Shown here: one piece after another, positions 1 to 64,000 of the stretch
Numbering within the stretch: the stretch's first letter is position 1
Layout of the letters: each line of letters opens with the position of its first letter
From: Arthrobacter sp. SLBN-83
GTDB lineage: Bacteria; Actinomycetota; Actinomycetes; Actinomycetales; Micrococcaceae
Reading direction: 5' to 3'
NCBI RefSeq assembly: GCF_006715285.1
Contig: NZ_VFMX01000001.1
Span: forward strand, 1,922,001 to 1,986,000
DNA length: 64,000 bases
Translations under genes and position numbers: made by a program
The notes under the pieces: generated by a model
What the model was told of the DNA's origin: nothing
What the model saw: the letters and a program-made list of their open reading frames with translations, nothing else
Databases searched by the model: none

Positions 1-631
1 CGATGCCCTCCGCCAGGACCTTGATGCCAAGTTCCCTGGCGATACCCCCAATGCCGGCCACCACTGCCTGCCGGGCCGGGCTGGTGTCGATGCCCCGGAT
101 CAGCTTCATGTCGATTTTCATCAGGTCGGGCTGGAAGTCCACCAAAAGTCCCAGCCCGGCATGGCCGGCGCCGAAGTCGTCGATGGCCGTGGTGAAGCCG
201 TGCTTGCGGTACTCGGTGATGATATTGGTGAGATGGCCGGTATCAACCACTTCTTCGTTCTCCGTGAACTCGAACATGATTGACGATGTCGGGAAGCCGC
301 AGCGCGTCGCGGCCAGGAGGGTGGCGCGGAGGCAGGCTGCCGGCTCATAGACTGCGTTGGGCATGAAGTTGATGGACAGCATCAGCTCTTCATCCGCCGG
401 GAACAACCGGGACGCCAGTTCGATGGCCTTCACCCGGCAGTCCTGGTCAAAACGGTATCTTTGCTCCGGCAGCACTCTTCCCAGGACCTCGTACGCACCC
501 TCGCCGGACATTCCCCTGACCAGGGCCTCATAGCCCCAGACGCGGCGTGCCTCTGCGTCGTAAATCGGCTGGAAGGCCATGCTGAAATCGAAGTCCAGCC
601 GGGAAGATGCGGTGCAGCCGTTACAAGCCAA
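1..631 (-). CDS. EAL-domain c-di-GMP phosphodiesterase (partial)
   Basis: Only the N-terminal 210 codons lie in the window; the C-terminus runs off the left edge. The product looks like a stand-alone EAL domain that hydrolyses cyclic di-GMP. Seen directly: FQPIYD at residues 20-25, the signature EALVR at 35-39, SINFMP with the metal-binding Asn, FEFTENE, AIDDFG with the paired Asp residues, LMKID with the catalytic Lys, and VLAEGI at the edge. No GGDEF, PAS or membrane segment precedes the domain. I chose a TTG start at 631 because an in-frame stop lies just upstream (656-658) and GAGAGG sits about nine bases before it; an internal ATG at residue 18 would cut into the domain. With all visible catalytic residues present it is probably active. 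Confidence 0.8.
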   Translation of the reverse strand, partial: MACNGCTASSRLDFDFSMAFQPIYDAEARRVWGYEALVRGMSGEGAYEVLGRVLPEQRYRFDQDCRVKAIELASRLFPADEELMLSINFMPNAVYEPAACLRATLLAATRCGFPTSSIMFEFTENEEVVDTGHLTNIITEYRKHGFTTAIDDFGAGHAGLGLLVDFQPDLMKIDMKLIRGIDTSPARQAVVAGIGGIARELGIKVLAEGI

Positions 632-719
632 AGTGAGGTCCTCTCTGGGGGTTACTCAAGAGTAGGACACCACAGGTTTCTGCCCCCAGTGAATGGGGGC
701 GGGTCACTGAGTGTTGACG

Positions 720-1766
720 TTAGCGTTCGGGATTATTGATGGGCTTGTCGAGTGCCAGGCTAATGGTCTGGCCGGATGCCAGTTCCCCGGGCGGCAGGTC
801 GGTGAATTCGTACCATGCCCCGCCTGTTCCCTTGCTGGGGCGGTTGGCTGCGCGCAGGTCGGTTACGCCGAAGCGGAACGAAACTTGCCGCTCCGTGTCC
901 CCGGGGGCCGTGGTGTAGGTCAGCGGAATGCCGTTGGCATCGGTGGTGAAGGTTCCCTGGGCACCCTCGATCTTCAACTCGCCCGGAATTAGGCGAACCT
1001 TCGTGCCGGCAGGAATGGGCTGGTCCGCCGCCAAGGATGGGTTGTACAGCAGGATCTGTGCGGTGGTGGACCGGTATTTGTAGCCAAGGCTGTCGAACGA
1101 ATCGCCGTCCACCGTGGTGTAGTAGACGGTTTGGCCGAACGAGTTCTTGACCTCCGCTCCGGCCCCCGAGCGGCTGTCCACCGCGTTTTTTTGCAGGGGG
1201 ATGGCTCTTCCGGCCTGGATGAAGAAGACGTTCCCCTTTTCGTAGGCGAAAGGAACCTTATTGGCTTCCGCCAACTGCTCCTCGGTCAGGTTGAACCGGT
1301 AGGTGATGCCGGCCAGGCTGTCGTCGGGTTCCACTGTGTAATCCATTGGAATGCCGTTAGCGTCCACCGTGGCCACGCCCATGGCGCCCGGCCCGGGACC
1401 ATCCGGAATCAGTCGGAGCTTGGTGCCCGGAGCGAGGGGCGTTCCGGGCTGGAGCCCGTTGAACCCGGCCACCTTCGCCTCGGAGAGCTTGTAGGCCTTC
1501 GCCACTGCTGCGAGCGTGTCGCCCGCTGTCGTGGTGTAGAAGTCCACGTTGCCAAACGAGTCCCGCATGGTTTCCCCGCTCAGCGCGGGCTTCGCGGCCG
1601 AAGACGCGGTGGGGGCGGGGGTGGACTGGATGGCCGCCGCCGGCTCTGTCGGGTGATCGGAGTACGTGCATCCCGCCAGTCCAGTCAGCAGCACGACACT
1701 TACCGCGGCCTGCGGCCAGGCCGCGCGCCTTGGTGCCGTCTTTGATCTACTGCCGATTCCCACCAT
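720..1766 (-). CDS. Secreted lipoprotein with repeated LysM-like domains
   Basis: A 348-residue protein with a basic N-terminus, a hydrophobic stretch and lipobox LAGC (lipidated Cys at 33), so it should be anchored outside the membrane. About four LysM-like units follow, each opening with YTT or YTV and a GD or DD turn and closing with PGTKLRLIP-type strands. They look like two copies of a two-unit block: SFG followed by a YTT strand recurs near residues 70 and 210, and DANGIP recurs near 136 and 278. LysM domains generally bind peptidoglycan or chitin. No catalytic domain is present, so a structural or wall-binding role is most likely. It appears to be a single gene. Confidence 0.7.
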   Translation of the reverse strand: MVGIGSRSKTAPRRAAWPQAAVSVVLLTGLAGCTYSDHPTEPAAAIQSTPAPTASSAAKPALSGETMRDSFGNVDFYTTTAGDTLAAVAKAYKLSEAKVAGFNGLQPGTPLAPGTKLRLIPDGPGPGAMGVATVDANGIPMDYTVEPDDSLAGITYRFNLTEEQLAEANKVPFAYEKGNVFFIQAGRAIPLQKNAVDSRSGAGAEVKNSFGQTVYYTTVDGDSFDSLGYKYRSTTAQILLYNPSLAADQPIPAGTKVRLIPGELKIEGAQGTFTTDANGIPLTYTTAPGDTERQVSFRFGVTDLRAANRPSKGTGGAWYEFTDLPPGELASGQTISLALDKPINNPER

Positions 1767-1864
1767 GGATATGCCCCCCCAATAAGTCCAGCCGAGTTAC
1801 GGCCCACATGGGCCAAAAGTGAGACTACTGGATGAACCTCCAACCGCCGTCACCGAGCCTGCTG

Positions 1865-1894
1865 TTGTTATGTCGGAGATTTCCGACGTATTCT
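1865..1894 (+). promoter_or_regulatory. Promoter with ArsR operator dyad
   Basis: TTGTTA (1865-1870) and TATTCT (1889-1894) are spaced by 18 bases. Between them lies a perfect dyad, GTCGGA-GATT-TCCGAC (1872-1887), flanked symmetrically by TA. The -10 ends six bases before the GTG at 1901, so the transcript would be leaderless. The placement suits an autorepressor blocking RNA polymerase. Confidence 0.6.
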
Positions 1895-1900
1895 ATTCCT

Positions 1901-2215
1901 GTGCTTCCCGATGTCTTTGCCGCAGTGTCCAACCCGGCACGGCGCGTCATCCTGGACGAGCTGCGGCAGGGCCCGCGGACAGCCGGTGACCTCACCGGCC
2001 TGCTGGACCTTAGCCGCCCGGCAGCGTCCGAGCACCTTGCCGTGCTCCGTGAGGCGGGGCTGGTCCGGGAGGAGCGGCGGGGCAGGAACAGGGTGTATCA
2101 CCTGCAGCCTGCCCGGCTCGCCGAGATCGGCGGCTGGGTAAAGCACTTCGAGCACTACTGGAACCAGCGGCTGGATGCCCTGGCCGACCTTCTGGACGAG
2201 GAGAAACCGTCATGA
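1901..2215 (+). CDS. ArsR-family winged-helix transcriptional regulator
   Basis: A 104-residue HTH_5 repressor. Seen: PDVFAAVSNPARRVILDEL opening helix, the recognition-helix region LSRPAASEHLAVLREAGLV and the wing RRGRNRVYHLQ. There is no Cys pair for metal binding, as usual for ArsR proteins paired with AHSA1 genes. The frame stays open to an ATG at 1832, but that extension (MNLQPPSPSL) is not domain-like and would run through the operator and promoter at 1865-1894. I therefore prefer the GTG at 1901 as a leaderless start. Its stop overlaps the next gene's start (ATGA, 2212-2215), so the two are translationally coupled. The target is likely its own promoter. Confidence 0.8.
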   Translation: MLPDVFAAVSNPARRVILDELRQGPRTAGDLTGLLDLSRPAASEHLAVLREAGLVREERRGRNRVYHLQPARLAEIGGWVKHFEHYWNQRLDALADLLDEEKPS

Positions 2216-2619
2216 CCGAGAACGCCATCCGGCTGGAACGCCGCTACCCACACCCCGTTGCCGCTGTCTGGGCCGCCCTGACCACCCCTGAACTGCTGGC
2301 CCGCTGGTGGGCGCCGGGCGACATCGCGCCCGTGGTGGGCCACCGCTTCAGCATGGACATGGACGCCTGGGGCCAGCAGCAGTGCGAGGTGCTCACCGTG
2401 GACCCGGGCACGTCCATCAGCTTCCTGTTCTCGCAGGGCCAACTGGACACCACCATCACCTGGCGCCTTGAACCCGTGGACGGCGGCACCATCCTCCACT
2501 TCGAGCACGCCGGCTTCCAGCTCGACACCCCCATGGGCCGGCACGCCATCGAGGGCATGGGCAACGGCTGGCCATCCCTGCTGGCCCGGATCGACGGTCT
2601 CCTTGCCGAAGCTGCCTGA
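2212..2619 (+). CDS. SRPBCC/AHSA1-family protein
   Basis: 135 residues with the START-like AHSA1 pattern: ERRYPHPVAAVWAALTTPELLARWWAP at the N-terminus, HRFSMDMDAW in the middle, and a long C-terminal helix (MGNGWPSLLARIDGLLAE). The family has a hydrophobic cavity and usually binds or detoxifies a small hydrophobic ligand; the ligand here is unknown. It overlaps the ArsR gene by four bases, forming the common ArsR-AHSA1 two-gene unit. A second such unit occurs at 48460-49302. A strong palindromic terminator follows directly. Confidence 0.8.
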   Translation: MTENAIRLERRYPHPVAAVWAALTTPELLARWWAPGDIAPVVGHRFSMDMDAWGQQQCEVLTVDPGTSISFLFSQGQLDTTITWRLEPVDGGTILHFEHAGFQLDTPMGRHAIEGMGNGWPSLLARIDGLLAEAA

Positions 2620-2629
2620 CACTTCAGGT

Positions 2630-2668
2630 GAACGGACGACGGCGGTCCCGGCCCGCCGTCGTCCGTTC
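2630..2668 (+). terminator. GGACGACGGCGG-family palindrome, intergenic
   Basis: Perfect 16-bp arms (2630-2645 and 2653-2668) with a 7-base loop, eleven bases after the AHSA1 stop, followed by CCCTTTGG. The core GGACGACGGCGG is shared with palindromes at 34814, 44983, 49342 and, inside a gene, 5871. Probably a terminator. Confidence 0.7.
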
Positions 2669-2723
2669 CCCTTTGGCTCCTACCTCCCGTTTACTGCCGG
2701 ACGGAGAAGGGTAACGATGGAGT

Positions 2724-2972
2724 ATGACTGATACCGGAGACGGCGGCGCCAACGACCCCTTTGATGGCAATGATGAGCTGGTGGCGGGAACGGATCCCGA
2801 TGCCACACCCGAAGACATCGCGGAGGATGTCCGCCACGACATTCAGCTGGGCCATGTGCAGGACGATGTAAGCCACGTCCTGGAGGAGCGTTTCGAAGAG
2901 GCCGGGATCAAAGCCCGGCCGGAAGAAGTGGATGACCTGGCCGAGGAAATCGAGCGGGAAGCCTCCAGCTGA
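2724..2972 (+). CDS. Small acidic hypothetical protein
   Basis: 82 residues, strongly acidic and Cys-free, with no signal peptide or membrane segment. The N-terminus is disordered-looking (GDGGANDPFDG). The second half has amphipathic helical character (DDVSHVLEERFEEAGI, EVDDLAEEIEREASS). I do not recognise a domain. A G-rich ribosome-binding site precedes the ATG, and the codon pattern is that of a real high-GC gene. A short GC hairpin (2991-3005) follows. It lies between a terminator and the SRAP gene, so it is likely monocistronic. Function unknown. Confidence 0.6.
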   Translation: MTDTGDGGANDPFDGNDELVAGTDPDATPEDIAEDVRHDIQLGHVQDDVSHVLEERFEEAGIKARPEEVDDLAEEIEREASS

Positions 2973-3144
2973 TTTTTCCGTCTGTAGCAACGGCTTCAAA
3001 AGCCGGGCGGGCCTGAAACGGCGGGTAACGACCTGGGCCAGTGCGCTGGCCGTGTTGGGCGCATGGCTCCACGGAGTCATACCGGTGGTCCAGGTGGCCC
3101 GTCCCGTTACTTACCGGGCAATCTGGAGTGGGGAGAATAACCAC

Positions 3145-3849
3145 ATGTGCGGCAGATACGTCATGTCCAAGGCCAGCGGGGACCTCCTGAGCCACTTTGA
3201 CGCAAAAGAGGTTGAAGGCAGCCTGCCCCCACCCAGCTGGAACGTGGCCCCCACCGAGCCGGTGCCGATCGTGGCCGAACGGCTGGACGAGGGCAGCATC
3301 GAACGGCACCTGCTGGTGGCCCACTGGGGCCTGGTCCCGTCCTGGGCCAAGGACATCAAGATCGGCAACAAGCTGATCAATGCCCGCAGCGAGAGCATCC
3401 TGGAGAAGCCGGCATTCCGTAAGGCAGCTGTGAAAAGACGCGCAATTCTTCCTGCCGACGGCTACTACGAGTGGCAAAAGACGGAAGACGGCAAGAAGAT
3501 CCCCAACTACCTGTACTCCGAGAAGGAACCGATGCTCGGCTTTGCCGGCCTGTACGAGTGGTGGGCCGATCCTTCAGTGCCGGAGGATGACCCGGGCCGG
3601 TGGCTCCTGAGCTGCACTGTCCTAACCACCACCGCCCAGGACTCCTTGGGCCACGTCCACGACAGGTCCCCGGTGATCATTCCCCGCGACCGCTTCGCTG
3701 AGTGGCTGGACCCGGACCTGACGGATAAGAACGATATCCAGCACCTCCTGGACACTCTTCCCGAGCCCGTTCTGACCCCACGGGTAGTCTCCACGAGGGT
3801 AAACAGTGTGCGGAACGACGGGCCGGAGTTGATTGAGCCGGCCGAGTGA
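3145..3849 (+). CDS. SOS response-associated peptidase (SRAP/HMCES/YedK family)
   Basis: A 234-residue SRAP-domain protein. The family senses abasic sites in single-stranded DNA and forms a protective covalent link through its N-terminal Cys. The product starts MCGRY, so Cys2 becomes the first residue once Met is removed; this fixes the start at 3145 although the frame is open back to 2932. Other signatures are SWNVAPTEPVPI, the WGLVPSW strand, NARSE near residue 73 with the catalytic Glu, PADGYYEW, and HDRSPVII near residue 170 with the catalytic His. Length is normal. No LexA box is obvious upstream. Confidence 0.9.
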   Translation: MCGRYVMSKASGDLLSHFDAKEVEGSLPPPSWNVAPTEPVPIVAERLDEGSIERHLLVAHWGLVPSWAKDIKIGNKLINARSESILEKPAFRKAAVKRRAILPADGYYEWQKTEDGKKIPNYLYSEKEPMLGFAGLYEWWADPSVPEDDPGRWLLSCTVLTTTAQDSLGHVHDRSPVIIPRDRFAEWLDPDLTDKNDIQHLLDTLPEPVLTPRVVSTRVNSVRNDGPELIEPAE

Positions 3850-3890
3850 CGACGCTGTCGCGGACCGGCTCCTTTGAGGTGCCGCGGGAT

Positions 3891-4052
3891 TTACGGCCAG
3901 TCGGCGCGGGTGAAGCGGATGGGGCTGCGCATGGTGAGCAGGCAGTCGGACGTCCAATCCGCCACTTTGTGCTGTACATCCAGTGATTCCGGCGCGGTGA
4001 CCTGCGCGTCCTGGTTCGCGGCGTCTGTAAGACTCTCAACTGTGCTTTTCAT
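3891..4052 (-). CDS. Small peptide (53 aa), function unknown
   Basis: A short ORF with an unusually good ribosome-binding site, AAGGGGGAC, ending a few bases before the ATG at 4052. The peptide is MKSTVESLTDAANQDAQV at the start and ends CLLTMRSPIRFTRADWP. It has an acidic, leader-like first half, a single Cys and a basic, aromatic tail. A dyad (TTGGCA-N9-TGCCAA, 4062-4082) lies right before the ribosome-binding site. The shape resembles a leader-plus-core precursor peptide, but I see no modifying enzyme, protease or exporter beside it. It could equally be a small cytoplasmic protein. The start is well supported; the function is not. Confidence 0.5.
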   Translation of the reverse strand: MKSTVESLTDAANQDAQVTAPESLDVQHKVADWTSDCLLTMRSPIRFTRADWP

Positions 4053-4061
4053 TTGTCCCCC

Positions 4062-4082
4062 TTGGCAAAGCGTGTGTGCCAA
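4062..4082 (-). promoter_or_regulatory. Dyad upstream of small peptide gene
   Basis: TTGGCA (4062-4067) and TGCCAA (4077-4082) form a perfect 6-bp dyad with a 9-base spacer, immediately upstream of the ribosome-binding site of the peptide gene at 4052. It could be an operator or a 5' UTR hairpin. Confidence 0.35.
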
Positions 4083-4190
4083 CCCTAGGCAGCGTTGAAT
4101 TCCAAGGGAAGAGGGTTAATCCAGCAGCAGGATAAACTGCGCAAATCTTGAGGAATGACGCAAATTCCCCGGCCAAAAGCCCGGGCCGGC

Positions 4191-5639
4191 TCACTTTCCC
4201 GCACGGGAGAAAACCGCGTTGAAGAAGGAGACGAGGGCGTCGGCCTTCGCCTGTGTCTCGGATTGGGACGCAGTCCGGCTGCTTGCCTCAATCGACAGCG
4301 TCCCCCTGCGCGCTCCGCACCGGATGTGCCATTCGCCGGTTCCGTCGGAGAGCTGATAAGCGACAGAGTAGGTTGAGTCGGCGGTGATGGCAGTGGTGAG
4401 CGCGGCGACAGGGGACCAGGGCCGGCTGCTGCCTCCGAAGGACTTCTCCTGGACGCTCGTGCAGCCCCGGAGATGCTCCGCTCGGGAGTCGAACGGATAA
4501 GGCGGAGCCAAGGATGAGGGCATGTTGATTACGGTGAAGTCGGTGTAGTCCACTTTGCTGGCGCCCTGGATCTGGCCCTGGCCATAGACGGAGCCGGCCA
4601 GGGCAGCGGTGTAGGACTCATCATCAAAGGTGCAGGGGGAATCGGATGGCGGAGCTGACGCGCCGGGAGGCGGGCCGATCAGTGCCGCCTGCGGCAGGCT
4701 CACCGGTTCCCCGCCGGGACCGGTCATGCCCTTGAACAGCGCCACCATCTGGTCAGGCGTCATTGAGTTTGGCGCCGGCGGAGGCGCGGACGTGGAGCCT
4801 TTTGCGGCCTGGTCAATGAGCTCCCTGGCAAGGACTGCCATGGCGTCCAGTGCAGGCTTGGCGTCGGCCTCCGCGTTGAGGTTTGCGACTGCGAGGTTGA
4901 GTGTGATGGACAGGGTGCCCTGAAGGACGCGCAATCCCACGGAGCCGAAGTCCCCGGGACCCTTCGGCTTGGTCACCTGCATGAAGGCGTGCTGCTTTTC
5001 CCCAAGCGGGGGAGCAGTGAGCAGCTGGATACCGTAGGTGGAGGTGCGGCCGGATTCGGTGTAGGTCATGTCGAACTGGCCGCAGCGGGACATCAGCTCA
5101 CCGGCATAGCCAAAGTCCGCCTTGGTGATGGCCTGCTTTTCAGCACTCCTCAGGACCGCCATGATGGTGGTGGTTGGCCCGGACTGACCGCCCACCGGGG
5201 GCATGGCACCTTCCGCGAAGTTGATGTCCTTGTCTGCCCACCGTTTGAAGGGGTCTTGGGGAACGAACGCTATGCAGTCGCTGGGCGTCGACTCCAGCGT
5301 CGTTGAAGGAAACGACCCGCTTACCGCGCCGCTGCGCAGTCGGGTGGAATCCTGGGCTGCGGGAAATGGGAGGTTCCGGCTCTTTCCCACTCCGTTGATG
5401 ATGGCTGCGAGTTCCGCATCCGAGAACACTTTGGACGGTGCCGCCGACGCTGTTCCGGACGGCGGCGAGGACGTCTCAGGTGCAGGAGCCTGGCTGCCGG
5501 AAGGACTGGCGGTTGGAGCGCCGCCGCCGGAGGAACATCCGGCCAAAACCAGCAGGACGGCTGTCATGCAGCCGAGCCGGCGCCTGCTGCTTCTTCCTGC
5601 GGCAGCACCGCCACGCTTCGCGGCTCCACGAGCAGCCAT
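4191..5639 (-). CDS. Large secreted lipoprotein, function unknown
   Basis: 482 residues. A basic N-terminus is followed by a hydrophobic segment and lipobox LVLAGC (Cys near 35), then a Ser/Pro/Ala-rich linker to about residue 70. The remainder seems to hold two related extracellular modules. Each contains a conserved Cys and a serine-rich hydrophilic tract, for instance DCIAFVPQDPFKRWAD in the first and PCTFDDESYTAALAG in the second. The start is supported by AAAGGAGG eight bases upstream. I do not recognise a family; DUF3558-like actinobacterial sensor lipoproteins are one possibility. The gene precedes the two coupled membrane genes but is separated from them by about 50 bases. Confidence 0.65.
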   Translation of the reverse strand: MAARGAAKRGGAAAGRSSRRRLGCMTAVLLVLAGCSSGGGAPTASPSGSQAPAPETSSPPSGTASAAPSKVFSDAELAAIINGVGKSRNLPFPAAQDSTRLRSGAVSGSFPSTTLESTPSDCIAFVPQDPFKRWADKDINFAEGAMPPVGGQSGPTTTIMAVLRSAEKQAITKADFGYAGELMSRCGQFDMTYTESGRTSTYGIQLLTAPPLGEKQHAFMQVTKPKGPGDFGSVGLRVLQGTLSITLNLAVANLNAEADAKPALDAMAVLARELIDQAAKGSTSAPPPAPNSMTPDQMVALFKGMTGPGGEPVSLPQAALIGPPPGASAPPSDSPCTFDDESYTAALAGSVYGQGQIQGASKVDYTDFTVINMPSSLAPPYPFDSRAEHLRGCTSVQEKSFGGSSRPWSPVAALTTAITADSTYSVAYQLSDGTGEWHIRCGARRGTLSIEASSRTASQSETQAKADALVSFFNAVFSRAGK

Positions 5640-5690
5640 CGCCGGCCTCCTTTGCCTGCACCAACGCTAGGCTCCGGCTCCCCAAGGCAG

Positions 5691-7436
5691 CTAGGGCCGT
5701 AGGACCCGGCCGGGTGCCGGACCGGCAGGAACCGCAGCGCCGGGAGGTATCAGCGGGACAACCTCCAACCGGGTTCCCGGCCCCGCGATTACCAGGACCT
5801 GCTGCCCGGCAGTGGCTTCCAGCGCCGCCGCAACCTGCCGGATGACGTCCCCAGCCACAGGCGAAAGATCGGACGACGGCGGAAGTCCGGCGCCGCCGTC
5901 GTCCGCCCTCAGCCAGGTGGTCACCTTCGCCCCGGTGGCGTCAGCGATGCCGCGCGCCAGGGCCTCCGGGTCCACGGCATCAGGGCGGTAGCCGCTGACC
6001 AGGGTGACCCGCTCGATCACCCTCTGGTGTACGGGGGCCGCCGCGGCAAGCAGTGTCCGGTCATGACGCCACAACGCAAAGTGGTAGCCCGCCACAAGCC
6101 CGGCGGCCACCAGGAGGCCCAGCGGTGCGCGGATGCGGTCCAGGACGCTGCCGCCGCTGACCTCGCCCAGCAGGAATTCGAAGAGCCGGTAGCCAATCAC
6201 CAGCAGCGTAATGAGTGCCACCACCGCGCTCACGCCAAAAAATGCCACCAGGTACACGCGCCGGCCTGGCGGAATCTCATCCGCGCTCCGCGGCTGGTGC
6301 CGGGGCTTCCACGCCAGCCACCACACCGGCGCACCCACCGCCAGGGAACTGATGCCGCCCAAAAGAAGGGTCCGTGTAGCCCTGCCCGCCAAGGGCGATA
6401 CGGCTGCAGCCAGCAGTGCGTTGACCACAACGCCAACACCCGACGCCGCAGCGGCAAGCGCCACTGCCGACGTCACCAGGAGGCTGGCCCGCCGGGTCCT
6501 GGTGGAACGGTCCACGGACGTGCTGCGGTGGTAGCGCCACACCAGCGCCCCGATGGTCGCGGCGGCGATGGCAGGAGCGAGTGGTTCAAGCAGGTTGTCC
6601 AAGGGATCGCTGCGGTCGAACGCCAGCCGCAGGAGGACGAACAGGATGACGCCCAGCCCGCCAAGGGCGGTGATGCCGGCCAGGAAGATGCCCACGCCAA
6701 TGATGGCGACGTCCACCAGGCCGGTCTGGAAGCGCCGGCCGCCCTCCCGGAACCAATGCCACCACCACACCAGCGCGCCGCCAGCTGCCCAGACCAGGGA
6801 CCGGAGGACGTCAACCCACCAGGGCTCAAAGGCGGCGGTTGCCGTGAAACCGCGGATCGCGACGTCCAGCAGTGCGCTGAGCGCAGCGATCGCGGCACCG
6901 GTGCCCAGCAGCAGCCCAAAGACGGAGCCGACGACGGCGCGCACGTCCTCGAGGTGGCGCGACGCTTTGCCGGGGTGCTTCCACATCCACCGGTGCCACC
7001 ACCAAATGGCCGCCCAGACGACCCCGGTGGCAAGCGGGGACGGCCACTGGCTCTCCTGGGTGCCAATGAAGGACGTGGCAAGATCCAGCAGCGACGTGCT
7101 GGCAATGATAAGCGAGACGGCGTACATGCCGGTCAGGTAAAGGCCCCAGCCGGGCGCCCTGCGCTCGGCTTCGTCGTCGAGCCGGCGCCATACGAACCAC
7201 CAGAGCAGCAGTGCCAGTGGGCCGCCGATCAGGGTGAAGGCCAGGGACAGGGCCAGCCCGGTCACGTCGCCGGAGACCAGGGTGGTTGCCGTACGGAAAA
7301 GGCGCTCCAGCAGCCCGCTTACACCTGACGCGGCGATGACCACCAGCGCGAACAGCAGGACGTAGAGGATCAGCCGGCGGAGGGTTGCCAGGCTGCCTGT
7401 TGGCGTGGGGACCGTTGGTGCTGCCGGCGCCGTCAT
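5691..7436 (-). CDS. Polytopic membrane protein with DUF5671-like repeats
   Basis: 581 residues from the ATG at 7436, which overlaps the stop of the upstream gene (ATGA); an in-frame ATG at 7496 would run into that gene. About a dozen transmembrane helices are visible, in repeating blocks of a long hydrophobic helix pair followed by a WW-rich loop (WWWHRWMWKHPGK, WWWHWFREGG, WRYHRS, YHFALWRHDR), which matches the DUF5671 pattern. A soluble C-terminal region of about 120 residues follows. Within it, codons at 5871-5904 form a GGACGACGGCGG-family palindrome encoding DDGG..PPSS, as if a mobile palindrome had entered in frame. Function unknown. Confidence 0.65.
   Translation of the reverse strand: MTAPAAPTVPTPTGSLATLRRLILYVLLFALVVIAASGVSGLLERLFRTATTLVSGDVTGLALSLAFTLIGGPLALLLWWFVWRRLDDEAERRAPGWGLYLTGMYAVSLIIASTSLLDLATSFIGTQESQWPSPLATGVVWAAIWWWHRWMWKHPGKASRHLEDVRAVVGSVFGLLLGTGAAIAALSALLDVAIRGFTATAAFEPWWVDVLRSLVWAAGGALVWWWHWFREGGRRFQTGLVDVAIIGVGIFLAGITALGGLGVILFVLLRLAFDRSDPLDNLLEPLAPAIAAATIGALVWRYHRSTSVDRSTRTRRASLLVTSAVALAAAASGVGVVVNALLAAAVSPLAGRATRTLLLGGISSLAVGAPVWWLAWKPRHQPRSADEIPPGRRVYLVAFFGVSAVVALITLLVIGYRLFEFLLGEVSGGSVLDRIRAPLGLLVAAGLVAGYHFALWRHDRTLLAAAAPVHQRVIERVTLVSGYRPDAVDPEALARGIADATGAKVTTWLRADDGGAGLPPSSDLSPVAGDVIRQVAAALEATAGQQVLVIAGPGTRLEVVPLIPPGAAVPAGPAPGRVLRP
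5871..5904. repeat. GGACGACGGCGG-family palindrome inside a coding sequence
   Basis: Perfect 12-bp arms (5871-5882, 5893-5904) with the same sequence as the intergenic terminator palindromes. It lies in frame within the C-terminal domain of the membrane protein at 5691-7436. Either a coincidence of GC-rich coding or an insertion of the repeat that kept the frame. Confidence 0.55.
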
Positions 7437-7915
7437 TGCTTCACCGGCGCAACGGTGCAGTCCACCAGTGGGTACGGCGGCTGGTCGATCAGCCATTTCC
7501 CGTTCACCTTGAGGAGTGAGAAGGCGTCCTCAGTCTCATACTCCGACGGGCCGAAGGGTCCGCCCTGGGACGACCGGACAATCGAAACCCTCACCGTGGC
7601 TGAATTGGTGCGTTCCGTCGTCGAAACCAAGACGACGCGGGCCGGTGCCGGCTCGCTGACGTAGGCACCCCGGCACCGGCTCTTGGCACCCTCGGTGAGG
7701 TAGGACTGGGCGGTGGCCGTGTCGCCGTCGATCACTGCCCTGCTGTACCGCTGGACCACGCCGGCCGGGCTTGCCTCGTCCAGCGGTGCCGGCTCGCCGC
7801 GGGTGAACACCACGGCCAGGGCCACCACCACCAGCAGCACCACCACGCCCACCAATGCGAGCAGGACCCGGTCCGGTCTTCGCCCAGTGCGCTCCCTGGC
7901 CGCAGTCTCGTCCAT
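7433..7915 (-). CDS. Membrane-anchored extracytoplasmic protein
   Basis: 160 residues: a short basic cytoplasmic head (about 17 residues), one strongly hydrophobic helix (about residues 18-40), then an outside domain of about 115 residues with a single Cys pair (SRCRGAY and VDCTVAP). The core (VVQRYSRAVIDGDTATAQSYLTEGAK, then a VNGKWLID strand) resembles the NTF2-like or DUF4878-like folds common in actinobacterial secreted proteins. It overlaps the DUF5671-like gene by four bases, so the two are coupled and may act together at the membrane. The substrate or partner is unknown. Confidence 0.65.
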   Translation of the reverse strand: MDETAARERTGRRPDRVLLALVGVVVLLVVVALAVVFTRGEPAPLDEASPAGVVQRYSRAVIDGDTATAQSYLTEGAKSRCRGAYVSEPAPARVVLVSTTERTNSATVRVSIVRSSQGGPFGPSEYETEDAFSLLKVNGKWLIDQPPYPLVDCTVAPVKQ

Positions 7916-8012
7916 GGCGCAAGTATGGGGCAGGGGAAGCGGTTCCGCTCGTGTCTTTCGGCCCGCTTTTAACGCGTCTCAGCAGAATCTTCAGGATAAT
8001 TAGGAAAAGGGG

Positions 8013-8057
8013 TTGTTTTAGTAAAAATCTTCACTATAGTTGTGTGAGTCAGCTCAC
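8013..8057 (+). promoter_or_regulatory. Promoter and dyad of the XRE-cupin regulator
   Basis: TTGTTT (8013-8018), a 16-base spacer and TATAGT (8035-8040) make a good housekeeping-type promoter in a locally AT-rich stretch. Just downstream, where transcription should start, lies GTGAG-TCAG-CTCAC (8044-8057), a perfect 5-bp dyad suited to autorepression. Confidence 0.55.
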
Positions 8058-8060
8058 CCG

Positions 8061-8078
8061 ATGAAAGACAACCGATGA
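8061..8078 (+). other. Possible five-codon leader ORF (MKDNR)
   Basis: ATG at 8061 opens a five-codon ORF whose TGA overlaps the regulator start (ATGA, 8075-8078). It lies within the predicted 28-base leader and has no clear ribosome-binding site. A similar overlap occurs at 60605-60637. May be chance. Confidence 0.3.
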
Positions 8079-8680
8079 CCACCGAGAGTAGCACCACCGC
8101 GGCGCCGGCCACCAGCGAACTGCTGGCCACGGTTGGCAACAAAGTGCGGGCCATGCGCAAGGAAAAGGGCATGACCCTGGCCAAGCTCTCGGACGTCACC
8201 GGACTCAGCCAGGCGATCGTCAGCCAGATCGAACGCGGAATGGCCAACCCGTCCTTCACAACCCTCGCCCAGCTGGCCCATGGACTGGACATCCCCGTGG
8301 GAAGGTTCTTCATTGGCCAGGATCAAACCAAGTCTCCCGTCGTCCGCAGATCCGCACGGCGGAACCTGAAAAACGTCACCCGCGAATCCGTGGGGGAGGC
8401 AGTTCACGAACTGCTTACCCCGGACCGTGACGGCACCATCGAAGCGCAATGGATCATGACGCCCCCAGGGCACGACACCAGCGCAACACCCTTCACCCAC
8501 AGCGGGGAAGAGTTCTGCTACATCATTTCGGGCCGGAAGGACGTCTACTTGGACGGCGTCTGCTACAGCCTGGAAGAGGGCGATTCCATCACCTATCCGG
8601 CAGAGACCCCGCACTGGTACAAGAACAGCTACGAAGAGGTATGCGTAGCCATCTGGGTAAACGCACCACACAAGTGGTAG
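8075..8680 (+). CDS. XRE-family regulator with C-terminal cupin
   Basis: 201 residues: an N-terminal HTH_3 domain (about 17-75, with VRAMRKEKGMTLAKLSDVTGLSQAIVSQIERG) and a C-terminal cupin_2 domain (about 115-195, with HSGEEFCYIISG and the second box YPAETPHWYKN). Members of this class (SutR/PuuR type) usually sense a small acid or amine through the cupin and control adjacent transport and catabolic genes. The gene heads the plus-strand catabolic island, with 163 bases to the MHS carrier, and is the obvious candidate regulator of it. Its own promoter carries a dyad. The ligand is unknown. Confidence 0.85.
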   Translation: MTTESSTTAAPATSELLATVGNKVRAMRKEKGMTLAKLSDVTGLSQAIVSQIERGMANPSFTTLAQLAHGLDIPVGRFFIGQDQTKSPVVRRSARRNLKNVTRESVGEAVHELLTPDRDGTIEAQWIMTPPGHDTSATPFTHSGEEFCYIISGRKDVYLDGVCYSLEEGDSITYPAETPHWYKNSYEEVCVAIWVNAPHKW

Positions 8681-8843
8681 GCCTGCCGGTCCCCGCCGGC
8701 GCCTGCGTTTCCCCTTAACTGTCCGGACCCAATCCGTGGCCCCGGACAATCCTTGCCACCTTCGCATCATGCGCCTCCTCCAACAGGCGCCGCTGCGTCA
8801 TACCCTCCTGCGCCCTCCCCGGCGCCAGCGTAAGGACACTCCC

Positions 8844-10175
8844 ATGCTCGACATCCAAGCGACGGACAACGCTGTACCGTCATCCCGCTCCACCACTCCA
8901 TCCCCCCGCAACCGCGACAAATTCACCCCCGAAGTCCGCAAGGGCCTCCTGGGCCTGGGGCTGGGCAACGCCCTCGAATGGTACGACTGGATGGTCTTCG
9001 GCCTCCTGTCCGCCTTCATCGGCCCCAACTTCTTCCCCAACACCGAGCCCCTCTCCGCCACCCTGAACGCGCTGGCCGTGTTTGCCGTCGGATTCGCCTT
9101 CCGTCCCCTGGGCGGCATCCTGCTGGGCACCTTGGCAGACCGCATCGGCCGCCGACGCGTGATGCTGCTGTCCATCATGCTTATGGCCGGCACTACCCTG
9201 GTCATCGCCATCACCCCCAGCTACGCCACCATCGGAGCCTGGTCCGGCATCATCCTGGTGGCCTGCCGCATCCTGCAGGGCATTTCCACCGGCATCGAAG
9301 CCCCGCTCTCCACCTCCCACGCCGTCGAACTGGCGCCCGAAGGCCGCGAAGGCTACGTGGCCGGCATCATGTCCTTCTACGTCAACATCGGCATCCTGCT
9401 CGCCTCCCTGGTCAGCTTCGTCTGCAGCCTGGCAATCGGCGGTGCAGCCATGGGGGAGTGGGGCTGGCGCGTTCCGTTCATCATCGGGGCAGTCTTCGGC
9501 TTCGTGGTGCTCTACCTGCGCCGCTCGCTGCCGGAAACCCTCAAGGAAGAAGAGCGCGCCACCAACACGGCCAAAACCGTATGGTCCGGCGTGGGCAAGC
9601 ACTGGCTCTCCGTCCTGGCCATCGTCTTCGTGGTGGGCGCCGCCCAGGCCTACAACTACGCCTGGAACGTGGGCCTGCCCAGCGCAGCCCGCAGCGGCTT
9701 CAAGGAAGACCCCACCGCAGTCTTTGCCCTCACCACCATCCTGGGCGTCATCCTGGTGGTGGGAAGCTGGATCATCGGCAAACTGGCCGACGGCCGGTCC
9801 ATGTCCCGCTGGTTCCTGGTGACCCGCATCCTGGCCATCCCCTCCGTGTTCCTGATGCTCCTGTACGTCCAGCCGGGCATCGGCGGGTTCGCGGCGGTCC
9901 TGCTGGGCGGCTCGATTGTCCTGGTCCTGAACATGACCCTCTACAACGTGGTCAGCTCCTCCCTGATGCCCAAGAACATCCGCGGCACCGGCGTGGCCCT
10001 GGGCTACGGCATCGGTGTGGCCATTTTCGGCGGCACCGCCTCCTACCTCCTTGTCTGGCTGCAGTCCCTGAACCTCACCTGGGTCTTCCCGGTCTACGTA
10101 GCCGTCCTCTCCATCCTCAGCATCGTTTTCTACCTCGCCGCACGCCGCTCCAACGGCATCTTCGTCGGAAAGTAA
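8844..10175 (+). CDS. MHS-family MFS transporter
   Basis: 443 residues, 12 predicted transmembrane helices, of the metabolite:proton symporter group. Diagnostic features are the first-helix motif GNALEWYDWMVFG and the loop 2-3 motif ADRIGRRRVM. The start at 8844 (MLDIQ) has AAGGAC upstream and is preferred over an upstream ATG at 8736, which adds an Arg/Pro-rich non-membrane tail. MHS carriers import organic acids, betaines and related zwitterions. As the first structural gene of the island, this one probably imports the substrate. It is followed after 11 bases by the FAD oxidoreductase. A second MHS carrier sits at 17535. Confidence 0.85.
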   Translation: MLDIQATDNAVPSSRSTTPSPRNRDKFTPEVRKGLLGLGLGNALEWYDWMVFGLLSAFIGPNFFPNTEPLSATLNALAVFAVGFAFRPLGGILLGTLADRIGRRRVMLLSIMLMAGTTLVIAITPSYATIGAWSGIILVACRILQGISTGIEAPLSTSHAVELAPEGREGYVAGIMSFYVNIGILLASLVSFVCSLAIGGAAMGEWGWRVPFIIGAVFGFVVLYLRRSLPETLKEEERATNTAKTVWSGVGKHWLSVLAIVFVVGAAQAYNYAWNVGLPSAARSGFKEDPTAVFALTTILGVILVVGSWIIGKLADGRSMSRWFLVTRILAIPSVFLMLLYVQPGIGGFAAVLLGGSIVLVLNMTLYNVVSSSLMPKNIRGTGVALGYGIGVAIFGGTASYLLVWLQSLNLTWVFPVYVAVLSILSIVFYLAARRSNGIFVGK

Positions 10176-10186
10176 GGACTTCCCCC

Positions 10187-11584
10187 ATGAACAACACACC
10201 CAGCTTCACCGCGCCCAAAACCGGTTCCCTGGAGCTCTCCACCACCACGGCGGACCTCACCGCCCCGGTGATCTCCCGGTCAAACGTCCTGGTGGTTGGC
10301 GGTGGTCCCGCAGGCGTGGCCGCCGCCGTCACCGCCGCCCGCTCCGGCGCCAAGGTGACCCTCCTGGAGCGCTACTCCTCCCTGGGCGGCCTGGCCTCCG
10401 GCGGCATGGTGCTGGTGCTGGACGACATGATCAACGGCCAGGACATCACCGTCACCGGCATCGTGTCCGAATACGTGGAACGCCTGCAGAAACTGGGCCT
10501 GGCCATCGTCCCGCCCGCCGAGGACCGCCGCACCTCGGAGGAACTGTGGAACAAGTGGGGCCGCTACGGCACCTTCGACTTCCACTCCCACACCAACCCC
10601 AAGCCCATCTGCTACGCCGCGGCCTTCGATCCGGACGGCTGGAAGCGCGCCTCCAACGACCTGGTCCGCGAGGCTGGCGTGGACCTGCGGCTGCACTCCT
10701 GGTTCTCCCGCCCCATCGTGGACAACGGCGTGATCAAGGGCGTCATTTGCGAAACCAAGCTGGGCCCGCAGGCCTTCATGGCGGACGTGGTCATCGACAC
10801 CACCGGCGACATCGACGTCGCCTCCCGCGCCGGCGCCAGCTACGCCAAGGACAACTACCTCACCACCCTCGTCTTCCGGCTGGGCAACGTGGACACCGCC
10901 GCCGCCGAAGCCTTCGAACAGGCCAACCCCAAGGAAGCCCGCGCCATCAACCGCAAGATCAAGCGCCTCCTGGGCGGCGCCTGGGAGCTGTGGTGGCTCA
11001 AGACCCCCATCGACGGAGTGGTGTGGTGCAACGCCCCGCACATGACCGGCTTCGACGGCGTGGACCCCGCGGACATGACCGCCGCTGAATTCGCCGCCCG
11101 GGACAAGATCTCCGAGGCCGTGGACTATGTCCGCGCCAACCTGCCCGGCTTCGAGAAGTGCTACATGCTGGACGTCGCCTCCCAGATGGGTGTCCGCCAA
11201 ACCCGCCTGCTCCAGGGTGAGTACGTCATGACCAAGGACGACGTCACCTCCCGCCGCCACTTCCAGGACAGCGTGGCCCGCGGCCGCGACTACTACTACC
11301 CCTACCGCTCGCTGCTTCCCAAGGAAGTCGACCAGCTGCTGGTGGCCGGCCGCCACTACTCCGCCACCCCTGAGGCGCAAAAGATGTCCCGCGAAATCCC
11401 GCCCTGCATGGCCATGGGCCAGGCCGTCGGCGTCGCCGCCGCGCTCGCCGTCGAGTCCGGCGTGCTGGTCCGGGACGTAGCGGCAGCGGACATCCAGCAG
11501 GGCATGCGCCGGCACGGCGCGGACCCCGGCGACGTGCCGTCGTCGAACGCCACCCTGGACGCTGAAGCCGCGGTGCTGGCATGA
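10187..11584 (+). CDS. FAD-dependent oxidoreductase (FAD_oxidored/PF12831 type)
   Basis: 465 residues. After a 30-residue leader comes the Rossmann motif VLVVGGGPAGVAAAV, then ERYSSLGGLASGG and, near the C-terminus, LLVAGRHYSATPEAQKMSR and a second FAD-contact region (AMGQAVGVAAAL). This is the arrangement of the PF12831 family, which includes poorly characterised dehydrogenases. There is no signal peptide and no Cys-rich cluster motif. It overlaps the next gene by four bases. Electrons could pass to the ferredoxin encoded at the end of the operon (16934), but this is inference. Substrate unknown. Confidence 0.75.
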   Translation: MNNTPSFTAPKTGSLELSTTTADLTAPVISRSNVLVVGGGPAGVAAAVTAARSGAKVTLLERYSSLGGLASGGMVLVLDDMINGQDITVTGIVSEYVERLQKLGLAIVPPAEDRRTSEELWNKWGRYGTFDFHSHTNPKPICYAAAFDPDGWKRASNDLVREAGVDLRLHSWFSRPIVDNGVIKGVICETKLGPQAFMADVVIDTTGDIDVASRAGASYAKDNYLTTLVFRLGNVDTAAAEAFEQANPKEARAINRKIKRLLGGAWELWWLKTPIDGVVWCNAPHMTGFDGVDPADMTAAEFAARDKISEAVDYVRANLPGFEKCYMLDVASQMGVRQTRLLQGEYVMTKDDVTSRRHFQDSVARGRDYYYPYRSLLPKEVDQLLVAGRHYSATPEAQKMSREIPPCMAMGQAVGVAAALAVESGVLVRDVAAADIQQGMRRHGADPGDVPSSNATLDAEAAVLA

Positions 11585-12834
11585 GCGCGGCAACGGTAGA
11601 GCGGGTGGAGGAACGCACGACGGCGGCGGGCACCAATGCGGCTGCCTCGCCGGTGCCCCTTCCGCTGGAAGGCATCCGGATTGTGGACTTCACCCAGGTG
11701 TTCATGGGGCCTTCCTGCACCCAGCTTCTGGGCGACTACGGCGCGGACATCATCAAGGTGGAGCGGCCCGGCGCGGGCGACATTTCCCGCAACTCATTTC
11801 CCGACCAGGACGGCCAGGACAACCCGATCTTCCTGTCCATCAACCGCAACAAGCGCAGCGTCTCCGTGGACACCAGGACAGACGAAGGCCGCGAGGTGCT
11901 GCACCGGCTCCTGGCTGACGCCGACGTGGTGGTCAGCAACTTCCGTTCCGGCGTGATGGAACGGATGGGCTTCGGCTATGAGGACCTGAAGGTGAAGAAC
12001 CCGGGCATCATCTGGGCTTCCGGCACCGGCTTCGGCCCGGTGGGGCCGTACTCGCACAAGGGCGGCCAGGATGCCATCGCCCAGGCCTACTCCGGCGTGA
12101 TGTGGCGCCGCGAATCCGATGACCAGAAGCCGGCCATCTACCCCACCACCCTCTGCGACTACATCACCGGCATGCATCTGATGCAGGGCATCCTGCTGGC
12201 GCTGCGCACCCGGCAGGCGTCCGGCGCGGGGCAGAAGGTGGAAGTGACCATGTACGACTCCATGCTGCACCTGCAAATGCAGGAGGCCTGCATGCAGCTC
12301 AACCGCGGCTACGAGGTTAACTGGGGCGCCATGCCGCTGAGCGGCGTCTTCGAAACCACCGACGGTGCCGTGTGCATGGTGGGCGGCTTCACCCCCGACC
12401 CGCTGGCCCGGATCTCCGACGCCCTGGGACTGGATGAGGACCTGACAGAACGGCCCGGGTTTGCCACGCTGGAGCAGCAGTTCAAGAACAAGCCCGCCCT
12501 GCAGGCCATCTTCCGCGAGCACTTCGCCACCAACACCACCGAGTACTGGACCGGAAAGCTGGAGGAACAGGGGCTGCTCAACGCCCCCGTCCACACTCTG
12601 GAACAGGCGCTCGCCGATGCCCAGACCGAGGCGAACGGAATGATCGTGGAGGCCGAGCACCCCAAGGTGGGCACGGTGAAGATGCTCAACGCCCCCATCC
12701 GGCTCTCCGCCACCCCGCCCGTTGTCCGCCGCGTGGCACCGCGCCTTGGCGAGCACAATGTGGAGGTCCTGCTGGAAAACGGCTTCGACGCGGACACTAT
12801 CGCCCGTTTGCAGCAGTTGGGGGTCCTGCGGTGA
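11581..12834 (+). CDS. Class III CoA-transferase (CaiB/BaiF family)
   Basis: 417 residues with the family's N-terminal signature: GIRIVDFTQVFMGPSCTQLLGDYGADIIKVE, then the NRNKRSVSVD strand, AQAYSGVMW and the VTMYDSMLHL helix. The catalytic Asp expected near residue 190 in this family falls in the LCDYITG region. Such enzymes move CoA from a thioester to a carboxylic acid. Together with the enoyl-CoA hydratase it would activate and hydrate an unsaturated acid. It overlaps both neighbours by four bases (ATGA, GTGA). Confidence 0.85.
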   Translation: MSAATVERVEERTTAAGTNAAASPVPLPLEGIRIVDFTQVFMGPSCTQLLGDYGADIIKVERPGAGDISRNSFPDQDGQDNPIFLSINRNKRSVSVDTRTDEGREVLHRLLADADVVVSNFRSGVMERMGFGYEDLKVKNPGIIWASGTGFGPVGPYSHKGGQDAIAQAYSGVMWRRESDDQKPAIYPTTLCDYITGMHLMQGILLALRTRQASGAGQKVEVTMYDSMLHLQMQEACMQLNRGYEVNWGAMPLSGVFETTDGAVCMVGGFTPDPLARISDALGLDEDLTERPGFATLEQQFKNKPALQAIFREHFATNTTEYWTGKLEEQGLLNAPVHTLEQALADAQTEANGMIVEAEHPKVGTVKMLNAPIRLSATPPVVRRVAPRLGEHNVEVLLENGFDADTIARLQQLGVLR

Positions 12835-13634
12835 CGGCCGTGGCAGAGCGCGTCGACGAGGTCACCCTGACGATCAACGAGGGCGTAGCAACTGTCACCA
12901 TTGACCGCCAGCACGTCCTCAACGCCGTCGATGGCACCGCGCAGGCCCGGCTCAACCAGATCTGGGAGCAGCTGGAACAGGACCCGTCCGTGCGGGCCGT
13001 GGTCATCACCGGCGCCGGGCCCCGTGCCTTCTGCGTCGGCGCGGACATGTCCGCCTCAGCCGTGGACAAGACCGGCCTGGAGTACTGGGCCGGCCTGGAC
13101 CCCAACGGCTTCGGCGGCCTGAGCCTGCGCACCACCCTGGACATCCCCGTCATTGCCAAGGTCAACGGCTACGCGCTGGGCGGGGGCATGGAGATCGTCC
13201 TGGGGGCGGACATCGTTGTGGCGGCGGACAGCGCGAAATTCGGGCTGACGGAGCCCCGGGTTGGGCGGTTGGCGCTCGACGGCGGCATCCACCAGCTGGT
13301 GCGCCGCGTCCCCTATACCCAGGCGATGGGCATGCTGCTCACCGGCCGGAAGGCCGGTGCCGCCGAGATGCAGACCATGGGCCTGGTCAACGAGGTGGTT
13401 CCTGCTGACGAACTCGACGACGCAGTGCAGCGCTGGGTGGACCAGATCCTTGCGTGCGCCCCCACCTCCGTCCGGGCGGTCAAGCAGATGGCCGCCCGGA
13501 CTTCGCACCTGACGGCAGCCGAAGCGCGCGGCCTCCGGCTGCCGGCCCTCATGGCCGCCCTGGACAGCGAGGACTCCGCCGAAGGCGTCCGCGCGTTCCA
13601 GGAAAAACGTCCGCCGGTGTGGCCGGGCTGCTGA
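12831..13634 (+). CDS. Enoyl-CoA hydratase/isomerase family protein
   Basis: 267 residues, crotonase fold, GTG start overlapping the CoA-transferase stop. Visible: the oxyanion-hole region RAFCVGADMS near residue 63, NGYALGGGMEIVLGADIVVA near residue 110, and the Glu-bearing FGLTEPRVG with downstream GGIHQLVRRVPYTQAM. LTGRKAGAAEMQTMGLVNEVVPADEL is typical of hydratases. The pairing with a CaiB-type transferase recalls carnitine-type (CaiB/CaiD) chemistry, but no betaine-specific gene is beside it. Likely hydrates or isomerises the CoA ester made by the preceding enzyme. Confidence 0.85.
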   Translation: MTAVAERVDEVTLTINEGVATVTIDRQHVLNAVDGTAQARLNQIWEQLEQDPSVRAVVITGAGPRAFCVGADMSASAVDKTGLEYWAGLDPNGFGGLSLRTTLDIPVIAKVNGYALGGGMEIVLGADIVVAADSAKFGLTEPRVGRLALDGGIHQLVRRVPYTQAMGMLLTGRKAGAAEMQTMGLVNEVVPADELDDAVQRWVDQILACAPTSVRAVKQMAARTSHLTAAEARGLRLPALMAALDSEDSAEGVRAFQEKRPPVWPGC

Positions 13635-13679
13635 CCACACGTTTCCCACTAACAGTTCCAACAAAAGAAGGACCCACTC

Positions 13680-14630
13680 ATGCCGCAATCCGCCGCGCCT
13701 GAAAATCGCGAATCCCTGCCTCCGGGAGTGTGGGGCGTCGTCGCCACCCCGTTCCAGGGCAGCACCCTGGACGTGGACCTGGACAGCCTCTCCGACCTCG
13801 TGGAGCGCTACGAAACCATCGGTGCCACCGGCCTCACGGTCCTGGGCGTGTTCGGCGAGGCTGCTTCCCTCACAGTGGAGGAGCGGCGGCAGGTCCTGGA
13901 AATCGCCGTCGAATGCACCAGCCTGCCGCTGGTGGTGGGCGTGACCGCCCTGGCCACCCGGCCAGCCATTGAGGAAATCTGTGCAGCCCAGGAGGCAGCC
14001 GGTAACCGGCTCGCCGCGGTCATGGTGCAGGCCAACTCACCAAAACCGGACGTGGTGGCCGCCCACCTGGACGCCATCCACCGGGCAACAGGCGCCAAGG
14101 TGGTGCTGCAGGATTACCCCCTGGCCAGCGGCGTCAGCATCTCCACCGATGCGCTGATTGCGGTGGTCAAGGCGAGCCCCGCCGTCATCGCCATCAAGGC
14201 CGAGGCGCCGCCCACCAGCGTGGCCATCGCAACACTCAGCGCCGCCACCGGCATTTCAGTTTTCGGCGGCCTCGGCGGCCAAGGCCTGCTGGACGAACTC
14301 CTGGCCGGAGCCGCAGGAGCCATGACCGGGTTCTCCTACCCGGAGGCGCTAATTGCGTGCGTCCGGGTCTGGCAGCGCGAAGGCTACGCAGCCGCCGCAG
14401 CCCAGCTGGTGCCTTACCTGCCGCTCATCAACTTCGAGCAGCAGGCCAAGGTGGCCTTGGCCATCCGCAAGGAATGCCTGCGCGAACGCGGCTGGATCAA
14501 GGACTCCGGCGTCCGCGCCCCGGCGGCCGCATTCCCGGAAAACCTGCGGCATGCCATGTCCGCGCACCTCCGCGAAGCCGCCACGGCGCTCAAGCTGACC
14601 CGCACCCCCGTTCCGGCCGGGAGCCACTGA
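13680..14630 (+). CDS. DapA-family (DHDPS/NAL) lyase or aldolase
   Basis: 316 residues, TIM-barrel of the class I aldolase DHDPS group. The Schiff-base Lys is in VIAIKAEAPP near residue 174, and the partner Tyr in VLQDYPLA near 145. The canonical substrate loop GTTGE is replaced by LGVFGEAASLT, so it is unlikely to be true dihydrodipicolinate synthase. A DapA-fold enzyme next to an aldehyde dehydrogenase typically yields pyruvate plus an aldehyde, or dehydrates a 2-keto-3-deoxy sugar acid to a semialdehyde. Which applies is not decidable here. An AAGAAGGA ribosome-binding site precedes the ATG. Confidence 0.8.
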   Translation: MPQSAAPENRESLPPGVWGVVATPFQGSTLDVDLDSLSDLVERYETIGATGLTVLGVFGEAASLTVEERRQVLEIAVECTSLPLVVGVTALATRPAIEEICAAQEAAGNRLAAVMVQANSPKPDVVAAHLDAIHRATGAKVVLQDYPLASGVSISTDALIAVVKASPAVIAIKAEAPPTSVAIATLSAATGISVFGGLGGQGLLDELLAGAAGAMTGFSYPEALIACVRVWQREGYAAAAAQLVPYLPLINFEQQAKVALAIRKECLRERGWIKDSGVRAPAAAFPENLRHAMSAHLREAATALKLTRTPVPAGSH

Positions 14631-15430
14631 TGGATCTCGTTATCTCAGGACGGACTGCACTGGTGGCGGCCTCCACCGGCGGACTGGGGCTCGCCGTGGC
14701 ACGGGCACTCGCCGCGGAAGGCACCAAAGTTGCCATCGTAGGCAGGCGGCGGGACCGGGCCCAGGAGATCGTGGGCGAGCTGCAGGCAGCGTACGGGGAC
14801 CTTCCCGGTTTCGGGGCCATCGCCGTTGAAGCGGACCTCACCGCTCCCGGGGGAGTGGAAGCGGCAGTAGCGCAGACCGAATCCGGCCTGGGACCGATCG
14901 ACATCCTGGTCCTCAACGGGCCCGGACCCAAGCCCGGGGCGGCCGCCACGCTCGGGTCCGAGGACATCGCTGCCGCATTCAACACCCTGGTCAGGCCGCA
15001 CCAGGCGCTGGTGTCCCTGACCCTTCCCGGGATGCGCGAGCGGCGGTGGGGGAGGATCCTGGCCGTCGGTTCCAGCGGCGTGGCGGCGCCCCTGCCCAAC
15101 CTGGCCATCTCCAACACCGGCCGCGCCGCGCTGGCCGCCTACCTCAAGACGCTGGCCGCCGAGGTGGCGCTGGATGGAGTCACGGTCAACCTGCTCCTGC
15201 CCGGCAGGATCGCCACGGACCGGGTTACCGAACTGGACCAGGCAGCGGCCAAACGCCGCGGCACCACGCTGGAGGAGATCCGGCTCGAATCCCGCAAAAC
15301 CATCCCTGCGCGGCGGTATGGGGAACCCGCCGAATTCGGTGCCGCTGCCGCCTTCCTGTGCAGCGCACCGGCGTCGTACATCACCGGCGTGGCACTGCGG
15401 TGCGACGGCGGCCTCATCCGCAGCCTCTAG
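14630..15430 (+). CDS. Atypical short-chain dehydrogenase/reductase
   Basis: 266 residues with an SDR nucleotide-binding region (ASTGGLGLAVA near 14-24; GRRRD favours NADP). The strand-5 Ser is present (AVGSSGVAAP), but aligning by spacing puts Ser at the catalytic Tyr position and Arg at the Lys position: LAISNTGRAAL where classical enzymes have Y-x-x-x-K. The C-terminal substrate loop (LLPGRIATDRV) and SYITGVALRCDGG end are classical. It may be a catalytically changed SDR, use another acid/base, or be a binding protein. Its start shares one base with the DapA-type stop (TGATG). Confidence 0.75.
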   Translation: MDLVISGRTALVAASTGGLGLAVARALAAEGTKVAIVGRRRDRAQEIVGELQAAYGDLPGFGAIAVEADLTAPGGVEAAVAQTESGLGPIDILVLNGPGPKPGAAATLGSEDIAAAFNTLVRPHQALVSLTLPGMRERRWGRILAVGSSGVAAPLPNLAISNTGRAALAAYLKTLAAEVALDGVTVNLLLPGRIATDRVTELDQAAAKRRGTTLEEIRLESRKTIPARRYGEPAEFGAAAAFLCSAPASYITGVALRCDGGLIRSL

Positions 15431-15458
15431 CCCCACCCACCATCTTCGAAGGAACGCC

Positions 15459-16928
15459 ATGACCTCCACCGCACTGGACCCCCAAACCACCACCCACTCG
15501 CACTTGACCGCCCAGCACCTCATCAACGGCCAGTGGCTGGGCGAGGCAGAAACCCGGCGGATGAACCCCGCCCGGCCGGATGAGCTGGCGGCACTGTCGC
15601 CTAGCGGCACCGCCCAGGACGTGGACGCGGCCATCACCGCCGCCGCAGCGGCGCAACCAGGTTGGGCGGCACTGCCCGCCCCCTCCCGCGGCGCCATCCT
15701 CCTCGCCGCCGGGAACCTGCTGATCGAACGCCAAGCCGCGATTGCCGAGGACCTGGTCCGCGAGGAAGGCAAGACCCTGGCCGAAGCCAAGGGCGAAGTG
15801 AAGCGTGCCTCCGACGTGCTGCGCTTCTTCGGCTCGCTCGGCTGGGCCGCCACCGGCGAAGTGCTGCCCAGCGGCCTGCCGGACACCACCATCACCACGC
15901 GGCGCGAGCCGTTGGGCGTCGTCGGCCTGATCACCCCGTGGAACTTCCCCATCGCCATCCCGGCCTGGAAAACGGCCCCGGCGCTGATCAGCGGCAACGC
16001 CGTGGTGATCAAGCCCGCCGAGCTCACCCCACTGTCCGCCACGCACTTGGCGCGCGCCCTGCAGGACGCGGGACTGCCGGCCGGCGTGTTCAACGTGGTC
16101 CATGGCAAGGGCCGTGTGGTGGGCGACGCCCTGGCCCGTGATCCGCGCATTGCCGGGATGTCCTTTACTGGGTCCACCAATGTGGGCCTGGGCCTGCAGG
16201 AGATCCTCAACGGCCGGCGCGCGCGGGTGCAGCTGGAAATGGGAGGCAAGAACGGCGTCCTGGTCCTGGACGATGCCGATCCCCGCAAGGCAGCACAGGT
16301 GGTGGCGGCCGGCGCTTTCGGCCTCACCGGCCAGGCCTGCACCGCCACATCCCGCGTCTACGTCACCCCCGGCATCCGCCCCGCGTTCTTGGAGGCGCTG
16401 GTAGCTGAGGCTGCAAAGTACACCCCGGGCGACGGTCTCGAATCGGCGATGGGTGCGGTGGTGAGCCCGCAGCAGTTCGAGCAGGACCAGGCAGCGGTGC
16501 GTGGCGCCGTCGAACGTGGCGCGACCCTCCTGCACGGAAAGTACGACGGCGATTCCTCCGAAGCGCTGTTCTTCCCCGCCGCCGTGCTCACCGACCTTGC
16601 CTTTGACGACCCGGCCGTGACCGAGGAAATCTTCGGCCCCGTGGTGGCCGTCCTGGAAGTACCCGACTATGAGGCGGGCCTGGCCGCGATCAACGACTCC
16701 CGCTACGGCCTCACAGCCGGCATCTGCACCGATTCGCTGGCACTGGCCACCGACTTCTCCGCCCGGGCCCAGGCCGGGGTCATCAAGGTCAACCGGCCCA
16801 CCGCCGGACTGGACCTGAACGTGCCGTTCGGCGGCGTGAAGGACTCCTCCACCAACACGTTCCGCGAACAGGGCAGGTCCGCCCTGGAGTTCTTCACCTG
16901 GGGCAAAACCGTCTACACGGGTGTGTAG
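15459..16928 (+). CDS. Aldehyde dehydrogenase (2-oxoglutarate-semialdehyde type)
   Basis: 489 residues, full-length NAD(P)-dependent ALDH. The oxyanion Asn is in TPWNFPIAIPAWK, the cofactor loop in FTGSTNVG, the general base Glu in LEMGGKN and the nucleophile Cys in GQACTATSR. The C-terminal region (PFGGVKDSSTNTFREQGRSALEFFT) resembles alpha-ketoglutaric semialdehyde dehydrogenases. It probably oxidises the aldehyde released by the DapA-type enzyme. The gene has an AAGGAACG ribosome-binding site and is followed after 5 bases by the ferredoxin. Confidence 0.85.
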   Translation: MTSTALDPQTTTHSHLTAQHLINGQWLGEAETRRMNPARPDELAALSPSGTAQDVDAAITAAAAAQPGWAALPAPSRGAILLAAGNLLIERQAAIAEDLVREEGKTLAEAKGEVKRASDVLRFFGSLGWAATGEVLPSGLPDTTITTRREPLGVVGLITPWNFPIAIPAWKTAPALISGNAVVIKPAELTPLSATHLARALQDAGLPAGVFNVVHGKGRVVGDALARDPRIAGMSFTGSTNVGLGLQEILNGRRARVQLEMGGKNGVLVLDDADPRKAAQVVAAGAFGLTGQACTATSRVYVTPGIRPAFLEALVAEAAKYTPGDGLESAMGAVVSPQQFEQDQAAVRGAVERGATLLHGKYDGDSSEALFFPAAVLTDLAFDDPAVTEEIFGPVVAVLEVPDYEAGLAAINDSRYGLTAGICTDSLALATDFSARAQAGVIKVNRPTAGLDLNVPFGGVKDSSTNTFREQGRSALEFFTWGKTVYTGV

Positions 16929-16933
16929 TAGCC

Positions 16934-17254
16934 ATGACATACGTGATCGCCCAGCCCTGCGTGGATGTGAAGGACAAGGCCTGCATCCAGGAATGCCCGG
17001 TGGACTGCATTTATGAGGGCGAGCGCTCCCTCTACATCCACCCATCCGAGTGCGTGGACTGCGGTGCGTGTGATCCCGTGTGCCCGGTAGAGGCCATCTA
17101 CTACTCTGACGACGTGCCGGACGAGTGGGCAGACTACGTCAGGGCGAACGTGGAGTTCTTTACCGAGTTGGGATCACCGCAGGGCGCCTCCGTCCTGGGA
17201 AACCTGCACCGGGACCACCCGCTAGTCGCCGCCGAACCAGTCCCTGCCCGGTAG
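16934..17254 (+). CDS. Seven-iron (3Fe-4S/4Fe-4S) ferredoxin
   Basis: 106 residues of the actinobacterial FdxA type. Seen: MTYVIAQPCVDVKDKACIQECPVDCI with the first cluster ligands, CVDCGACDPVCPVEAI with the second, and the usual C-terminal extension after residue 60 (YYSDDVPDEWADYVRAN). It ends the island's gene string and is followed by a strong hairpin at 17277-17312. A dedicated electron carrier in a catabolic operon suggests that it serves the FAD oxidoreductase at 10187. It could also be a general FdxA. Confidence 0.85.
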   Translation: MTYVIAQPCVDVKDKACIQECPVDCIYEGERSLYIHPSECVDCGACDPVCPVEAIYYSDDVPDEWADYVRANVEFFTELGSPQGASVLGNLHRDHPLVAAEPVPAR

Positions 17255-17276
17255 CTCCCGCCTACATCCTGCACCT

Positions 17277-17312
17277 CAGTGGCCGCCAAGCCCTTCCGCT
17301 TGGCGGCCACTG
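17277..17312 (+). terminator. Terminator of the catabolic island
   Basis: Perfect 15-bp arms (17277-17291, 17298-17312) with a 6-base loop, 22 bases after the ferredoxin stop. No long U-tract follows. It separates the island from the creatine module. Confidence 0.65.
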
Positions 17313-17336
17313 CTGCATTAATTGCCCAGTTTCGCG

Positions 17337-17350
17337 ATTGTTACAACGAT
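17337..17350. promoter_or_regulatory. Imperfect dyad ATTGTTACAACGAT
   Basis: Ten of 14 positions agree with the reverse complement (ATYGTTRYAACRAT). It lies about 105 bases upstream of the -35 of the MHS carrier promoter. Possible distal operator for the IclR protein or another regulator; weak evidence. Confidence 0.25.
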
Positions 17351-17454
17351 GTTGCTGCCAACGCAAGCGGCCAATCCGCCCCGGGTTACGCCTTGAAGTG
17401 CGCGACCCTGGCTCTTACCGCCGTTGGCAGAAGAAATAATGCTTGCCGGACCTA

Positions 17455-17512
17455 TTGACTGTGTCGCGCGTCACGGCCTATCTTGAAACAACCACGTTGC
17501 AAGCAATGCAAC
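17455..17512 (+). promoter_or_regulatory. Promoter and dyad of the creatine module
   Basis: TTGACT (17455-17460), an 18-base spacer and TATCTT (17479-17484). Just downstream lies GTTGCA-AGCAA-TGCAAC (17496-17512), a perfect 6-bp dyad within the predicted 5' leader of the carrier gene. It is a candidate site for the IclR regulator at 20354. Confidence 0.55.
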
Positions 17513-17534
17513 TCCAACTTTCATTGGTGGTTTC

Positions 17535-18905
17535 ATGAGTACCCAACAAAACTCACCCCGGATGGATGCCGTTGCCGCTGACGCCAACGGTCCCGCCCGG
17601 GCTGGCAATGGTGCTGACAGTGCTGTTGCCAGCAAGGACGTCCGACGCCGGGTGGTAACCGCGAGCTTTATCGGCAACTTCGTCGAATGGTTCGACTACG
17701 CCGTGTACGGCTACCTGGCGGCGGTCATTTCCTCGGTGTTCTTCCCCGAAGCGGACCGGCAGACCGCGTTGCTGGCAACCTTCGCAGTCTTTGCCATTTC
17801 CTTCTTCGTCCGTCCCCTGGGTGGCTTCTTCTGGGGCCACATCGGCGACAAGCTGGGCCGCCGCAAAGCGTTGTCCCTCTCCATCGTCATCATGTCCGTC
17901 TCCACCTTCTGCATCGCCCTCATTCCCGGCTACGGCACGATCGGACTGCTGGCCCCGGTCCTGCTGCTCCTGGTCCGCGTGGTCCAGGGCTTTTCGGCCG
18001 CAGGGGAGTACGCCGGAGCCTCGGCCTTCCTGGTGGAATACGCACCGGCCAACCGCCGCGGCCTCTACGCCGCCGTCGTTCCGGCCAGCACTGCGGCCGG
18101 CCTGCTCCTTGGCTCACTGATCGCGGCACTCCTCAGCTCGGTGCTCAGCACCGAACAGCTGCACGACTGGGGCTGGCGGCTGCCGTTCCTCCTGGCCGCA
18201 CCCATGGGCCTGATCGGCCGCTACATCCGCACCAAGCTGGAGGACACCCCTGCCTTCCGCGCCCTGGCCGACCAGGAAGAATCCGCCCCCAAGGCTCCAG
18301 CGCTGGACATGTTCCGGACCTACCGCAAGCAGCTCGTCATCGCCTGCGGCGCGGTGCTGCTCAACGCCGTCGGCTTCTACGTCATCCTCAGCTACATGCC
18401 CACCTACCTCTCCGAGGAACTGGGCTTCGGACCTACCGAGTCCTTCCTGGCCACCACCATCGCCCTGGCCAGCTACATCGGCTTTATCTTCCTGACCGGC
18501 CTGGCCTCGGACCGGTTCGGCCGCAAGCGCATGCTGATCAACGCGTCCGTGCTGTTCATGCTGCTGACCGTGCCGGCCTTCATGCTGCTGGACACCGGCA
18601 ACTTCCTGGTGATCGTCCTGGTCCAGATCCTGCTGGGCGGCATGCTCACCCTGAATGACGGAACCCTGCCCAGCTTCCTGGCAGAACTGTTCCCCACCAA
18701 GGTCCGGTACAGCGGCTTCGCCGTCAGCTTCAACCTCTCCAACGCCCTGTTCGGCGGCACCGCACCGTTCATGGCCACCCTGCTGATCGGCATGACGCAG
18801 AGCAAGCTGGCGCCCGGCTGGTATCTCGTCGCTGCCGCTGCCGTGTCCCTCACGGCGGTGCTGTTCGCCGCCGAGACTTCCCGGAAACCCCTCAAGCACC
18901 TCTGA
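17535..18905 (+). CDS. MHS-family MFS transporter, probably for creatine
   Basis: 456 residues, 12 transmembrane helices. Motifs: FIGNFVEWFDYAVYGYLAAV in helix 1, GDKLGRRKAL in loop 2-3, and VRVVQGFSAAGEYAGASAFLVEYAP in helices 4-5, all classic for metabolite:proton symporters (ProP/KgtP/ShiA relatives). About 40 hydrophilic residues precede helix 1. It is followed after 104 bases by creatinase, so import of creatine is the simplest assignment. That rests on context, not on residues known to be specific. Creatinine or sarcosine are alternatives. Confidence 0.8.
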   Translation: MSTQQNSPRMDAVAADANGPARAGNGADSAVASKDVRRRVVTASFIGNFVEWFDYAVYGYLAAVISSVFFPEADRQTALLATFAVFAISFFVRPLGGFFWGHIGDKLGRRKALSLSIVIMSVSTFCIALIPGYGTIGLLAPVLLLLVRVVQGFSAAGEYAGASAFLVEYAPANRRGLYAAVVPASTAAGLLLGSLIAALLSSVLSTEQLHDWGWRLPFLLAAPMGLIGRYIRTKLEDTPAFRALADQEESAPKAPALDMFRTYRKQLVIACGAVLLNAVGFYVILSYMPTYLSEELGFGPTESFLATTIALASYIGFIFLTGLASDRFGRKRMLINASVLFMLLTVPAFMLLDTGNFLVIVLVQILLGGMLTLNDGTLPSFLAELFPTKVRYSGFAVSFNLSNALFGGTAPFMATLLIGMTQSKLAPGWYLVAAAAVSLTAVLFAAETSRKPLKHL

Positions 18906-19009
18906 CCAAGAGGCCCCACGCCAACCCGGCGACCAAGACCAACCCTCATTACGCAAACCAACACCGGCTGCACAACCGCGGCCGGCACCCATTAGAAAGG
19001 CACACCTTC

Positions 19010-20266
19010 GTGACTATCACCGCTGACAACGCGTCCTCCATTGCCGAACTCGAGCGCCTCAAGGTCCTGCACATCGGTTCCAAGGGCAAACTGACGTTCT
19101 CCGACGCGGAGTTCGAGCGCCGCCTTGGCGGCCTGCGCAAGATCATGGCCGCCAAGGAACTCGACGCTGTCATCCTGACCAGCTACCACGGCATCAAGTA
19201 CTACTCCGACTTCCTGTACACCACGTTCGGCCGCAACTACGCGCTGGTGGTCACCGCCGATGACTCCGTCACCGTTACCGCCAACATCGATGCCGGCATG
19301 CCGTGGCGCACCTCCTACGGCGAAAACATCGTCTACACCGACTGGCGCCGCGACAACTTCTACTTTGGCCTGCAGGAGGCCCTGCGCCAGCGCGGCGTGA
19401 AGGCCAGCCGGATCGGCGTCGAGGACGACTTCCTCCCGGGCCTGACCCGCGAGAAGATTTCCGCCGCCTTCCCCGGCGCCCAGCTTTTGGATGTGTCCCA
19501 GGACGCCATGCGCCAGCGCATGATCAAGTCCGCCGAGGAAATCGAGGTCATCAAGCACGGTGCCCGCATCGGCGACCTGGGTGGCGAGGCCATCCGCAAC
19601 GCCATCCGCGAAGGCATCAGCGAGTACGAGGTTGCCCTGATCGGCACCGAGGCGATGGTGCACGAGATCGCCAGGACGTTCCCGCACCGCGAGGTCCGGG
19701 ACACCTGGGTGTGGTTCCAGTCCGGCATCAACACCGACGGTGCCCACAACTGGGCCACCACCCGCAAGCTGCAGCAGGGGGACATCCTCTCGCTGAACTG
19801 CTTCCCCATGACTTCCGGCTACTACACCGCCCTGGAGCGCACCCTCTTCCTGGGCCAGCCGGATGAGCGGTCGCTGGAACTGTGGAACATCAATGTGGAG
19901 GTCCACAAGCGGGGCCTGGAACTCATCAAGCCGGGCGCCGTCTGCAAGGACATCGCCGCCGAGCTCAACGAGATCTACATCAGCCACGGACTGCTGGCCA
20001 ACCGCACCTTTGGTTACGGACACTCCTTCGGCGTCCTCAGCCACTACTACGGCCGCGAAGCAGGCCTGGAGCTCCGCGAGGACATCGACACCGTCCTGGA
20101 ACCCGGAATGGTGGTGTCCATGGAGCCCATGATCACGGTTGCGGACGGCCTCCCGGGCGCCGGCGGCTACCGCGAGCACGACATCCTGGTCATCGGCGAG
20201 GACAACTCGGTGGAGAACATCACCAAGTTCCCGTTCGGCCCCGAGCACAACATCATCGAGGGATAA
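19010..20266 (+). CDS. Creatinase (creatine amidinohydrolase, EC 3.5.3.3)
   Basis: 418 residues, GTG start with AGAAAGG upstream. It hydrolyses creatine to sarcosine and urea. The protein tracks Pseudomonas creatinase closely: LTSYHGIKYYSDFLY near residue 60, NIDAGMPWR, VYTDWRRDN, WVWFQSGINTDGAHN with the catalytic His near 245, ILSLNCFPM, and GYGHSFGVLSHYYGREAGL with GAGGYREHDI at the C-terminus. This is the pita-bread fold of M24, used without metal in creatinase. It lies between an MHS carrier and an IclR regulator. No creatininase, sarcosine oxidase or urease is in the window, so those steps are elsewhere or absent. Confidence 0.92.
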   Translation: MTITADNASSIAELERLKVLHIGSKGKLTFSDAEFERRLGGLRKIMAAKELDAVILTSYHGIKYYSDFLYTTFGRNYALVVTADDSVTVTANIDAGMPWRTSYGENIVYTDWRRDNFYFGLQEALRQRGVKASRIGVEDDFLPGLTREKISAAFPGAQLLDVSQDAMRQRMIKSAEEIEVIKHGARIGDLGGEAIRNAIREGISEYEVALIGTEAMVHEIARTFPHREVRDTWVWFQSGINTDGAHNWATTRKLQQGDILSLNCFPMTSGYYTALERTLFLGQPDERSLELWNINVEVHKRGLELIKPGAVCKDIAAELNEIYISHGLLANRTFGYGHSFGVLSHYYGREAGLELREDIDTVLEPGMVVSMEPMITVADGLPGAGGYREHDILVIGEDNSVENITKFPFGPEHNIIEG

Positions 20267-20282
20267 CCAACTGAACAGCCGT

Positions 20283-20323
20283 AGCGGCGCCGTGGATCGA
20301 GCACTTCAGACCACGGCGCCGCT
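20283..20323 (+). terminator. Terminator after creatinase
   Basis: Perfect 13-bp arms (20283-20295, 20311-20323) around a 15-base loop, followed by TTCGG. It separates creatinase from the IclR gene. Confidence 0.6.
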
Positions 20324-20353
20324 TTCGGCGTCTGCCGCCAACGATAGGGAAAG

Positions 20354-21190
20354 ATGGTGTCCACCATGACTCCTGCAAAGACCTCCGACAGCAACGGCAA
20401 CGGATCCGGCACCAACGGCGGGCAGGACGCGAAAGGCGCCTCCGTCGTCGTCAATGCCATCGCCGTCCTGCGCACCTTCACCGCGGACGAGCCGCTGCTG
20501 GGCGTCACCGAAATCGCCAACCGCGTGGGCATGCACAAGAGCAGCGTCTCCCGGATCCTGGCCACTTTCGAGCAGGAAAACCTGGTGGAGCGGGACCCGG
20601 AAACCAAGCGCTTCCGGCTGGGCCTGGGGCTCATCGCCGTCGCCGGGCCGCTGCTGGCGGAGATGGAGGAACGCCGCGTGGCCTACCCGGTGCTGCGGCA
20701 GTTGACCGAGCAGACCGGGGAAACCAGCGCGCTCATGTTGTGGAACGGGGACGAAGCCATCTGTGTCGAGCAGATCGCCAGCCACCACCAGATCAAGCAC
20801 ACCACCCCGCTGGGAGCCCGCTACCGGGATGCCATGAGCGCGTCCGTCCAAGTCTTCCTGTCCACGCTGCCGGCCGAGCGGGTGCGGGAGCTGCTGCGCA
20901 GCGGGACCATCACCTTTCCGGGACTGGACGACGACGGCCTGGCGGCTTACGAAACAAGGCTCCGGGACGTGGCGCAGCGGGGATGGGCGGGCAACTACGG
21001 CGAATCGTCGATGGATGAGGTGGGCGTGGCTGCGCCCGTCCGGGACCATCGCGGTGACGTGGTGGCTGCCGTCCTGATTCCTGCGCCCCGGTTCAGGGTG
21101 TCCAAGGAGCAGTTCGAGAGCCTGGGGGAGGCGTGCGTGGCCGCCGCCGCGAAGGTGACTACGCGGCTGGGCGGCAGGCCCGCAAACTGA
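20354..21190 (+). CDS. IclR-family transcriptional regulator
   Basis: 278 residues from the first ATG (a second, at 20366, gives 274). A low-complexity Asn/Gly/Ser N-terminus of about 30 residues precedes the winged helix (VVVNAIAVLRTFTADEPLLGVTEIANRVGMHKSSVSRILATFEQENLV, then RFRLGLGLI). The IclR effector domain follows from about 100 to 270 (TGETSALMLWNGDEAICVEQ, GARYRDAMSASVQVFLS, WAGNYGESSMDEVGVAAPV). IclR proteins normally control neighbouring catabolic genes, so the carrier-creatinase pair is the likely target, with the dyad at 17496-17512 as a possible site. The effector is unknown. Confidence 0.85.
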   Translation: MVSTMTPAKTSDSNGNGSGTNGGQDAKGASVVVNAIAVLRTFTADEPLLGVTEIANRVGMHKSSVSRILATFEQENLVERDPETKRFRLGLGLIAVAGPLLAEMEERRVAYPVLRQLTEQTGETSALMLWNGDEAICVEQIASHHQIKHTTPLGARYRDAMSASVQVFLSTLPAERVRELLRSGTITFPGLDDDGLAAYETRLRDVAQRGWAGNYGESSMDEVGVAAPVRDHRGDVVAAVLIPAPRFRVSKEQFESLGEACVAAAAKVTTRLGGRPAN

Positions 21191-21238
21191 CGCTGGGAGG
21201 TCTGTACAACCAATAGCGGCCCGCGGAAGACTGGCGCC

Positions 21239-21802
21239 ATGCGCAAACTGGCCTTCGGCATGAACGTGAGTCTGGACGGCTACATCGCCGCGCCCGGTGA
21301 CGACATCGGCTGGAGTACGCCGAGTAACGAGCTGTTCCAATGGTGGTCCGACCGGGTGGCGGCGACCGGCCTGTCACTGTACGGACGCAAGCTGTGGGAG
21401 ACCATGAGCTCCCACTGGCCCACTGCCGACCAGCAGCCGGGGGCCACGCCGGCGCAGGTGGAGTTCGCCCATCGCTGGCGGGACATGCCGAAGGTGGTTT
21501 TCTCCTCGACGATCAGCACGGTCGACTGGAATACGCGGCTGGTCGCCGGCGACGCGGTCACCGAGATAAGCCGGCTGAAGGCCGGGGAAGGCGGCTCCAT
21601 GGATATCAGTGGTGCCACACTCGCCGCGGCGGCCATGCGGGCCGGGCTGATCGACGAGTACGTGATGGTCACCCACCCGGTCCTGGTGGGCGGCGGCACT
21701 CCGTTTTTCACAGTCCTGGACAACTGGGTGAACCTGAGCTTGCTGGAGACCCGGACGTTCCCAGGCGGTGTGCTCCTTGCCAGCTACGAAACCAGGCGCT
21801 GA
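21239..21802 (+). CDS. Dihydrofolate reductase-family (RibD C-terminal) protein
   Basis: 187 residues. It has the typical opening MRKLAFGMNVSLDGYIAAP, then LYGRKLWETM, KVVFSSTIS, the GSMDISGATLAAAAMRAGLIDEYVM NADPH-binding segment and HPVLVGGGTPFF. The family is widespread in actinobacteria, with few tested members and no certain substrate. The start is set by the family motif; the ribosome-binding site is weak (GGAAGACTGGCGCC). It lies between the IclR gene and a possible gene fragment. Confidence 0.8.
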   Translation: MRKLAFGMNVSLDGYIAAPGDDIGWSTPSNELFQWWSDRVAATGLSLYGRKLWETMSSHWPTADQQPGATPAQVEFAHRWRDMPKVVFSSTISTVDWNTRLVAGDAVTEISRLKAGEGGSMDISGATLAAAAMRAGLIDEYVMVTHPVLVGGGTPFFTVLDNWVNLSLLETRTFPGGVLLASYETRR

Positions 21803-21829
21803 GCCGAGCGCCTTGCAGCAAATCTGGCC

Positions 21830-22002
21830 CAGCTATACACCCAGGCTTTCCGAACGATGCATCCTTGGACACCCAGTTGGCGATAAGGACGCCTCAGGAG
21901 CAGGCAGCTGTCAACGTTGGCAAGAACTGGACGGTAACAACGGCTGCTCCTGATCAGGTCAAGAAGTGGCTGGGCGGCGCCATCATTGTTGCTGAGGGGT
22001 AG
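21830..22002 (+). pseudogene. Possible C-terminal gene fragment
   Basis: After the DHFR-family gene one frame encodes a plausible protein tail, QEQAAVNVGKNWTVTT and DQVKKWLGGAIIVAEG, ending at 22002. No good start or ribosome-binding site is seen; a TTG near 21865 is the only candidate. The remaining upstream sequence is not coding-like. I read it as the remnant of a deleted gene, or less likely a roughly 45-residue peptide gene. Family not recognised. Confidence 0.35.
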
Positions 22003-22022
22003 CAGGCTCCCGGGAGCTCCCG

Positions 22023-22054
22023 CCGGTCATGCCGGCAAAAGATAGGATGACCGG
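22023..22054 (-). terminator. Hairpin after the PucR gene
   Basis: CCGGTCAT (22023-22030) and ATGACCGG (22047-22054) are perfect 8-bp arms with a 16-base loop, 20 bases beyond the PucR stop. Likely a factor-independent or paused terminator. Confidence 0.4.
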
Positions 22055-22073
22055 CCCGTCGCGGACCCGATTT

Positions 22074-23705
22074 TCACGGCAGCCCTGCCATTCTTGCCGC
22101 CAGGTGCAGCGCCGCCAGCCGTCCGGTGCCGCGGGGATCACCGCCGCACAGCTCGAAGATCCGCTGCAGCCGGTGGTGCATTGACTGCCGTTCCAGGTGC
22201 AGTTCGCGGGCGGACTGGGCCGTGTTGCACCCGGAGTCCAGCCACACCTGCAGGGTCTCCAGCAACTGGGACTGCCGCTGCTCATCATGCTCCAGCACTG
22301 CCCGCAGCTGCCGGTTGATGAAGGCTTCACGCGCAGAGGCATCGAGGCAGGTCAGGGCGAGGCTTTCCACGGCGGCGTCCTGGGCATCGATAACCACCAG
22401 GCCCCGCGCGGCAAACCGCCTGCGTACCGAAGCATTCCGGCGTCTGATCTGCCGCACCTCCAGGGCCCGGCGCGCCTCCGCCAGTGACCATGCCGCCTCC
22501 GCAACACGGGCTACCGGCGGCCCCACCGCGATCACGGCATCATGGTCACCCTCCAGTCCGCGCAGGGATTCCAGAAGCTGCCGCCGCTCGCCCGGGGGCT
22601 CGGTGCAGGGTAAGCCGATCATCACCACCAGCTCTGCGTCATCCAAGTATGCGGCGCAGGGGATCCGGTGCGAGCTCAGGAAGTTTTCGACGGCGCCCCG
22701 CAGCTCCTGCGGTGCCGCGGCATGGATGGCTGCCACCACGGCCGGGGAATCCGTGGGGAACCCCGCGCCGGGAGCGAGTTGTTCCAGGCGCCACTCGGGA
22801 GCGGAATTGAGCACTGCCCGCATCAGTTCAGCACCGGCCAGGGCGTGCAGGCCGGGAGGTGTGTGCTGCAGCAGCGCAAGGCCCAGGATGTCGACGGCGC
22901 GTTCCCCGGCCACCTGCGCCAGCGCCGTATCTGCGGTCGGCGGCACCAGCACCTCCAGCCGGCCCATGAGGACACCGCGTACGGGGATATCCACGCTGAT
23001 CAGCCGGCCGGCAGCAGCCCCGCTGAAGTTGGCGTGCCCGCCCTGGCCGGAGCCGTCGTCGCCCCCTGCTTCTTGCTTGGTTGCTTCTTCCTGGGCCGCC
23101 CCGGCCCCGCCGTCCGCGCCAACCTCGCTGCTCCACCCTTCCGGCGCTGCGCTGCCCATGGTGACGCCCCACGGGGAAGTGAGCTTCACGGCCGCGCCCG
23201 TGATGCCTGCCAGCACAGAAAGGATCTTGTCCAGCGAGGCGCCGTGGGCCAGCTCCGCAGCCATGGCGCGGGTGGCGGCGTCGGCCTGCTGCAGGTGGCC
23301 CACGGACTCGCTGACCAGCATGGAGTTGATGGCCTGCATGACGCCTACGAAGGGCACCACCTTGCGCAGCTCCACCACGGGCAGGCCGTACTCCTCCGCC
23401 TTGTGCAGCATGTCGGCCGGAATCTCCGGCAGCGCCCCGCCGGTTTCGATGGCCAGCGCGGCAATCCCGCGCTGCGCGAGCTCCCGCACATACTCCTCAC
23501 GTTTGGCGGGCGAGGCCGTGGCAAGGGTGATGCCGCCGCAGAGCAGCAGCTCGCCGCCGCGGAGCAGGGGAGCGATGTCCAGCACTTCGCTGGAGTGGAC
23601 CCAGCGGACGGGCTGCGCGTCGGCCACCACGCCCAAGGGGTGGACCACGGGGTCGGCGGCGGCGAGGGCGGGATGGGCGAGTATTTCGCCAAGAAACACT
23701 GACAC
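22074..23705 (-). CDS. PucR-family transcriptional regulator
   Basis: 543 residues from the GTG at 23705 (a second in-frame GTG is at 23699; an in-frame extension beyond is not domain-like). Domains in order: an N-terminal PucR domain (about 1-120, VFLGEILAHPAL to VVELRKVVPF), a middle GGDEF-like segment with a Gly/Asp/Glu-rich low-complexity insert near 190-225, and a C-terminal PucR HTH_30 (about 480-540, LLETLQVWLDSGCNTAQSARELHLERQSMHHRLQRI). PucR regulators govern purine or amino-nitrogen catabolism. It is divergent from the NCS1 permease operon over a 106-base gap containing a dyad, so it probably controls that operon and itself. Confidence 0.85.
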   Translation of the reverse strand: MSVFLGEILAHPALAAADPVVHPLGVVADAQPVRWVHSSEVLDIAPLLRGGELLLCGGITLATASPAKREEYVRELAQRGIAALAIETGGALPEIPADMLHKAEEYGLPVVELRKVVPFVGVMQAINSMLVSESVGHLQQADAATRAMAAELAHGASLDKILSVLAGITGAAVKLTSPWGVTMGSAAPEGWSSEVGADGGAGAAQEEATKQEAGGDDGSGQGGHANFSGAAAGRLISVDIPVRGVLMGRLEVLVPPTADTALAQVAGERAVDILGLALLQHTPPGLHALAGAELMRAVLNSAPEWRLEQLAPGAGFPTDSPAVVAAIHAAAPQELRGAVENFLSSHRIPCAAYLDDAELVVMIGLPCTEPPGERRQLLESLRGLEGDHDAVIAVGPPVARVAEAAWSLAEARRALEVRQIRRRNASVRRRFAARGLVVIDAQDAAVESLALTCLDASAREAFINRQLRAVLEHDEQRQSQLLETLQVWLDSGCNTAQSARELHLERQSMHHRLQRIFELCGGDPRGTGRLAALHLAARMAGLP

Positions 23706-23719
23706 GACATTCCGTAACG

Positions 23720-23737
23720 TAGTAGAAGATTCTGCTA
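23720..23737. promoter_or_regulatory. Dyad in the PucR-permease divergent region
   Basis: TAG-N-AGAA-N2-TTCT-N-CTA, symmetric at 14 of 18 positions, lies 15 bases before the PucR start and 75 bases before the permease start. Candidate PucR operator acting on both directions. Confidence 0.45.
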
Positions 23738-23811
23738 TACAGATCGTATCTTGTTCCTTGTGATGGCGGCCACATAGCCTTTTGGTACTTATCCACCTCA
23801 CGGAGGCCCCC

Positions 23812-25335
23812 ATGCAAGAAAAGCTTTCAACAGCCACGCACGGCCAACCTGCCCAGGCAACCGAGGACCACAGCGCCGTGGACCATGAAGCCTGGCTGCA
23901 GCCCATTCCCGAATCCGCACGCACACGCAAGGTATCCGGCCAGTTCTGGATCTGGGCGGGCGCCAACCTGGCTCCCATCAACTGGGTGCTGGGGGCACTC
24001 GGGATCCAGCTGGGGCTCGGGCTCGCGGACACCATCACCGTCCTGGTGCTGGGCAACCTGATCGGCATGCTGCTCTTTGGCTGCTTCGTCCTCCTGGGCC
24101 AGCGGACCGGAGCCACCGGCATGGTCCTGGCCCGGGCAGCATTCGGACGGCGCGGCAACTACCTGCCGGCCGCCATCCAGGCCCTGCTGGTCATCGGCTG
24201 GTGCGCGGTCAACACCTGGATCATCCTGGACCTGGTCATGGCACTCTTCGGAACCCTTGGCTGGGTTGACCCGGAAGCGCCCAACTACGGCTGGAAGATC
24301 GGCGTCGCCACCTTCATCATGGCCCTCCAGGTGGCCATCGCCTGGTTCGGCTACAAGGCCATCGCGGCTTTTGAAAAGTGGACCGTGCCGCCCACTATCC
24401 TGATCCTGGCCGTCATGTCCGCCGTGGCATGGTTCGGAATGGACATCAACTGGGGCTACGCCGGACCGGCCGGAGCCATTTTGGAAGGCTCCGAGCGCAT
24501 TGCCGCCATGAGCGCCGTCATGACCGCCATCGGTATCGGCTGGGGCATCACCTGGTTCACCTATGCCGCGGACTACTCCCGGTTCGTCAGCACCAGCGTT
24601 CCCAAGAAGAAGGTCTACCTGGCTTCAGTGCTGGGCCAGTTCATCCCCGTGGTGTGGCTCGGCGTCCTGGGCGCCAGCCTGGCCACCAACAGCGGCGAGA
24701 TCGATCCCGGCAAGCTGATTGTGATGAACTTCGGCGCCATGGCGCTGCCGGTGCTGCTGATGGTGCTCCACGGACCCATCGCCACCAACATCCTGAACAT
24801 CTACACCTTCTCGGTGGCCACGCAGGCCCTGGACATCTCCATCAGCCGCCGCAAGCTCAACCTGTTCGTCGGCGTCTTCTCGCTCGCCGCCGTCGTCTTC
24901 TTCATCTTCCAGGAGGACTTCGCCGCGGTGCTTGACGCCTGGCTGATCGGTTTGGTGGCCTGGGTGGCCGCCTGGGGCGGGATCATGCTGGTGCACTACT
25001 TCTGGCTGGAAAAGCGCTGGCCCGGCGGAACCGATCGGCTGTTCGACGGCGTAGGCACCAAGCGGCTGCCCGGCGTCAACTGGGCGGGCGTCGTCTCCCT
25101 CGTGGCCGGCATCTTCGCCACGTGGCTGTTCATGTACGGCCTGATCCCCGTCATGCAGGGCCCCATCGCTGTCGCCCTGGGCGGCTGGGACCTGTCCTGG
25201 CTGGCCGGCGGCCTGACGAGCGCCGGGGTGTACGCCATCCTCGGCCCGCGCCAGCACATCCGCTACCTCGCCCTGGAACCGCGCGCTGCCACCCAGACCC
25301 AGCCGGCCGGCAGCCCCGCCCTTCCCGCTCTCTAA
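23812..25335 (+). CDS. NCS1-family permease (nucleobase/hydantoin/allantoin type)
   Basis: 507 residues and 12 transmembrane helices of the nucleobase:cation symporter-1 family. Seen: KVSGQFWIWAGANLAPINWVLGALG in helix 1, LGQRTGATGMVLARAAFGRRGNYLPA in helices 2-3, the WTVPPTILILAVM segment and TWFTYAADYSRFV in helix 6. The start at 23812 has CGGAGG upstream; an in-frame ATG at 23782 lacks one. NCS1 carriers import cytosine, uracil, allantoin, hydantoins or thiamine. The PucR regulator and two downstream hydrolases favour a cyclic amide or ureide, but specificity cannot be read from the sequence. Confidence 0.85.
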   Translation: MQEKLSTATHGQPAQATEDHSAVDHEAWLQPIPESARTRKVSGQFWIWAGANLAPINWVLGALGIQLGLGLADTITVLVLGNLIGMLLFGCFVLLGQRTGATGMVLARAAFGRRGNYLPAAIQALLVIGWCAVNTWIILDLVMALFGTLGWVDPEAPNYGWKIGVATFIMALQVAIAWFGYKAIAAFEKWTVPPTILILAVMSAVAWFGMDINWGYAGPAGAILEGSERIAAMSAVMTAIGIGWGITWFTYAADYSRFVSTSVPKKKVYLASVLGQFIPVVWLGVLGASLATNSGEIDPGKLIVMNFGAMALPVLLMVLHGPIATNILNIYTFSVATQALDISISRRKLNLFVGVFSLAAVVFFIFQEDFAAVLDAWLIGLVAWVAAWGGIMLVHYFWLEKRWPGGTDRLFDGVGTKRLPGVNWAGVVSLVAGIFATWLFMYGLIPVMQGPIAVALGGWDLSWLAGGLTSAGVYAILGPRQHIRYLALEPRAATQTQPAGSPALPAL

Positions 25336-25395
25336 GCGGCACCACTCCTCCTAACGCCTGGCGGGCGCCCCGCGCCCGCCAGAAAGGATCTTCCC

Positions 25396-26343
25396 GTGAA
25401 CAACCCCGCCATCGCGGACCCCCTGCACCCCATCATCTGGCCCAACGGCGCAAAGGCTGCCGCCTCCTTCACGTTCGACGTGGACGCCGAGTCCTGCACC
25501 ATTGCCCACGACCCCACCAGCACCCGGCGCATGTCGCTGATGAGCCACCAGTCCTACGGCCCCAAGATCGCGGTGCCGCGTCTGCTGCAGATCCTGGACC
25601 GCCAGGACATCAAAGCCACCTTCTTCATCCCCGGTTTCACCGCCGAGTCCTACCCCGACATTGTGCGGCGGATTGTGGACGGCGGGCACGAAGTGGCGCA
25701 CCACGGCTACCTGCACGAACCCATGCAGGGCATCGACGCCGCCACCGAGGCCAGCTACATCGACCGTGGCCTGGAGGCCTTGGCCAAGGTGGCAGGGGTA
25801 CGGCCTGTGGGTTACCGGGCTCCGTGGTGGGAGCTGAACTGGCAGTCGCCGGGACTGCTGGCGGACCGCGGCTTCCTCTACGATTCGAGCCTGCTCGACG
25901 GCGACGCCCCCTACCGCTTCGCAGTCGCCGCCGATGACCCCCGGGACATCGTGGAAATTCCCGTGGACTGGACCCTGGACGACTGGGAGCAATACGCCTT
26001 CTACCCGGGCGTCACCGGCAGCGGCGTGATCGAGAGCCCGGCCAAGGTGTTGGAAATGTGGACGCTTGAGGCCGAGGCCCACCACTCCCAGGGCAGCTGC
26101 TTCGTGCTCACGAACCACCCGTTCATCTCCGGCCGGCCGTCCAAGGCAGTGGCGCTGGAGCAGCTCATCGAACGGGTTAAGGCGATGGACGGCATGTGGG
26201 TCACCACCATGGAACAGATCGCCCTGCACACCAAGGCCACGGTGAACGAGGTCCACACCCACGCCCGGATCGAGGTGCCGGTATTCCCGGGCGCGGGTGC
26301 ACAGTTTGAGCCGGCCGTGGTGCGGCAGGGGGTGCTGGCCTAG
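25396..26343 (+). CDS. Polysaccharide-deacetylase-fold hydrolase (PuuE-like)
   Basis: 315 residues, GTG start with AAAGGATC upstream. NodB-fold signatures: AAASFTFDVDAES (metal Asp-Asp region), GHEVAHHGYLHEP with the metal-binding His pair near residue 100, RPVGYRAPWWE, and CFVLTNHPFISGRP with a late catalytic His. There is no signal peptide, so it acts in the cytoplasm. Cytoplasmic members include cofactor-independent allantoinase (PuuE) and other cyclic-amide hydrolases, which suits the upstream NCS1 permease better than a wall polysaccharide. It is co-directional with the M20 gene 44 bases on. Confidence 0.8.
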   Translation: MNNPAIADPLHPIIWPNGAKAAASFTFDVDAESCTIAHDPTSTRRMSLMSHQSYGPKIAVPRLLQILDRQDIKATFFIPGFTAESYPDIVRRIVDGGHEVAHHGYLHEPMQGIDAATEASYIDRGLEALAKVAGVRPVGYRAPWWELNWQSPGLLADRGFLYDSSLLDGDAPYRFAVAADDPRDIVEIPVDWTLDDWEQYAFYPGVTGSGVIESPAKVLEMWTLEAEAHHSQGSCFVLTNHPFISGRPSKAVALEQLIERVKAMDGMWVTTMEQIALHTKATVNEVHTHARIEVPVFPGAGAQFEPAVVRQGVLA

Positions 26344-26387
26344 AGTGGCCGAAGGGGCCGGCGCCGCCGGCCGGGAGGAGTTCTGGC

Positions 26388-27614
26388 ATGGACGTCACGG
26401 ACAGCAGCTTCGAGCAGGAACTGGCCTGGCAGATACCGCTCTACGAACAGCTCCACGCGAATCCGGAACTTGGCCTCGCCGAGCATGCAACATCCGCCGC
26501 GGCAGCGGACCTGCTGGCCCGCTGGGGCTTTGATGTCAGGCACTTTGGCCGCACCGGCGTCGTTGGCGTTCTTGCCAACGGCGCCGGTTCCTGCGTCCTG
26601 GCTCGGGCTGACATGGACGCCCTCCCGGTCGCCGAGGCCACGGGGGCGCGGTACGCCTCCACCGTTCCAGGCGTGATGCACGCCTGCGGCCACGACATGC
26701 ACGTGGTGGCCCTGCTCGGCGCGGCAAAGTACCTGGCTGACCACCGGGACACCTGGCAGGGCACCTACATCGCCCTGTTCCAGCCGGCGGAGGAGACTGC
26801 GGCAGGCTCCCAGGCAATGCTCGACGACGGCCTGGCCGCCGGAATCCCGCGGCCGGACTCCGCGCTGGCCCAGCACGTCATGCCCACCGAGGCGGGAACC
26901 ATCGGCACCACGCCGGGACCCGTGCTGTCGGCCGGCGATTCCATCCGGATCACGGTCCACGGCCGCGGTGCCCACGGATCCATGCCGCACAAGGCGGTTG
27001 ACCCCGTGGTGCTCGCCGCCTCGATCGTCCTGCGGCTGCAGACCGTGGTGTCCCGGGAAACGAGGCCGGGGGAGTTCGCGGTGCTGACTGTTGGCTCGGT
27101 GAACGCCGGTGCCACCGCCAACATCATCCCGGACCGCGCGGAGCTGCTGCTCAACCTGCGGACCTACAGCATGGCCACCCGCAGCCAGATGATTGCCGCC
27201 ATCGAAAGGATCGTGCGGGGCGAGTGCGCTGCCGCCGGCTCCCCGCAGGAACCCGGGTTCGAGTACTACGACCAATACCCGCTGACCAGCAACGACCCCC
27301 AGGCCAACGCGGGGGTCACGGCGGCCTTCACCAAGACCTTCGGGGCGGATGCCGTTTACCGCACCGCCCCGCAGACGGCGTCCGAGGATTTCAGCCGGAT
27401 TCCCGACGCCTTCGGGATCCCGTACGTGTATTGGGTTGTCGGTTCCGTGCCCCGGGACCTTTACCGACGGGCCGTGGAAGCTGGCACGGTGGACACGGAC
27501 ATCCCCGCCAACCACTCGCCGTTCTTCCTGCCGGCCGTGGACCCCACCCTGCGGATGGCCACCCAGGCGCAGGCCACAGCGGCCTTGGCTTATCTGGGCA
27601 CCGGCGCCGGTTAG
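26388..27614 (+). CDS. M20-family amidohydrolase
   Basis: 408 residues of the M20D group (hippurate or N-acyl amino acid hydrolases). Visible metal-site motifs: ARADMDALPV near residue 75, PGVMHACGHDMHVV near 100 with the bridging ligands, and QPAEETAAGSQ near 130 with the catalytic Glu pair. The dimerisation lid (VHGRGAHGSMPHKAVDP) is intact. The start has GGGAGGAG upstream. It would cleave an N-acyl, N-carbamoyl or similar amide produced by the preceding hydrolase. It converges with the regulator gene at 27611, overlapping it by four bases. Confidence 0.85.
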   Translation: MDVTDSSFEQELAWQIPLYEQLHANPELGLAEHATSAAAADLLARWGFDVRHFGRTGVVGVLANGAGSCVLARADMDALPVAEATGARYASTVPGVMHACGHDMHVVALLGAAKYLADHRDTWQGTYIALFQPAEETAAGSQAMLDDGLAAGIPRPDSALAQHVMPTEAGTIGTTPGPVLSAGDSIRITVHGRGAHGSMPHKAVDPVVLAASIVLRLQTVVSRETRPGEFAVLTVGSVNAGATANIIPDRAELLLNLRTYSMATRSQMIAAIERIVRGECAAAGSPQEPGFEYYDQYPLTSNDPQANAGVTAAFTKTFGADAVYRTAPQTASEDFSRIPDAFGIPYVYWVVGSVPRDLYRRAVEAGTVDTDIPANHSPFFLPAVDPTLRMATQAQATAALAYLGTGAG

Positions 27615-28447
27615 CCGGCCGCCGCCATCAGGGACTGCATCTGCGCCGCGGCGTCGCTTCCGGGCGCCGGCGTGTAGACCACGATGTGCAGATCCGGCCG
27701 GTCCGACGGGGACACCTGGTGGTGCTCCAGCTGCAGCACCCCCACCGCCGGATGGTGGAACAGGCGCTCGCGGGACTCGAAGCCCAAAATGTCGTAGAGG
27801 TCCCAGCCCTGCCGGAACTCCGGGCTTGCCTCCTTGAGCCGTTCCACCTGGTACTGGATGTCCGGGTCGCCCAGCCGCTGTCCTGTCTCCGCCCGGAATT
27901 CGGCAAGGAACCGCTTGCTGGTTGTTTCCCAGTCCGGCAGCAGGTTCCGGACGTAGGGATCGGTGAACACCAGCCACAGCAGGTTCCGGTCCGTCGGCGC
28001 CACAGTATCGATGTTGGGATAGAGCGCCGCATACGCCCTGTTCCAGCCCGCCACTCGCCAATCGGGGAACAGGGCAAAGGACGGATTGGGATCCAGCGCA
28101 TCCATCAGCCGTTGGATGTGGGGCGGCGCCTTATCGGCCGCGGGTCCGGCAGGGGCCGCGGATGCGTAGCCGCCAAGGGACAGGACGTAGCCAAGCCCGG
28201 TGCTGGAGAGATGCAGCGCCCGGCTCACCGCTTCCAGGACCTGGCGGGAGGGGCTGATGTCCCTGCCCTGCTCCAGCCAGGTGTACCAGGTGACGCTCAC
28301 CCCGGAAAGGAAGGCGACCTCTTCGCGCCGGAGTCCGCGCTCACGGCTGCGCCCGATGGGCGGCAGGCCGTAGTCTGCCCGCAGCGCCTGGTCACGCCGG
28401 GCTCGCAGGAAAAGGCCAAGTTCTTTTCGGCGCCCGGGATCACTCAC
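27611..28447 (-). CDS. MmyB-like HTH regulator
   Basis: 278 residues, with an N-terminal XRE domain ([28 protein letters not shown] near 38-65) and a C-terminal MmyB-like ligand domain (about 105-270, [54 protein letters not shown]). The family binds fatty-acid-like ligands in the one structure known; here the ligand is unknown. The GTG start at 28447 lies six bases after a TAGTAT -10, so the mRNA is probably leaderless. It is divergent from ilvD; whether it regulates ilvD or only itself is unclear. Confidence 0.8.
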
Positions 28448-28453
28448 CGGAAA

Positions 28454-28486
28454 ATACTATTACTCTGGTAGTCCTACTACTAGTAG
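28454..28486 (-). promoter_or_regulatory. Promoter with palindrome, MmyB-like regulator
   Basis: On the minus strand TAGTAG (28482-28477), a 17-base spacer and TAGTAT (28459-28454) precede the GTG at 28447 by six bases, implying a leaderless mRNA. CTACTAGTAG (28477-28486), a perfect 10-base palindrome, covers the -35 and is a candidate autoregulatory operator. Confidence 0.45.
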
Positions 28487-28532
28487 CAGCGCTGTCTTCC
28501 GCATCACTCCGCCACACTGCAGGATGGTAAGC

Positions 28533-30392
28533 ATGCCTGCACTTCGCTCTAAAACAGTCACCCACGGCCGCAACATGGCCGGCGCCCGCGCACTGCTGCG
28601 CGCCTCCGGCGTCGCCAACTCCGACATCGGCAAGCCGATCATCGCCGTGGCCAACAGCTTCACCGAATTCGTCCCCGGCCACACCCACCTGGCCCCGGTG
28701 GGCCGGATCGTCTCCGACGCGATCCTCGCCGCCGGCGCCGTGCCGCGCGAGTTCAACACCATCGCCGTGGACGACGGCATCGCCATGGGCCACTCCGGCA
28801 TGCTCTACTCGCTCCCGTCCCGCGACCTGATCGCCGACTCCGTGGAGTACATGGTCAACGCCCACTGCGCCGACGCCCTGGTCTGCATCTCCAACTGCGA
28901 CAAGATCACCCCCGGCATGCTCATGGCCGCGCTGCGCCTGAACATCCCGGTGGTGTTCGTTTCCGGCGGCCCCATGGAGGCCGGGCGCGTGACCCTGACC
29001 GACGGCTCCGTGCGCTCCCTGGACCTGGTGAACGCCATCTCCGACGCCGTGGACGAGTCCATCTCCGACGCCGACATCAACCTCATCGAAGAGAACGCCT
29101 GCCCCACCTGCGGTTCCTGCTCCGGCATGTTCACCGCCAACTCGATGAACTGCCTCACCGAGGCCATCGGCCTGTCCCTGCCCGGCAACGGCTCCGTGCT
29201 GGCCACCCACACCGCGCGCAAGGCGCTCTACGAGAAGGCCGGCGCCACCGTCGTCGAGCTGGTGAAGCGCTATTACGACGGCGACGATGAGTCAGTGCTG
29301 CCCCGCTCCATCGCCACCGCCAAGGCCTTCGACAACGCCATGGCCCTGGATATCTCCATGGGCGGCTCCACCAACACCATTCTGCACCTGCTGGCCGCGG
29401 CCCAGGAGGCAGGCGTGGACTACGGCCTGGCCGAGATGGACGCCAAGTCCCGCCAGGTGCCTTGCCTGGCCAAGGTGGCTCCGAACGTGGCCAAGGACAA
29501 GACCTACTACATGGAGGACGTGCACCGTGCCGGCGGTATCCCCGCCCTGCTGGGCGAGCTGAACCGCGGCGGCCTCCTGCACAAGGATGTCCACTCCGTG
29601 CACTCCGCGGACCTGGACGGCTGGCTGGACGACTGGGACATCCGCGGCGGCAAGGCCACCGAGGAAGCGAAGGCCCTGTGGCATGCAGCCCCCGGCGGCG
29701 TCCGTTCTTCCACCGCGTTCTCGCAGTCGAACGAGTGGACGTCCCTGGACACCGACGCCGCCGAAGGCTGCATCCGCGACGTGGAGCACGCCTACTCCAA
29801 GGACGGCGGTTTGGCCGTGCTCCGCGGCAACGTGGCCGTCGATGGCGCCGTGGTGAAGACCGCGGGCGTGGACGAGTCCATCTGGACCTTCTCCGGCCCG
29901 GCCGTGGTCTGTGAGTCCCAGGACGAAGCTGTGGAGAAGATCCTGAACAAGCAGGTCAAGGAAGGCGACGTGGTCGTCATCCGGTACGAGGGCCCCCGCG
30001 GTGGTCCGGGCATGCAGGAGATGCTGTACCCGACGTCGTTCCTCAAGGGCCGCGGCCTGGGCAAGAAGTGCGCCCTCATCACGGACGGCCGCTTCTCCGG
30101 CGGCACCTCCGGCCTGTCGATCGGGCACATCTCCCCGGAGGCAGCTTCCGGCGGTGCCATCGCCCTGGTGGAGGACGGCGACATCATCAGCATCGACATC
30201 AGCCAGCGTTCAATGCAGCTGGAGGTCTCCGACGAGATCCTCGCCGAACGCCGCGAAAAGCTGGAAGTCAACGGCGGGTACAAGCCCAAGAACCGGGACC
30301 GTGAAGTGTCCGCGGCACTGCGTGCCTACGCAGCCATGGCCCTGTCAGCTGACAAGGGCGCCGTCCGGGACGTGTCCCTGCTCGAGCGGTAG
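28533..30392 (+). CDS. ilvD: Dihydroxy-acid dehydratase
   Basis: 619 residues from the ATG at 28533 ([21 protein letters not shown]), which matches the family N-terminus and has AGGATGG just upstream; the ATG at 28524 is less likely. It dehydrates 2,3-dihydroxy-isovalerate and -methylvalerate in valine and isoleucine synthesis. Iron-sulfur ligands are visible in [12 protein letters not shown] and in [21 protein letters not shown], together with [12 protein letters not shown] and TDGRFSGGT near the C-terminus. Length is normal. No attenuator or leader peptide rich in branched amino acids is seen upstream. Confidence 0.95.
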
Positions 30393-30419
30393 GTTTAAAC
30401 CCCCGGCGGTAACGCCAAT

Positions 30420-30463
30420 CCCGGGTGGAGGAGGGCAGGTCCTCCGGCCCTCCTCCACCCGGG
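30420..30463 (+). terminator. Hairpin terminator after ilvD
   Basis: Perfect 17-bp GC-rich arms (30420-30436, 30447-30463) with a 10-base loop, 27 bases after the ilvD stop, without a U-tract. Confidence 0.6.
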
Positions 30464-30516
30464 ACTGCAGCGCCACACTTAAAGGGTCCACAGCCGGCCC
30501 AAGGAGGGTAGAGGGT

Positions 30517-31272
30517 ATGGTGCGCAGGTTCCCGGCAGCCCTGGTGCTGGTCGCTCTTGCCCTCGCCGGCTGTGCGCCGCAGCAGGAAAGCCCGCGGCCG
30601 GCCCCGTCAGCTTCCGGCCCTGCCAGTACCTCCGCAGCGGCGACGGGCGCGTCGAACGCGCCAACGCCGTCGAACCTTCCCTCCACACATGCTCCAACAG
30701 CGCCCGCCAACGGCGGGGAACGATGGACCACGTTTACGACGGCGGATGGCACCTTGGCGTTCGACCTGCCGCCCGCCTGGAGCGCCAAGGACCCGGCAGG
30801 GGAATTGGCCGAAGGCGGCGGGGCTTACGCCGAGGTCCGCAACCAGGCCGGCAAGGTAATGGCGACGCTGCGCACCAACATGGCCATCGGATCGTCCTGC
30901 ACGCAGAAGTACCCCTACGAAGTCCTGGACACGGCGGACCTGCCGGCCCTGGGACAGAACGGTGCAGTGCCGCAGTTCGCCTTCGAGACCAGAGGAAACG
31001 CAGGCACACCGGGACCTCCGGGCGTGCAGGCGGCAGGGTACGGCATCACCTCCGGCCCCCTGCCCAGCGGCCCTGACGCCTGCCCCATCCTGCATTTCTT
31101 CCGCTGGCCCCCGAACAGTGCCATGTTCGGCGCGTTTTACGATCCGGCCAACAACGCAACGCCCGGCGACCCGTCGTTGCCGTACCCCGAACTGGCGAAG
31201 AAGTACAGGGAAACCGCTGAGTACGCAGACATCAGGAAGATGATCACCTCGCTCCGGCCTGTTGCCAAGTGA
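30517..31272 (+). CDS. Secreted lipoprotein, function unknown
   Basis: 251 residues, start fixed by AAGGAGGG upstream. Signal sequence with lipobox LALAGC (Cys near 19), a Ser/Ala/Pro-rich linker to about residue 65, then a globular domain starting WTTFTTADGTLAFDLPPAWSAKD. That opening resembles the PsbP/LpqN-type folds found in many actinobacterial lipoproteins. One Cys pair (SSCTQKYP, DACPILHFF) may form a disulfide. No enzymatic motif. It is followed after 81 bases by the DUF2236 gene. Confidence 0.65.
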   Translation: MVRRFPAALVLVALALAGCAPQQESPRPAPSASGPASTSAAATGASNAPTPSNLPSTHAPTAPANGGERWTTFTTADGTLAFDLPPAWSAKDPAGELAEGGGAYAEVRNQAGKVMATLRTNMAIGSSCTQKYPYEVLDTADLPALGQNGAVPQFAFETRGNAGTPGPPGVQAAGYGITSGPLPSGPDACPILHFFRWPPNSAMFGAFYDPANNATPGDPSLPYPELAKKYRETAEYADIRKMITSLRPVAK

Positions 31273-31353
31273 ACCGGATACCCGCCCTGGCCAGCGACGA
31301 CAACGGGCCGAAGGGCCCCATCCGGTGTCATACCGCTCCGGTACCCTTTTCAC

Positions 31354-32172
31354 ATGGTGCAGGGAGTTGCCGATTACCGGGCGGAAGGCATAATGCTCGC
31401 CGGGGCAGGCCGCGCCATCCTGCTGCAGCTTGCCAACCCTGCCATCGGCCGCGGCGTGGCGGCACACAGTACCTTCACGCAACGCCCCGTAAACCGGCTC
31501 AAGGGCACGCTCACGTACGTCTACGCCATCACCTACGGAAATGACGAGCAGGTCAGGGAGGTCCGGCGCAGGGTGAACCGGGCCCACGTGCCCGTCCGCC
31601 GCAGTGCCGACGGAACCTCGGCGGGCTACAACGCCTTCGATCCGGAGCTGCAGCTGTGGGTGGCGGCAACGCTGTACGACACAGCGCTCACCATCATTGA
31701 GAAGATCCACGGCCCGCTCGACGACAAGACCGCCGATGCGATGTACCAGGACTATGCGCGGATCGGTACCGCCCTTCAGCTTCCGCCGGGGATGTGGCCG
31801 GAAGACAGGGCAGCATTCCGCCGCTACTGGGACGGGCAACTGTCTGCCCTCCGGGCTGAGGAAGAGGGCGTCCGCGTCGGGCGCGGCCTGCTGTTTCCCA
31901 GGCATACGGCGCTTTGGTACCGGGCCATCATGCCACCGGCGAGGTTCCTGACTGCCGGACTCCTTCCCGCCCAGCTGCGGACTGACTATGGACTTGCCTG
32001 GAGCGACCGGCACCAGCGGCGGTACGACCGGTCATGGCGCGTCATTGCCGTGGCCTACCCCAAACTTCCGCGCGGCATCAGGCACTGGTTCAAGGACTAT
32101 TGCCTTGCCGAGCTCGAGAAAGACCTGCGCCGGAACCGCGCGGCAAACCCGCGTCAGGGGATTAGTGCGTAA
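31354..32172 (+). CDS. DUF2236 (MpaB-like oxygenase) family protein
   Basis: 272 residues with the DUF2236 pattern: ADYRAEGIMLAGAGRAILLQLANPAIGRGVAAHSTF at the N-terminus, TYGNDEQVREVRRRVNRAHVPV in the middle, and LQLWVAATLYDTALTI. Conserved His/Arg/Glu positions fit the proposed heme or metal oxygenase core (mycophenolate MpaB, latex-clearing protein relatives). No signal peptide. A TACCCT -10 six bases before the ATG hints at a leaderless mRNA. It overlaps the DUF817 gene by eight bases. Confidence 0.75.
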   Translation: MVQGVADYRAEGIMLAGAGRAILLQLANPAIGRGVAAHSTFTQRPVNRLKGTLTYVYAITYGNDEQVREVRRRVNRAHVPVRRSADGTSAGYNAFDPELQLWVAATLYDTALTIIEKIHGPLDDKTADAMYQDYARIGTALQLPPGMWPEDRAAFRRYWDGQLSALRAEEEGVRVGRGLLFPRHTALWYRAIMPPARFLTAGLLPAQLRTDYGLAWSDRHQRRYDRSWRVIAVAYPKLPRGIRHWFKDYCLAELEKDLRRNRAANPRQGISA

Positions 32173-33058
32173 TTCGACTCCGGTGGAGCAGCGGATCGAC
32201 GAACGCGCCCGCCGCTTCCTGGCTACGTCCCCCGCCGGCGGCGCCAAGGCCAAGCTCACCGAGTTCGTTGTCTTTGGCCTCAAACAAGGGTGGGCGTGTA
32301 TTTTCGGTGCCGCACTCCTGGCCGTGTTGATGGCGGCCAGGCTTTGGTACCCGGATGGTGCCGGGCTGGCGCGCAACGACTTCCTCACCGTCGCCGCCGT
32401 CGTGATCCAAGTCCTGATGGTGGCCTTCAAGCTCGAAACCCTGCGGGAGCTGCGGGTTATCGTCCTGTTCCATTTGGTGGGGACGGTGATGGAGCTGTTC
32501 AAGACGGACATGGGTTCCTGGTCCTACGAGGCCGAAGGCGTCCTGCGCATCGGTGCCGTGCCGCTCTTCAGCGGGTTCATGTACGCCGCCGTCGGTTCAT
32601 ACATGGTGCGCGTCTACCGGCTCTTCGACCTGAAATTCGCGGCCTACCCCCGCCGCTGGATCACGGCCATCCTCGCCTCAGCCATTTACGCCAACTTCTT
32701 CACCCACCACTACATCTGGGACCTGCGCTGGGTGCTGCTCGCCGCCGTCGTGCTGGTCTTTGGCCGGTGTGTGATGCACTTCCGTGTATTCCGCCGGGAG
32801 TTCCGGATGCCGTTGGTGGCCTCGTTCCTGCTGGTGGCGCTGTTCATCTGGCTCGCGGAGAACATCGCCACGTGGTCCGGAGCATGGCTTTACCCCAGCC
32901 AGATGGACGGCTGGCATCCTGTGGGGCTGGAGAAACTGGTGGCCTGGTTCCTGCTGATGATTATCTCCGTGGTGCTGGTGGCGTGGGTCTACAAGCCACA
33001 GCCGCCGGAAACAGGCACCACATCCCGCCCTGAGGTTTCGCCGGCCGCGGTGCCATAA
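32165..33058 (+). CDS. DUF817 family membrane protein
   Basis: 297 residues from the GTG at 32165, overlapping the DUF2236 gene. About eight hydrophobic helices from residue 45 on, with conserved segments EFVVFGLKQGWACIF, LVGTVMELFKTDMGSWSYE, FSGFMYAAVGSYM and ANFFTHHYIWDLRW. These match DUF817, a family without known function. The overlap with an MpaB-like oxygenase gene suggests a joint role, perhaps in lipid or terpenoid metabolism, but that is conjecture. Confidence 0.75.
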   Translation: MRNSTPVEQRIDERARRFLATSPAGGAKAKLTEFVVFGLKQGWACIFGAALLAVLMAARLWYPDGAGLARNDFLTVAAVVIQVLMVAFKLETLRELRVIVLFHLVGTVMELFKTDMGSWSYEAEGVLRIGAVPLFSGFMYAAVGSYMVRVYRLFDLKFAAYPRRWITAILASAIYANFFTHHYIWDLRWVLLAAVVLVFGRCVMHFRVFRREFRMPLVASFLLVALFIWLAENIATWSGAWLYPSQMDGWHPVGLEKLVAWFLLMIISVVLVAWVYKPQPPETGTTSRPEVSPAAVP

Positions 33059-33065
33059 AGGGGTT

Positions 33066-33087
33066 CTGCCAAAACCCGTTTCAGCAG
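33066..33087 (+). promoter_or_regulatory. 22-bp dyad operator, copy 1
   Basis: CTGC-N3-AAC-N2-GTT-N3-GCAG, symmetric at its 14 specified positions, 41 bases before the MFS start. The same pattern, with the following CCCTCGCTA, occurs at 36858-36879 beside the MmyB-like regulator at 35920. Probably a shared operator of that regulator. Confidence 0.6.
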
Positions 33088-33128
33088 GGCCCTCGCTAGG
33101 GCTGCGGGCGAACGGTTTGATGGAGGTC

Positions 33129-34385
33129 ATGGCCCCCGAAACAACAGTCACCAGTACACGTGCGCCCCGAGAGCCGGCCGGACAGCACCCTGCCCACTGG
33201 GGCGGCGTCTATGCGATGTCGCTGTGCGTCTTCGCGCTGATCGCCTCCGAGTTCATGCCCGTCAGCCTGCTCACGCCGATGGCCGCCGAGCTCCAGGTCT
33301 CCGAAGGGATGGTGGGGCAAGGCATCGCAATCTCCGGCCTGTTCGCCGTGCTGACCAGCCTGTCAGTGACCACGCTGGCAGGCAGCCTGGACCGGAAGAC
33401 CCTGCTGCTGGGACTGACCGGGGTCATGGCGGTCTCCGGTGCCTTGGTTGCGCTGGCTCCGGGATACCTGCTCTTCATGATCGGCCGTGCCCTCATTGGC
33501 GTAGTGATTGGTGGATTCTGGTCCATGTCGGCGGCCACTGCGATGCGGCTCGTGCCCGCCCAGCAGGTGCCGCGGGCCTTGGCAATCTTCAACGGCGGCA
33601 ACGCCCTCGCCACCGTCCTGGCCGCACCGCTGGGCAGCTATTTGGGCTCTGTCATCGGCTGGCGCGGGGCGTTCTTCTGCCTGGTGCCGGTGGCGCTGCT
33701 CGCCCTGGCCTGGCAGTGGATCAGCCTGCCGTCCATGAAGGGCGGGGTAAGCGCTGCGGGGTCTGGAAGCATCTTCGCGATCTTCAGGGAGCTCAGGAGC
33801 GCTCCGATCGCGTGGGGCATGGCCGCGTGCGGTTCCTTCTTCATGGGCCAGTTCGTCCTGTTCACCTACGTCCGTCCGTTCCTGGAGACGGTAACCGGGG
33901 TGGACGTGGCCACGGTATCCCTGGTCCTGCTGGTGATCGGTATGGCGGGATTTGCCGGCACGCTGCTGATTGGCCGGTTCCTGGGCAAGGGGCTGTACCG
34001 GACGCTGGTTGGCATCCCTGTATTTATGGCGATCATCGCCGCCGCCCTTGTTCCCACTGGTGGCTGGCTCGCCGCCGTCGTGGTTCTCCTGGGCCTGTGG
34101 GGCCTGATGTCCACCGCGGCGCCGGTGGGATGGTGGAGCTGGATCGCCAAGGCCATGCCCCACAACGCCGAGGCCGGCGGCGGCCTGATGGTTGCCGTCA
34201 TCCAAACCTCCATCGCCCTCGGCTCAACGCTTGGCGGAGTCTTGTTCGATTCAGCGGGCTACCGCGGCACCTTCCTGGCCGCCGCAGGAATCCTCGCGGC
34301 GGCGTCCGCCCTGGCAGTCATGACGTCCAGGGTGACGAACCGAGCTGCCCGGGCATCCAACACACTTTCCAGTAACCACAACTAA
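33129..34385 (+). CDS. MFS efflux transporter (AraJ/DHA1-like)
   Basis: 418 residues, 12 transmembrane helices, with GVYAMSLCVFALIASEFMPVSLLTPMAAEL in helix 1, typical of the AraJ/YdhP sugar- and drug-efflux group, and the Arg-bearing MIGRALIGVVIGGFWS in helix 4. The start at 33129 follows GGAGG. It is the first gene of a two-gene operon with a cupin and carries the 22-bp operator that also precedes the alcohol dehydrogenase at 36957. The exported compound is unknown; an aldehyde- or solvent-like stressor would fit the regulon. Confidence 0.8.
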   Translation: MAPETTVTSTRAPREPAGQHPAHWGGVYAMSLCVFALIASEFMPVSLLTPMAAELQVSEGMVGQGIAISGLFAVLTSLSVTTLAGSLDRKTLLLGLTGVMAVSGALVALAPGYLLFMIGRALIGVVIGGFWSMSAATAMRLVPAQQVPRALAIFNGGNALATVLAAPLGSYLGSVIGWRGAFFCLVPVALLALAWQWISLPSMKGGVSAAGSGSIFAIFRELRSAPIAWGMAACGSFFMGQFVLFTYVRPFLETVTGVDVATVSLVLLVIGMAGFAGTLLIGRFLGKGLYRTLVGIPVFMAIIAAALVPTGGWLAAVVVLLGLWGLMSTAAPVGWWSWIAKAMPHNAEAGGGLMVAVIQTSIALGSTLGGVLFDSAGYRGTFLAAAGILAAASALAVMTSRVTNRAARASNTLSSNHN

Positions 34386-34397
34386 CAGGAGGAACAC

Positions 34398-34793
34398 ATG
34401 AAATTCACCAAGAGCGGAGGCCAGACCGGCGCCGGACCGGCCGATTGGTTCACCGGGGCAGTGCAGATCGACGGGATCCGGAACCCCGACGAGCAGTCGG
34501 CCATCGGCTGCGCGCACGTCCGGTTCGCCCCCGGTGCCCGCACCGCCTGGCACCACCACCCCAAGGGCCAGACCCTCTACGTGACCGACGGGATCGGGCT
34601 GGTTGCCCGGCGCGGCGGCGAAATCCAGGAGATCCGCCCTGGAGATGTGGTCTACATCGAGCCGGGCGAGGAGCACTGGCACGGGGCAACCCCGGAACGG
34701 TTCATGGCGCACGTCGCCATGCAGGAAGCGGACGGGAACGGCCAGGTGGTGACGTGGCTCGACCACGTCACCGACGAGGAGTACGGCGCCTAA
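34398..34793 (+). CDS. Cupin-domain protein
   Basis: 131 residues, a single cupin. The metal-site residues are visible in TAWHHHPKGQTLYVT (His cluster and Gln/Glu position) and PGEEHWHGA (last His). VHIDGIRNP-type N-terminal sequence (GAVQIDGIRN) suggests the small carboxymuconolactone-associated cupins often found beside AraJ-like exporters and alcohol dehydrogenases. AACAGGAGGA precedes the start, 12 bases after the MFS gene. A strong palindromic terminator follows. Probably a small dioxygenase, isomerase or ligand-binding protein. Confidence 0.8.
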   Translation: MKFTKSGGQTGAGPADWFTGAVQIDGIRNPDEQSAIGCAHVRFAPGARTAWHHHPKGQTLYVTDGIGLVARRGGEIQEIRPGDVVYIEPGEEHWHGATPERFMAHVAMQEADGNGQVVTWLDHVTDEEYGA

Positions 34794-34813
34794 AAAACCG
34801 CCCAAGGAAGAAC

Positions 34814-34855
34814 GTGGGCGGACGACGGCGGGAGGTCCCGCCGTCGTCCGCCCAC
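34814..34855. terminator. GGACGACGGCGG-family bidirectional terminator
   Basis: Perfect 20-bp arms (34814-34833, 34836-34855), then CTTTTC. It sits between the convergent cupin and universal-stress genes, so it may serve both. Member of the same palindrome family as 2630, 44983 and 49342. Confidence 0.8.
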
Positions 34856-34873
34856 CTTTTCTTGCTGGGTAGG

Positions 34874-35296
34874 TCAGTCCTCGTAGGTGTTGGCGATGTA
34901 GACATCGCAGGGGGCGTTGTGCGCCACGCTGTTGGCCACGCTGCCCAGGAGCCGACCGATGCCGCGCATCCTGCGGTTGCCCACCACGATCACGCGGGCA
35001 TCCAGGCGGACGGCCTCCTTGATGAGGGAGTCGGCGGGCTTGCCGCGGGCAGCGAAGTGGGTGATTTCCACTCCGGGGCGTGACCCTGCAAGGGACTTCG
35101 CCACGATCTCGGAGCTGTCCGCGTTGGAGATCCGCACCTTGTCTGAGCCCACTCCAAAGGTTTCGGCGTTCTCCATTTCAAAGGCAGTCACCACATGGAG
35201 TGACGCTCCCAGCGACTGGGCCAGGTCCAGCGCCACCTCCGCAGCCTTCCGTGCCGACTGGCTGGCATCCACACCTACAACAACTACATTGGCCAT
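34874..35296 (-). CDS. Universal stress protein (UspA family)
   Basis: 140 residues, one Usp domain. N-terminal strand VVVVGVDASQSARKAAEVALDLA and the C-terminal ATP-binding motif GNRRMRGIGRLLGSVANSVA (G-x2-G-x9-G-S pattern relaxed by two Arg) suggest ATP binding. AAGGAGCGAGGCGC precedes the start. Transcribed alone towards the cupin operon and separated by the bidirectional terminator. Role in general stress survival is the family expectation. Confidence 0.85.
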   Translation of the reverse strand: MANVVVVGVDASQSARKAAEVALDLAQSLGASLHVVTAFEMENAETFGVGSDKVRISNADSSEIVAKSLAGSRPGVEITHFAARGKPADSLIKEAVRLDARVIVVGNRRMRGIGRLLGSVANSVAHNAPCDVYIANTYED

Positions 35297-35465
35297 GCGC
35301 CTCGCTCCTTCGTATAGTCCTGGCGTTCAAGTCCACCTGCCAGTCTAGGGACTACCCGCATAATGCACGTGTAACCATAGGTTCTGAAAGCGGGCCGCGG
35401 GGTGGACAGGAAACCACGGGTGCTGAGGCTGTCCCGCCAAAACTTCGTGTCTGTAGGCTGGCCGC

Positions 35466-35873
35466 ATGACCGCACCCCGGATCTATGTCAGCTTTCCCGG
35501 AACGGCGCGTGAAGCCCTGGGCTTTTACGCGGAAGTTTTTGGGGGTGAGCTTTCCCTCCACACAAATGCGGACTTCGGCCGGACCGACGGTGAGCCGGAC
35601 GCCATAGCCCACGGTGAACTACGCGGCGCCGTTGCCCTGGCGGGCTCGGATACTCCGCCGGGCGGGAAGAGCGTGCGGCTTGAAGGCGTCATGCTGTCAT
35701 TGCTGGGCACCGCCGACGCTGACGTCCTGCACGAGTGGTTCAACAAACTCAGCTCCGGCGGCCGGGTGGTGGACCCGCTTGCTGCCAAGCCCTGGGGCGC
35801 CTCCGACGGCCAGGTCATCGACCGTTTCGGGCTGCACTGGCTTGTCGGCTACGAGCACGCCGCGGGCGCATAA
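35466..35873 (+). CDS. VOC/PhnB-like glyoxalase-fold protein
   Basis: 135 residues. The opening RIYVSFPGTAREALGFYAEVFGGELSLHT is the PhnB/YjdN pattern of the vicinal oxygen chelate superfamily, ending with DGQVIDRFGLHWLVGY. Such proteins are small metal- or ligand-binding homodimers whose substrates are mostly unknown. Monocistronic, convergent with the MmyB-like regulator gene. Confidence 0.75.
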   Translation: MTAPRIYVSFPGTAREALGFYAEVFGGELSLHTNADFGRTDGEPDAIAHGELRGAVALAGSDTPPGGKSVRLEGVMLSLLGTADADVLHEWFNKLSSGGRVVDPLAAKPWGASDGQVIDRFGLHWLVGYEHAAGA

Positions 35874-35919
35874 GAGCCCACGAACGAGGCACCCGAGCCA
35901 CCGCCCAGGGCCAGGCCTG

Positions 35920-36816
35920 TTACTGTCTGCCCACCTTTGCCTGCGCCGTTTCCACAATGTTTTCGGTGACCGCCCACGAGGCCAGGAGCTGGAGGGCTTC
36001 CGCTGAGGGGCTGCCCGGGGTGGCCGGATAAACGGTCAGGGTATGTCCGGGGTCCTCTTCCAGCCCCAGGACCTGGTAGTTCAGCTCAAGCAGGCCAACC
36101 ACAGGGTGCTGGAAGAACTTGGTCCCGGCGTAGTGGCGGCGGACGTTGTGGGCGGCCCACAGGGTGCGGAACTCATCGCTGCGCATGGACAGTTCCCCGA
36201 TGAGTTCGGCGATGCCCTTGTCATGCGGGTTGCGACCGGCCTCGCGGCGGAGGATGGCCACGTTGGTGTTGGCCGCCCGGTCCCAGTCCGTGTAGAAATT
36301 GTGGGCGCGGGGGTCCAGGAAGATGAACCGGGAATGGTTGGCCGGCCGCGACGGGTTGCGGTACATGTCCGAGTAGAGGGCGTAGCCCAAGGTGTTGGCG
36401 GCCACGATGTCCAAGCGGTTGTTGCCGATGAAGGCCGGTGCGTCCGTGATGGCGTCCAGGAGGTACTGCAGCTCCGGCCGAACCTTTGCAGGGACTGCAG
36501 CCCCGGCGCTCGCCGCCCGCTTGCGGCCCGACGTGTTGGCCGCCCGGGCCAGGTCATAGAGGTGGTCATGCTCGGCGCGGTCCAGTTCCAGCGCGCCGGC
36601 AATGGCGTCCAGGACACTGTCCGAAACACCGCTGAGGTTTCCCCGTTCCAGGCGCGTGTAGTAGTCCACGCTGACGCCGGCCAGGCGGGCCACTTCCTCG
36701 CGCCGCAGCCCCGGTACCCGGCGGCGGCCGCCGTACGGTTCGATGCCTGCCTGCTCCGGGGTGATGCGCCCACGGCGGGAGGACAGAAACTGCCGGACCT
36801 CGGCTCGGTTATCCAT
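35920..36816 (-). CDS. MmyB-like HTH regulator
   Basis: 298 residues. XRE domain at about 30-75 ([30 protein letters not shown]) and MmyB-like ligand domain at about 110-285 (LLDAITDAPAFIGNNRLDIVAANTLGYALYSDMYRN, HPVVGLLELNYQVLGLEEDPGHTLTVYPATPG). It is divergent from the zinc alcohol dehydrogenase at 36957. A TAACGT -10 (36829-36824) seven bases before the ATG suggests a leaderless mRNA. The 22-bp dyad at 36858-36879 lies between the two genes, and a second copy at 33066 precedes the MFS-cupin operon, so this is the best candidate regulator of both. An aldehyde or lipid ligand is possible but unproven. Confidence 0.82.
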   Translation of the reverse strand: MDNRAEVRQFLSSRRGRITPEQAGIEPYGGRRRVPGLRREEVARLAGVSVDYYTRLERGNLSGVSDSVLDAIAGALELDRAEHDHLYDLARAANTSGRKRAASAGAAVPAKVRPELQYLLDAITDAPAFIGNNRLDIVAANTLGYALYSDMYRNPSRPANHSRFIFLDPRAHNFYTDWDRAANTNVAILRREAGRNPHDKGIAELIGELSMRSDEFRTLWAAHNVRRHYAGTKFFQHPVVGLLELNYQVLGLEEDPGHTLTVYPATPGSPSAEALQLLASWAVTENIVETAQAKVGRQ

Positions 36817-36857
36817 AAGGAAAACGTTACGACGATCGGCGCAACGCTAAGGAGGTA

Positions 36858-36879
36858 CTGCCAGAACCAGTTTCAGCAG
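36858..36879 (+). promoter_or_regulatory. 22-bp dyad operator, copy 2
   Basis: CTGC-N3-AAC-N2-GTT-N3-GCAG, matching the copy at 33066-33087 in all symmetric positions; the downstream CCCTCGCTA is also shared. It lies between the MmyB-like regulator and the alcohol dehydrogenase. Confidence 0.6.
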
Positions 36880-36956
36880 GACCCTCGCTAATGGTTCACG
36901 GGCCGGGTTTGATGGGATTGTCCGCTTTCAGCCTTTCACTCTTTGGAGGACCCAGC

Positions 36957-37973
36957 ATGCGCGCAACCATCATGCACGCCCCCGGCGACGTCCGCGTCGA
37001 GGACCGCGACCAGCCCGCCATCCAGCAGCCCACGGATGCCGTCATCAAGGTTGTTGCCGCCTGCGTCTGCGGGTCGGACCTGTGGCCCTACCGCGGCGCC
37101 GACGTCCTCCACGAACCCAGGGCCATGGGCCACGAGTACGTGGGAATCGTCGAAGAAGTGGGCGCGGACGTGAAGAACGTGCAGGCAGGCCAATTCGTTG
37201 TGGGGTCCTTCTTTGCCTCGGACAACACCTGTGGGATCTGCCGCTCCGGCTACCAGACCGGCTGCGTGCAGCGGGAGGGCGTGGGCGGCGCCCAGGCCGA
37301 GTACCTGCGCGTCCCGCTGGCAGACGGCACCCTGGTCGCCACCCCGGAGATGCCCGACGCCGGCAAGGTTCCGTCACTGCTGGCCGCCTCCGATGTCCTG
37401 GGTACAGGATGGTTCGCTGCCAAGGCGGCCGAGGTGGGGCCCGGCAAGACAGTGGCGGTAGTGGGCGACGGCGCCGTAGGGCTTTTGGGAATCCTGGCGG
37501 CAAAGCAGATGGGCGCCGAGCGGATCATTGCAATGTCCCGGCACGCTGACCGGCAGGCGCTTGCCCGGGAGTTCGGGGCCACCGAGGTGGTGGAAGAGCG
37601 CGGCGATGCGGGGGTGCAGAAGATCAAGGAGCTCACCGAAGGGCTCGGGGCGCACTCCGTCATCGAGGCTGTGGGCACGCAGGAATCGATGATGCAGGCT
37701 ATCCAGGCCACCCGCGCCGGCGGCCACGTCGGTTTCGTGGGCGTATCGCATGACGTGGCCCTGCCCGGCCGCGAGCTGTTCTCCTCGCTCGTGCACCTGC
37801 ACGGCGGTCCTGCTCCGGTCCGGGAGTACCTGCCCGAGCTGATCGACCTGATCCTGGGCGGCGACATCGATCCCGGAAAGGTGTTCGACCTCGAACTTCC
37901 GCTTGACCAGGCTGCCGACGCCTACAAGGCCATGGATGAACGGCGGGCCATCAAGGTGCTCCTCCGCCCGTGA
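36957..37973 (+). CDS. Zinc-dependent alcohol dehydrogenase (MDR family)
   Basis: 338 residues from the ATG at 36957, with TTTGGAGGA upstream. Catalytic zinc ligands: CGSDLWPYRG (Cys near 37) and GHEYVGIVEEV (His-Glu near 59). NTCGICRSGYQTGC holds a partial structural-zinc Cys set. The Rossmann motif is VVGDGAVGLLGILAAKQ near 165. Members of this group reduce or oxidise short-chain alcohols, quinones or aldehydes. Divergent from the MmyB-like regulator and preceded by its likely operator, so probably induced by the same signal as the MFS-cupin operon. Confidence 0.85.
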   Translation: MRATIMHAPGDVRVEDRDQPAIQQPTDAVIKVVAACVCGSDLWPYRGADVLHEPRAMGHEYVGIVEEVGADVKNVQAGQFVVGSFFASDNTCGICRSGYQTGCVQREGVGGAQAEYLRVPLADGTLVATPEMPDAGKVPSLLAASDVLGTGWFAAKAAEVGPGKTVAVVGDGAVGLLGILAAKQMGAERIIAMSRHADRQALAREFGATEVVEERGDAGVQKIKELTEGLGAHSVIEAVGTQESMMQAIQATRAGGHVGFVGVSHDVALPGRELFSSLVHLHGGPAPVREYLPELIDLILGGDIDPGKVFDLELPLDQAADAYKAMDERRAIKVLLRP

Positions 37974-38027
37974 CCAGGTTCCGTCCAGGCTTCGCCAAAG
38001 GTAGGACTCAGAAGACCAGGCACAACA

Positions 38028-38050
38028 GGGCCACCCTGGCCCACCCTTTT
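38028..38050 (+). terminator. Terminator after the zinc alcohol dehydrogenase
   Basis: GGGCCA-CCC-TGGCCC (38028-38042) followed by ACCCTTTT, 54 bases after the stop. Short stem; moderate support. Confidence 0.45.
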
Positions 38051-38076
38051 CCGGGGTTTGCTCCGAACAACCCCGG
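38051..38076. promoter_or_regulatory. Dyad upstream of the second alcohol dehydrogenase
   Basis: CCGGGGTT (38051-38058) and AACCCCGG (38069-38076), perfect 8-bp arms with a 10-base spacer, 39 bases before the start of the gene at 38116 and next to TAGCATTTAAAAG. Operator or part of a terminator. Confidence 0.35.
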
Positions 38077-38115
38077 TAGCATTTAAAAGTCCCCCCAACA
38101 GATCACAGGAGAACC

Positions 38116-39156
38116 ATGACTACCGTCAAGGCTTATGCATCCCCGTCCGCCACGGAGGACCTGGTGGCAACCACCATTGAGCGCCGCGAAGTGGGTCCGC
38201 ACGATGTCCTGATCGACATCAAGTTCGCCGGCATCTGCCACTCAGACATCCACACAGTCCGCGGTGACTGGGGCCCGCAGCAGTACCCCCTGGTTCCCGG
38301 CCACGAAATCGCCGGCATCGTCACCGAGGTCGGTTCCGAGGTGACCAAGCACAAAGTTGGCGACCGCGTTGGTGTTGGCTGCATGGTCAACTCCTGCAAG
38401 GAGTGCGTCAACTGCCAGAAGGGCGAGGAGCAGTACTGCCTCAAGGGCAACGTTGGCACCTACGGCGCCGTCGACCGCGACGGCACCATCACCCAGGGCG
38501 GCTACTCCACCCACGTGGTGGTCACTGAAGACTTCGTCGTGAACATCCCCGAGGGCATCGAACTCGACGTCGCCGCACCCCTGCTGTGCGCCGGCATCAC
38601 CACGTACTCCCCGCTGCGGCACTGGGGCGCCGGCCCCGGCAAGAACGTTGCCGTCGTCGGCCTCGGCGGCTTGGGCCACATGGCCGTCAAGCAGGCTCAC
38701 GCCATGGGCGCCGAGGTGACGGTCCTGTCGCAGTCGCTGAAGAAGCAGGAAGACGGCCTGAAGCTGGGCGCTGACCACTACTACGCAACCAGCGACGAGA
38801 ACACCTTCTCCGAGCTCGCGGGCAGCTTCGACCTGATCATCAACACGGTCAGCGCCTCGATCGACATCAGCTCCTACCTGGGCCTGCTGAAGCTCGACGG
38901 CGCCCTGGTCAACGTCGGTGCCCCGGCCGAGCCGCTCCCCGTCAACGCCTTCGCACTGATCGGCGGCCGCCGTTCCTTCGCCGGCTCCATGATCGGCGGC
39001 ATCCGCGAGACCCAGGAGATGCTCAACTTCTGCGCCGAGCACCACCTGGGCGCCGAGATCGAGGTCATTCCGGCAGAAAAGATCAACGAAGCCTACGAGC
39101 GAGTCCTCGCCTCGGACGTCCGGTACCGGTTCGTGATCGACACCGCCACCCTCTAA
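38116..39156 (+). CDS. NAD(P)-dependent alcohol dehydrogenase (AdhC/YahK/CAD type)
   Basis: 346 residues, MDR family. Catalytic zinc: [14 protein letters not shown] and [13 protein letters not shown]. The structural zinc has all four Cys in [16 protein letters not shown]. Cofactor motif [17 protein letters not shown] near 180. The cinnamyl-alcohol-dehydrogenase subgroup reduces aromatic and aliphatic aldehydes with NADPH. CACAGGAGAACC precedes the start. Monocistronic, followed by a terminator hairpin. Confidence 0.88.
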
Positions 39157-39170
39157 GGCACCACGCACGC

Positions 39171-39206
39171 ACGGCGGGCCGGCTCCCACAAGGGGCCGGC
39201 CCGTCG
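39171..39206 (+). terminator. Terminator after the alcohol dehydrogenase
   Basis: An imperfect GC-rich hairpin (ACGGCGGGCCGGCTCC against GGGGCCGGCCCGTCGT) ending near 39206, 14 bases after the stop, followed by CGGGCTTTA. Confidence 0.5.
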
Positions 39207-39255
39207 TCGGGCTTTAACGAACGGACGACTGCGGGCCAAGCCTTTGGCTCAAGGC

Positions 39256-40293
39256 TTACGGCGCGAGGCGCTTGAGGATTTCGACGGCGGGCCCTTCAAC
39301 GACGTTCCGGTAGTTGATGCCGGCCCACAGGTTCAGCCAGTCCGGTTCCCCTGCCGCTGCGGCCGCGGCGCGCAGGGGAGTGGTCAGGTGGTGGATTTCG
39401 GGATAGCCGTAGGGGGCGTCGGCATCGTGGCGGCGCATGAATTCGTTGTGCAGTCCCCTGGCGTTGCGGCCCGAGAAGACCCGGGTGACGGCCGTTGTGG
39501 TGAACCGGTGGGACGACGTCAATGCGGCCCGGTGCGTGGCCTTGGTTCCCGCTTCGTCCGCGCAGAGGAATGCGGTGCCGGCCTGCACCGCTGCGGCACC
39601 GACGGCGAGCGCGGCCCGGGTGTGCTCCGCAGTGGCAATGCCGCCCGCCGCGATGAGCGGCACCTCCAGATCGGACAACTCGCCCAGGATCCCATGAAGG
39701 GGCACCAGCGGAGGAGGCGCATCGGCCTTGAAGGTGCCACGGTGGCCGCCAGCCTCCGGGCCCTGCACACATAAGGCATCCGCCCCTGCCGCCAGGACCC
39801 GAAGCGCCTCTTCCCGGCCCGTGACCGTGGCTAGCACGTACATTCCGCGCTTCTGGAGTTCCTCCACCACGCTGGATTCTGGGAAATCGAAAGTGAACGA
39901 GACGACTGCCGGTGCGAGCTCCAGCAGTGCTTCGAGCTTTTGATCCCAGTCGTCATCGTCGTGCTTCGGCTCGCCCAGGTTGACGCCAAACCGTTCAGCA
40001 TCAGCGGCCAAGGAATCTGCATACTGCTGCAGGGCTTCGGGTCTGATGACCGAGGGCTGGGGGACAAAGAGGTTGACGCCGAAAGGGTGCGTTGTGAGCG
40101 ACCTGGTGGTCTCGATCTCTGCACGCATGGCTGCCGCGCTCTTGTAGCCCGCCCCAAGGAATCCGAGGCCGCCCGCGGAACTCACCGCTGCCGCCAACTG
40201 AGGTGTGGAGGGTCCGCCGGCCATCGGGGCCTGGACCACGGGCAGCGCCAATGACCTAAGACTGAACCTTTTGGCGTGGTGCTGCGTATCCAT
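39256..40293 (-). CDS. Nitronate monooxygenase (2-nitropropane dioxygenase family)
   Basis: 345 residues, FMN-binding TIM barrel. Seen: VVQAPMAGGPSTPQLAAAVSSAGGLGFLGAGY at the N-terminus, VSFTFDFPESSVVEEL, CVQGPEAGGHRGTF with the catalytic-loop His near 175, LIAAGGIATAEHTRAALAVGAAAVQAGTAFL as the phosphate site, and the FSGRNARGLHNEF tail. The enzyme oxidises alkyl nitronates, a detoxification reaction. Length is normal; it is transcribed alone. Confidence 0.88.
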   Translation of the reverse strand: MDTQHHAKRFSLRSLALPVVQAPMAGGPSTPQLAAAVSSAGGLGFLGAGYKSAAAMRAEIETTRSLTTHPFGVNLFVPQPSVIRPEALQQYADSLAADAERFGVNLGEPKHDDDDWDQKLEALLELAPAVVSFTFDFPESSVVEELQKRGMYVLATVTGREEALRVLAAGADALCVQGPEAGGHRGTFKADAPPPLVPLHGILGELSDLEVPLIAAGGIATAEHTRAALAVGAAAVQAGTAFLCADEAGTKATHRAALTSSHRFTTTAVTRVFSGRNARGLHNEFMRRHDADAPYGYPEIHHLTTPLRAAAAAAGEPDWLNLWAGINYRNVVEGPAVEILKRLAP

Positions 40294-40379
40294 CTGCCCT
40301 CCCCGTCGTCTGCATGTACCTGACGAATGCTACGCCGGTAAGGGATTCCGTTCGATGTGGCCAGGGGCAGTTGCCTGGG

Positions 40380-40653
40380 TCAGCGCTGGCCGGCTTCGAC
40401 CAGGAGCTTGAGGTTCTCGAGCGTCTGCTCGCGGGCGCATTCCTGCATGCGCTCGATGATGAGTTCGTCCACGAACTTTCCCACCGCGCTTTCCCGGGAC
40501 GTTGTAGACGGTTCCCACACCGCCGTCGCCCTCGATCTTCTCCGCCTCGCCCAGGTTCACCCACCAGGACGCCCAATGCCTGGGGTCTGACGCTACCTCC
40601 ACGACGCGGTCCACCGGTGCGTTGATCGCCGTGCTCACCTTGATATGGCCCAT
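40380..40653 (-). pseudogene. SRPBCC-family gene with internal frameshift/deletion
   Basis: The first frame gives a good SRPBCC start, MGHIKVSTAINAPVDRVVEVA then WASWWVNLGEAEKIEG, up to about VGTVYNV (near 40500), and then turns to nonsense. A different frame then reads ESAVGKFVDELIIERM and CAREQTLENLKLLVEAG to a stop at 40380-40382, which is a normal C-terminal helix for the family. Together they span about 90 codons against an expected 140 or so. The central beta strands are therefore missing and the frame is broken. Most likely an out-of-frame deletion; a sequencing error would not explain the missing middle. Confidence 0.65.
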
Positions 40654-40755
40654 GGGATTCTCCTTGTGCTCGCGGCCGGACAGGTGTGGTGAACAGACGC
40701 TACCGGCAGCCCTGCCCGGCCAAACAGGGGCAAAGGGCCCCTGGAGGAGATGCCC

Positions 40756-41088
40756 CTAAACGCCTGTGGTGGGGCGGGCGGGTGCGATCCGCACCACCGT
40801 GACTTTGACCGCGGCTTCGGCGGGGGAGAGGCTGCTGTGCACCGCCGCGGCCACGGCCCGCACCACGTGGGGCGTCCGGGCGTCGGGGCTGACGCCGATG
40901 CGGACATTGACCTCCGTGCGGCCGCCTACGTCCCGGGCCTCGACCAGCTGCGCGTCCCCGGCACCGCCGTTGCCGGGCTGCATAAGGGATGCCACCCGGC
41001 CCGGAAGCCGCTGCCAAAGGTTCCGGGCGGGAAAGACCTCGGTGACGCCGTCGACCGCCAGGATGGCCGCTTGCAAGGGGTTGGTCAC
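40756..41088 (-). CDS. Asp23-cluster small protein
   Basis: 110 residues ending the envelope-stress operon, overlapping the anti-sigma/Asp23 gene by four bases. The sequence alternates beta-like segments (TEVNVRIGVSP, AAVKVTVVRIAPA) that resemble the Asp23/Gls24 core, but it is shorter than standard members and begins TNPLQAAILAVDGVTEVFPARN, as in heavy-metal-like or Asp23-associated domains. Function unknown; its place in the operon suggests a role with Asp23 proteins. Confidence 0.65.
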   Translation of the reverse strand: MTNPLQAAILAVDGVTEVFPARNLWQRLPGRVASLMQPGNGGAGDAQLVEARDVGGRTEVNVRIGVSPDARTPHVVRAVAAAVHSSLSPAEAAVKVTVVRIAPARPTTGV

Positions 41089-41666
41089 AGTTCCTCCCGG
41101 GGAGCGTCGATGATGTCGGTGATGGTGATGTCGATCGCGGCCACATTCAATTCAGTGTGGCGCGCCAGCGCCTCTGCCAGATCCGCGCGAAGGGACGCGG
41201 CGCTGGGCATCAGCGGGTGGCCGAACAGGACCGCAAGGTCCAACCGCACGCTCACCGGCTCTCCGGGTACGGTGACGTCGCCGTCCAGCCGGACCTTTCC
41301 GGCCACCGCCCCGGGCAGGCTGTCCGTCACGGAGCGCACCAAGGCAAGGACCGACCCCTCGGTTTGGGACAGCGTATCCGCTGGATCGTCCGCGCGCAGC
41401 GGGATGCTTCGGCCCGGGCGCAGCTCCAGCGCCAGGTGGGCCAGGATGTCCTTCATCCAGTCATCGTTACCGCTGCCGGCAGCCGCAAGGTCACTGGCAA
41501 ACAGTTCTTCACCGGCAGCGGAGAGCCTGCGAAGCGAATCGAGGCCGCTGCGGCATTCCGGGCAGGATTCAAGGTGGGGCGGGTCGGGGAACTCACCGGT
41601 GTCCAGGTAGAGGCTCAGTTCCTCGAGCGTATGGCCGCACTCGAACGTCTCGTGGGGCATGCTCAT
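41085..41666 (-). CDS. Zinc anti-sigma domain fused to an Asp23-like domain
   Basis: 193 residues from the ATG at 41666, which overlaps the sigma-factor stop (ATGA). The N-terminus carries a zinc anti-sigma motif: CGHTLEELSLYLDTGE, then HLESCPEC (H-x3-C-x2-C) near residues 30-37. The second half (about 95-190) reads like Asp23/Gls24: AGKVRLDGDV, VSVRLDLAVLFGHPL, LNVAAIDITITDII. There is no membrane segment, unlike most ECF anti-sigmas. The order sigma then anti-sigma with coupled translation supports a pair. I infer that the Asp23-like part senses or docks to the other Asp23 proteins of the operon. Confidence 0.7.
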   Translation of the reverse strand: MSMPHETFECGHTLEELSLYLDTGEFPDPPHLESCPECRSGLDSLRRLSAAGEELFASDLAAAGSGNDDWMKDILAHLALELRPGRSIPLRADDPADTLSQTEGSVLALVRSVTDSLPGAVAGKVRLDGDVTVPGEPVSVRLDLAVLFGHPLMPSAASLRADLAEALARHTELNVAAIDITITDIIDAPREEL

Positions 41667-42229
41667 CGCCAATCTTCCATTTCGCGGACCAGTGTAATCC
41701 GGGCCCGGGCAAGCCGCCCCCGGACACTGGCTGGGCTGATGTTCAGGGTCCGGGCAATCTCTTCATAGCTTTGGCCGTTGATTTCCTTCAGGATCCAGCA
41801 GCGACGCTGCTCTTCCGGCAAGGCTGACAACGCAGCCCTCAAGGATGTGATGCCTGCACCGGCCACTACCGCTGTTTCCGGCCCGGCTCCCGGGGAAACA
41901 GCGTCCGCCGGCTGGTCATCCTCCGGTCCGGTAAGGGTGGCGTGGTTCCGGCGCCTGCGCAGCAGGTCGATGCTGCGGCTGCCGGTCAGGCGCAGGAGCC
42001 AAGCCTTCACGGCGGCAGGTTCCCGCAGGGTGTCCAGCTGCTGCCACGCCTGGACCAGCACCTCCTGCACAACGTCGTCCGCGTCGGCGTAGGAGCCGGT
42101 CAGCCGGCGGGCTGAGGCACGCATGTGCGGACCGTAGCGGCGGGCCAGCGTTTCGAACGCCGCCGTATCGCCGTCGGCCGCCCTGCCTGCCAGGATGGCA
42201 TCGGGGACCACGTCCAGCTGGTCCCGCAT
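41663..42229 (-). CDS. ECF-like sigma-70 family factor
   Basis: 188 residues from the ATG at 42229 (AGGAG nine bases upstream); the frame extends to a GTG at 42247. Region 2 is seen as AFETLARRYGPHMRASARRL and DADDVVQEVLVQAWQQLDTL, with the -10 recognition helix. A linker of about 30 residues precedes region 4 (ALPEEQRRCWILKEINGQSYEEIARTLNISPASVRGRLARARITL). There is no extra C-terminal domain. Coupled by ATGA to its probable anti-sigma. It may activate the Asp23 operon or an envelope-stress regulon. Confidence 0.85.
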   Translation of the reverse strand: MRDQLDVVPDAILAGRAADGDTAAFETLARRYGPHMRASARRLTGSYADADDVVQEVLVQAWQQLDTLREPAAVKAWLLRLTGSRSIDLLRRRRNHATLTGPEDDQPADAVSPGAGPETAVVAGAGITSLRAALSALPEEQRRCWILKEINGQSYEEIARTLNISPASVRGRLARARITLVREMEDWR

Positions 42230-42346
42230 CAAGGGTGCTCCTGTCACCGGTTTCTGCTTTCACTATCGGCGCTAGCGCCTGAGGGGCGGCAGGCGGGCCT
42301 GCGCGCCGGGAAGGCAGCGCAGGCCTGCCGCGGGGAGAGGAAGTGG

Positions 42347-42577
42347 CTACTCTTTGCCGAAGCCCTCTTTGACCTTGGCCGCAGCATCCTTGAGGTTGCT
42401 GCCGATGCCCTTGGCGGCATCCTTGACCTTTTCGCCCGCCTCCTGCAGCTTGGCCTGGGTCTGGTCGCGCTGGCCTTCGCGTTCCAGTTCCCCGTTGCCG
42501 GTCAACTTCCCGGCGCCCTCCTTGGCCGCGCCGAGGTGGTTGGTGGCCGCGTTGTTGAGCTTGTCGTCGAGTCCCAT
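42347..42577 (-). CDS. CsbD-family stress protein
   Basis: 76 residues: MGLDDKLNNAATNHLGAAKEGAGKLTGNGELEREGQRDQTQAKL then Lys/Ala-rich helices (AGEKVKDAAKGIGSNLKDAAAKVKEGFG). A small, highly charged, heat-stable helical protein of the CsbD type. The start at 42577 has AAAGGAATTG upstream; an ATG six bases earlier is less well placed. Within the Asp23 cluster, 12 bases from the preceding gene. Confidence 0.85.
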   Translation of the reverse strand: MGLDDKLNNAATNHLGAAKEGAGKLTGNGELEREGQRDQTQAKLQEAGEKVKDAAKGIGSNLKDAAAKVKEGFGKE

Positions 42578-42589
42578 GGTCAATTCCTT

Positions 42590-43237
42590 TCAATCGGTTC
42601 GTGTTTCCTGGCCCGCGCGGTGTGCGCGGGCAAGCTTTGTCGTGGGTCCACTTCCTATTCGGACCAGGACGGTGCTGCGATGACCCAGCAGCGCGTCAAT
42701 CCCGCTGACCAGTCCTTCGGCCAGGTCTGCCACCTCCCGCGGGGAGGCGCCCTTCCGTGCCTGCAGCGTGAGCCGGAGTCGGGGGGACGTGTTCCGTTTG
42801 TTGCGGCGGTTTCCCCGTCCGCGCCACGCCGTCAGGGAGCTCCCGACGACGGCCCGGTTGCCTTCCAGTGCTTCCTCGACTGCCGCTGCCAGGTAGGAGA
42901 TGTCCACTGCCGTGTCCCCGAGCTCCGGATCCTGCGCCAGGGCCGCTGTGCCGGTCCGCCCGCCGCCCTGCCGGGCCAGCCACACAACACTGATTACCGC
43001 GCCGAGGAGCGGCAGCGCCGGCACGGCGAGTGCCCACCAGCTGCCCAGGGGGTCCGGTGCAGGGGCCGTGACCAACAGGTGCCGCCACCTTTCCAGCAGG
43101 CCCGAGGTCACGGTGGTCCGCTGCCCCGCAAGGGCCGGGACCAGGGCCGCACCTGCCGCCAGTACTCCCGCCGACAGCAGCACCAGCCCAGTGATGGCCA
43201 GGAGGATCCTGTTCAATGCCCTGTTGGTGTTGTTCAC
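42590..43237 (-). CDS. DUF6286/AmaP-like membrane protein
   Basis: 215 residues with two hydrophobic helices near residues 8-40 and 63-90 separated by an extracytoplasmic loop, then a soluble domain with Asp23-like strands (DTAVDISYLAAAVEEALEG, PRLRLTLQARKG, TVLVRIGSGP). In Asp23 operons such a protein anchors Asp23 to the membrane. It overlaps the preceding gene by four bases (43234-43237). Confidence 0.7.
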   Translation of the reverse strand: MNNTNRALNRILLAITGLVLLSAGVLAAGAALVPALAGQRTTVTSGLLERWRHLLVTAPAPDPLGSWWALAVPALPLLGAVISVVWLARQGGGRTGTAALAQDPELGDTAVDISYLAAAVEEALEGNRAVVGSSLTAWRGRGNRRNKRNTSPRLRLTLQARKGASPREVADLAEGLVSGIDALLGHRSTVLVRIGSGPTTKLARAHRAGQETRTD

Positions 43238-43815
43238 CGCCCCACCGCTCCTTCCGTTGCAATCCGCACGTGCGGCGACAAGGCCTTGCGCAGGCGGAGG
43301 GCAGCGACTTCGTCCGTTGCTGCCGAGGCGAGGACGTTTGGGTCGAGGGTGATGCCCGACGTCGGACGGACGCGTACCAGCGCACGGTTCCGGGTCACGG
43401 TGGTGGCCACCTGCTCCGGGGCCAGGTTGGCGGCCAGGCGTACCCTGCGTGAAATGGCGGCGGCGATTGCTTCGTCGTCCACTACCAGGGCACTGCGTTC
43501 GCTGGCCATGGGCCGGCGGCCGCGCTGCCCGCCCGTGACCGCGGCGAGCAGCAGGGCCGCGCCCACTGCTGCAAAGGCGGCTCCGGTCGCCACCAGGCCT
43601 GCCGGCAGGACGGCCTTTGGCAGGTCCCGGGCGAGCGCTGCCAGTTGCTGGGGTGAGGCCACAAGCGGTAAGCGGCCCAGCAGGGACAGGATGCTTTCAG
43701 TCCCGAGCCACAGGCAGGCCGCCAACAGCAGGACTGCGGTCACGGCCGATAGCCCGGCGCGCGATGAATGCGTCTCCCGCCGGATGATCCGCCTGTTGGT
43801 CCTGGCCTGGTTCAC
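43234..43815 (-). CDS. DUF6286-like membrane protein
   Basis: 193 residues. The Arg-rich N-terminus is followed by one or two helices (GLSAVTAVLLLAACLWLGTESILSLLG and VLPAGLVATGAAFAAVGAALLLAAV) and a soluble tail of about 85 residues (RSALVVDDEAIAAAISRRVRLAANLA, ALVRVRPTSGITL). The architecture parallels the next gene and fits DUF6286, seen only in actinobacterial Asp23 clusters. It overlaps both neighbours by four bases. Confidence 0.7.
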   Translation of the reverse strand: MNQARTNRRIIRRETHSSRAGLSAVTAVLLLAACLWLGTESILSLLGRLPLVASPQQLAALARDLPKAVLPAGLVATGAAFAAVGAALLLAAVTGGQRGRRPMASERSALVVDDEAIAAAISRRVRLAANLAPEQVATTVTRNRALVRVRPTSGITLDPNVLASAATDEVAALRLRKALSPHVRIATEGAVGR

Positions 43816-44183
43816 GGTTTCCTCCTGTCCTGTTTGGCGTCCACACGGGGTTCAATGGCGCGCCGCCCTGCCCCGGCAATGCGGATATTGATGCGGCCGC
43901 AATCCATACCGGTGACCTGGCGGCTAAGGGACGAAATGCCCTGCCTGGCGATGCCCGCCCGTTCGAAGGCTGACTGCTGCTGTCCGGTCCGTCCGAGCAA
44001 TTGGGGAGTCGGCAGCCTGACCGAGAGGTCCACTCCCAGCTTCCCGGCGTCGTCCGCCAGGGTGGCGGACACGTCGCCGCCCCTGACGCCGAAGGCGCCC
44101 GCGGCCACCGCTTCGATGGTGTGCCGCAGTGCTGCCGGTGCGATGCGGGTGTGGCCCAGCCTGGCCGGCCGTGGCCCGGTCAC
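43812..44183 (-). CDS. Asp23/Gls24-family protein
   Basis: 123 residues from a GTG at 44183 that overlaps the upstream stop (GTGA). The longer open frame upstream would overlap the DUF2273-like gene and is Arg/Pro nonsense. Asp23 signatures: RIAPAALRHTIEAVAAGAFGV, VSATLADDAGKLGVDLSVRLP, and a late strand GRINIRIAG. The family forms a membrane-associated layer under the cell envelope. Second of two clear Asp23 paralogs in the operon. Confidence 0.7.
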   Translation of the reverse strand: MTGPRPARLGHTRIAPAALRHTIEAVAAGAFGVRGGDVSATLADDAGKLGVDLSVRLPTPQLLGRTGQQQSAFERAGIARQGISSLSRQVTGMDCGRINIRIAGAGRRAIEPRVDAKQDRRKP

Positions 44184-44371
44184 GATGACGAACGGCGGCC
44201 GCGCAGGGCATCCAGCACGGCGCCGAGGTCCAGCCTGCCTTCGGCTGCCCTGCCCAGGACGGCTCCGATTCCCATGAAGAGCGCCGTGAGCAGGAACCCC
44301 CAGAAGCCGAAGGCCAGGGCGGCCAGAGCCAGGACGGCGCCAGCCGCGGTGGCGGCTGCCAGGGGGCTCAT
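44180..44371 (-). CDS. DUF2273-like small membrane protein
   Basis: 63 residues, almost wholly two hydrophobic helices (PLAAATAAGAVLALAALAFG, FLLTALFMGIGAVLGRAAEG) and a charged tail (ALRGRRSSS). Small two-helix DUF2273 proteins accompany Asp23 in Gram-positive bacteria and help to anchor it. Coupled on both sides by four-base overlaps. Confidence 0.75.
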   Translation of the reverse strand: MSPLAAATAAGAVLALAALAFGFWGFLLTALFMGIGAVLGRAAEGRLDLGAVLDALRGRRSSS

Positions 44372-44847
44372 GCAACCCTCGGTTCGCGGGCGGCGTCATC
44401 CGAGTCGTCTTCGTCGGACGGGACGTGGATGTCCGTGATGGTGATGTTGACTTCGGTGACCTCCATTCCCACCAGGTCCTCCACTGCCGAGTAGACAGCG
44501 TCCCGGGCGTTGTCCGCCACCTGCTGCAGGGGGTGCGGGTACTCCACGACGAGGGTCACGTCCACGGCAACCTGGGTCTGGCCCACCTCGACGCTGACGC
44601 CCTGGGTCAGGTCCTTCTGGCCCACTTTTTCGCGAAGGGTTCCCAGGGCCCGGGCTGCGCCGCCGCCCAAGGCGTGCACTCCTTCGATCTCCTGGATGGC
44701 GATGCCGGCGATCTTGGCCACCACGCCGTCCGCCACGGTGGTGCGGCCGCGGCCGTCGTGGCCGTTGCCGGAGGAAAGTTCGTGGGTGGGGGCGGCAGCG
44801 GCCGTCTTCTGCTGGACCGTTGCGGGGGTTTGGGTCTGCGTGGTCAT
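44368..44847 (-). CDS. Asp23/Gls24-family envelope stress protein
   Basis: 159 residues from the ATG at 44847, with AAGGAG eight bases upstream. It is the first gene of the operon. A disordered Thr/Gln/Ala-rich N-terminus of about 35 residues leads into TVADGVVAKIAGIAIQEIEGVHALGGG, then VSVEVGQTQVAVDVTLVVEYPHPLQQVA and VTEVNITITDIHVPSD, which is the full Asp23 pattern. An acidic tail (DEDDSDDAA) follows. A dyad lies in the leader (44868-44884). Confidence 0.88.
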   Translation of the reverse strand: MTTQTQTPATVQQKTAAAAPTHELSSGNGHDGRGRTTVADGVVAKIAGIAIQEIEGVHALGGGAARALGTLREKVGQKDLTQGVSVEVGQTQVAVDVTLVVEYPHPLQQVADNARDAVYSAVEDLVGMEVTEVNITITDIHVPSDEDDSDDAAREPRVA

Positions 44848-44867
44848 TTCCGTCGCTCCTTCTCGTT

Positions 44868-44884
44868 CTGGAACAGCGTTCCAG
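44868..44884 (-). promoter_or_regulatory. Dyad in the leader of the Asp23 operon
   Basis: CTGGAAC-AGC-GTTCCAG, perfect 7-bp arms, about 20 bases before the Asp23 start and overlapping nothing else. Operator or small hairpin next to the ribosome-binding site. Confidence 0.45.
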
Positions 44885-44982
44885 GGCGCCTCGTGCGCCC
44901 TCACAGGTAAGGACGTGGGCAGGAAGGGAAGCGTCACGCAGAAACTTATGTGATCGTTGTCACTTTTGTTTCGGGGCAGAAA

Positions 44983-45031
44983 AAAGGACGCGGACGACGG
45001 CGGGTGGGTCCCGCCGTCGTCCGCGTCCTTT
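44983..45031 (-). terminator. GGACGACGGCGG-family terminator, 22-bp arms
   Basis: Perfect 22-bp arms (44983-45004, 45010-45031) and a 5-base loop, with an A-run at 44980-44985 that reads as a U-tract on the minus strand. It lies 12 bases beyond the stop of the small gene at 45044 and insulates it from the Asp23 operon. Confidence 0.85.
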
Positions 45032-45043
45032 GCTTGGGGCTGC

Positions 45044-45238
45044 TTACAGCGCCAGTGCCGGCTCATCCCCGCGCACGCTCAGCGTGAAGGTGTTCGGTCC
45101 GCTGCAGTGGACTGCAATGCGGCAGGTGGTGGTGTTATGGCGGGAAGAAAGGTCGGAGACCGCGGAGTCGAGGGTCTCGTGGAGCGACGCGCGGTCCCAG
45201 ATCTTCAGCGTCACGGATTCGGCAGTGTTAAACGTCAT
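45044..45238 (-). CDS. Small hypothetical protein (64 aa)
   Basis: MTFNTAESVTLKIWDRASL then DSAVSDLSSRHNTTTCRIAVHCSGPNTFTLSVRGDEP. Soluble, with two Cys and alternating beta segments; I do not recognise the family. GGAAAGTACTGAACA precedes the ATG. It has its own strong terminator and no coupled neighbour. Codon use is normal for the genome. Function unknown. Confidence 0.55.
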   Translation of the reverse strand: MTFNTAESVTLKIWDRASLHETLDSAVSDLSSRHNTTTCRIAVHCSGPNTFTLSVRGDEPALAL

Positions 45239-45482
45239 TGTTCAGTACTTTCCTGTGTCTAGCCGGTTGTCTGCCGGCGGTGGCCTGTCCGCGCTCGGAG
45301 GGTCGGTGGCCTGTGCTCACCGGTGGGCCTCGTTGCGTCACCAGGATGTCAAGGGCGGATGGTTTCCGGCCCTGCGCATCCATAGTGCCCATGCCGATTG
45401 AGAGGCCACAACCAAATATGCCGTTTATTGCAAGTGAATCTCATCACGTGTGAGTGGCGACACACGTTTGGAGGCGTCGCGG

Positions 45483-46244
45483 CTATTCATCGAAATGGGC
45501 GGTGATCCTGTCTTCGCCGGAAATCGAAGTTATGACGGTTGCGGCCACTTCCCTGAGCTTGACGTTTCTGGTACTCGAGGCCCGCGTGAGGATGCTGAAG
45601 GCGGTATCGCGGTCGCAGCGGTTCTGGGCCATTATCGCGCCCACCGCCATGTCGATTACGGTGCGTGACTGCATGGCGGCGGTCAGGTCGTTCCGCGCTT
45701 CGCTGAGCTGTGAGATCCGGATGATCAACCGCAGTGAACTGGCGGCCTGCGCTGCAAAGGTCTCGACGGCCACGATGTCCTCGCCGGAGAATCCGTTGCT
45801 CCGGCCGGAGTAGAGATTTAATACGGCTTCCGCGTCCCCCGCCAGGTCCAGCGGGACGGCGAGAATCGAGGACACGCCGTGCTGTGCGGCCGTCCGGACG
45901 TAGGGGGACCAGCGTGTTTCTGCGGCCAGGTCCGGCACAAGGAGGGTCGTTCGCTGGTGGAGTGCCGTAAGGCAGGGGCCTTGGCCGAATCCGTTCTGCA
46001 GCTCGTCCAGTGCCCTGGCGGCAGCATCACTGGCTGCTACTGCCTGCGGCCTTTTGTTGCGGAGGACTGTCACGCCGCTGTGGATGGTGTTCCCGGCACT
46101 GGACAAGCGCGAACTGGCCAGAACTGCCAGTTCCGTGAGGAAAACCCTGATGTCCTGGCTTTCCAGTACCAGCTGCTGAAGTGTCAGTTCCGTTGCGTCC
46201 AGAGGCGGTCCCTGCGGTTCCTGGGCCGGGTATTCCTCACTCAC
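45483..46244 (-). CDS. GAF-ANTAR regulator
   Basis: 253 residues, GTG start overlapping the stop of the small upstream ORF (GTGA). GAF domain at about 25-175 (FGQGPCLTALHQRTTLLVPDL, STILAVPLDL-like core) and a C-terminal ANTAR domain (about 185-245, AMQSRTVIDMAVGAIMAQNRCDRDTAFSILTRASSTRN). ANTAR proteins bind paired RNA hairpins and prevent transcription termination. The GAF part may sense a small ligand or redox state. Divergent from a paralog at 46856. Confidence 0.85.
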   Translation of the reverse strand: MSEEYPAQEPQGPPLDATELTLQQLVLESQDIRVFLTELAVLASSRLSSAGNTIHSGVTVLRNKRPQAVAASDAAARALDELQNGFGQGPCLTALHQRTTLLVPDLAAETRWSPYVRTAAQHGVSSILAVPLDLAGDAEAVLNLYSGRSNGFSGEDIVAVETFAAQAASSLRLIIRISQLSEARNDLTAAMQSRTVIDMAVGAIMAQNRCDRDTAFSILTRASSTRNVKLREVAATVITSISGEDRITAHFDE

Positions 46245-46492
46245 TCCTCCCCACCTGCAAACAATTCCCTCATGGCAGTGGAAATCAGCCCCACCTGGGC
46301 GGCTGGCAGGTGCAGGGCCTCATTGAGGTAGGCATCCAGCGAGATCTCGTCGGCGTCGCCGCCGAGGCCATAGTAGTAGGTCCACAGTTTGATCAGCGGG
46401 ACCTCGCTGTCTTGGAAGCGTTTGGCAACTGCCCGCCGCTGTTCGTCGGCTTCCAGCAGGCTGTCCGGGCCGCCGGTCCAGTCCGCGTTCAC
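46241..46492 (-). CDS. Small protein coupled to a GAF-ANTAR regulator
   Basis: 83 residues from a GTG at 46492 with GGAG seven bases upstream. Sequence: DSLLEADEQRRAVAKRFQD, LIKLWTYYYGLGGDADEISLDAYLNEAL, then LPAAQVGLISTAMRELFAGGEE. It is acidic and helical, and I do not recognise the family, though it recalls small proteins found before ANTAR genes in Arthrobacter. It overlaps by four bases both the ORF before it and the GAF-ANTAR gene after it, which argues that it is real. Confidence 0.65.
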   Translation of the reverse strand: MNADWTGGPDSLLEADEQRRAVAKRFQDSEVPLIKLWTYYYGLGGDADEISLDAYLNEALHLPAAQVGLISTAMRELFAGGEE

Positions 46493-46635
46493 GAGTGCGC
46501 TCCGGTTGCGGGCGCGGCAACTGCCGCTGCCCTCGGCGAGGACAAGGGCAGCGATGCGCCGACGCGGACGAAGGCATCTTCAGGCAGAAGGCTCTGGTGC
46601 CCTTCGGTGGCTGTTGGTGGATGGTTGGTGGCCAT
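46489..46635 (-). CDS. Small ORF (48 aa) at the head of the GAF-ANTAR operon
   Basis: MATNHPPTATEGHQSLLPED to ATGAHS, stop overlapping the next start by four bases (GTGA, 46489-46492). A GAGG lies four bases before the ATG. The composition is Ala/Pro/Ser-rich and probably disordered. It may be a real small protein or a leader that couples translation. Support is the overlap and the ribosome-binding site only. Confidence 0.4.
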   Translation of the reverse strand: MATNHPPTATEGHQSLLPEDAFVRVGASLPLSSPRAAAVAAPATGAHS

Positions 46636-46855
46636 AGGCCTCGATCCTGGTTACGCCTGAAAGTCCCGGCTAGCGGCCGCCGCTCTTGGCGCGGGACGGC
46701 CCGTATATTCAACCCCTGGACCGTGTCCCCCATCCCGAAATCTCCTACCTTTGACACTACGCGCCTTGGCGGGTTTCTGATACAGGAACTTATTCGCTTC
46801 AGGTTCGCCGGGCAGGAGCAGCCCCCTGCCGCGTGAACTCACGTAAGCTTGACGA

Positions 46856-47590
46856 ATGTCGAGTTCATCGGAGCATAGATCTGTGCAGGAACTTCAGAGC
46901 ATTCTGGTGGGCTCGGAGAACGGGGTTGAGTTCCTTTCCGGCCTGTCGCGCCTCGCCGCCGCCGCGGTGTCTGAGGCTTCCGGGGACACCATCGAATGTG
47001 CAGTCACCTTGAAGATAAAACGCCGGCCTGCAACTGCTGCCGGCAGCAGTGCTCGGGCTATCGAACTTGACCATATCGAGCAGGAGTTGGGCGACGGCCC
47101 CTGCGTTCGGGCGCTCAGGGAGATGGCCCCGGTAATCATCGATGACGTGGACAGGGATCCGCGCTGGCAAACGCTGAACCAGAAGCTGGCTGAGCACGGT
47201 GTGCGCAGCACTTTGGGTGTGCCGCTGGAGATCACCGGCGACGCCAGTGCTGCCCTGAACTTCTTTGCCACGAAGCCCGGCGTGTTCACCGCTGACGTCT
47301 ATGACAAGGCCGTAGGTTTCGCCGCTGCCGCCCACAACACCCTGAATCTTTCCGTTCGAATTAACAACGCGCAGAACAGGGCCGACGACCTCGAAGCGGC
47401 AATGCAAAGCCGTACCGCCATCAACCTGGCCTGCGGGGTGATCATGGCGCAGAACCGGTGTTCCCAGGAAGAAGCGATGGAAATCCTCACCAAGGTCTCC
47501 AGCAACCGCAACCGGAAACTCCGGGATGTGGCCAGCGAGCTGATCGAGCAGTTGTCGGGCAGCACTGCCAGGACGCACTTCGACGGATAG
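46856..47590 (+). CDS. GAF-ANTAR regulator
   Basis: 244 residues. GAF at about 15-170 (ELGDGPCVRALREMAPVIIDDV, VRSTLGVPLEITGDASAALNFFA) and ANTAR at about 180-240 (AMQSRTAINLACGVIMAQNRCSQEEAMEILTKVSSNRN). Clearly paralogous to the gene at 45483, more so in the ANTAR part, so both may recognise similar RNA. The 220-base gap between the two contains a TTGACA (46752-46757), but no well-spaced -10 is obvious. Confidence 0.85.
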   Translation: MSSSSEHRSVQELQSILVGSENGVEFLSGLSRLAAAAVSEASGDTIECAVTLKIKRRPATAAGSSARAIELDHIEQELGDGPCVRALREMAPVIIDDVDRDPRWQTLNQKLAEHGVRSTLGVPLEITGDASAALNFFATKPGVFTADVYDKAVGFAAAAHNTLNLSVRINNAQNRADDLEAAMQSRTAINLACGVIMAQNRCSQEEAMEILTKVSSNRNRKLRDVASELIEQLSGSTARTHFDG

Positions 47591-47628
47591 CCCGCCTCAC
47601 TCGGATAGCCGGGTGGATAGCGCCCAGC

Positions 47629-48357
47629 TCAGCCGCCTGTCCTGACGGAGACCGCCGTGGCAGCGCCGGTGCCGCGGATGTCCCAGCAATTGCCGGTTCC
47701 CATGACCTTGTAGTCCACGTCGCCGGCTGATTCCACCACCACTGCCGTGTTCTCGTCGATGGCAACTGCCCTCTCCGCCAGCCCGGCCGCCACGGCACCA
47801 ACTGCCCGGCTCAACGTGCCGGCCTGGGCGGCGTGGACATCCACGGTGAACGGGACCAGGCCCAGGCCCTCACGGACATCCACGGAATCCAGGCCTTCGG
47901 AGCATTCCTCCCCGCAGACCTCAACTCCGTTGATCCGGTAACCGCCGATCAGGGCCAGGCCCGGCGCCACCATGGCTCCGGCGGAGAATCCCAAGTAGGG
48001 AACGCCCGCAGAGACGAGTTTGAAAATGGCGCCGGCCGCGGGATGGAGGCCTTCCCAGTAACCGGGTGTCAGTCCGCCACCCACCACCACGCCGTCGACT
48101 CCCTCAAACCGGGCCGGATCCGCAGGTGCACGAGGGGCCAGCGGCACAACCACTATTTCGCACCCGATCCGGGCCTGAAGGGGTTCTGTGTAAGCGGCCG
48201 CCACATCCTGCAGGCTGACTCCCGCACCGTGCACTGCAACGGCAATGCGGGAAGTCCGGCCCTGCCCGGTGTGCTGCCGGACCTCATCCGCGAACGCAGC
48301 AAAGACGCCCGGAAAGGCCTCCGGATCCGGGCCCGCCCCAACTAGGAAGATGCTCAT
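47629..48357 (-). CDS. Peptidase S51-like (cyanophycinase/dipeptidase E) protein
   Basis: 242 residues from the ATG at 48357 (MSIFLVGAGPD). Class I glutamine-amidotransferase-like fold. The nucleophile elbow GFSAGAMV with Ser near residue 125 and the preceding GVVVGGGLTPGYWEGL loop are the S51 pattern; a late His (VDVHAAQAG) may complete the triad. No signal peptide. Family members cut Asp-containing dipeptides or cyanophycin-like polymers. The substrate here is unknown. Confidence 0.75.
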   Translation of the reverse strand: MSIFLVGAGPDPEAFPGVFAAFADEVRQHTGQGRTSRIAVAVHGAGVSLQDVAAAYTEPLQARIGCEIVVVPLAPRAPADPARFEGVDGVVVGGGLTPGYWEGLHPAAGAIFKLVSAGVPYLGFSAGAMVAPGLALIGGYRINGVEVCGEECSEGLDSVDVREGLGLVPFTVDVHAAQAGTLSRAVGAVAAGLAERAVAIDENTAVVVESAGDVDYKVMGTGNCWDIRGTGAATAVSVRTGG

Positions 48358-48422
48358 GTGCCCCAAAGATACCGGCACTGCCCTCCGTCTTGCTGGCAGC
48401 GACATGTCCCATCAAAAACCCA

Positions 48423-48469
48423 TTGACGCCAGCACCTAGCGGGACTAACCTACAACCAAATGGTTGTAG
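48423..48469 (+). promoter_or_regulatory. Promoter and operator of the second ArsR gene
   Basis: TTGACG (48423-48428), a 17-base spacer and TAACCT (48446-48451) place the transcription start near the ATG at 48460. A perfect dyad, CTACAACCA-AA-TGGTTGTAG (48450-48469), covers the start of transcription and the start codon, an ideal autorepressor site on a leaderless gene. Confidence 0.7.
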
Positions 48470-48792
48470 ATCAGCTCAGCGAGACCGAAGTGGACCGCCT
48501 CTTCCAGGCGTTCGCGGATTCCACCCGGCGGGACATTGTCCGCCGGGTCACCGTGGGCGAGTACTCCGTCTCCGGCTTGGCAGCCCTCTACGCCATGAGT
48601 TTTGCCGCCGTACAAAAGCATGTGGCGGTGTTGGAGCGCGCCTCCTTGGTCAGCAAGGAAAAGCGCGGAAGGGAGCAGATCGTGCGCGGCAATCATGAAG
48701 GACTTCAAAAGGCCCGGCGGCTGCTCGACGAATATGAACAGGTCTGGCGGCAGCGCGCCGCCACGATGGCAGACATTCTCGCTGAAGGTTAG
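48460..48792 (+). CDS. ArsR-family winged-helix transcriptional regulator
   Basis: 110 residues: VDRLFQAFADSTRRDIVRRV, the HTH core EYSVSGLAALYAMSFAAVQKHVAVLERASLV and the wing KEKRGREQIVRGN. No metal-binding Cys. The recognition helix differs from that of the first ArsR (1901), consistent with the different dyads at the two promoters. The mRNA is probably leaderless. It is followed after 12 bases by an AHSA1 gene. Confidence 0.88.
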   Translation: MVVDQLSETEVDRLFQAFADSTRRDIVRRVTVGEYSVSGLAALYAMSFAAVQKHVAVLERASLVSKEKRGREQIVRGNHEGLQKARRLLDEYEQVWRQRAATMADILAEG

Positions 48793-48804
48793 GACGGCAT
48801 TGCC

Positions 48805-49302
48805 ATGACAGTCATCAGTACGGAAAAGAATCCCGAGGCCCTGAGCCTCACCGTTGTTGCCGAGTTCGATGCCGGAGTCGAACGCGTCTGGCAGCTTTTC
48901 GAGGACCCGCGGCAGCTGGAGCGCTGGTGGGGCCCGCCCACCTATCCCGCCACTTTCCATCACCACGACTTCGTGCCTGGCGGCAAGGCCAAGTACTACA
49001 TGACAAGTCCCGAAGGGGAAAAATTCCACGGTTGGTGGGAATTCACTGCCATCGAGGCGCCGCGGCAGCTGGAATTCAACGACGGCTTCGCGGACAGCGA
49101 CGGTAACCCGACAGGGGAGTTCGGCGTCAGCCACGCCACGGTGACCCTGGAACCTCTGGCTGAGCGGACGCGCATGACCATCCTGTCCAGGTTCGAGTCC
49201 GAGGAACAGCTGGATCAGATGATGCAGATGGGTATGGAGGAGGGCCTCAAGGAAGCCGTCGGCCAGATCGACGGCATACTGGCCGAGCACGCCAACGCCT
49301 GA
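48805..49302 (+). CDS. SRPBCC/AHSA1-family protein
   Basis: 165 residues with the typical features: SLTVVAEFDAGVERVWQLFEDPRQLERWWGPPTYP, GKAKYYMTSPEG, the WWEFTAIEAPRQLEF strands, and the C-terminal helix QMMQMGMEEGLKEAVGQIDGIL. Like its counterpart at 2212 it follows an ArsR gene, but its sequence is of the longer SRPBCC/CalC-like type. Ligand unknown. A palindromic terminator follows 40 bases later. Confidence 0.85.
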   Translation: MTVISTEKNPEALSLTVVAEFDAGVERVWQLFEDPRQLERWWGPPTYPATFHHHDFVPGGKAKYYMTSPEGEKFHGWWEFTAIEAPRQLEFNDGFADSDGNPTGEFGVSHATVTLEPLAERTRMTILSRFESEEQLDQMMQMGMEEGLKEAVGQIDGILAEHANA

Positions 49303-49341
49303 ATTCATGGCACTGCCACCAGCCGGTGCCAGGCGCCAGGG

Positions 49342-49381
49342 TGAGCGGACGACGGCGGGACGTCCCGCCGTCGTCCGTTCA
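49342..49381. terminator. GGACGACGGCGG-family terminator
   Basis: 20-bp arms (49342-49361, 49362-49381) with a single mismatch that would be a G-U pair in RNA, with no fixed loop bases. It follows the AHSA1 gene, as does the copy at 2630. Confidence 0.75.
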
Positions 49382-49456
49382 TCTTGGGCGTTGAACGTGC
49401 CAGCCGCCCGCTGAATACTGGAAGTTGAGGATTGGGCGAGGGCAGGCGGTGGGGCA

Positions 49457-50050
49457 ATGAGCGGCGGCGCAGGGGATTTCCGGAAGCGGCTGGAGCGGGC
49501 GGCTGACATGCGTTCATACCGCGGCGCCGGCATCAGTGCGGAGGAGGAAGCCGCCCTGGATGCCCTCGACGCCCAGGAGCGGGAGAAGCGCAGGAAGGTC
49601 AGCGACGCGGCCCGCGCAGAATACCTGGTCCGAGACGCCATGGCGCAGGGCAAGTTCGACAACCTCAAGTACGCGGGCAAGCCGATTCCCGGCCTGGGTG
49701 AAAGCTATGACCCCGACTGGTGGGTCAAGGGGCTGATCCAGCGCGAGAACATCAGCGGCCTGGGCCCGGCCGCCATCCTGCTCCGCACCGAGGACGCCGA
49801 ACTCGACTCAAAGCTGGACGCCCAGTACACGGAGCAGCAGGTCCGGGACGTCCTGCAGGACTTCAACCGGCGGGTCATCGATGCCCGCCGCCAGCTGCAG
49901 GGCGGGCCGCCTGTGATCACCAAAACCCGCGACGTCGAGGAGGAAGTGCAGCGCTGGCGCGGGCGGCGTGCCGCCCGCGTGGAGGAAACTCCTGCCGAGC
50001 CGGAGCCCGAGCGCTCCTGGTGGAAGCGGCTCTGGAAGGGGAGCGGCTAG
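49457..50050 (+). CDS. DUF1992 (DnaJ-C28-like) family protein
   Basis: 197 residues. The family core is VRDAMAQGKFDNLKYAGKPIPGLGE near residue 60, followed by WWVKGLIQRENISGLGPAAILLRTEDAELD and a long charged helix (VRDVLQDFNRRVIDARRQL). The C-terminus is Trp/Arg-rich (SWWKRLWKGSG), which suggests membrane or nucleic-acid contact. DUF1992 is conserved but of unknown function. Convergent with the GNAT gene, overlapping by four bases. Confidence 0.85.
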   Translation: MSGGAGDFRKRLERAADMRSYRGAGISAEEEAALDALDAQEREKRRKVSDAARAEYLVRDAMAQGKFDNLKYAGKPIPGLGESYDPDWWVKGLIQRENISGLGPAAILLRTEDAELDSKLDAQYTEQQVRDVLQDFNRRVIDARRQLQGGPPVITKTRDVEEEVQRWRGRRAARVEETPAEPEPERSWWKRLWKGSG

Positions 50051-50640
50051 GAATTCGGGTTGATGCCCTCGAAGAGCTCGCATACGGCGTTGTAGTACTT
50101 GCCTGTCTGGCCACGGTGGCTCAGCCCGATCCTGGTGCACACCTGCTGCGACGCTGCATTCGCGGGATTCGTGACCGCAAGAACCCGTGGCAGGCCGCGT
50201 GCAAAGGCATGCCCGAGGACCACTTGGGCCGCCTCGGTGGCGTAGCCGTTTCCCCAGTGGTCCGGGTGGAAATGCCATCCGATCTCCGTGTCACCCGAAG
50301 GCTGGAGCGGCAATTCACTTCCCGACGCCGGGATGGACTTGAGGAGCAGCGTTCCGGCGAGTTGGGGCTTGTCAGTTCTTTGTTGGACTGGCTCCGGTCG
50401 GGCGGACTCAGCCTGGGCCTTGAGTTGGACGGCCCAGATCGCGTGGACGGGGTGGTCAATTCCGCGCCATCTGTCGATCAGTTCCGAGGCCTCGGCCATG
50501 CTGGTCATGACCCGCGGCTTGGTGCCGATGAATCGCTGCACCTCCCAACGCGAGTAGAGGTCAAGTACGAAGGCCGCGTCTTCGGGCTCCCACGGGCGCA
50601 GGATGAGCCGCTCAGTTTCGAGGATCGTCACGCCACCCAT
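50047..50640 (-). CDS. GNAT N-acetyltransferase (RimJ/RimL type)
   Basis: 197 residues: ILETERLILRPWEPEDAAFVLDLYSRWEV at the N-terminus and the acetyl-CoA loop HWGNGYATEAAQVVLGHAF near 130 (Q/R-x-x-G-x-G/A relaxed), then TNPANAASQQVCTRIGL. A hydrophilic insert near 75-100 (QAESARPEPVQQRTD) is longer than usual. The family acetylates protein N-termini or small amines. Substrate unknown. Confidence 0.85.
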   Translation of the reverse strand: MGGVTILETERLILRPWEPEDAAFVLDLYSRWEVQRFIGTKPRVMTSMAEASELIDRWRGIDHPVHAIWAVQLKAQAESARPEPVQQRTDKPQLAGTLLLKSIPASGSELPLQPSGDTEIGWHFHPDHWGNGYATEAAQVVLGHAFARGLPRVLAVTNPANAASQQVCTRIGLSHRGQTGKYYNAVCELFEGINPNS

Positions 50641-50689
50641 GGTGCCAGAGGAGCACGACGGCGGCAGTGCCCCTGGCGGGTGTCCGAAC

Positions 50690-52861
50690 CTATGGTTTGT
50701 AATTGGGGTTTGGCCCGATCATCGAAGCGGGAGGCGGTGCGAATGGGCCTGCCGGGTAGAGCGGCGCCACCTTGAGCATGTAGTTAGCCCATTGAGGTCC
50801 AGCAATCATGTACCCGTCCAAGCGCGGGTAGAAGGTGCCGTTGATGGTCACGTTCTGGCCTGCCCGTTTTTGGCCTTCCAGTGCATCACCAAAGAAAGAT
50901 GCCGTCACCAGGCCGGTGGTGTACCCCACCACCCAGGTGGAGCCGTTGTTGTTGGAAGTTCCGGTCTTGGCTGCCGTGGGAACCTTGTCCTGCACTTTGG
51001 GGTTGATCCAGACGCCCGAGCCCTTCTTCAGGACATCCTGCAGCACGGAGTTAACACCCCGGGCCACGTCCGGTTTGACCGCACCATGGCAGTCCGGCGC
51101 CTGGGCCGGCAGCTTGGCTCCGGCAGCATCCTTGATCTCCACCAGTGCGATCGGTGCACAGAACTGGCCCTCCGTGGCAAAGGTGGCAAAGGCGTTTGCC
51201 AGCGTGAGGGGAGCGACGCCCGTGCCGCCCAGCAGGTTGCCCAGCTGGTGCATGTTGACAGGCGAGCTGTCCAGGCCGCTGTGCAGGCCCACGGCATCCA
51301 CCATCTTCTGGATGCCGCAGAAATCCAGCTGGGAAGCGGAAGCGAAGGTGGCGGTGTTGATGGAGTTGTAGAGGCCGTAGTTGACGGGCATGGGCCGGTA
51401 GAACCCGTCTTCGGCATTCTGCAGGTCATCGGCAGCGCCAAGGGCCGGGTTTGCCTGGGCTGTGCTGTAGGCCCCAAGAACCTTCCCGCAGCTGTCCCTC
51501 CAAGGGAACCCCAGCGGATAGACGCGACGTGAAGCGTCCACTTCGGCGGTGAGCGTCTTGCCCTCGTTCAGCCACTCGGCAAACGTGAAGGGCTTCATGG
51601 TGGATCCCGGCTGGAACCCGCCGGAACCGTTAAGGTCATTCCCCTGAGCGTCCCTGGCATCCACGTTGAAGTTCAGGTTGGTATCGAACTTTCCGGGCTG
51701 CGGAAGGAAAACCGTGTTTTGGGCCATTGCCAGGATCTTGCCGCTGCCGGGCTGGATGCTGACCAGCGATGCCGCCCAATGGTCCGGGTTCGCTCCTGCT
51801 GTTCCATCCACCTGTGCTTGGGCAGCGGCCTGGAGCCGGCTGTCCAGGGTGGTGACGATGGTCAGGCCGCCGCGGTAGAGCCGCCGCTCGCGTTCAGCTT
51901 CGGTTGGGCCATACGCGGGATTATTCAGGATCAGGTGGGAAATGTAGTCGCAGAAGTAAGGAGCCATGGTGGCATTGGCGCAGCCCTGCTGCTGGGGGCT
52001 GATCTTCAACTGGATGGGCGTCGCCACGGCTTCGTCGTGCTGGGCCTGGGTGATCTTGCCCAGCCGCAGCATCTCGCCCAGGACCTGGTTCCGCCGCACG
52101 ATGGACTTGTCCGGGTTGGTGGCCGGGTTGTACAGGGTGGGGCTGTTGACCACGCCGGCCAGCAAGGCCGCCTGGGGGAGCGTGAGGTCTTTCGCCGTAG
52201 TGCTGAAGAAGTGGCGGGCTGCAGCTTCAATGCCGTACGCGTTGCTGCTGAAGAACACGATGTTGAGGTAGCCCTCAAGGATCTGGTCCTTGCTGTATTT
52301 CTTTTCCAGGGTGACGGCGAGCTTCATTTCCCGCAGCTTGTCGCCCAGGTTCTTTTGCCCGTTCAAGACCACCGCGTCCGGCCGGTCCTGGGAGAGTTGC
52401 GCCTCGTTCAGGACGTTGGTCACGTACTGCTGCGTGATGGTGGACGCGCCCTGCTCGCCGCCCTTGGTCAGGTTGGACACCAGGGCCCGCAGGATCCCCT
52501 GCGGATCCACGCCGGCGTGCTCGTAGAAGCGGCTGTCCTCGATGGCGATGATGCCGTTCTTGATGAAAGGCGACATCTGGTCCAGCGGCACCTGCACCCG
52601 GTTTTCCGCATAGAACGTCGCGATTGTCTGCCCGTCCGCGGTCAGGACCTTCGTGGCCTGCGACGGCGGCTGCACCGTGAGCTCCGAGGGCAGCTTTTCG
52701 AAGAAATCAATGGAGGAGCTAACCCCCATCCCCGCTGCGGCGACGGCAGGAACCACCAGGCTCGCCACCAGGACGCCGCACATGACACTGGCTGCCAGGA
52801 ACCCCAGGATCCTTCCCAAGGCCGCGTTGAAACCCTGCCTGCGCTTCCGCTTCTTCGCCAT
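50690..52861 (-). CDS. Class A penicillin-binding protein (transglycosylase/transpeptidase)
   Basis: 723 residues. A basic N-terminus and one transmembrane helix (about 15-45) are followed by a GT51 domain, with the catalytic Glu in AIEDSRFYEHAGVDPQGILRA near 107 and GASTITQQYV, and then a transpeptidase domain with the SxxK box QPGSTMKPFTF near 420, an SIN box near 500 (YNSINTATFA) and the KTGTSNNNGSTWVVGYT box near 640. It polymerises and cross-links peptidoglycan outside the membrane. The C-terminus is short, without PASTA domains. Divergent from the PadR gene. Confidence 0.92.
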   Translation of the reverse strand: MAKKRKRRQGFNAALGRILGFLAASVMCGVLVASLVVPAVAAAGMGVSSSIDFFEKLPSELTVQPPSQATKVLTADGQTIATFYAENRVQVPLDQMSPFIKNGIIAIEDSRFYEHAGVDPQGILRALVSNLTKGGEQGASTITQQYVTNVLNEAQLSQDRPDAVVLNGQKNLGDKLREMKLAVTLEKKYSKDQILEGYLNIVFFSSNAYGIEAAARHFFSTTAKDLTLPQAALLAGVVNSPTLYNPATNPDKSIVRRNQVLGEMLRLGKITQAQHDEAVATPIQLKISPQQQGCANATMAPYFCDYISHLILNNPAYGPTEAERERRLYRGGLTIVTTLDSRLQAAAQAQVDGTAGANPDHWAASLVSIQPGSGKILAMAQNTVFLPQPGKFDTNLNFNVDARDAQGNDLNGSGGFQPGSTMKPFTFAEWLNEGKTLTAEVDASRRVYPLGFPWRDSCGKVLGAYSTAQANPALGAADDLQNAEDGFYRPMPVNYGLYNSINTATFASASQLDFCGIQKMVDAVGLHSGLDSSPVNMHQLGNLLGGTGVAPLTLANAFATFATEGQFCAPIALVEIKDAAGAKLPAQAPDCHGAVKPDVARGVNSVLQDVLKKGSGVWINPKVQDKVPTAAKTGTSNNNGSTWVVGYTTGLVTASFFGDALEGQKRAGQNVTINGTFYPRLDGYMIAGPQWANYMLKVAPLYPAGPFAPPPASMIGPNPNYKP

Positions 52862-52956
52862 TCCTCAGCCCTCGTGCTCGGAGGTGGGACCAGAATACGC
52901 TCACGCCAAGGACGGAAACAGAGGCGGAAAGGTCAGGATTTGGTCACGTCCAACCG

Positions 52957-52995
52957 TTGACGGGCGATATTTACCGATATATCTTTAAATATCGC
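52957..52995 (+). promoter_or_regulatory. PadR promoter with a 32-bp nested dyad
   Basis: TTGACG (52957-52962), a 17-base spacer and TATCTT (52980-52985). Overlapping them is GCGATATTTA-CC-GATATATC-TT-TAAATATCGC (52964-52995): perfect 10-bp outer arms and a centred 8-bp inner palindrome. Such a nested site could hold two PadR dimers. The start codon is 43 bases downstream. Confidence 0.75.
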
Positions 52996-53038
52996 TGAAG
53001 TTAGAGCGACTATCTATCAACGGAAGGACGATGCCACC

Positions 53039-53665
53039 ATGAACGGCCTGTTTGATGACAAAAATCCCCGTCCTGGGTTCGGCCGGGGACGCTTCGAGCG
53101 GGGAAGGGGCCACAAAGGTCCGCACGGGCACAGGGGTCCCGGCTTTGGCCCGGGGTTTGGCCCCGGATTCGGTCCCGGTTTTGGGCCAGGCTTTGGCCCG
53201 GGTTTTGGTCCCGGCTTCGGGCGGGGCGGCCGGCGGGCCAGCCGGGGTGATGTCCGCGCGGCGATCCTCTCGCTGCTGGCGGAGGCGCCTTCGAATGGTT
53301 ACGGACTGATCAAGACCATCGCCGCAAAGACCGGCGGGATGTGGCGCCCCAGCCCCGGATCGATCTATCCCACACTGCAGCAACTGGTGGACGAAGGCCT
53401 GATCGAGGCCCTCAGCGAGGGCCGGGGAACTGAGTTTGCCCTGACCGACGCGGGCAAGGCCTACGTGGCGGAGCATGCGGAGGAAATGGAGAACGCCTGG
53501 AACGCCGAGCCGGACAGTGCTGACCGGGACTTCCACCAGAGCATTGGCAAGCTCATGGGGGCCATTCACCAGTTCCGCAGCGGAGTGTCGGAGGAACAGC
53601 GGGCCGCCGCCATTGAGAAAATGGACGAAACGCGGCGCGCGCTCTACAAGATCCTCGCGGACTAG
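53039..53665 (+). CDS. PadR-family regulator with a GPGF-repeat N-terminus
   Basis: 208 residues. The first 65 are Gly/Arg/Phe-rich, including seven tandem GPGF units (about residues 33-60). The winged helix follows (GDVRAAILSLLAEAPSNGYGLIKTIAAKTGGMWRPSPGSIYPTLQQLVDEGLI, then TEFALTDAGKAYV), then a C-terminal helix (SIGKLMGAIHQFRSGVSEEQRAAAIEKM) for dimerisation. PadR proteins repress genes for stress or efflux. Its own promoter carries a strong dyad, so autorepression is likely. The aromatic-glycine tract is not standard for the family and may mediate self-association. Confidence 0.85.
   Translation: MNGLFDDKNPRPGFGRGRFERGRGHKGPHGHRGPGFGPGFGPGFGPGFGPGFGPGFGPGFGRGGRRASRGDVRAAILSLLAEAPSNGYGLIKTIAAKTGGMWRPSPGSIYPTLQQLVDEGLIEALSEGRGTEFALTDAGKAYVAEHAEEMENAWNAEPDSADRDFHQSIGKLMGAIHQFRSGVSEEQRAAAIEKMDETRRALYKILAD
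53135..53218 (+). repeat. Seven 12-base units coding for GPGF
   Basis: Seven consecutive Gly-Pro-Gly-Phe units. Most units differ at synonymous positions (Gly GGT/GGC/GGG, Phe TTT/TTC), so the repeat is not a recent slippage product and seems kept at the protein level. Confidence 0.85.
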
Positions 53666-53668
53666 CAG

Positions 53669-54994
53669 CTACGCGAAGGAATCTTCCTTCGCGCGCCGAT
53701 CCGCGGGGACAGCGGCAGGAGCAGTTCCGTGGTGCCCCAGCATGTGGCCCAGGCTGCTGAATCCAGAGCCCATCTCCCCGAACGCGTAGGCGGTCTCGGC
53801 GTGCTCGGACAGGTCCACGCCGGCAGTTTCTGCCTCGTGGCTGACGCGGAAGCCCACGGCCTTATTGATGATCCCGGCGATAACCGCCGTCCCGATGCCG
53901 GACAGGAGCAAGGTGATGACGACGGCGGCTGCCTGGGCGATGAGCTGCTGGGCACCGCCGCCGTAGAAGAGTCCGCCGCCCATGCCGTCTACGGGCAAGG
54001 CGATGAAGCCGAGTGCCAGGGTGCCGATGAGGCCGGCGCCGAGGTGGACGCCCACCACGTCCAGCGAGTCGTCCAGGCCGAAGCGGTATTTGAGGTCCAC
54101 GAAGACGCAGCACGCGGCTCCCGCCACCAGGCCCAGTCCGATTGCTGCCACTGGGCTGATGTTGGCGCAGGACGGGGTGATTGCCACCAGGCCGGCCACA
54201 ACACCGGAGGCCGCGCCCAGGGAGGTGGGGTGTCCGTGGCGGATCTTTTCGGTGACCAGCCAGCTCAGCATTGCCGCAGAAGGGGCTACCAGGGTGTTGA
54301 TCCAAATGAGGCCGGCCTGTTCGACGCTGGTGGCCGCACCGCCGTTGAAACCGAACCAGCCAAACCAGAGGATGGCCGCGCCCAGCATGATGAAGGGGAT
54401 GTTGTGGGGGCGGTGGTTGGGGTCCTTGGCGAATCCATGGCGCTGGCCCACGATGACGGCCAGCACCAGGGCTGCCGTGCCCGAGCTGATTTCGACGACG
54501 GCGCCGCCGGCGAAGTCGATGACCTGGCCGAAGATCCGGGTGACGGCCCCGCCGGCACTCATCAATCCGCCGCCCCAGATCATGTAGGCAAGCGGGCAAT
54601 AGATGACAGTGATCCATACCGGCACAAACAGTGCCCAGGCGCTGAACTTGGCGCGGTCGGCGATGGCCCCGCTGATCAGGGCCACGGTGATGATGGCGAA
54701 GGTGGCGCTGTAGCCGGCCTTGAGCAGGTCAGGGGAACCCATCAGGTCCTGCAGCCCGAAGCTGGTGAAGGGATTGCCAAACAGCCCAAGGAAGCCGTTG
54801 CCGGTGGTCATCGAGTAACCCCAGAGGACCCACACCACGCCAACAATCCCTACCGAGATGAAGCTCATCATGATCATGTTGAGGGCCGCCTTGGCGCGGG
54901 TCATGCCGCCGTAGAAGAGGCCAAGCCCGGGCGTCATCAGCAGTACCATTGCGGCCGAAATCATCAGCCAGACGTGTTGGGCAGTGATTTCCAC
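53669..54994 (-). CDS. amt: Ammonium transporter
   Basis: 441 residues from a GTG at 54994, with AAGGGA upstream; the longer open frame to 55090 adds a basic, non-membrane stretch. Eleven predicted helices. Signatures: GLGLFYGGMTRAK near residue 25, DFAGGAVVEISSGTAALVLAV, HNIPFIMLGAAILWFGWFGFNGG with the first pore His, and VVGVHLGAGLIGTL with the second. The cytoplasmic tail (about 45 residues) is His/Ala-rich and may touch GlnK. A GlnR-like site lies upstream (55102-55117). Convergent with the PadR gene, 3 bases apart. Confidence 0.93.
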   Translation of the reverse strand: MEITAQHVWLMISAAMVLLMTPGLGLFYGGMTRAKAALNMIMMSFISVGIVGVVWVLWGYSMTTGNGFLGLFGNPFTSFGLQDLMGSPDLLKAGYSATFAIITVALISGAIADRAKFSAWALFVPVWITVIYCPLAYMIWGGGLMSAGGAVTRIFGQVIDFAGGAVVEISSGTAALVLAVIVGQRHGFAKDPNHRPHNIPFIMLGAAILWFGWFGFNGGAATSVEQAGLIWINTLVAPSAAMLSWLVTEKIRHGHPTSLGAASGVVAGLVAITPSCANISPVAAIGLGLVAGAACCVFVDLKYRFGLDDSLDVVGVHLGAGLIGTLALGFIALPVDGMGGGLFYGGGAQQLIAQAAAVVITLLLSGIGTAVIAGIINKAVGFRVSHEAETAGVDLSEHAETAYAFGEMGSGFSSLGHMLGHHGTAPAAVPADRRAKEDSFA

Positions 54995-55317
54995 CGGTGG
55001 GTCCCTTCGCAACGTGATCTTGGTGCGGGACCTGGTTGGCCCCGGAGCATTTCCCCCGGATCCATTTTTGGCGCAGCGTGTTTCAGCCAATGCCGCTTAA
55101 AGTTGCGCCCACGTTACACAAATCGCTCCGGCGTGAAGTTCACGTGTCGGCTATGTTTCGGGAATGTAAACGGCTCCTCCGCTTCGGGTGGGCGCAAAAG
55201 GCCTGTACCCCTCCAGTTCCCCGTAGCGGCGGGCCAAACGGGCCGCCGGGGGTGAGAACCGGCGTCGCACGCACTTTTGGCTTCTGTTTCGGGGCCATGA
55301 ACGGCACCTCACCCATG
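54995..55317. other. 323-base gap between amt and the nitrilase gene
   Basis: No coding sequence with a credible start is visible on either strand. The amt-proximal part holds the GlnR-like element at 55102-55117. The stretch 55140-55317 is moderately GC-rich with short inverted repeats but no clear terminator. Confidence 0.6.
55102..55117 (-). promoter_or_regulatory. GlnR-like box upstream of amt
   Basis: On the minus strand GTAAC-N6-GCAAC, which fits the actinobacterial GlnR pattern (GTnAC-n6-GaAAC) with one mismatch in the second half, 108 bases before the amt start. Consistent with nitrogen control of amt; a short motif, so not proof. Confidence 0.4.
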
Positions 55318-56112
55318 TCAGAACTTGCGGGCGTTGGCCAGGACCGGCAGCTTGGCGCGGACGCCGTCCACAGTTGAGGGATCGATATCGACGACGGCGA
55401 GTTCCGGCTTGCCCCCCAACGCCACCACCGCCTTGCCCAAGGGGGTGACGACGGCGCTGTGCCCGATTCCGGTGGGTGCCGTTCCTGCCGGGCCCGCGCC
55501 GATGGCCTGGGGGTCGCCCTGGCCGCATGCGACCACGAAGGTGGTGCTGTCCAGCGCCCGGGCGCGCACCAGGAGGTCCCATTGTTCGGCCTTGCCCGGA
55601 CCTGCGCCCCAGGACGCGCAGACGATGTTCACCTGCGCTCCTGCGTTGGCGTTGGCCGTGAACAAGCCCGGAAAGCGGACGTCGTAGCACGTGGCCAGGC
55701 CGAAGACCGTTCCGTCCAACTCGAAGGTCACGGGTGCTTCCCCCGCATCCACTGTTTTTGACTCCGTGAAGCCGAAGGCGTCGAAAAGGTGGACCTTGTC
55801 GTAGGAGGCCTCCACTCCGGGACCGGTGACCAGCAGCGTATTGCGGACCCGGCCGTCCTGGCCCGGAGTGAACATGCCGGCCACGACCGTGATCTCCAGC
55901 TCCCGCGCCATCCTGCGGACCTCGCTGGCCCACGGGCCGTCAACGGGTTCGGCGATGTCCTTCAGGGAGTGGCCGAAGGCACGCATGGTTGCCTCCGGGA
56001 AGACCACCAACTGCGCGCCGGCGTTCTTTGCCTGGGCAGCGTAGTCCCACACCAGCTCAAGGTTGGCGGCGGTGTCGGCGCCGCTGATGATCTGCGCTAC
56101 TGCGATACGCAT
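55318..56112 (-). CDS. Carbon-nitrogen hydrolase (nitrilase superfamily)
   Basis: 264 residues. The triad is visible: Glu in VVFPEATM near 42, Lys in YDKVHLFDAFGFTE near 105, and Cys in LATCYDVRFP near 140. Length and the YDKVHLFDAFGF motif suit omega-amidase or deaminated-glutathione-amidase relatives. Cytoplasmic. Starting MRIAVAQIISGAD is typical. It lies beyond the gap upstream of amt and may contribute to nitrogen recovery, though that link is only positional. Confidence 0.85.
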   Translation of the reverse strand: MRIAVAQIISGADTAANLELVWDYAAQAKNAGAQLVVFPEATMRAFGHSLKDIAEPVDGPWASEVRRMARELEITVVAGMFTPGQDGRVRNTLLVTGPGVEASYDKVHLFDAFGFTESKTVDAGEAPVTFELDGTVFGLATCYDVRFPGLFTANANAGAQVNIVCASWGAGPGKAEQWDLLVRARALDSTTFVVACGQGDPQAIGAGPAGTAPTGIGHSAVVTPLGKAVVALGGKPELAVVDIDPSTVDGVRAKLPVLANARKF

Positions 56113-56141
56113 GGGGAGCTCAATCTGTTGGTAACGGAAAC

Positions 56142-56170
56142 GGGTGTCCGGGCCAGGGGCCCGGACACCC
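56142..56170 (-). terminator. Terminator between the DUF2630 and nitrilase genes
   Basis: Perfect 13-bp arms (56142-56154, 56158-56170) with a 3-base loop, just after the DUF2630 stop on the minus strand. Confidence 0.65.
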
Positions 56171-56192
56171 AGATTAGCGCGGTGAGGCGGAC

Positions 56193-56426
56193 TTACTGCC
56201 GGTAGCCCTCAACCTCGCTGATGGGTCGGGCTTCGGCGTCGTCTGGGTTCTCGCCTGAGTCCTTCTTGGCGCGGCGCTGGCGCAGCAGGTCCCAGCACTG
56301 GTCCAGGCTCTCTTCCACGTACTTCAGCCGCGCGGGGTCCGGCTGGCCGCCTTCAGAACCCTCCCGCAGCGAGTGCTCCTCCTCCACCAGGGCCTGGATG
56401 TGCGTCAAAATGTCCTGATCATTCAT
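56193..56426 (-). CDS. DUF2630 family protein
   Basis: 77 residues: DILTHIQALVEEEHSLREG, then LKYVEESLDQCWDLLRQRRAKKDSGENPDDAEARPISEVEGYRQ. This matches DUF2630, a small actinobacterial coiled-coil family of unknown function. AAGGGGAAACC precedes the ATG. Monocistronic, followed by a hairpin terminator. Confidence 0.85.
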   Translation of the reverse strand: MNDQDILTHIQALVEEEHSLREGSEGGQPDPARLKYVEESLDQCWDLLRQRRAKKDSGENPDDAEARPISEVEGYRQ

Positions 56427-56511
56427 GGTTTCCCCTTACTCCGGTCCGGTCCCCTTCAGCGTACGTATCAGCTGCTGAAGCCACCAGTCCCCGCGCTGTA
56501 CCATCAATTTC

Positions 56512-56910
56512 ATGCCCACTGCGCTCGATATGGCAGGTCCCATCCTGGAAGTGCTCACCTGGTTGTGCCTGCCTGCGGGGCTGGGACTGCTCTTCTACAC
56601 CGGGTTCCTCCGCCGCTACGTGCACCCCTGGGATGTAGCCGAAGCCGTGGTCTACTCCGATTCCACAGGGGTGGGGTTCCGCTGGTTCGACCGGAAGCAC
56701 CAGGTGCACAACGCTCCGATGTCCCCGTACGACATCAGGGACATGGCCGTGGGGGAGACCCTGCCCATCTATTACCACCCCAAGCGCCCCACGCAGTGGC
56801 AGACCACCCAGCCTGAGGAGGCCGGCAGGACGGCCTCGGTCCTGGGCCGCTGCCTGACCGCGATCGGCTCGGTGGCACTGCTGGCAGGCTTCGTCCTGCC
56901 CATGTTCTAG
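56512..56910 (+). CDS. Small membrane protein with DUF3592-like middle region
   Basis: 132 residues: a hydrophobic N-terminal helix (about 10-32), a central soluble segment (AVVYSDSTGVGFRWFDRKHQVHNAPM, YDIRDMAVGETLPIYYHPKRP) and a C-terminal helix (about 108-132). The centre reads like DUF3592 (a strand, then G-x-x-L-P-V-x-Y-x-P-x-x-P), which is common in bacterial membrane proteins of unknown role. No strong ribosome-binding site; the start is set by the helix. Monocistronic. Confidence 0.65.
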   Translation: MPTALDMAGPILEVLTWLCLPAGLGLLFYTGFLRRYVHPWDVAEAVVYSDSTGVGFRWFDRKHQVHNAPMSPYDIRDMAVGETLPIYYHPKRPTQWQTTQPEEAGRTASVLGRCLTAIGSVALLAGFVLPMF

Positions 56911-56932
56911 GACTGCTTGCTGGCCGGCATCT

Positions 56933-57265
56933 TCAACTGGCCAGGACCACAACGATGCCCAGCACGCCCAGCGCGACTCCAGCCACTGCGGTCCACAGCA
57001 CCGCGGGCAGGTCCGCTTCGATGCTCTCACCGGCCAGCCCATGGGACCTCTCCCGGTACCGGCGGCGCTGGGTGAGGTAGATGGCAAGGGCAGCGCCCCC
57101 CGAAACCACCGGCAGCATCAGGATGGGCGCCCCGTACGTGGGAAGCCAGCGCAGGAAGAAGGCGCTCGCGGTTACCAGCGCCAGCATGGTCCGGCCCCAC
57201 GCAAGGGCCGTCCGCTCCGGCTGGAGCCCGGGATCGCCATGGGGTGCGGGTGCGCGGGACGGCAC
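56933..57265 (-). CDS. DUF202-family membrane protein
   Basis: 110 residues from a GTG at 57265, four bases after the upstream stop. Pattern: DPGLQPERTALAWGRTMLALVTASAFFLRWL, then two further helices (ILMLPVVSGGAALAIYL, VLWTAVAGVALGVLGIVVVL). The Leu-Gln-x-Glu-Arg-Thr-x-Leu-Ala-Trp start is the DUF202 hallmark. Second of a coupled pair. Function unknown. Confidence 0.8.
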   Translation of the reverse strand: MPSRAPAPHGDPGLQPERTALAWGRTMLALVTASAFFLRWLPTYGAPILMLPVVSGGAALAIYLTQRRRYRERSHGLAGESIEADLPAVLWTAVAGVALGVLGIVVVLAS

Positions 57266-57269
57266 GGAA

Positions 57270-57674
57270 TCAGCGCCAGAGGATAAAGACCAGAACGACG
57301 GCGGCAGCCAGCGCGCCTGCCCCGGCCAACAGGGGCACAAACAGCGGCAGCGGCAGCGGGGCTTTGCTGCGCATGCTCCGTTCCACCCGGAGCCAGCGCA
57401 CCGCCGCCCCGCCACTCAGCATCATGCCCAGCAGCAGTAGAAGGACCGCCAGGCCTTTGCGGACAGGTTCGATGAAGAGGCCGGACGTGAACGCCTCGAT
57501 GGCGATGCCGCCCGCCAGCAGCGCAAGGGACGTGCGGATCCAGGCCAGGAAGGTGCGCTCGTTGGCAAGGGTGAAACGGGGGTCCGGTTCCTCACCTCCG
57601 GGCAGCAGCCGTTCCGCGATTCTTCCGCGCGACGGCGGGACCGCCTGACCGGACGGCTGCTCACTGTTGATCAC
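57270..57674 (-). CDS. DUF202-family (YidH-like) membrane protein
   Basis: 134 residues with DPRFTLANERTFLAWIRTSLALLAGGIAIEAF and two more helices (VRKGLAVLLLLLGMMLSGGAAVRW, LLAGAGALAAAVVLVFIL), i.e. the YidH branch of DUF202. A disordered N-terminus of about 30 residues. It precedes the second DUF202 gene, so the two products probably form a complex. Function unknown. Confidence 0.85.
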   Translation of the reverse strand: MINSEQPSGQAVPPSRGRIAERLLPGGEEPDPRFTLANERTFLAWIRTSLALLAGGIAIEAFTSGLFIEPVRKGLAVLLLLLGMMLSGGAAVRWLRVERSMRSKAPLPLPLFVPLLAGAGALAAAVVLVFILWR

Positions 57675-57800
57675 CGGGCCAGTTTAGCCGTGTGTGCATG
57701 GTGCAGCCGGACAGCCGATTTGGAAACTAAGCATGCTTGCTATTAGTTTGGTTCCAGCCTCTCCGTTTGGCCCCCCAATCAAGCGGAGAGGCTTCCATCT

Positions 57801-59003
57801 TCAGGCTGCCGGCCGGAGCGCGGCCTTGTCTGCCAAATGTTCACCGATTGGCAGGGCAGCGGTGGCGGCGGGTGACGGCGCGTTCAGCACGTGGATCATC
57901 CGGTCCGTCTCCGCCAGCAGGAAATCATGGAGGAGCGTCCCGTCACGGCGCACGGCCTGTGCCCTGATGCCGGCCTCGTACGGCAGCAGGTCCGCCTTGG
58001 CCAGGCCGGGAGCGTATTTGCGGCACTCCTGCAGGTAACTGCCTTTGAACAAGGAGTTCCTGGCTTCGCGCACCGCGGTGGCGGCGTTGGACCAGGCCAC
58101 GTGCCACAGTCCGGGGAAGCGCACGTAGCGGGCCACGTCCTTCAGATCCACGGAAAACTTTGGATACCCCTCGCGGGCCAGGCCCAGCACCGCGTTGGGT
58201 CCCACCGTGATGCTGCCACTGATGGTTGGGGTCAGGTGCACGCCCAGGAAGGGCAGTTCGGGGTCCGGTACGGGGTAGATGAGGTGGCGGACGTAGTCCG
58301 ACTTGGCCGTCGGCAGCTCAAAGTACTCACCGCGGAAGGGAATGATCTGGACGTCGATGGCCATTCCGGCCAGCTCCGCCAGCCGGTCCGACTGCAGGCC
58401 GGCGCAGGCCACCAGCCGGCGGCAGGAATACCGTTCCTGTCCGGCTCCCACCTCCACGCGGTCCGGATGTTCCACGATGGAGGTCACCCTGGCTCCCGTC
58501 ATGACGCGTCCGCCGGCCTCCGTGACGAGCTCCGCCAGCCTGCGGGCTACCTCCCGGTAGTCCACGATGCCGGTGCTGGGAATGAACAGTGCGCCCAGTC
58601 CTGCAACGTTGGGCTCGCGCCGGCTGAGTTCTGGCTGGTCGATGCGTTCGCAGTCCAGTCCGTGGATGGCAGCGCGTTCCTCCAGGCTGTCAAGCCGGGC
58701 CAGCTCCACCTCCGAGGTAGCCACTAACAGCTTGCCCGGCTCGGCGTACCTGATGCCGTGCTCCCGGCAAAAGTCCTTGGTCTGCTGCGCCCCGGCCTTG
58801 CTGAACCGCGCCTTCAAGCTGCCCGGGGCGTAGTAGATGCCGGAATGGATCACCCCGCTGTTGTGGCCGGTCTGGTGGGATGCCAGCGTCTCCGCGGCCT
58901 CCAGCAGGACCAACGAGGCTCCCGGCTGCTTCCGCAGCAGCTGGTAGGCGGTTGCCAGGCCCACAATCCCGCCGCCGATAACGCAGTAGTCTGTCCGCTC
59001 CAC
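57801..59003 (-). CDS. lhgO: L-2-hydroxyglutarate oxidase
   Basis: 400 residues. FAD-binding CVIGGGIVGLATAYQLLRK near residue 8, then SHQTGHNSGVIHSGIYYAPGSLKA (the LhgO/L2HGDH signature), IPSTGIVDYREVARRL, IIPFRGEYFELP, and GIRAQAVRRDGTLLHDFLL at the C-terminus. It oxidises L-2-hydroxyglutarate to 2-oxoglutarate and passes electrons to the membrane quinone pool. Length is normal and the assignment is secure. Monocistronic. Confidence 0.92.
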   Translation of the reverse strand: MERTDYCVIGGGIVGLATAYQLLRKQPGASLVLLEAAETLASHQTGHNSGVIHSGIYYAPGSLKARFSKAGAQQTKDFCREHGIRYAEPGKLLVATSEVELARLDSLEERAAIHGLDCERIDQPELSRREPNVAGLGALFIPSTGIVDYREVARRLAELVTEAGGRVMTGARVTSIVEHPDRVEVGAGQERYSCRRLVACAGLQSDRLAELAGMAIDVQIIPFRGEYFELPTAKSDYVRHLIYPVPDPELPFLGVHLTPTISGSITVGPNAVLGLAREGYPKFSVDLKDVARYVRFPGLWHVAWSNAATAVREARNSLFKGSYLQECRKYAPGLAKADLLPYEAGIRAQAVRRDGTLLHDFLLAETDRMIHVLNAPSPAATAALPIGEHLADKAALRPAA

Positions 59004-59050
59004 AGCCCCGCCTTTCGTTGTGGCTAGATCCTAACCACCAGCATGCTGTT

Positions 59051-59410
59051 TTATCCCCCGCTCCGCGGGGCAAACATAATCACCGCAACACCCAGCAGGC
59101 ACACCAGGGATCCGGCGATGTCCCACCGGTCCGGGTGGAAGCCGTCAAAGGCCACGCCCCACGCCAAGGAACCCGCCACAAACACTCCGCCGTAGGCAGC
59201 GAGGATCCTCCCGAAGTGCGCATCCGGCTGGAGGGTGGCCACAAAGCCATACACGCCAAGCGCAATTACCCCGAGCCCCGCCCACCACCAGTCCTTCCCT
59301 TCACGGACGGCCTGCCACACCAGCCATGCACCGCCGATTTCCGCGGCGGCGGCAAGCACGAACAGCACAATGGTCTTGAAAATGTTGATGGTGTCCTCCG
59401 GAATGCCCAC
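59051..59410 (-). CDS. UPF0060 (YnfA-like) membrane protein
   Basis: 119 residues, four helices: [59 protein letters not shown] then [24 protein letters not shown] and a final helix. The motif [16 protein letters not shown] is the YnfA signature, a family related to small multidrug-resistance proteins. Stops 48 bases from the lhgO start. Confidence 0.9.
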
Positions 59411-59464
59411 GCAGCCATCATGCCAGCCGGGAATGCAGCCGCCGGCCGGGCAGTTGGGGGAGGT

Positions 59465-60490
59465 ATGGAGCGTATCGGATTCCTTTCATTCGGCCACTGG
59501 GGCCCCGGCCAGGGTTCCCGCACCAGGACAGCAGCGGACGCCCTGCTCCAGGGTATTGACCTGGCGGTTGCCGCTGAGGAGCTGGGAGTGAATGGCGCCT
59601 TCTTCCGGGTCCACCACTTCGCCCGCCAGCAGGCATCGCCGTTTCCCCTCCTCTCCGCCATCGCCGCCCGCACCAGCCGGATCGAGATCGGTACCGGCGT
59701 CATTGACATGCGCTACGAAAATCCGCTTTATATGGCGGAGGAGGCTGCAGCTGCGGACCTGATCAGCGGTGGCAGGCTGCAGCTGGGCATCAGCCGTGGT
59801 TCACCCGAGCCCGCCCTGGAAGGCGCGTCGGCTTTTGGCTACCGCCCGCAGCCGGGGGAGACCGACGCTGACATGGCCCGGCGCCACACGGACGTTTTCC
59901 GCAAGGCCATCACCGGTGCCGGCATGGCCCAGGCCGATCCCCGGTACGCAGGCGGTGCCACCGGCCTCCTGCCCATCCAGCCGCAGTCCCCGGGGCTGGC
60001 GGAACGGATCTGGTGGGGTGCCGGCACCAGGAAAACAGCGGTGTGGGCCGCGGAACTGGGCATGAACCTGATGAGCTCCACCCTGCTCACCGAGGACACC
60101 GGCGTTCCTTTCCATGAGCTCCAGGCCGAACAGATCCAGCTGTTCAGGGATGCGTGGGCCGCGGCAGGACACCCTCACACCCCGCGTGTTTCGGTCAGCC
60201 GCAGCGTCCTGCCCATCGTTGATGAAGAGGACAACTACTACTTCGCAGGCAGCGCCCTCCGCGACGGCCGGGACCAGGTGGGCGTTATCGACGGCACCAC
60301 CGCCCGGTTCGGCAAGAGCTATGTGGGGCCGCCGGACCTCCTGGCGGAGCAGCTTGCTGCCGACACCGCTGTACAGGCGGCGGACATCCTGCTGCTGACC
60401 GTCCCCAACCAGCTGGGCGTGGAGTTCAACGCCAAGCTGCTGGGCACCATCGTGCAGCACGTTGCTCCGGCCCTGGGATGGAGCCGATAG
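59465..60490 (+). CDS. LLM-class flavin-dependent oxidoreductase
   Basis: 341 residues from the ATG at 59465, with GGGGGAGG upstream. TIM-barrel luciferase-like monooxygenase: [96 protein letters not shown], and [29 protein letters not shown]-dependent; the substrate is unknown. The frame extends 447 bases upstream, but that part overlaps the UPF0060 gene and has no domain. Monocistronic. Confidence 0.85.
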
Positions 60491-60604
60491 GACGCTGGGA
60501 ACTATTTGCGAGACCTAACCGTTACTCTTGAAGTGCGGTGTGGGGGCTTCGCGCCCCAACTACACTGTGACTGCTGAACGGTCATATGACGGAGAGAGAG
60601 AAAT

Positions 60605-60637
60605 ATGGCTCGCGCCGCCCTAGGCTTTGACGCATGA
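60605..60637 (+). other. Ten-codon leader ORF (MARAALGFDA)
   Basis: ATG at 60605, with GGAGAGAGAG upstream, opens a ten-codon ORF whose TGA overlaps the reductase ATG (ATGA, 60634-60637). The reductase itself lacks a ribosome-binding site, so the leader probably brings ribosomes to it by coupled reinitiation. A palindrome, GTCATATGAC, lies about ten bases upstream of the leader. Confidence 0.55.
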
Positions 60638-61731
60638 TCCGGCTACGACAGCTGGCCCAAGCGGCTTCAGTACTCACCACCCCTTTGTCGCCCGAGGACA
60701 TCCTCTCGCTTTTCAACCCTGTCTACTCTGCGAGGCAGCTGCGGGGCGTGGTTACCCGGGTGGTCCAGGAGACCGCCCAGTCTGCCACCATCTTCTTTCG
60801 TCCCGGCCGCGGCTGGAAGGCGCACCTTGCAGGCCAGTGGGCGCGCATCGGCGTCGAACTCGACGGTGTCCGCCACTGGCGGTCCTACTCGCTCAGCGCA
60901 CCGGCCGGCAAGGATCCGGCCATCACCGTCACCGACGTCGGTGCCGTCTCCGGCACCCTGGTGCGCACCACCAAGCCCGGCGACGTCCTGTTCCTGGCGC
61001 CCCCGCAGGGTGATTTCGTCCTGCCGGAGCATCCCCGTCCCCTTCTGATGGTCACGGCCGGCAGCGGCATCACCCCGGTGATGTCCATGATCCGTACCTT
61101 GGTTCCACGGCGCCCGGATGCCGACGTCGTGCTGGTACATTCAGCCCGCACGCGGGATGACAGCCTGTTCCGTGAGGAACTGGCTGAGCTTGCCGATCAG
61201 TTCCCGAATTTCCGGCTGGCGCATTGGTACACCGGCGAGCAGGGCCGCATGGACTTCTCCAGCACCAAGGAGCTGGACGAGATTTGCCCGGACTGGAAGG
61301 AACGGGCAGCCTACGCCTGCGGCCCGGACAGCTTCCTTGATGACGCCGAGGCGTTGTGGAAGCGGGCCGCCCTGACCACACGGGCGCCCGGCACCGACGT
61401 GGCGGTGGCCGGCAGTGCCGGCAACCTGATGATCGAACGCTTCAACACCACCTTCAACGCTGGTGTGGGGCACGACGGCGGCCTGGTCACCTTTGAAGCC
61501 AGCGACCGGGAGGTGGAGGCCGACGGCGACACCCCCATCCTGGACATCGGCGAGGACGCCGGGGTGCTGATGCCCAGCGGATGCCGTATGGGGATTTGCC
61601 ACAGCTGCCTTACGCCACTGCTTGCAGGGCAGGTCCGCGACCTCCGTACCGGGGAAATCCATGGCGAACCCGGCCAACTGATCCAAACGTGTGTTTCGGC
61701 AGCCGCCGGACCCGTCAACCTCGAACTCTGA
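60634..61731 (+). CDS. Ferredoxin reductase with C-terminal 2Fe-2S domain (desaturase partner)
   Basis: 365 residues. FAD domain near 40-130 (HWRSYSLSAPAG, with the R-x-Y-S flavin motif), NAD(P) domain near 140-235 (VTAGSGITPVMSMIRTL, YACGPDSFLDDAEALW), and a plant-type ferredoxin domain near 280-365 with ligands CRMGICHSC and a late Cys (IQTCVSAA). This matches the Rv3230c-type reductase that supplies electrons to acyl-CoA desaturase DesA3. It sits 13 bases before the desaturase, so the two form an operon. Confidence 0.9.
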   Translation: MIRLRQLAQAASVLTTPLSPEDILSLFNPVYSARQLRGVVTRVVQETAQSATIFFRPGRGWKAHLAGQWARIGVELDGVRHWRSYSLSAPAGKDPAITVTDVGAVSGTLVRTTKPGDVLFLAPPQGDFVLPEHPRPLLMVTAGSGITPVMSMIRTLVPRRPDADVVLVHSARTRDDSLFREELAELADQFPNFRLAHWYTGEQGRMDFSSTKELDEICPDWKERAAYACGPDSFLDDAEALWKRAALTTRAPGTDVAVAGSAGNLMIERFNTTFNAGVGHDGGLVTFEASDREVEADGDTPILDIGEDAGVLMPSGCRMGICHSCLTPLLAGQVRDLRTGEIHGEPGQLIQTCVSAAAGPVNLEL

Positions 61732-61744
61732 GGAGCAGTACCGT

Positions 61745-62929
61745 ATGACTGTCATCTCACCCACCAAAACCACCACCGCCGCGGGTGCCAACGGCGGCAC
61801 CTCCAGGACGCGGCCCGGAAAGCTGGCCGAATCGGGAAGCCCCAGCGTCCGCCCGCCGGCCGCCGCGCACCTCACCGACGAGCAGGTGGCGGAGCTGGGC
61901 CGTGAGCTCGACGCCATCCGCGACGAGATCCTGGGCAAGCGCGGCGCGGAAGATGCCGCCTACATCCGCCGCATGATCAAGATCCAGCGCGGCCTGGAGG
62001 TCTCCGGTCGCGCCGCCCTGCTGGTGGGCAAGAACAAGGCCGCCTGGGTTACCGGCACCACGCTGCTGAGCCTGGCCAAGATCCTGGAGAACATGGAACT
62101 GGGCCACAACATCCTCCACGGCCAGTGGGACTGGATGCGGGACCCGGACATCCACTCCACCACCTGGGAATGGGACTTCGTCACGCCGTCGCGGTCGTGG
62201 CAGCACACCCACAATGACCTGCACCACCGCTGGACCAACGTTGTGGGCAAGGACAACGACGTCGGATACAACCTCCTGCGCATGGACGAGCAGCAGCCGT
62301 GGAAGCCCATCAACCTGGCCAACCCGCTGTTTAACGCCATCCTGGCACCGGTCTTCGAGTGGGGCATTGCCATCTACGACCTTGAGCTGACCGAGTACAG
62401 GGAAGGCACCAAGTCCAAGGAAGCCCTGCTCAAGGACCTCAAGGCGCTGGGCAAGAAGGTGATCACCCAGTTCACCAAGGACTACGCCGCCACGCCCGCC
62501 CTGGCGATGCTGACCGGCTCGGCAAAGCAGGCACTGTTCGGCACCATTGCCGCCAACGCCATCCGCAACGTCTGGGCCCACGCGGTGATCTTCTGCGGCC
62601 ACTTCCCCGAAGGCACAGACACCTTCACCGAGGAGATGGTGGACGGTGAGACGCGCGGTGACTGGTATGTCCGCCAGATGATCGGGTCCGCGAACATCTC
62701 CGGCTCCAAGTTCATGCACCTCATGACCGGAAACCTCTCGCACCAGATCGAGCACCACCTCTTCCCGGACCTGCCATCCAACCGGTATGCCGAGGTAGCC
62801 CCAAGGGTCCGCGAAATCTGCCAGCGCTACGGCTTGAAGTACACCACGGGTCCGTTGCTGAAGCAGGTGGGATCGTCCTGGGCCAAGGTCTTCAAGCTGG
62901 CACTCCCGGGAAAGACCGCCCGGGCCTAA
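61745..62929 (+). CDS. Membrane fatty-acid (acyl-CoA) desaturase
   Basis: 394 residues. A disordered N-terminus of about 45 residues leads into the desaturase core. Di-iron His boxes: GHNILHGQWD (HxxxH), WQHTHNDLHHRW (HxxHH) and SHQIEHHLFPDLP (HxxHH). Hydrophobic segments lie near 85-110 and 250-290. The closest described counterpart is mycobacterial DesA3 (stearoyl-CoA delta-9 type), which pairs with the adjacent reductase. It probably makes monounsaturated fatty acids for membrane fluidity. AGGAGCAGTACCGT precedes the start. Confidence 0.9.
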   Translation: MTVISPTKTTTAAGANGGTSRTRPGKLAESGSPSVRPPAAAHLTDEQVAELGRELDAIRDEILGKRGAEDAAYIRRMIKIQRGLEVSGRAALLVGKNKAAWVTGTTLLSLAKILENMELGHNILHGQWDWMRDPDIHSTTWEWDFVTPSRSWQHTHNDLHHRWTNVVGKDNDVGYNLLRMDEQQPWKPINLANPLFNAILAPVFEWGIAIYDLELTEYREGTKSKEALLKDLKALGKKVITQFTKDYAATPALAMLTGSAKQALFGTIAANAIRNVWAHAVIFCGHFPEGTDTFTEEMVDGETRGDWYVRQMIGSANISGSKFMHLMTGNLSHQIEHHLFPDLPSNRYAEVAPRVREICQRYGLKYTTGPLLKQVGSSWAKVFKLALPGKTARA

Positions 62930-62935
62930 ATCTCT

Positions 62936-62985
62936 AATACAGAAGTGACCCGGTGGGCCCTGCCCGGCCGGGTCGCTTCTGTATT
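62936..62985. terminator. Bidirectional terminator between the desaturase and CDF genes
   Basis: 18-bp arms (62936-62953, 62968-62985) with one mismatch that is a G-U pair in RNA; AATAC/GTATT ends give short A and U tracts in both directions. The genes are convergent. Confidence 0.75.
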
Positions 62986-62992
62986 GCGGCCG

Positions 62993-64000
<1,008 letters not shown>

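Follow-up and report, generated by a model that had tools for sequence, protein, structure and literature searches.

The window, by which we mean the whole 64,000-nucleotide stretch of DNA that was analysed, carries on its reverse strand an operon that begins immediately past an intrinsic terminator (44984..45030, (-)), a 20-bp stem with a T run that closes the preceding gene. Its first gene is a canonical Asp23 gene, asp23a (44368..44847, (-); PF03780, E 3.6e-26), followed on the same strand by a small DUF2273 membrane protein (44180..44371; PF10031, E 1.8e-6) and by a second Asp23-like gene, asp23b (43812..44183), whose own profile matches Asp23 relatives at many loci. Two membrane proteins come next: an anchor-like one (43234..43815, (-)), recognised by TM scan and a weak AmaP score (E 0.09), which holds the same position as DUF6286 genes in Streptomyces, and an AmaP-like anchor (42590..43237, (-)) with TM-like segments in the TM scan and a weak NCBIfam AmaP match (E 0.008). 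A CsbD-like stress gene (42347..42583, (-); PF05532, E 4.5e-13) separates these anchors from an ECF sigma factor gene (41663..42229, (-)), a gene for a two-domain fusion protein (41085..41666, (-)) and a third cassette gene encoding a stand-alone Asp23-like domain of 110 aa (40756..41088, (-)), the GTG of which overlaps the fusion stop. Adjacent genes mostly share 4 bp; the main exception is the gap between csbD and the sigma gene, which spans 99-117 bp depending on the sigma start and contains an imperfect hairpin lacking a T run. The first-pass annotation had placed a sigma-fusion pair at 41085-42229, in an operon with two Asp23 proteins and their anchors. These coordinates are correct, and the operon does hold both Asp23 proteins (44847-44368 and 44183-43812), two TM-bearing anchor-like proteins and DUF2273; two of its genes, the CsbD gene between the anchors and the sigma gene and the Asp23-like gene 3' of the fusion (41088-40756), were absent from that description.

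The sigma factor (188 aa) consists of regions 2 and 4 only, with no extension in Pfam and NCBIfam searches (Pfam Sigma70_r2, E 3.9e-16; Sigma70_r4_2, E 4.9e-15), and its ATG at 42229 is preceded by CAGGAG. Its TGA (41665-41663) and the ATG of the fusion gene (41666-41664) share the letters ATGA, as the first-pass annotation had pointed out. This coupling recurs: the fusion gene lies immediately behind an ECF sigma gene in every case found, and in each of the 56 cases tallied its first start codon and the sigma stop overlap by 4-10 nt. The fusion itself (193 aa) comprises helices like those of zinc anti-sigma (ZAS) domains at residues 1-82 and an Asp23-like alpha/beta domain at about residues 100-188. 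The best 19-residue Kyte-Doolittle mean of 1.06 agrees with the earlier statement that it has no membrane helix, and we regard it as a probable soluble anti-sigma factor.

The motif HLESCPEC, noticed before as a zinc anti-sigma signature, occupies fusion residues 31-38 and is joined by a cysteine further N-terminal, giving C10...H31-x3-C35-x2-C38; the codons of these putative zinc ligands, as delimited by two homologue alignments, span 41553..41639 (-). An alignment of 22 homologues shows no change at C35 or C38 and at least 90% conservation at H31, and the complete C + HxxxCxxC pattern is present in 41 of 54 distinct sigma-adjacent homologues; because it is conserved in this way, the motif is not a chance occurrence. 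In ZAS proteins the fourth ligand is a Cys or His lying 23-26 residues N-terminal of HxxxCxxC (PMC4960319), and in the fusion Cys10 stands 21 residues ahead of H31. When the ZAS family was compared by hhalign with RsrA/RslA-type ZAS proteins from related genomes, it matched with 95.2% probability and E 2.9e-8 and with the ligands in register (reversed control, E 0.006). Against PDB sequences, the top match of the ZAS profile was RslA (3hug_B, E 0.0013), with RsiW and DdvA lower. In the structural model of the fusion, helices are predicted at about 14-23, 29-34, 36-64 and 68-82, ahead of the alpha/beta domain, and in order and length these predicted helices match helices I-IV of RsrA as given in PMC4960319. 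A model of the ZAS part by itself gave no confident Foldseek match and recovered no known ZAS structure, and VIA-align returned nothing usable for it.

The N-terminal motif might instead be a structural zinc knuckle with no anti-sigma relation, a reading in keeping with the lack of a Pfam zf-HC2 call for the window fusion and with the weak scores of eukaryotic zinc fingers among the PDB sequences compared with the ZAS profile. However, the profile-profile match to ZAS proteins, in which the ligands line up, together with the constant place of the domain behind an ECF sigma gene, makes this very improbable. By sequence homology the N-terminus of the fusion is a zinc anti-sigma domain, which would make the fusion a putative inhibitor of the adjacent sigma factor; that the fusion binds this sigma factor we consider very likely, judging from these sequence relationships.

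Because the fusion is of the CHCC type, the main rival to the layer-sensing reading set out below is a thiol switch like that of RsrA. Here the ZAS domain would itself be the sensor: oxidation of C10 and C35/C38 would expel zinc and free the sigma factor, as in RsrA, and the Asp23-like domain would only dimerise or localise the protein. The CHCC types are the disulfide-sensing ones (PMC4960319), the fusion has the CHCC-type set including an N-terminal Cys, the alignment of the ZAS part shows at least 90% conservation at C10, and all three cysteines of the window fusion are putative ligands. Yet 13 of the 54 homologues have lost at least one putative ligand and still keep the sigma factor and the Asp23 part, which disfavours a thiol as the general signal: the His is replaced by Tyr or Arg in four, the first Cys is missing in two, and the whole motif is missing from seven, so zinc is not essential everywhere. 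The gene neighbours, too, are envelope-layer genes rather than thiol-redox genes. On balance we think a thiol switch of this kind unlikely.

The C-terminal half of the fusion, which the first-pass annotation had read as Asp23-like and which a profile search might have found unrelated to Asp23, proved related: its family aligned with canonical Asp23 over 99 columns with 98.2% probability and E 3.3e-14 (reversed control, E 0.1), and unrelated controls failed to match in this comparison as in that of the ZAS part. As a single sequence the window fusion scores E 0.0021 and 18.9 bits against Pfam Asp23 (PF03780), below the curated cut-off of 28 bits, and we therefore call it Asp23-like rather than a PF03780 member; among the 22 homologues, 18 match Asp23 at E<=0.1, the best at 1.6e-8. 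By these comparisons the fusion C-terminus is a divergent Asp23-like domain. Its predicted fold is similar to that of the metal-binding regulatory domains found in CDF transporters (MamM, Z 9.6, rmsd 2.5, 80 aligned). A Foldseek search with the whole fusion returned CDF transporter and secretion-ring domains through the C-terminal plait only, a common fold from which we draw no function.

By profile comparison the conserved third cassette gene encodes a divergent Asp23-like protein (family of 32 against Asp23: hhalign 86%, E 5e-6), and its equivalents in Streptomyces plasmids are annotated Asp23/Gls24. It accompanies the sigma-fusion cassette also where the latter is remote from asp23 (L216; L212 by position only). 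The overlap of this gene with the fusion stop and its company with the fusion even where asp23a is not nearby would suit an entirely cytoplasmic arrangement, in which the Asp23-like domain has either the third protein (41088-40756) or a ligand as its partner, the membrane layer is uninvolved, and linkage to asp23 means only that this is the target operon. The fold likeness to CDF metal-binding domains fits the ligand version of that idea, but likeness of a common alpha/beta plait proves no function, and Asp23a and the anchors accompany the cassette in nearly all genomes. We regard this arrangement as unlikely.

The first-pass annotation had suggested a survey of how often the fusion occurs, and we obtained counts for the genus, the family, the class and a sample of the phylum. 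The fusion is encoded in 37 of 101 genomes of the genus, in about a quarter of those of the family and in about two dozen of 296 class genomes. Among the genomes searched, the full-length protein is confined to the class Actinomycetes; in the phylum-wide sample outside the class, matches cover the Asp23 part only. A 90% identical fusion is encoded on Pseudarthrobacter contig C4D7, and the same layout is found in Arthrobacter sp. ERGS1:01 and in the Streptomyces sp. KN37, NBC_01558, S. longhuiensis and S. anulatus plasmids, the fusion of these named examples being annotated as 'Asp23/Gls24 family envelope stress response protein'. There are two main layouts, with the cassette either in line 3' of the anchors, as in the window, or divergent from asp23a; in a third layout (L074, L076) sigma, fusion and a small Asp23 gene precede asp23a. 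Compared across genomes, the sigma factor and the fusion are a conserved actinobacterial module.

The operon tie to Asp23 genes that the first-pass annotation described for one locus extends across the genus, where a separate asp23a lies within 6 kb of 36 of the 40 fusion copies. All 37 fusion-bearing genomes of the genus have two to six Asp23 matches, some of which may be the fusion itself, and all 64 others have at most one, this single match being a separate, nearly universal copy. A few sigma-fusion cassettes remote from any asp23 gene, at L208, at L212 and in G106, speak against such a tie. In one relative, G639 (L215, G639:C2, about 6200-6600), the block from asp23a through the fusion has been deleted as one piece: the promoter and terminator remain, a truncated 110-aa gene starts right after them, and the flanks are kept as well.

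An ECF-type promoter, GCGTGACG-N16-CGTCCTT, lies ahead of asp23a at 44909..44939 (-) and is the top site of the 64 kb; the full site, read from 44939 to 44909, is GCGTGACGCTTCCCTTCCTGCCCACGTCCTT. A CGTC -10 element is typical of ECF promoters. The consensus GCGTGAsG-N16-CGTCyTT is found at the front of the asp23 operon in the window and in the majority of sigma-linked relatives. We scored sites with a position weight matrix (PWM) trained without the locus under test and, for the window, without its whole genus; the window promoter then scores 20.1 (p 0.005). The number of shuffles, 200, sets a limit to the p values, and the sequences are mutually related. A site at p<=0.015 was present at 25 of 31 divergent loci, whose intergenic regions commonly have it pointing toward asp23a, and at 8 of 10 in-line loci, the window included. 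At L074 and L076, where sigma leads the operon, the site stands in front of sigma. With the same PWM, no such site was found at the other asp23 gene of this genome or at nine further asp23 loci without a sigma gene in the fetched stretch. Genome-wide, a strict promoter pattern has two matches including the window site (one in the control), and in a genus-wide scan with a strict pattern we read 14 of the matches as lying just upstream of asp23a in fusion-bearing genomes. A loose two-box pattern was discarded as a genome-wide marker, with 20 matches against 23 in the control; because that pattern is nonspecific, the promoter assignment rests on position and conservation. At the Streptomyces plasmid loci both divergent promoters share a lineage-specific variant, GCGTAAC...TGTC, as expected if a single sigma factor reads both.

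Upstream of the window promoter is a CRP/GlxR-type palindrome, AGTGACAACGATCACA (44949..44964, (-)), which begins 25 nt ahead of the -35 block. A TGTGA-N6-TCACA palindrome is found upstream at 16 of 44 loci, including the window, and nearly always starts 24-25 nt before the -35 block. We consider it a candidate site for a CRP/GlxR-type input; it would be unusual for an ECF promoter to be under CRP-type control. The palindrome at its fixed distance could also mean that a different sigma factor reads the conserved promoter, or that a CRP-type regulator governs it, and that the regulon of the sigma factor described here is a different, unlinked one. That four genomes retain a weak site without the fusion would be in line with this: in G032, G058, G117 and G100, all of one genus, a weaker promoter variant heads the asp23 operon and the fusion was not detected. 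But the site occurs only at sigma-linked operons and is absent from the ten sigma-less asp23 loci above, and lineage variants shift together on both divergent promoters, so that we think a different sigma factor quite unlikely and consider it likely that this one drives the asp23 operon. Two genomes first taken for site-without-sigma cases, G056 and G115, were dropped, their fusion being located elsewhere in the genome, and the fusion-less promoter of G639 was set aside as a counterexample, being the deletion scar of the same operon. At the loci L152, L156 and L157 (G032, G100 and G117), which have the weak promoter and no detectable sigma-fusion pair, L156 retains a divergent small Asp23-like gene.

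We found no sigma-70-like promoter within 40300-45300, and neither an ECF-type site nor any other recognisable promoter in the csbD-sigma gap; the sigma gene is therefore probably transcribed from the operon promoter, and the sigma factor here probably also transcribes its own gene from it.

Soluble Asp23-family proteins have been predicted as putative anti-sigma factors for the groups ECF286 and ECF292 (Casas-Pastor 2021, as reported in PMC8999054). As described there, these systems resemble ours in gene layout, with a soluble Asp23-family protein encoded beside an ECF sigma factor, and in being actinobacterial (Streptomyces, Mycolicibacterium). The window pair is probably of this kind, and the central idea of coupling Asp23 to a sigma factor is therefore not new. 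That review lists Asp23-type and ZAS-type groups separately, unlike the combination seen here, and mentions no ZAS domain in Asp23 proteins, no asp23 promoter and no third Asp23-like gene. In the searchable literature we found neither a ZAS domain within an Asp23 protein, nor the common promoter of the asp23 operons and its CRP-type site, nor the third gene, all of which Casas-Pastor 2021 may already note. The 2022 review describes Asp23-type ECF systems as still without experiments (PMC8999054), and the zinc domain, the target promoter and the third Asp23-like partner add testable detail to this class predicted in 2021.

Among characterised proteins, RsrA of Streptomyces is likewise soluble, has the C...HxxxCxxC motif and four helices in the order predicted for the fusion, and is encoded just after an ECF sigma gene, but it is a single-domain protein lacking the added Asp23-like C-terminus, and its Cys-His spacing is 26 against 21 in the fusion. 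ChrR of Rhodobacter shares the two-domain soluble plan of a ZAS domain with a C-terminal domain that has another job, but is of the HHCC type with a cupin sensor, whereas the fusion is CHCC with an Asp23-like domain. RslA of M. tuberculosis (3hug), the ZAS anti-sigma factor of SigL and the top PDB match found with the profile of the ZAS part, differs in being HHCC and membrane-associated. In S. aureus, Asp23 and an AmaP-type anchor also share an operon, with asp23 under SigB; we know of no ECF sigma factor or ZAS fusion in that system.

The best overall explanation, and one we hold somewhat probable, is that the sigma factor, restrained by its ZAS-type anti-sigma factor, drives the asp23 operon in a layer-sensing loop. 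The ZAS domain would clasp the sigma factor and keep it off RNA polymerase, with the Asp23-like domain as the placing or sensing part of the anti-sigma factor. Once freed, the sigma factor would read the asp23 operon from its 44939-44909 promoter. Since the genes for sigma and anti-sigma lie at the end of that operon here, the circuit would be positively autoregulated and at the same time supply its own brake. We infer that the Asp23-like domain would most likely co-assemble with the Asp23/AmaP layer tethered to the membrane, or else with the small third protein. With the layer intact, the anti-sigma factor would keep the sigma factor; were the layer depleted or disturbed, the sigma factor would be freed and more layer made, in a supply-sensing loop. 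That docking on the Asp23 layer is the signal is a guess from anatomy, offered tentatively. The proposal of the first-pass annotation, that the Asp23 layer could hold or release the sigma factor through the fusion and so couple envelope state to transcription, is thus supported in part, by the joined domains, the genetic tie to the asp23 operon and the promoter, and its layer step is plausible. Somewhat doubtful, in our judgement, is the stronger proposal that the layer is itself the sensor, holding the sigma factor through its built-in ZAS-Asp23 anti-sigma protein and releasing it on loss or disturbance, which would lead to more layer. In S. aureus the cell-wall stress response is induced when Asp23 or AmaP is lost (PMC6954212). 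If layer sensing proved true, an anti-sigma factor would here read the state of a protein polymer attached to the membrane, with no transmembrane or proteolytic step. Asp23 coats the membrane of Gram-positive bacteria in abundance; here fusion, operon and promoter tie it to one sigma/anti-sigma pair, and this offers a direct and cheap genetic test of what the coat senses.

Two further features of the surroundings were noted. GC-rich hairpin or terminator-like sequences in the gaps between genes are alike at window positions 34811-34860, 44983-45031 and 49319-49385, with BLASTN matches in a related genome. Beside the operon, two GAF/ANTAR-like proteins, so named from reading the sequence, are encoded close together at 45483-46244 (-) and 46856-47590 (+).
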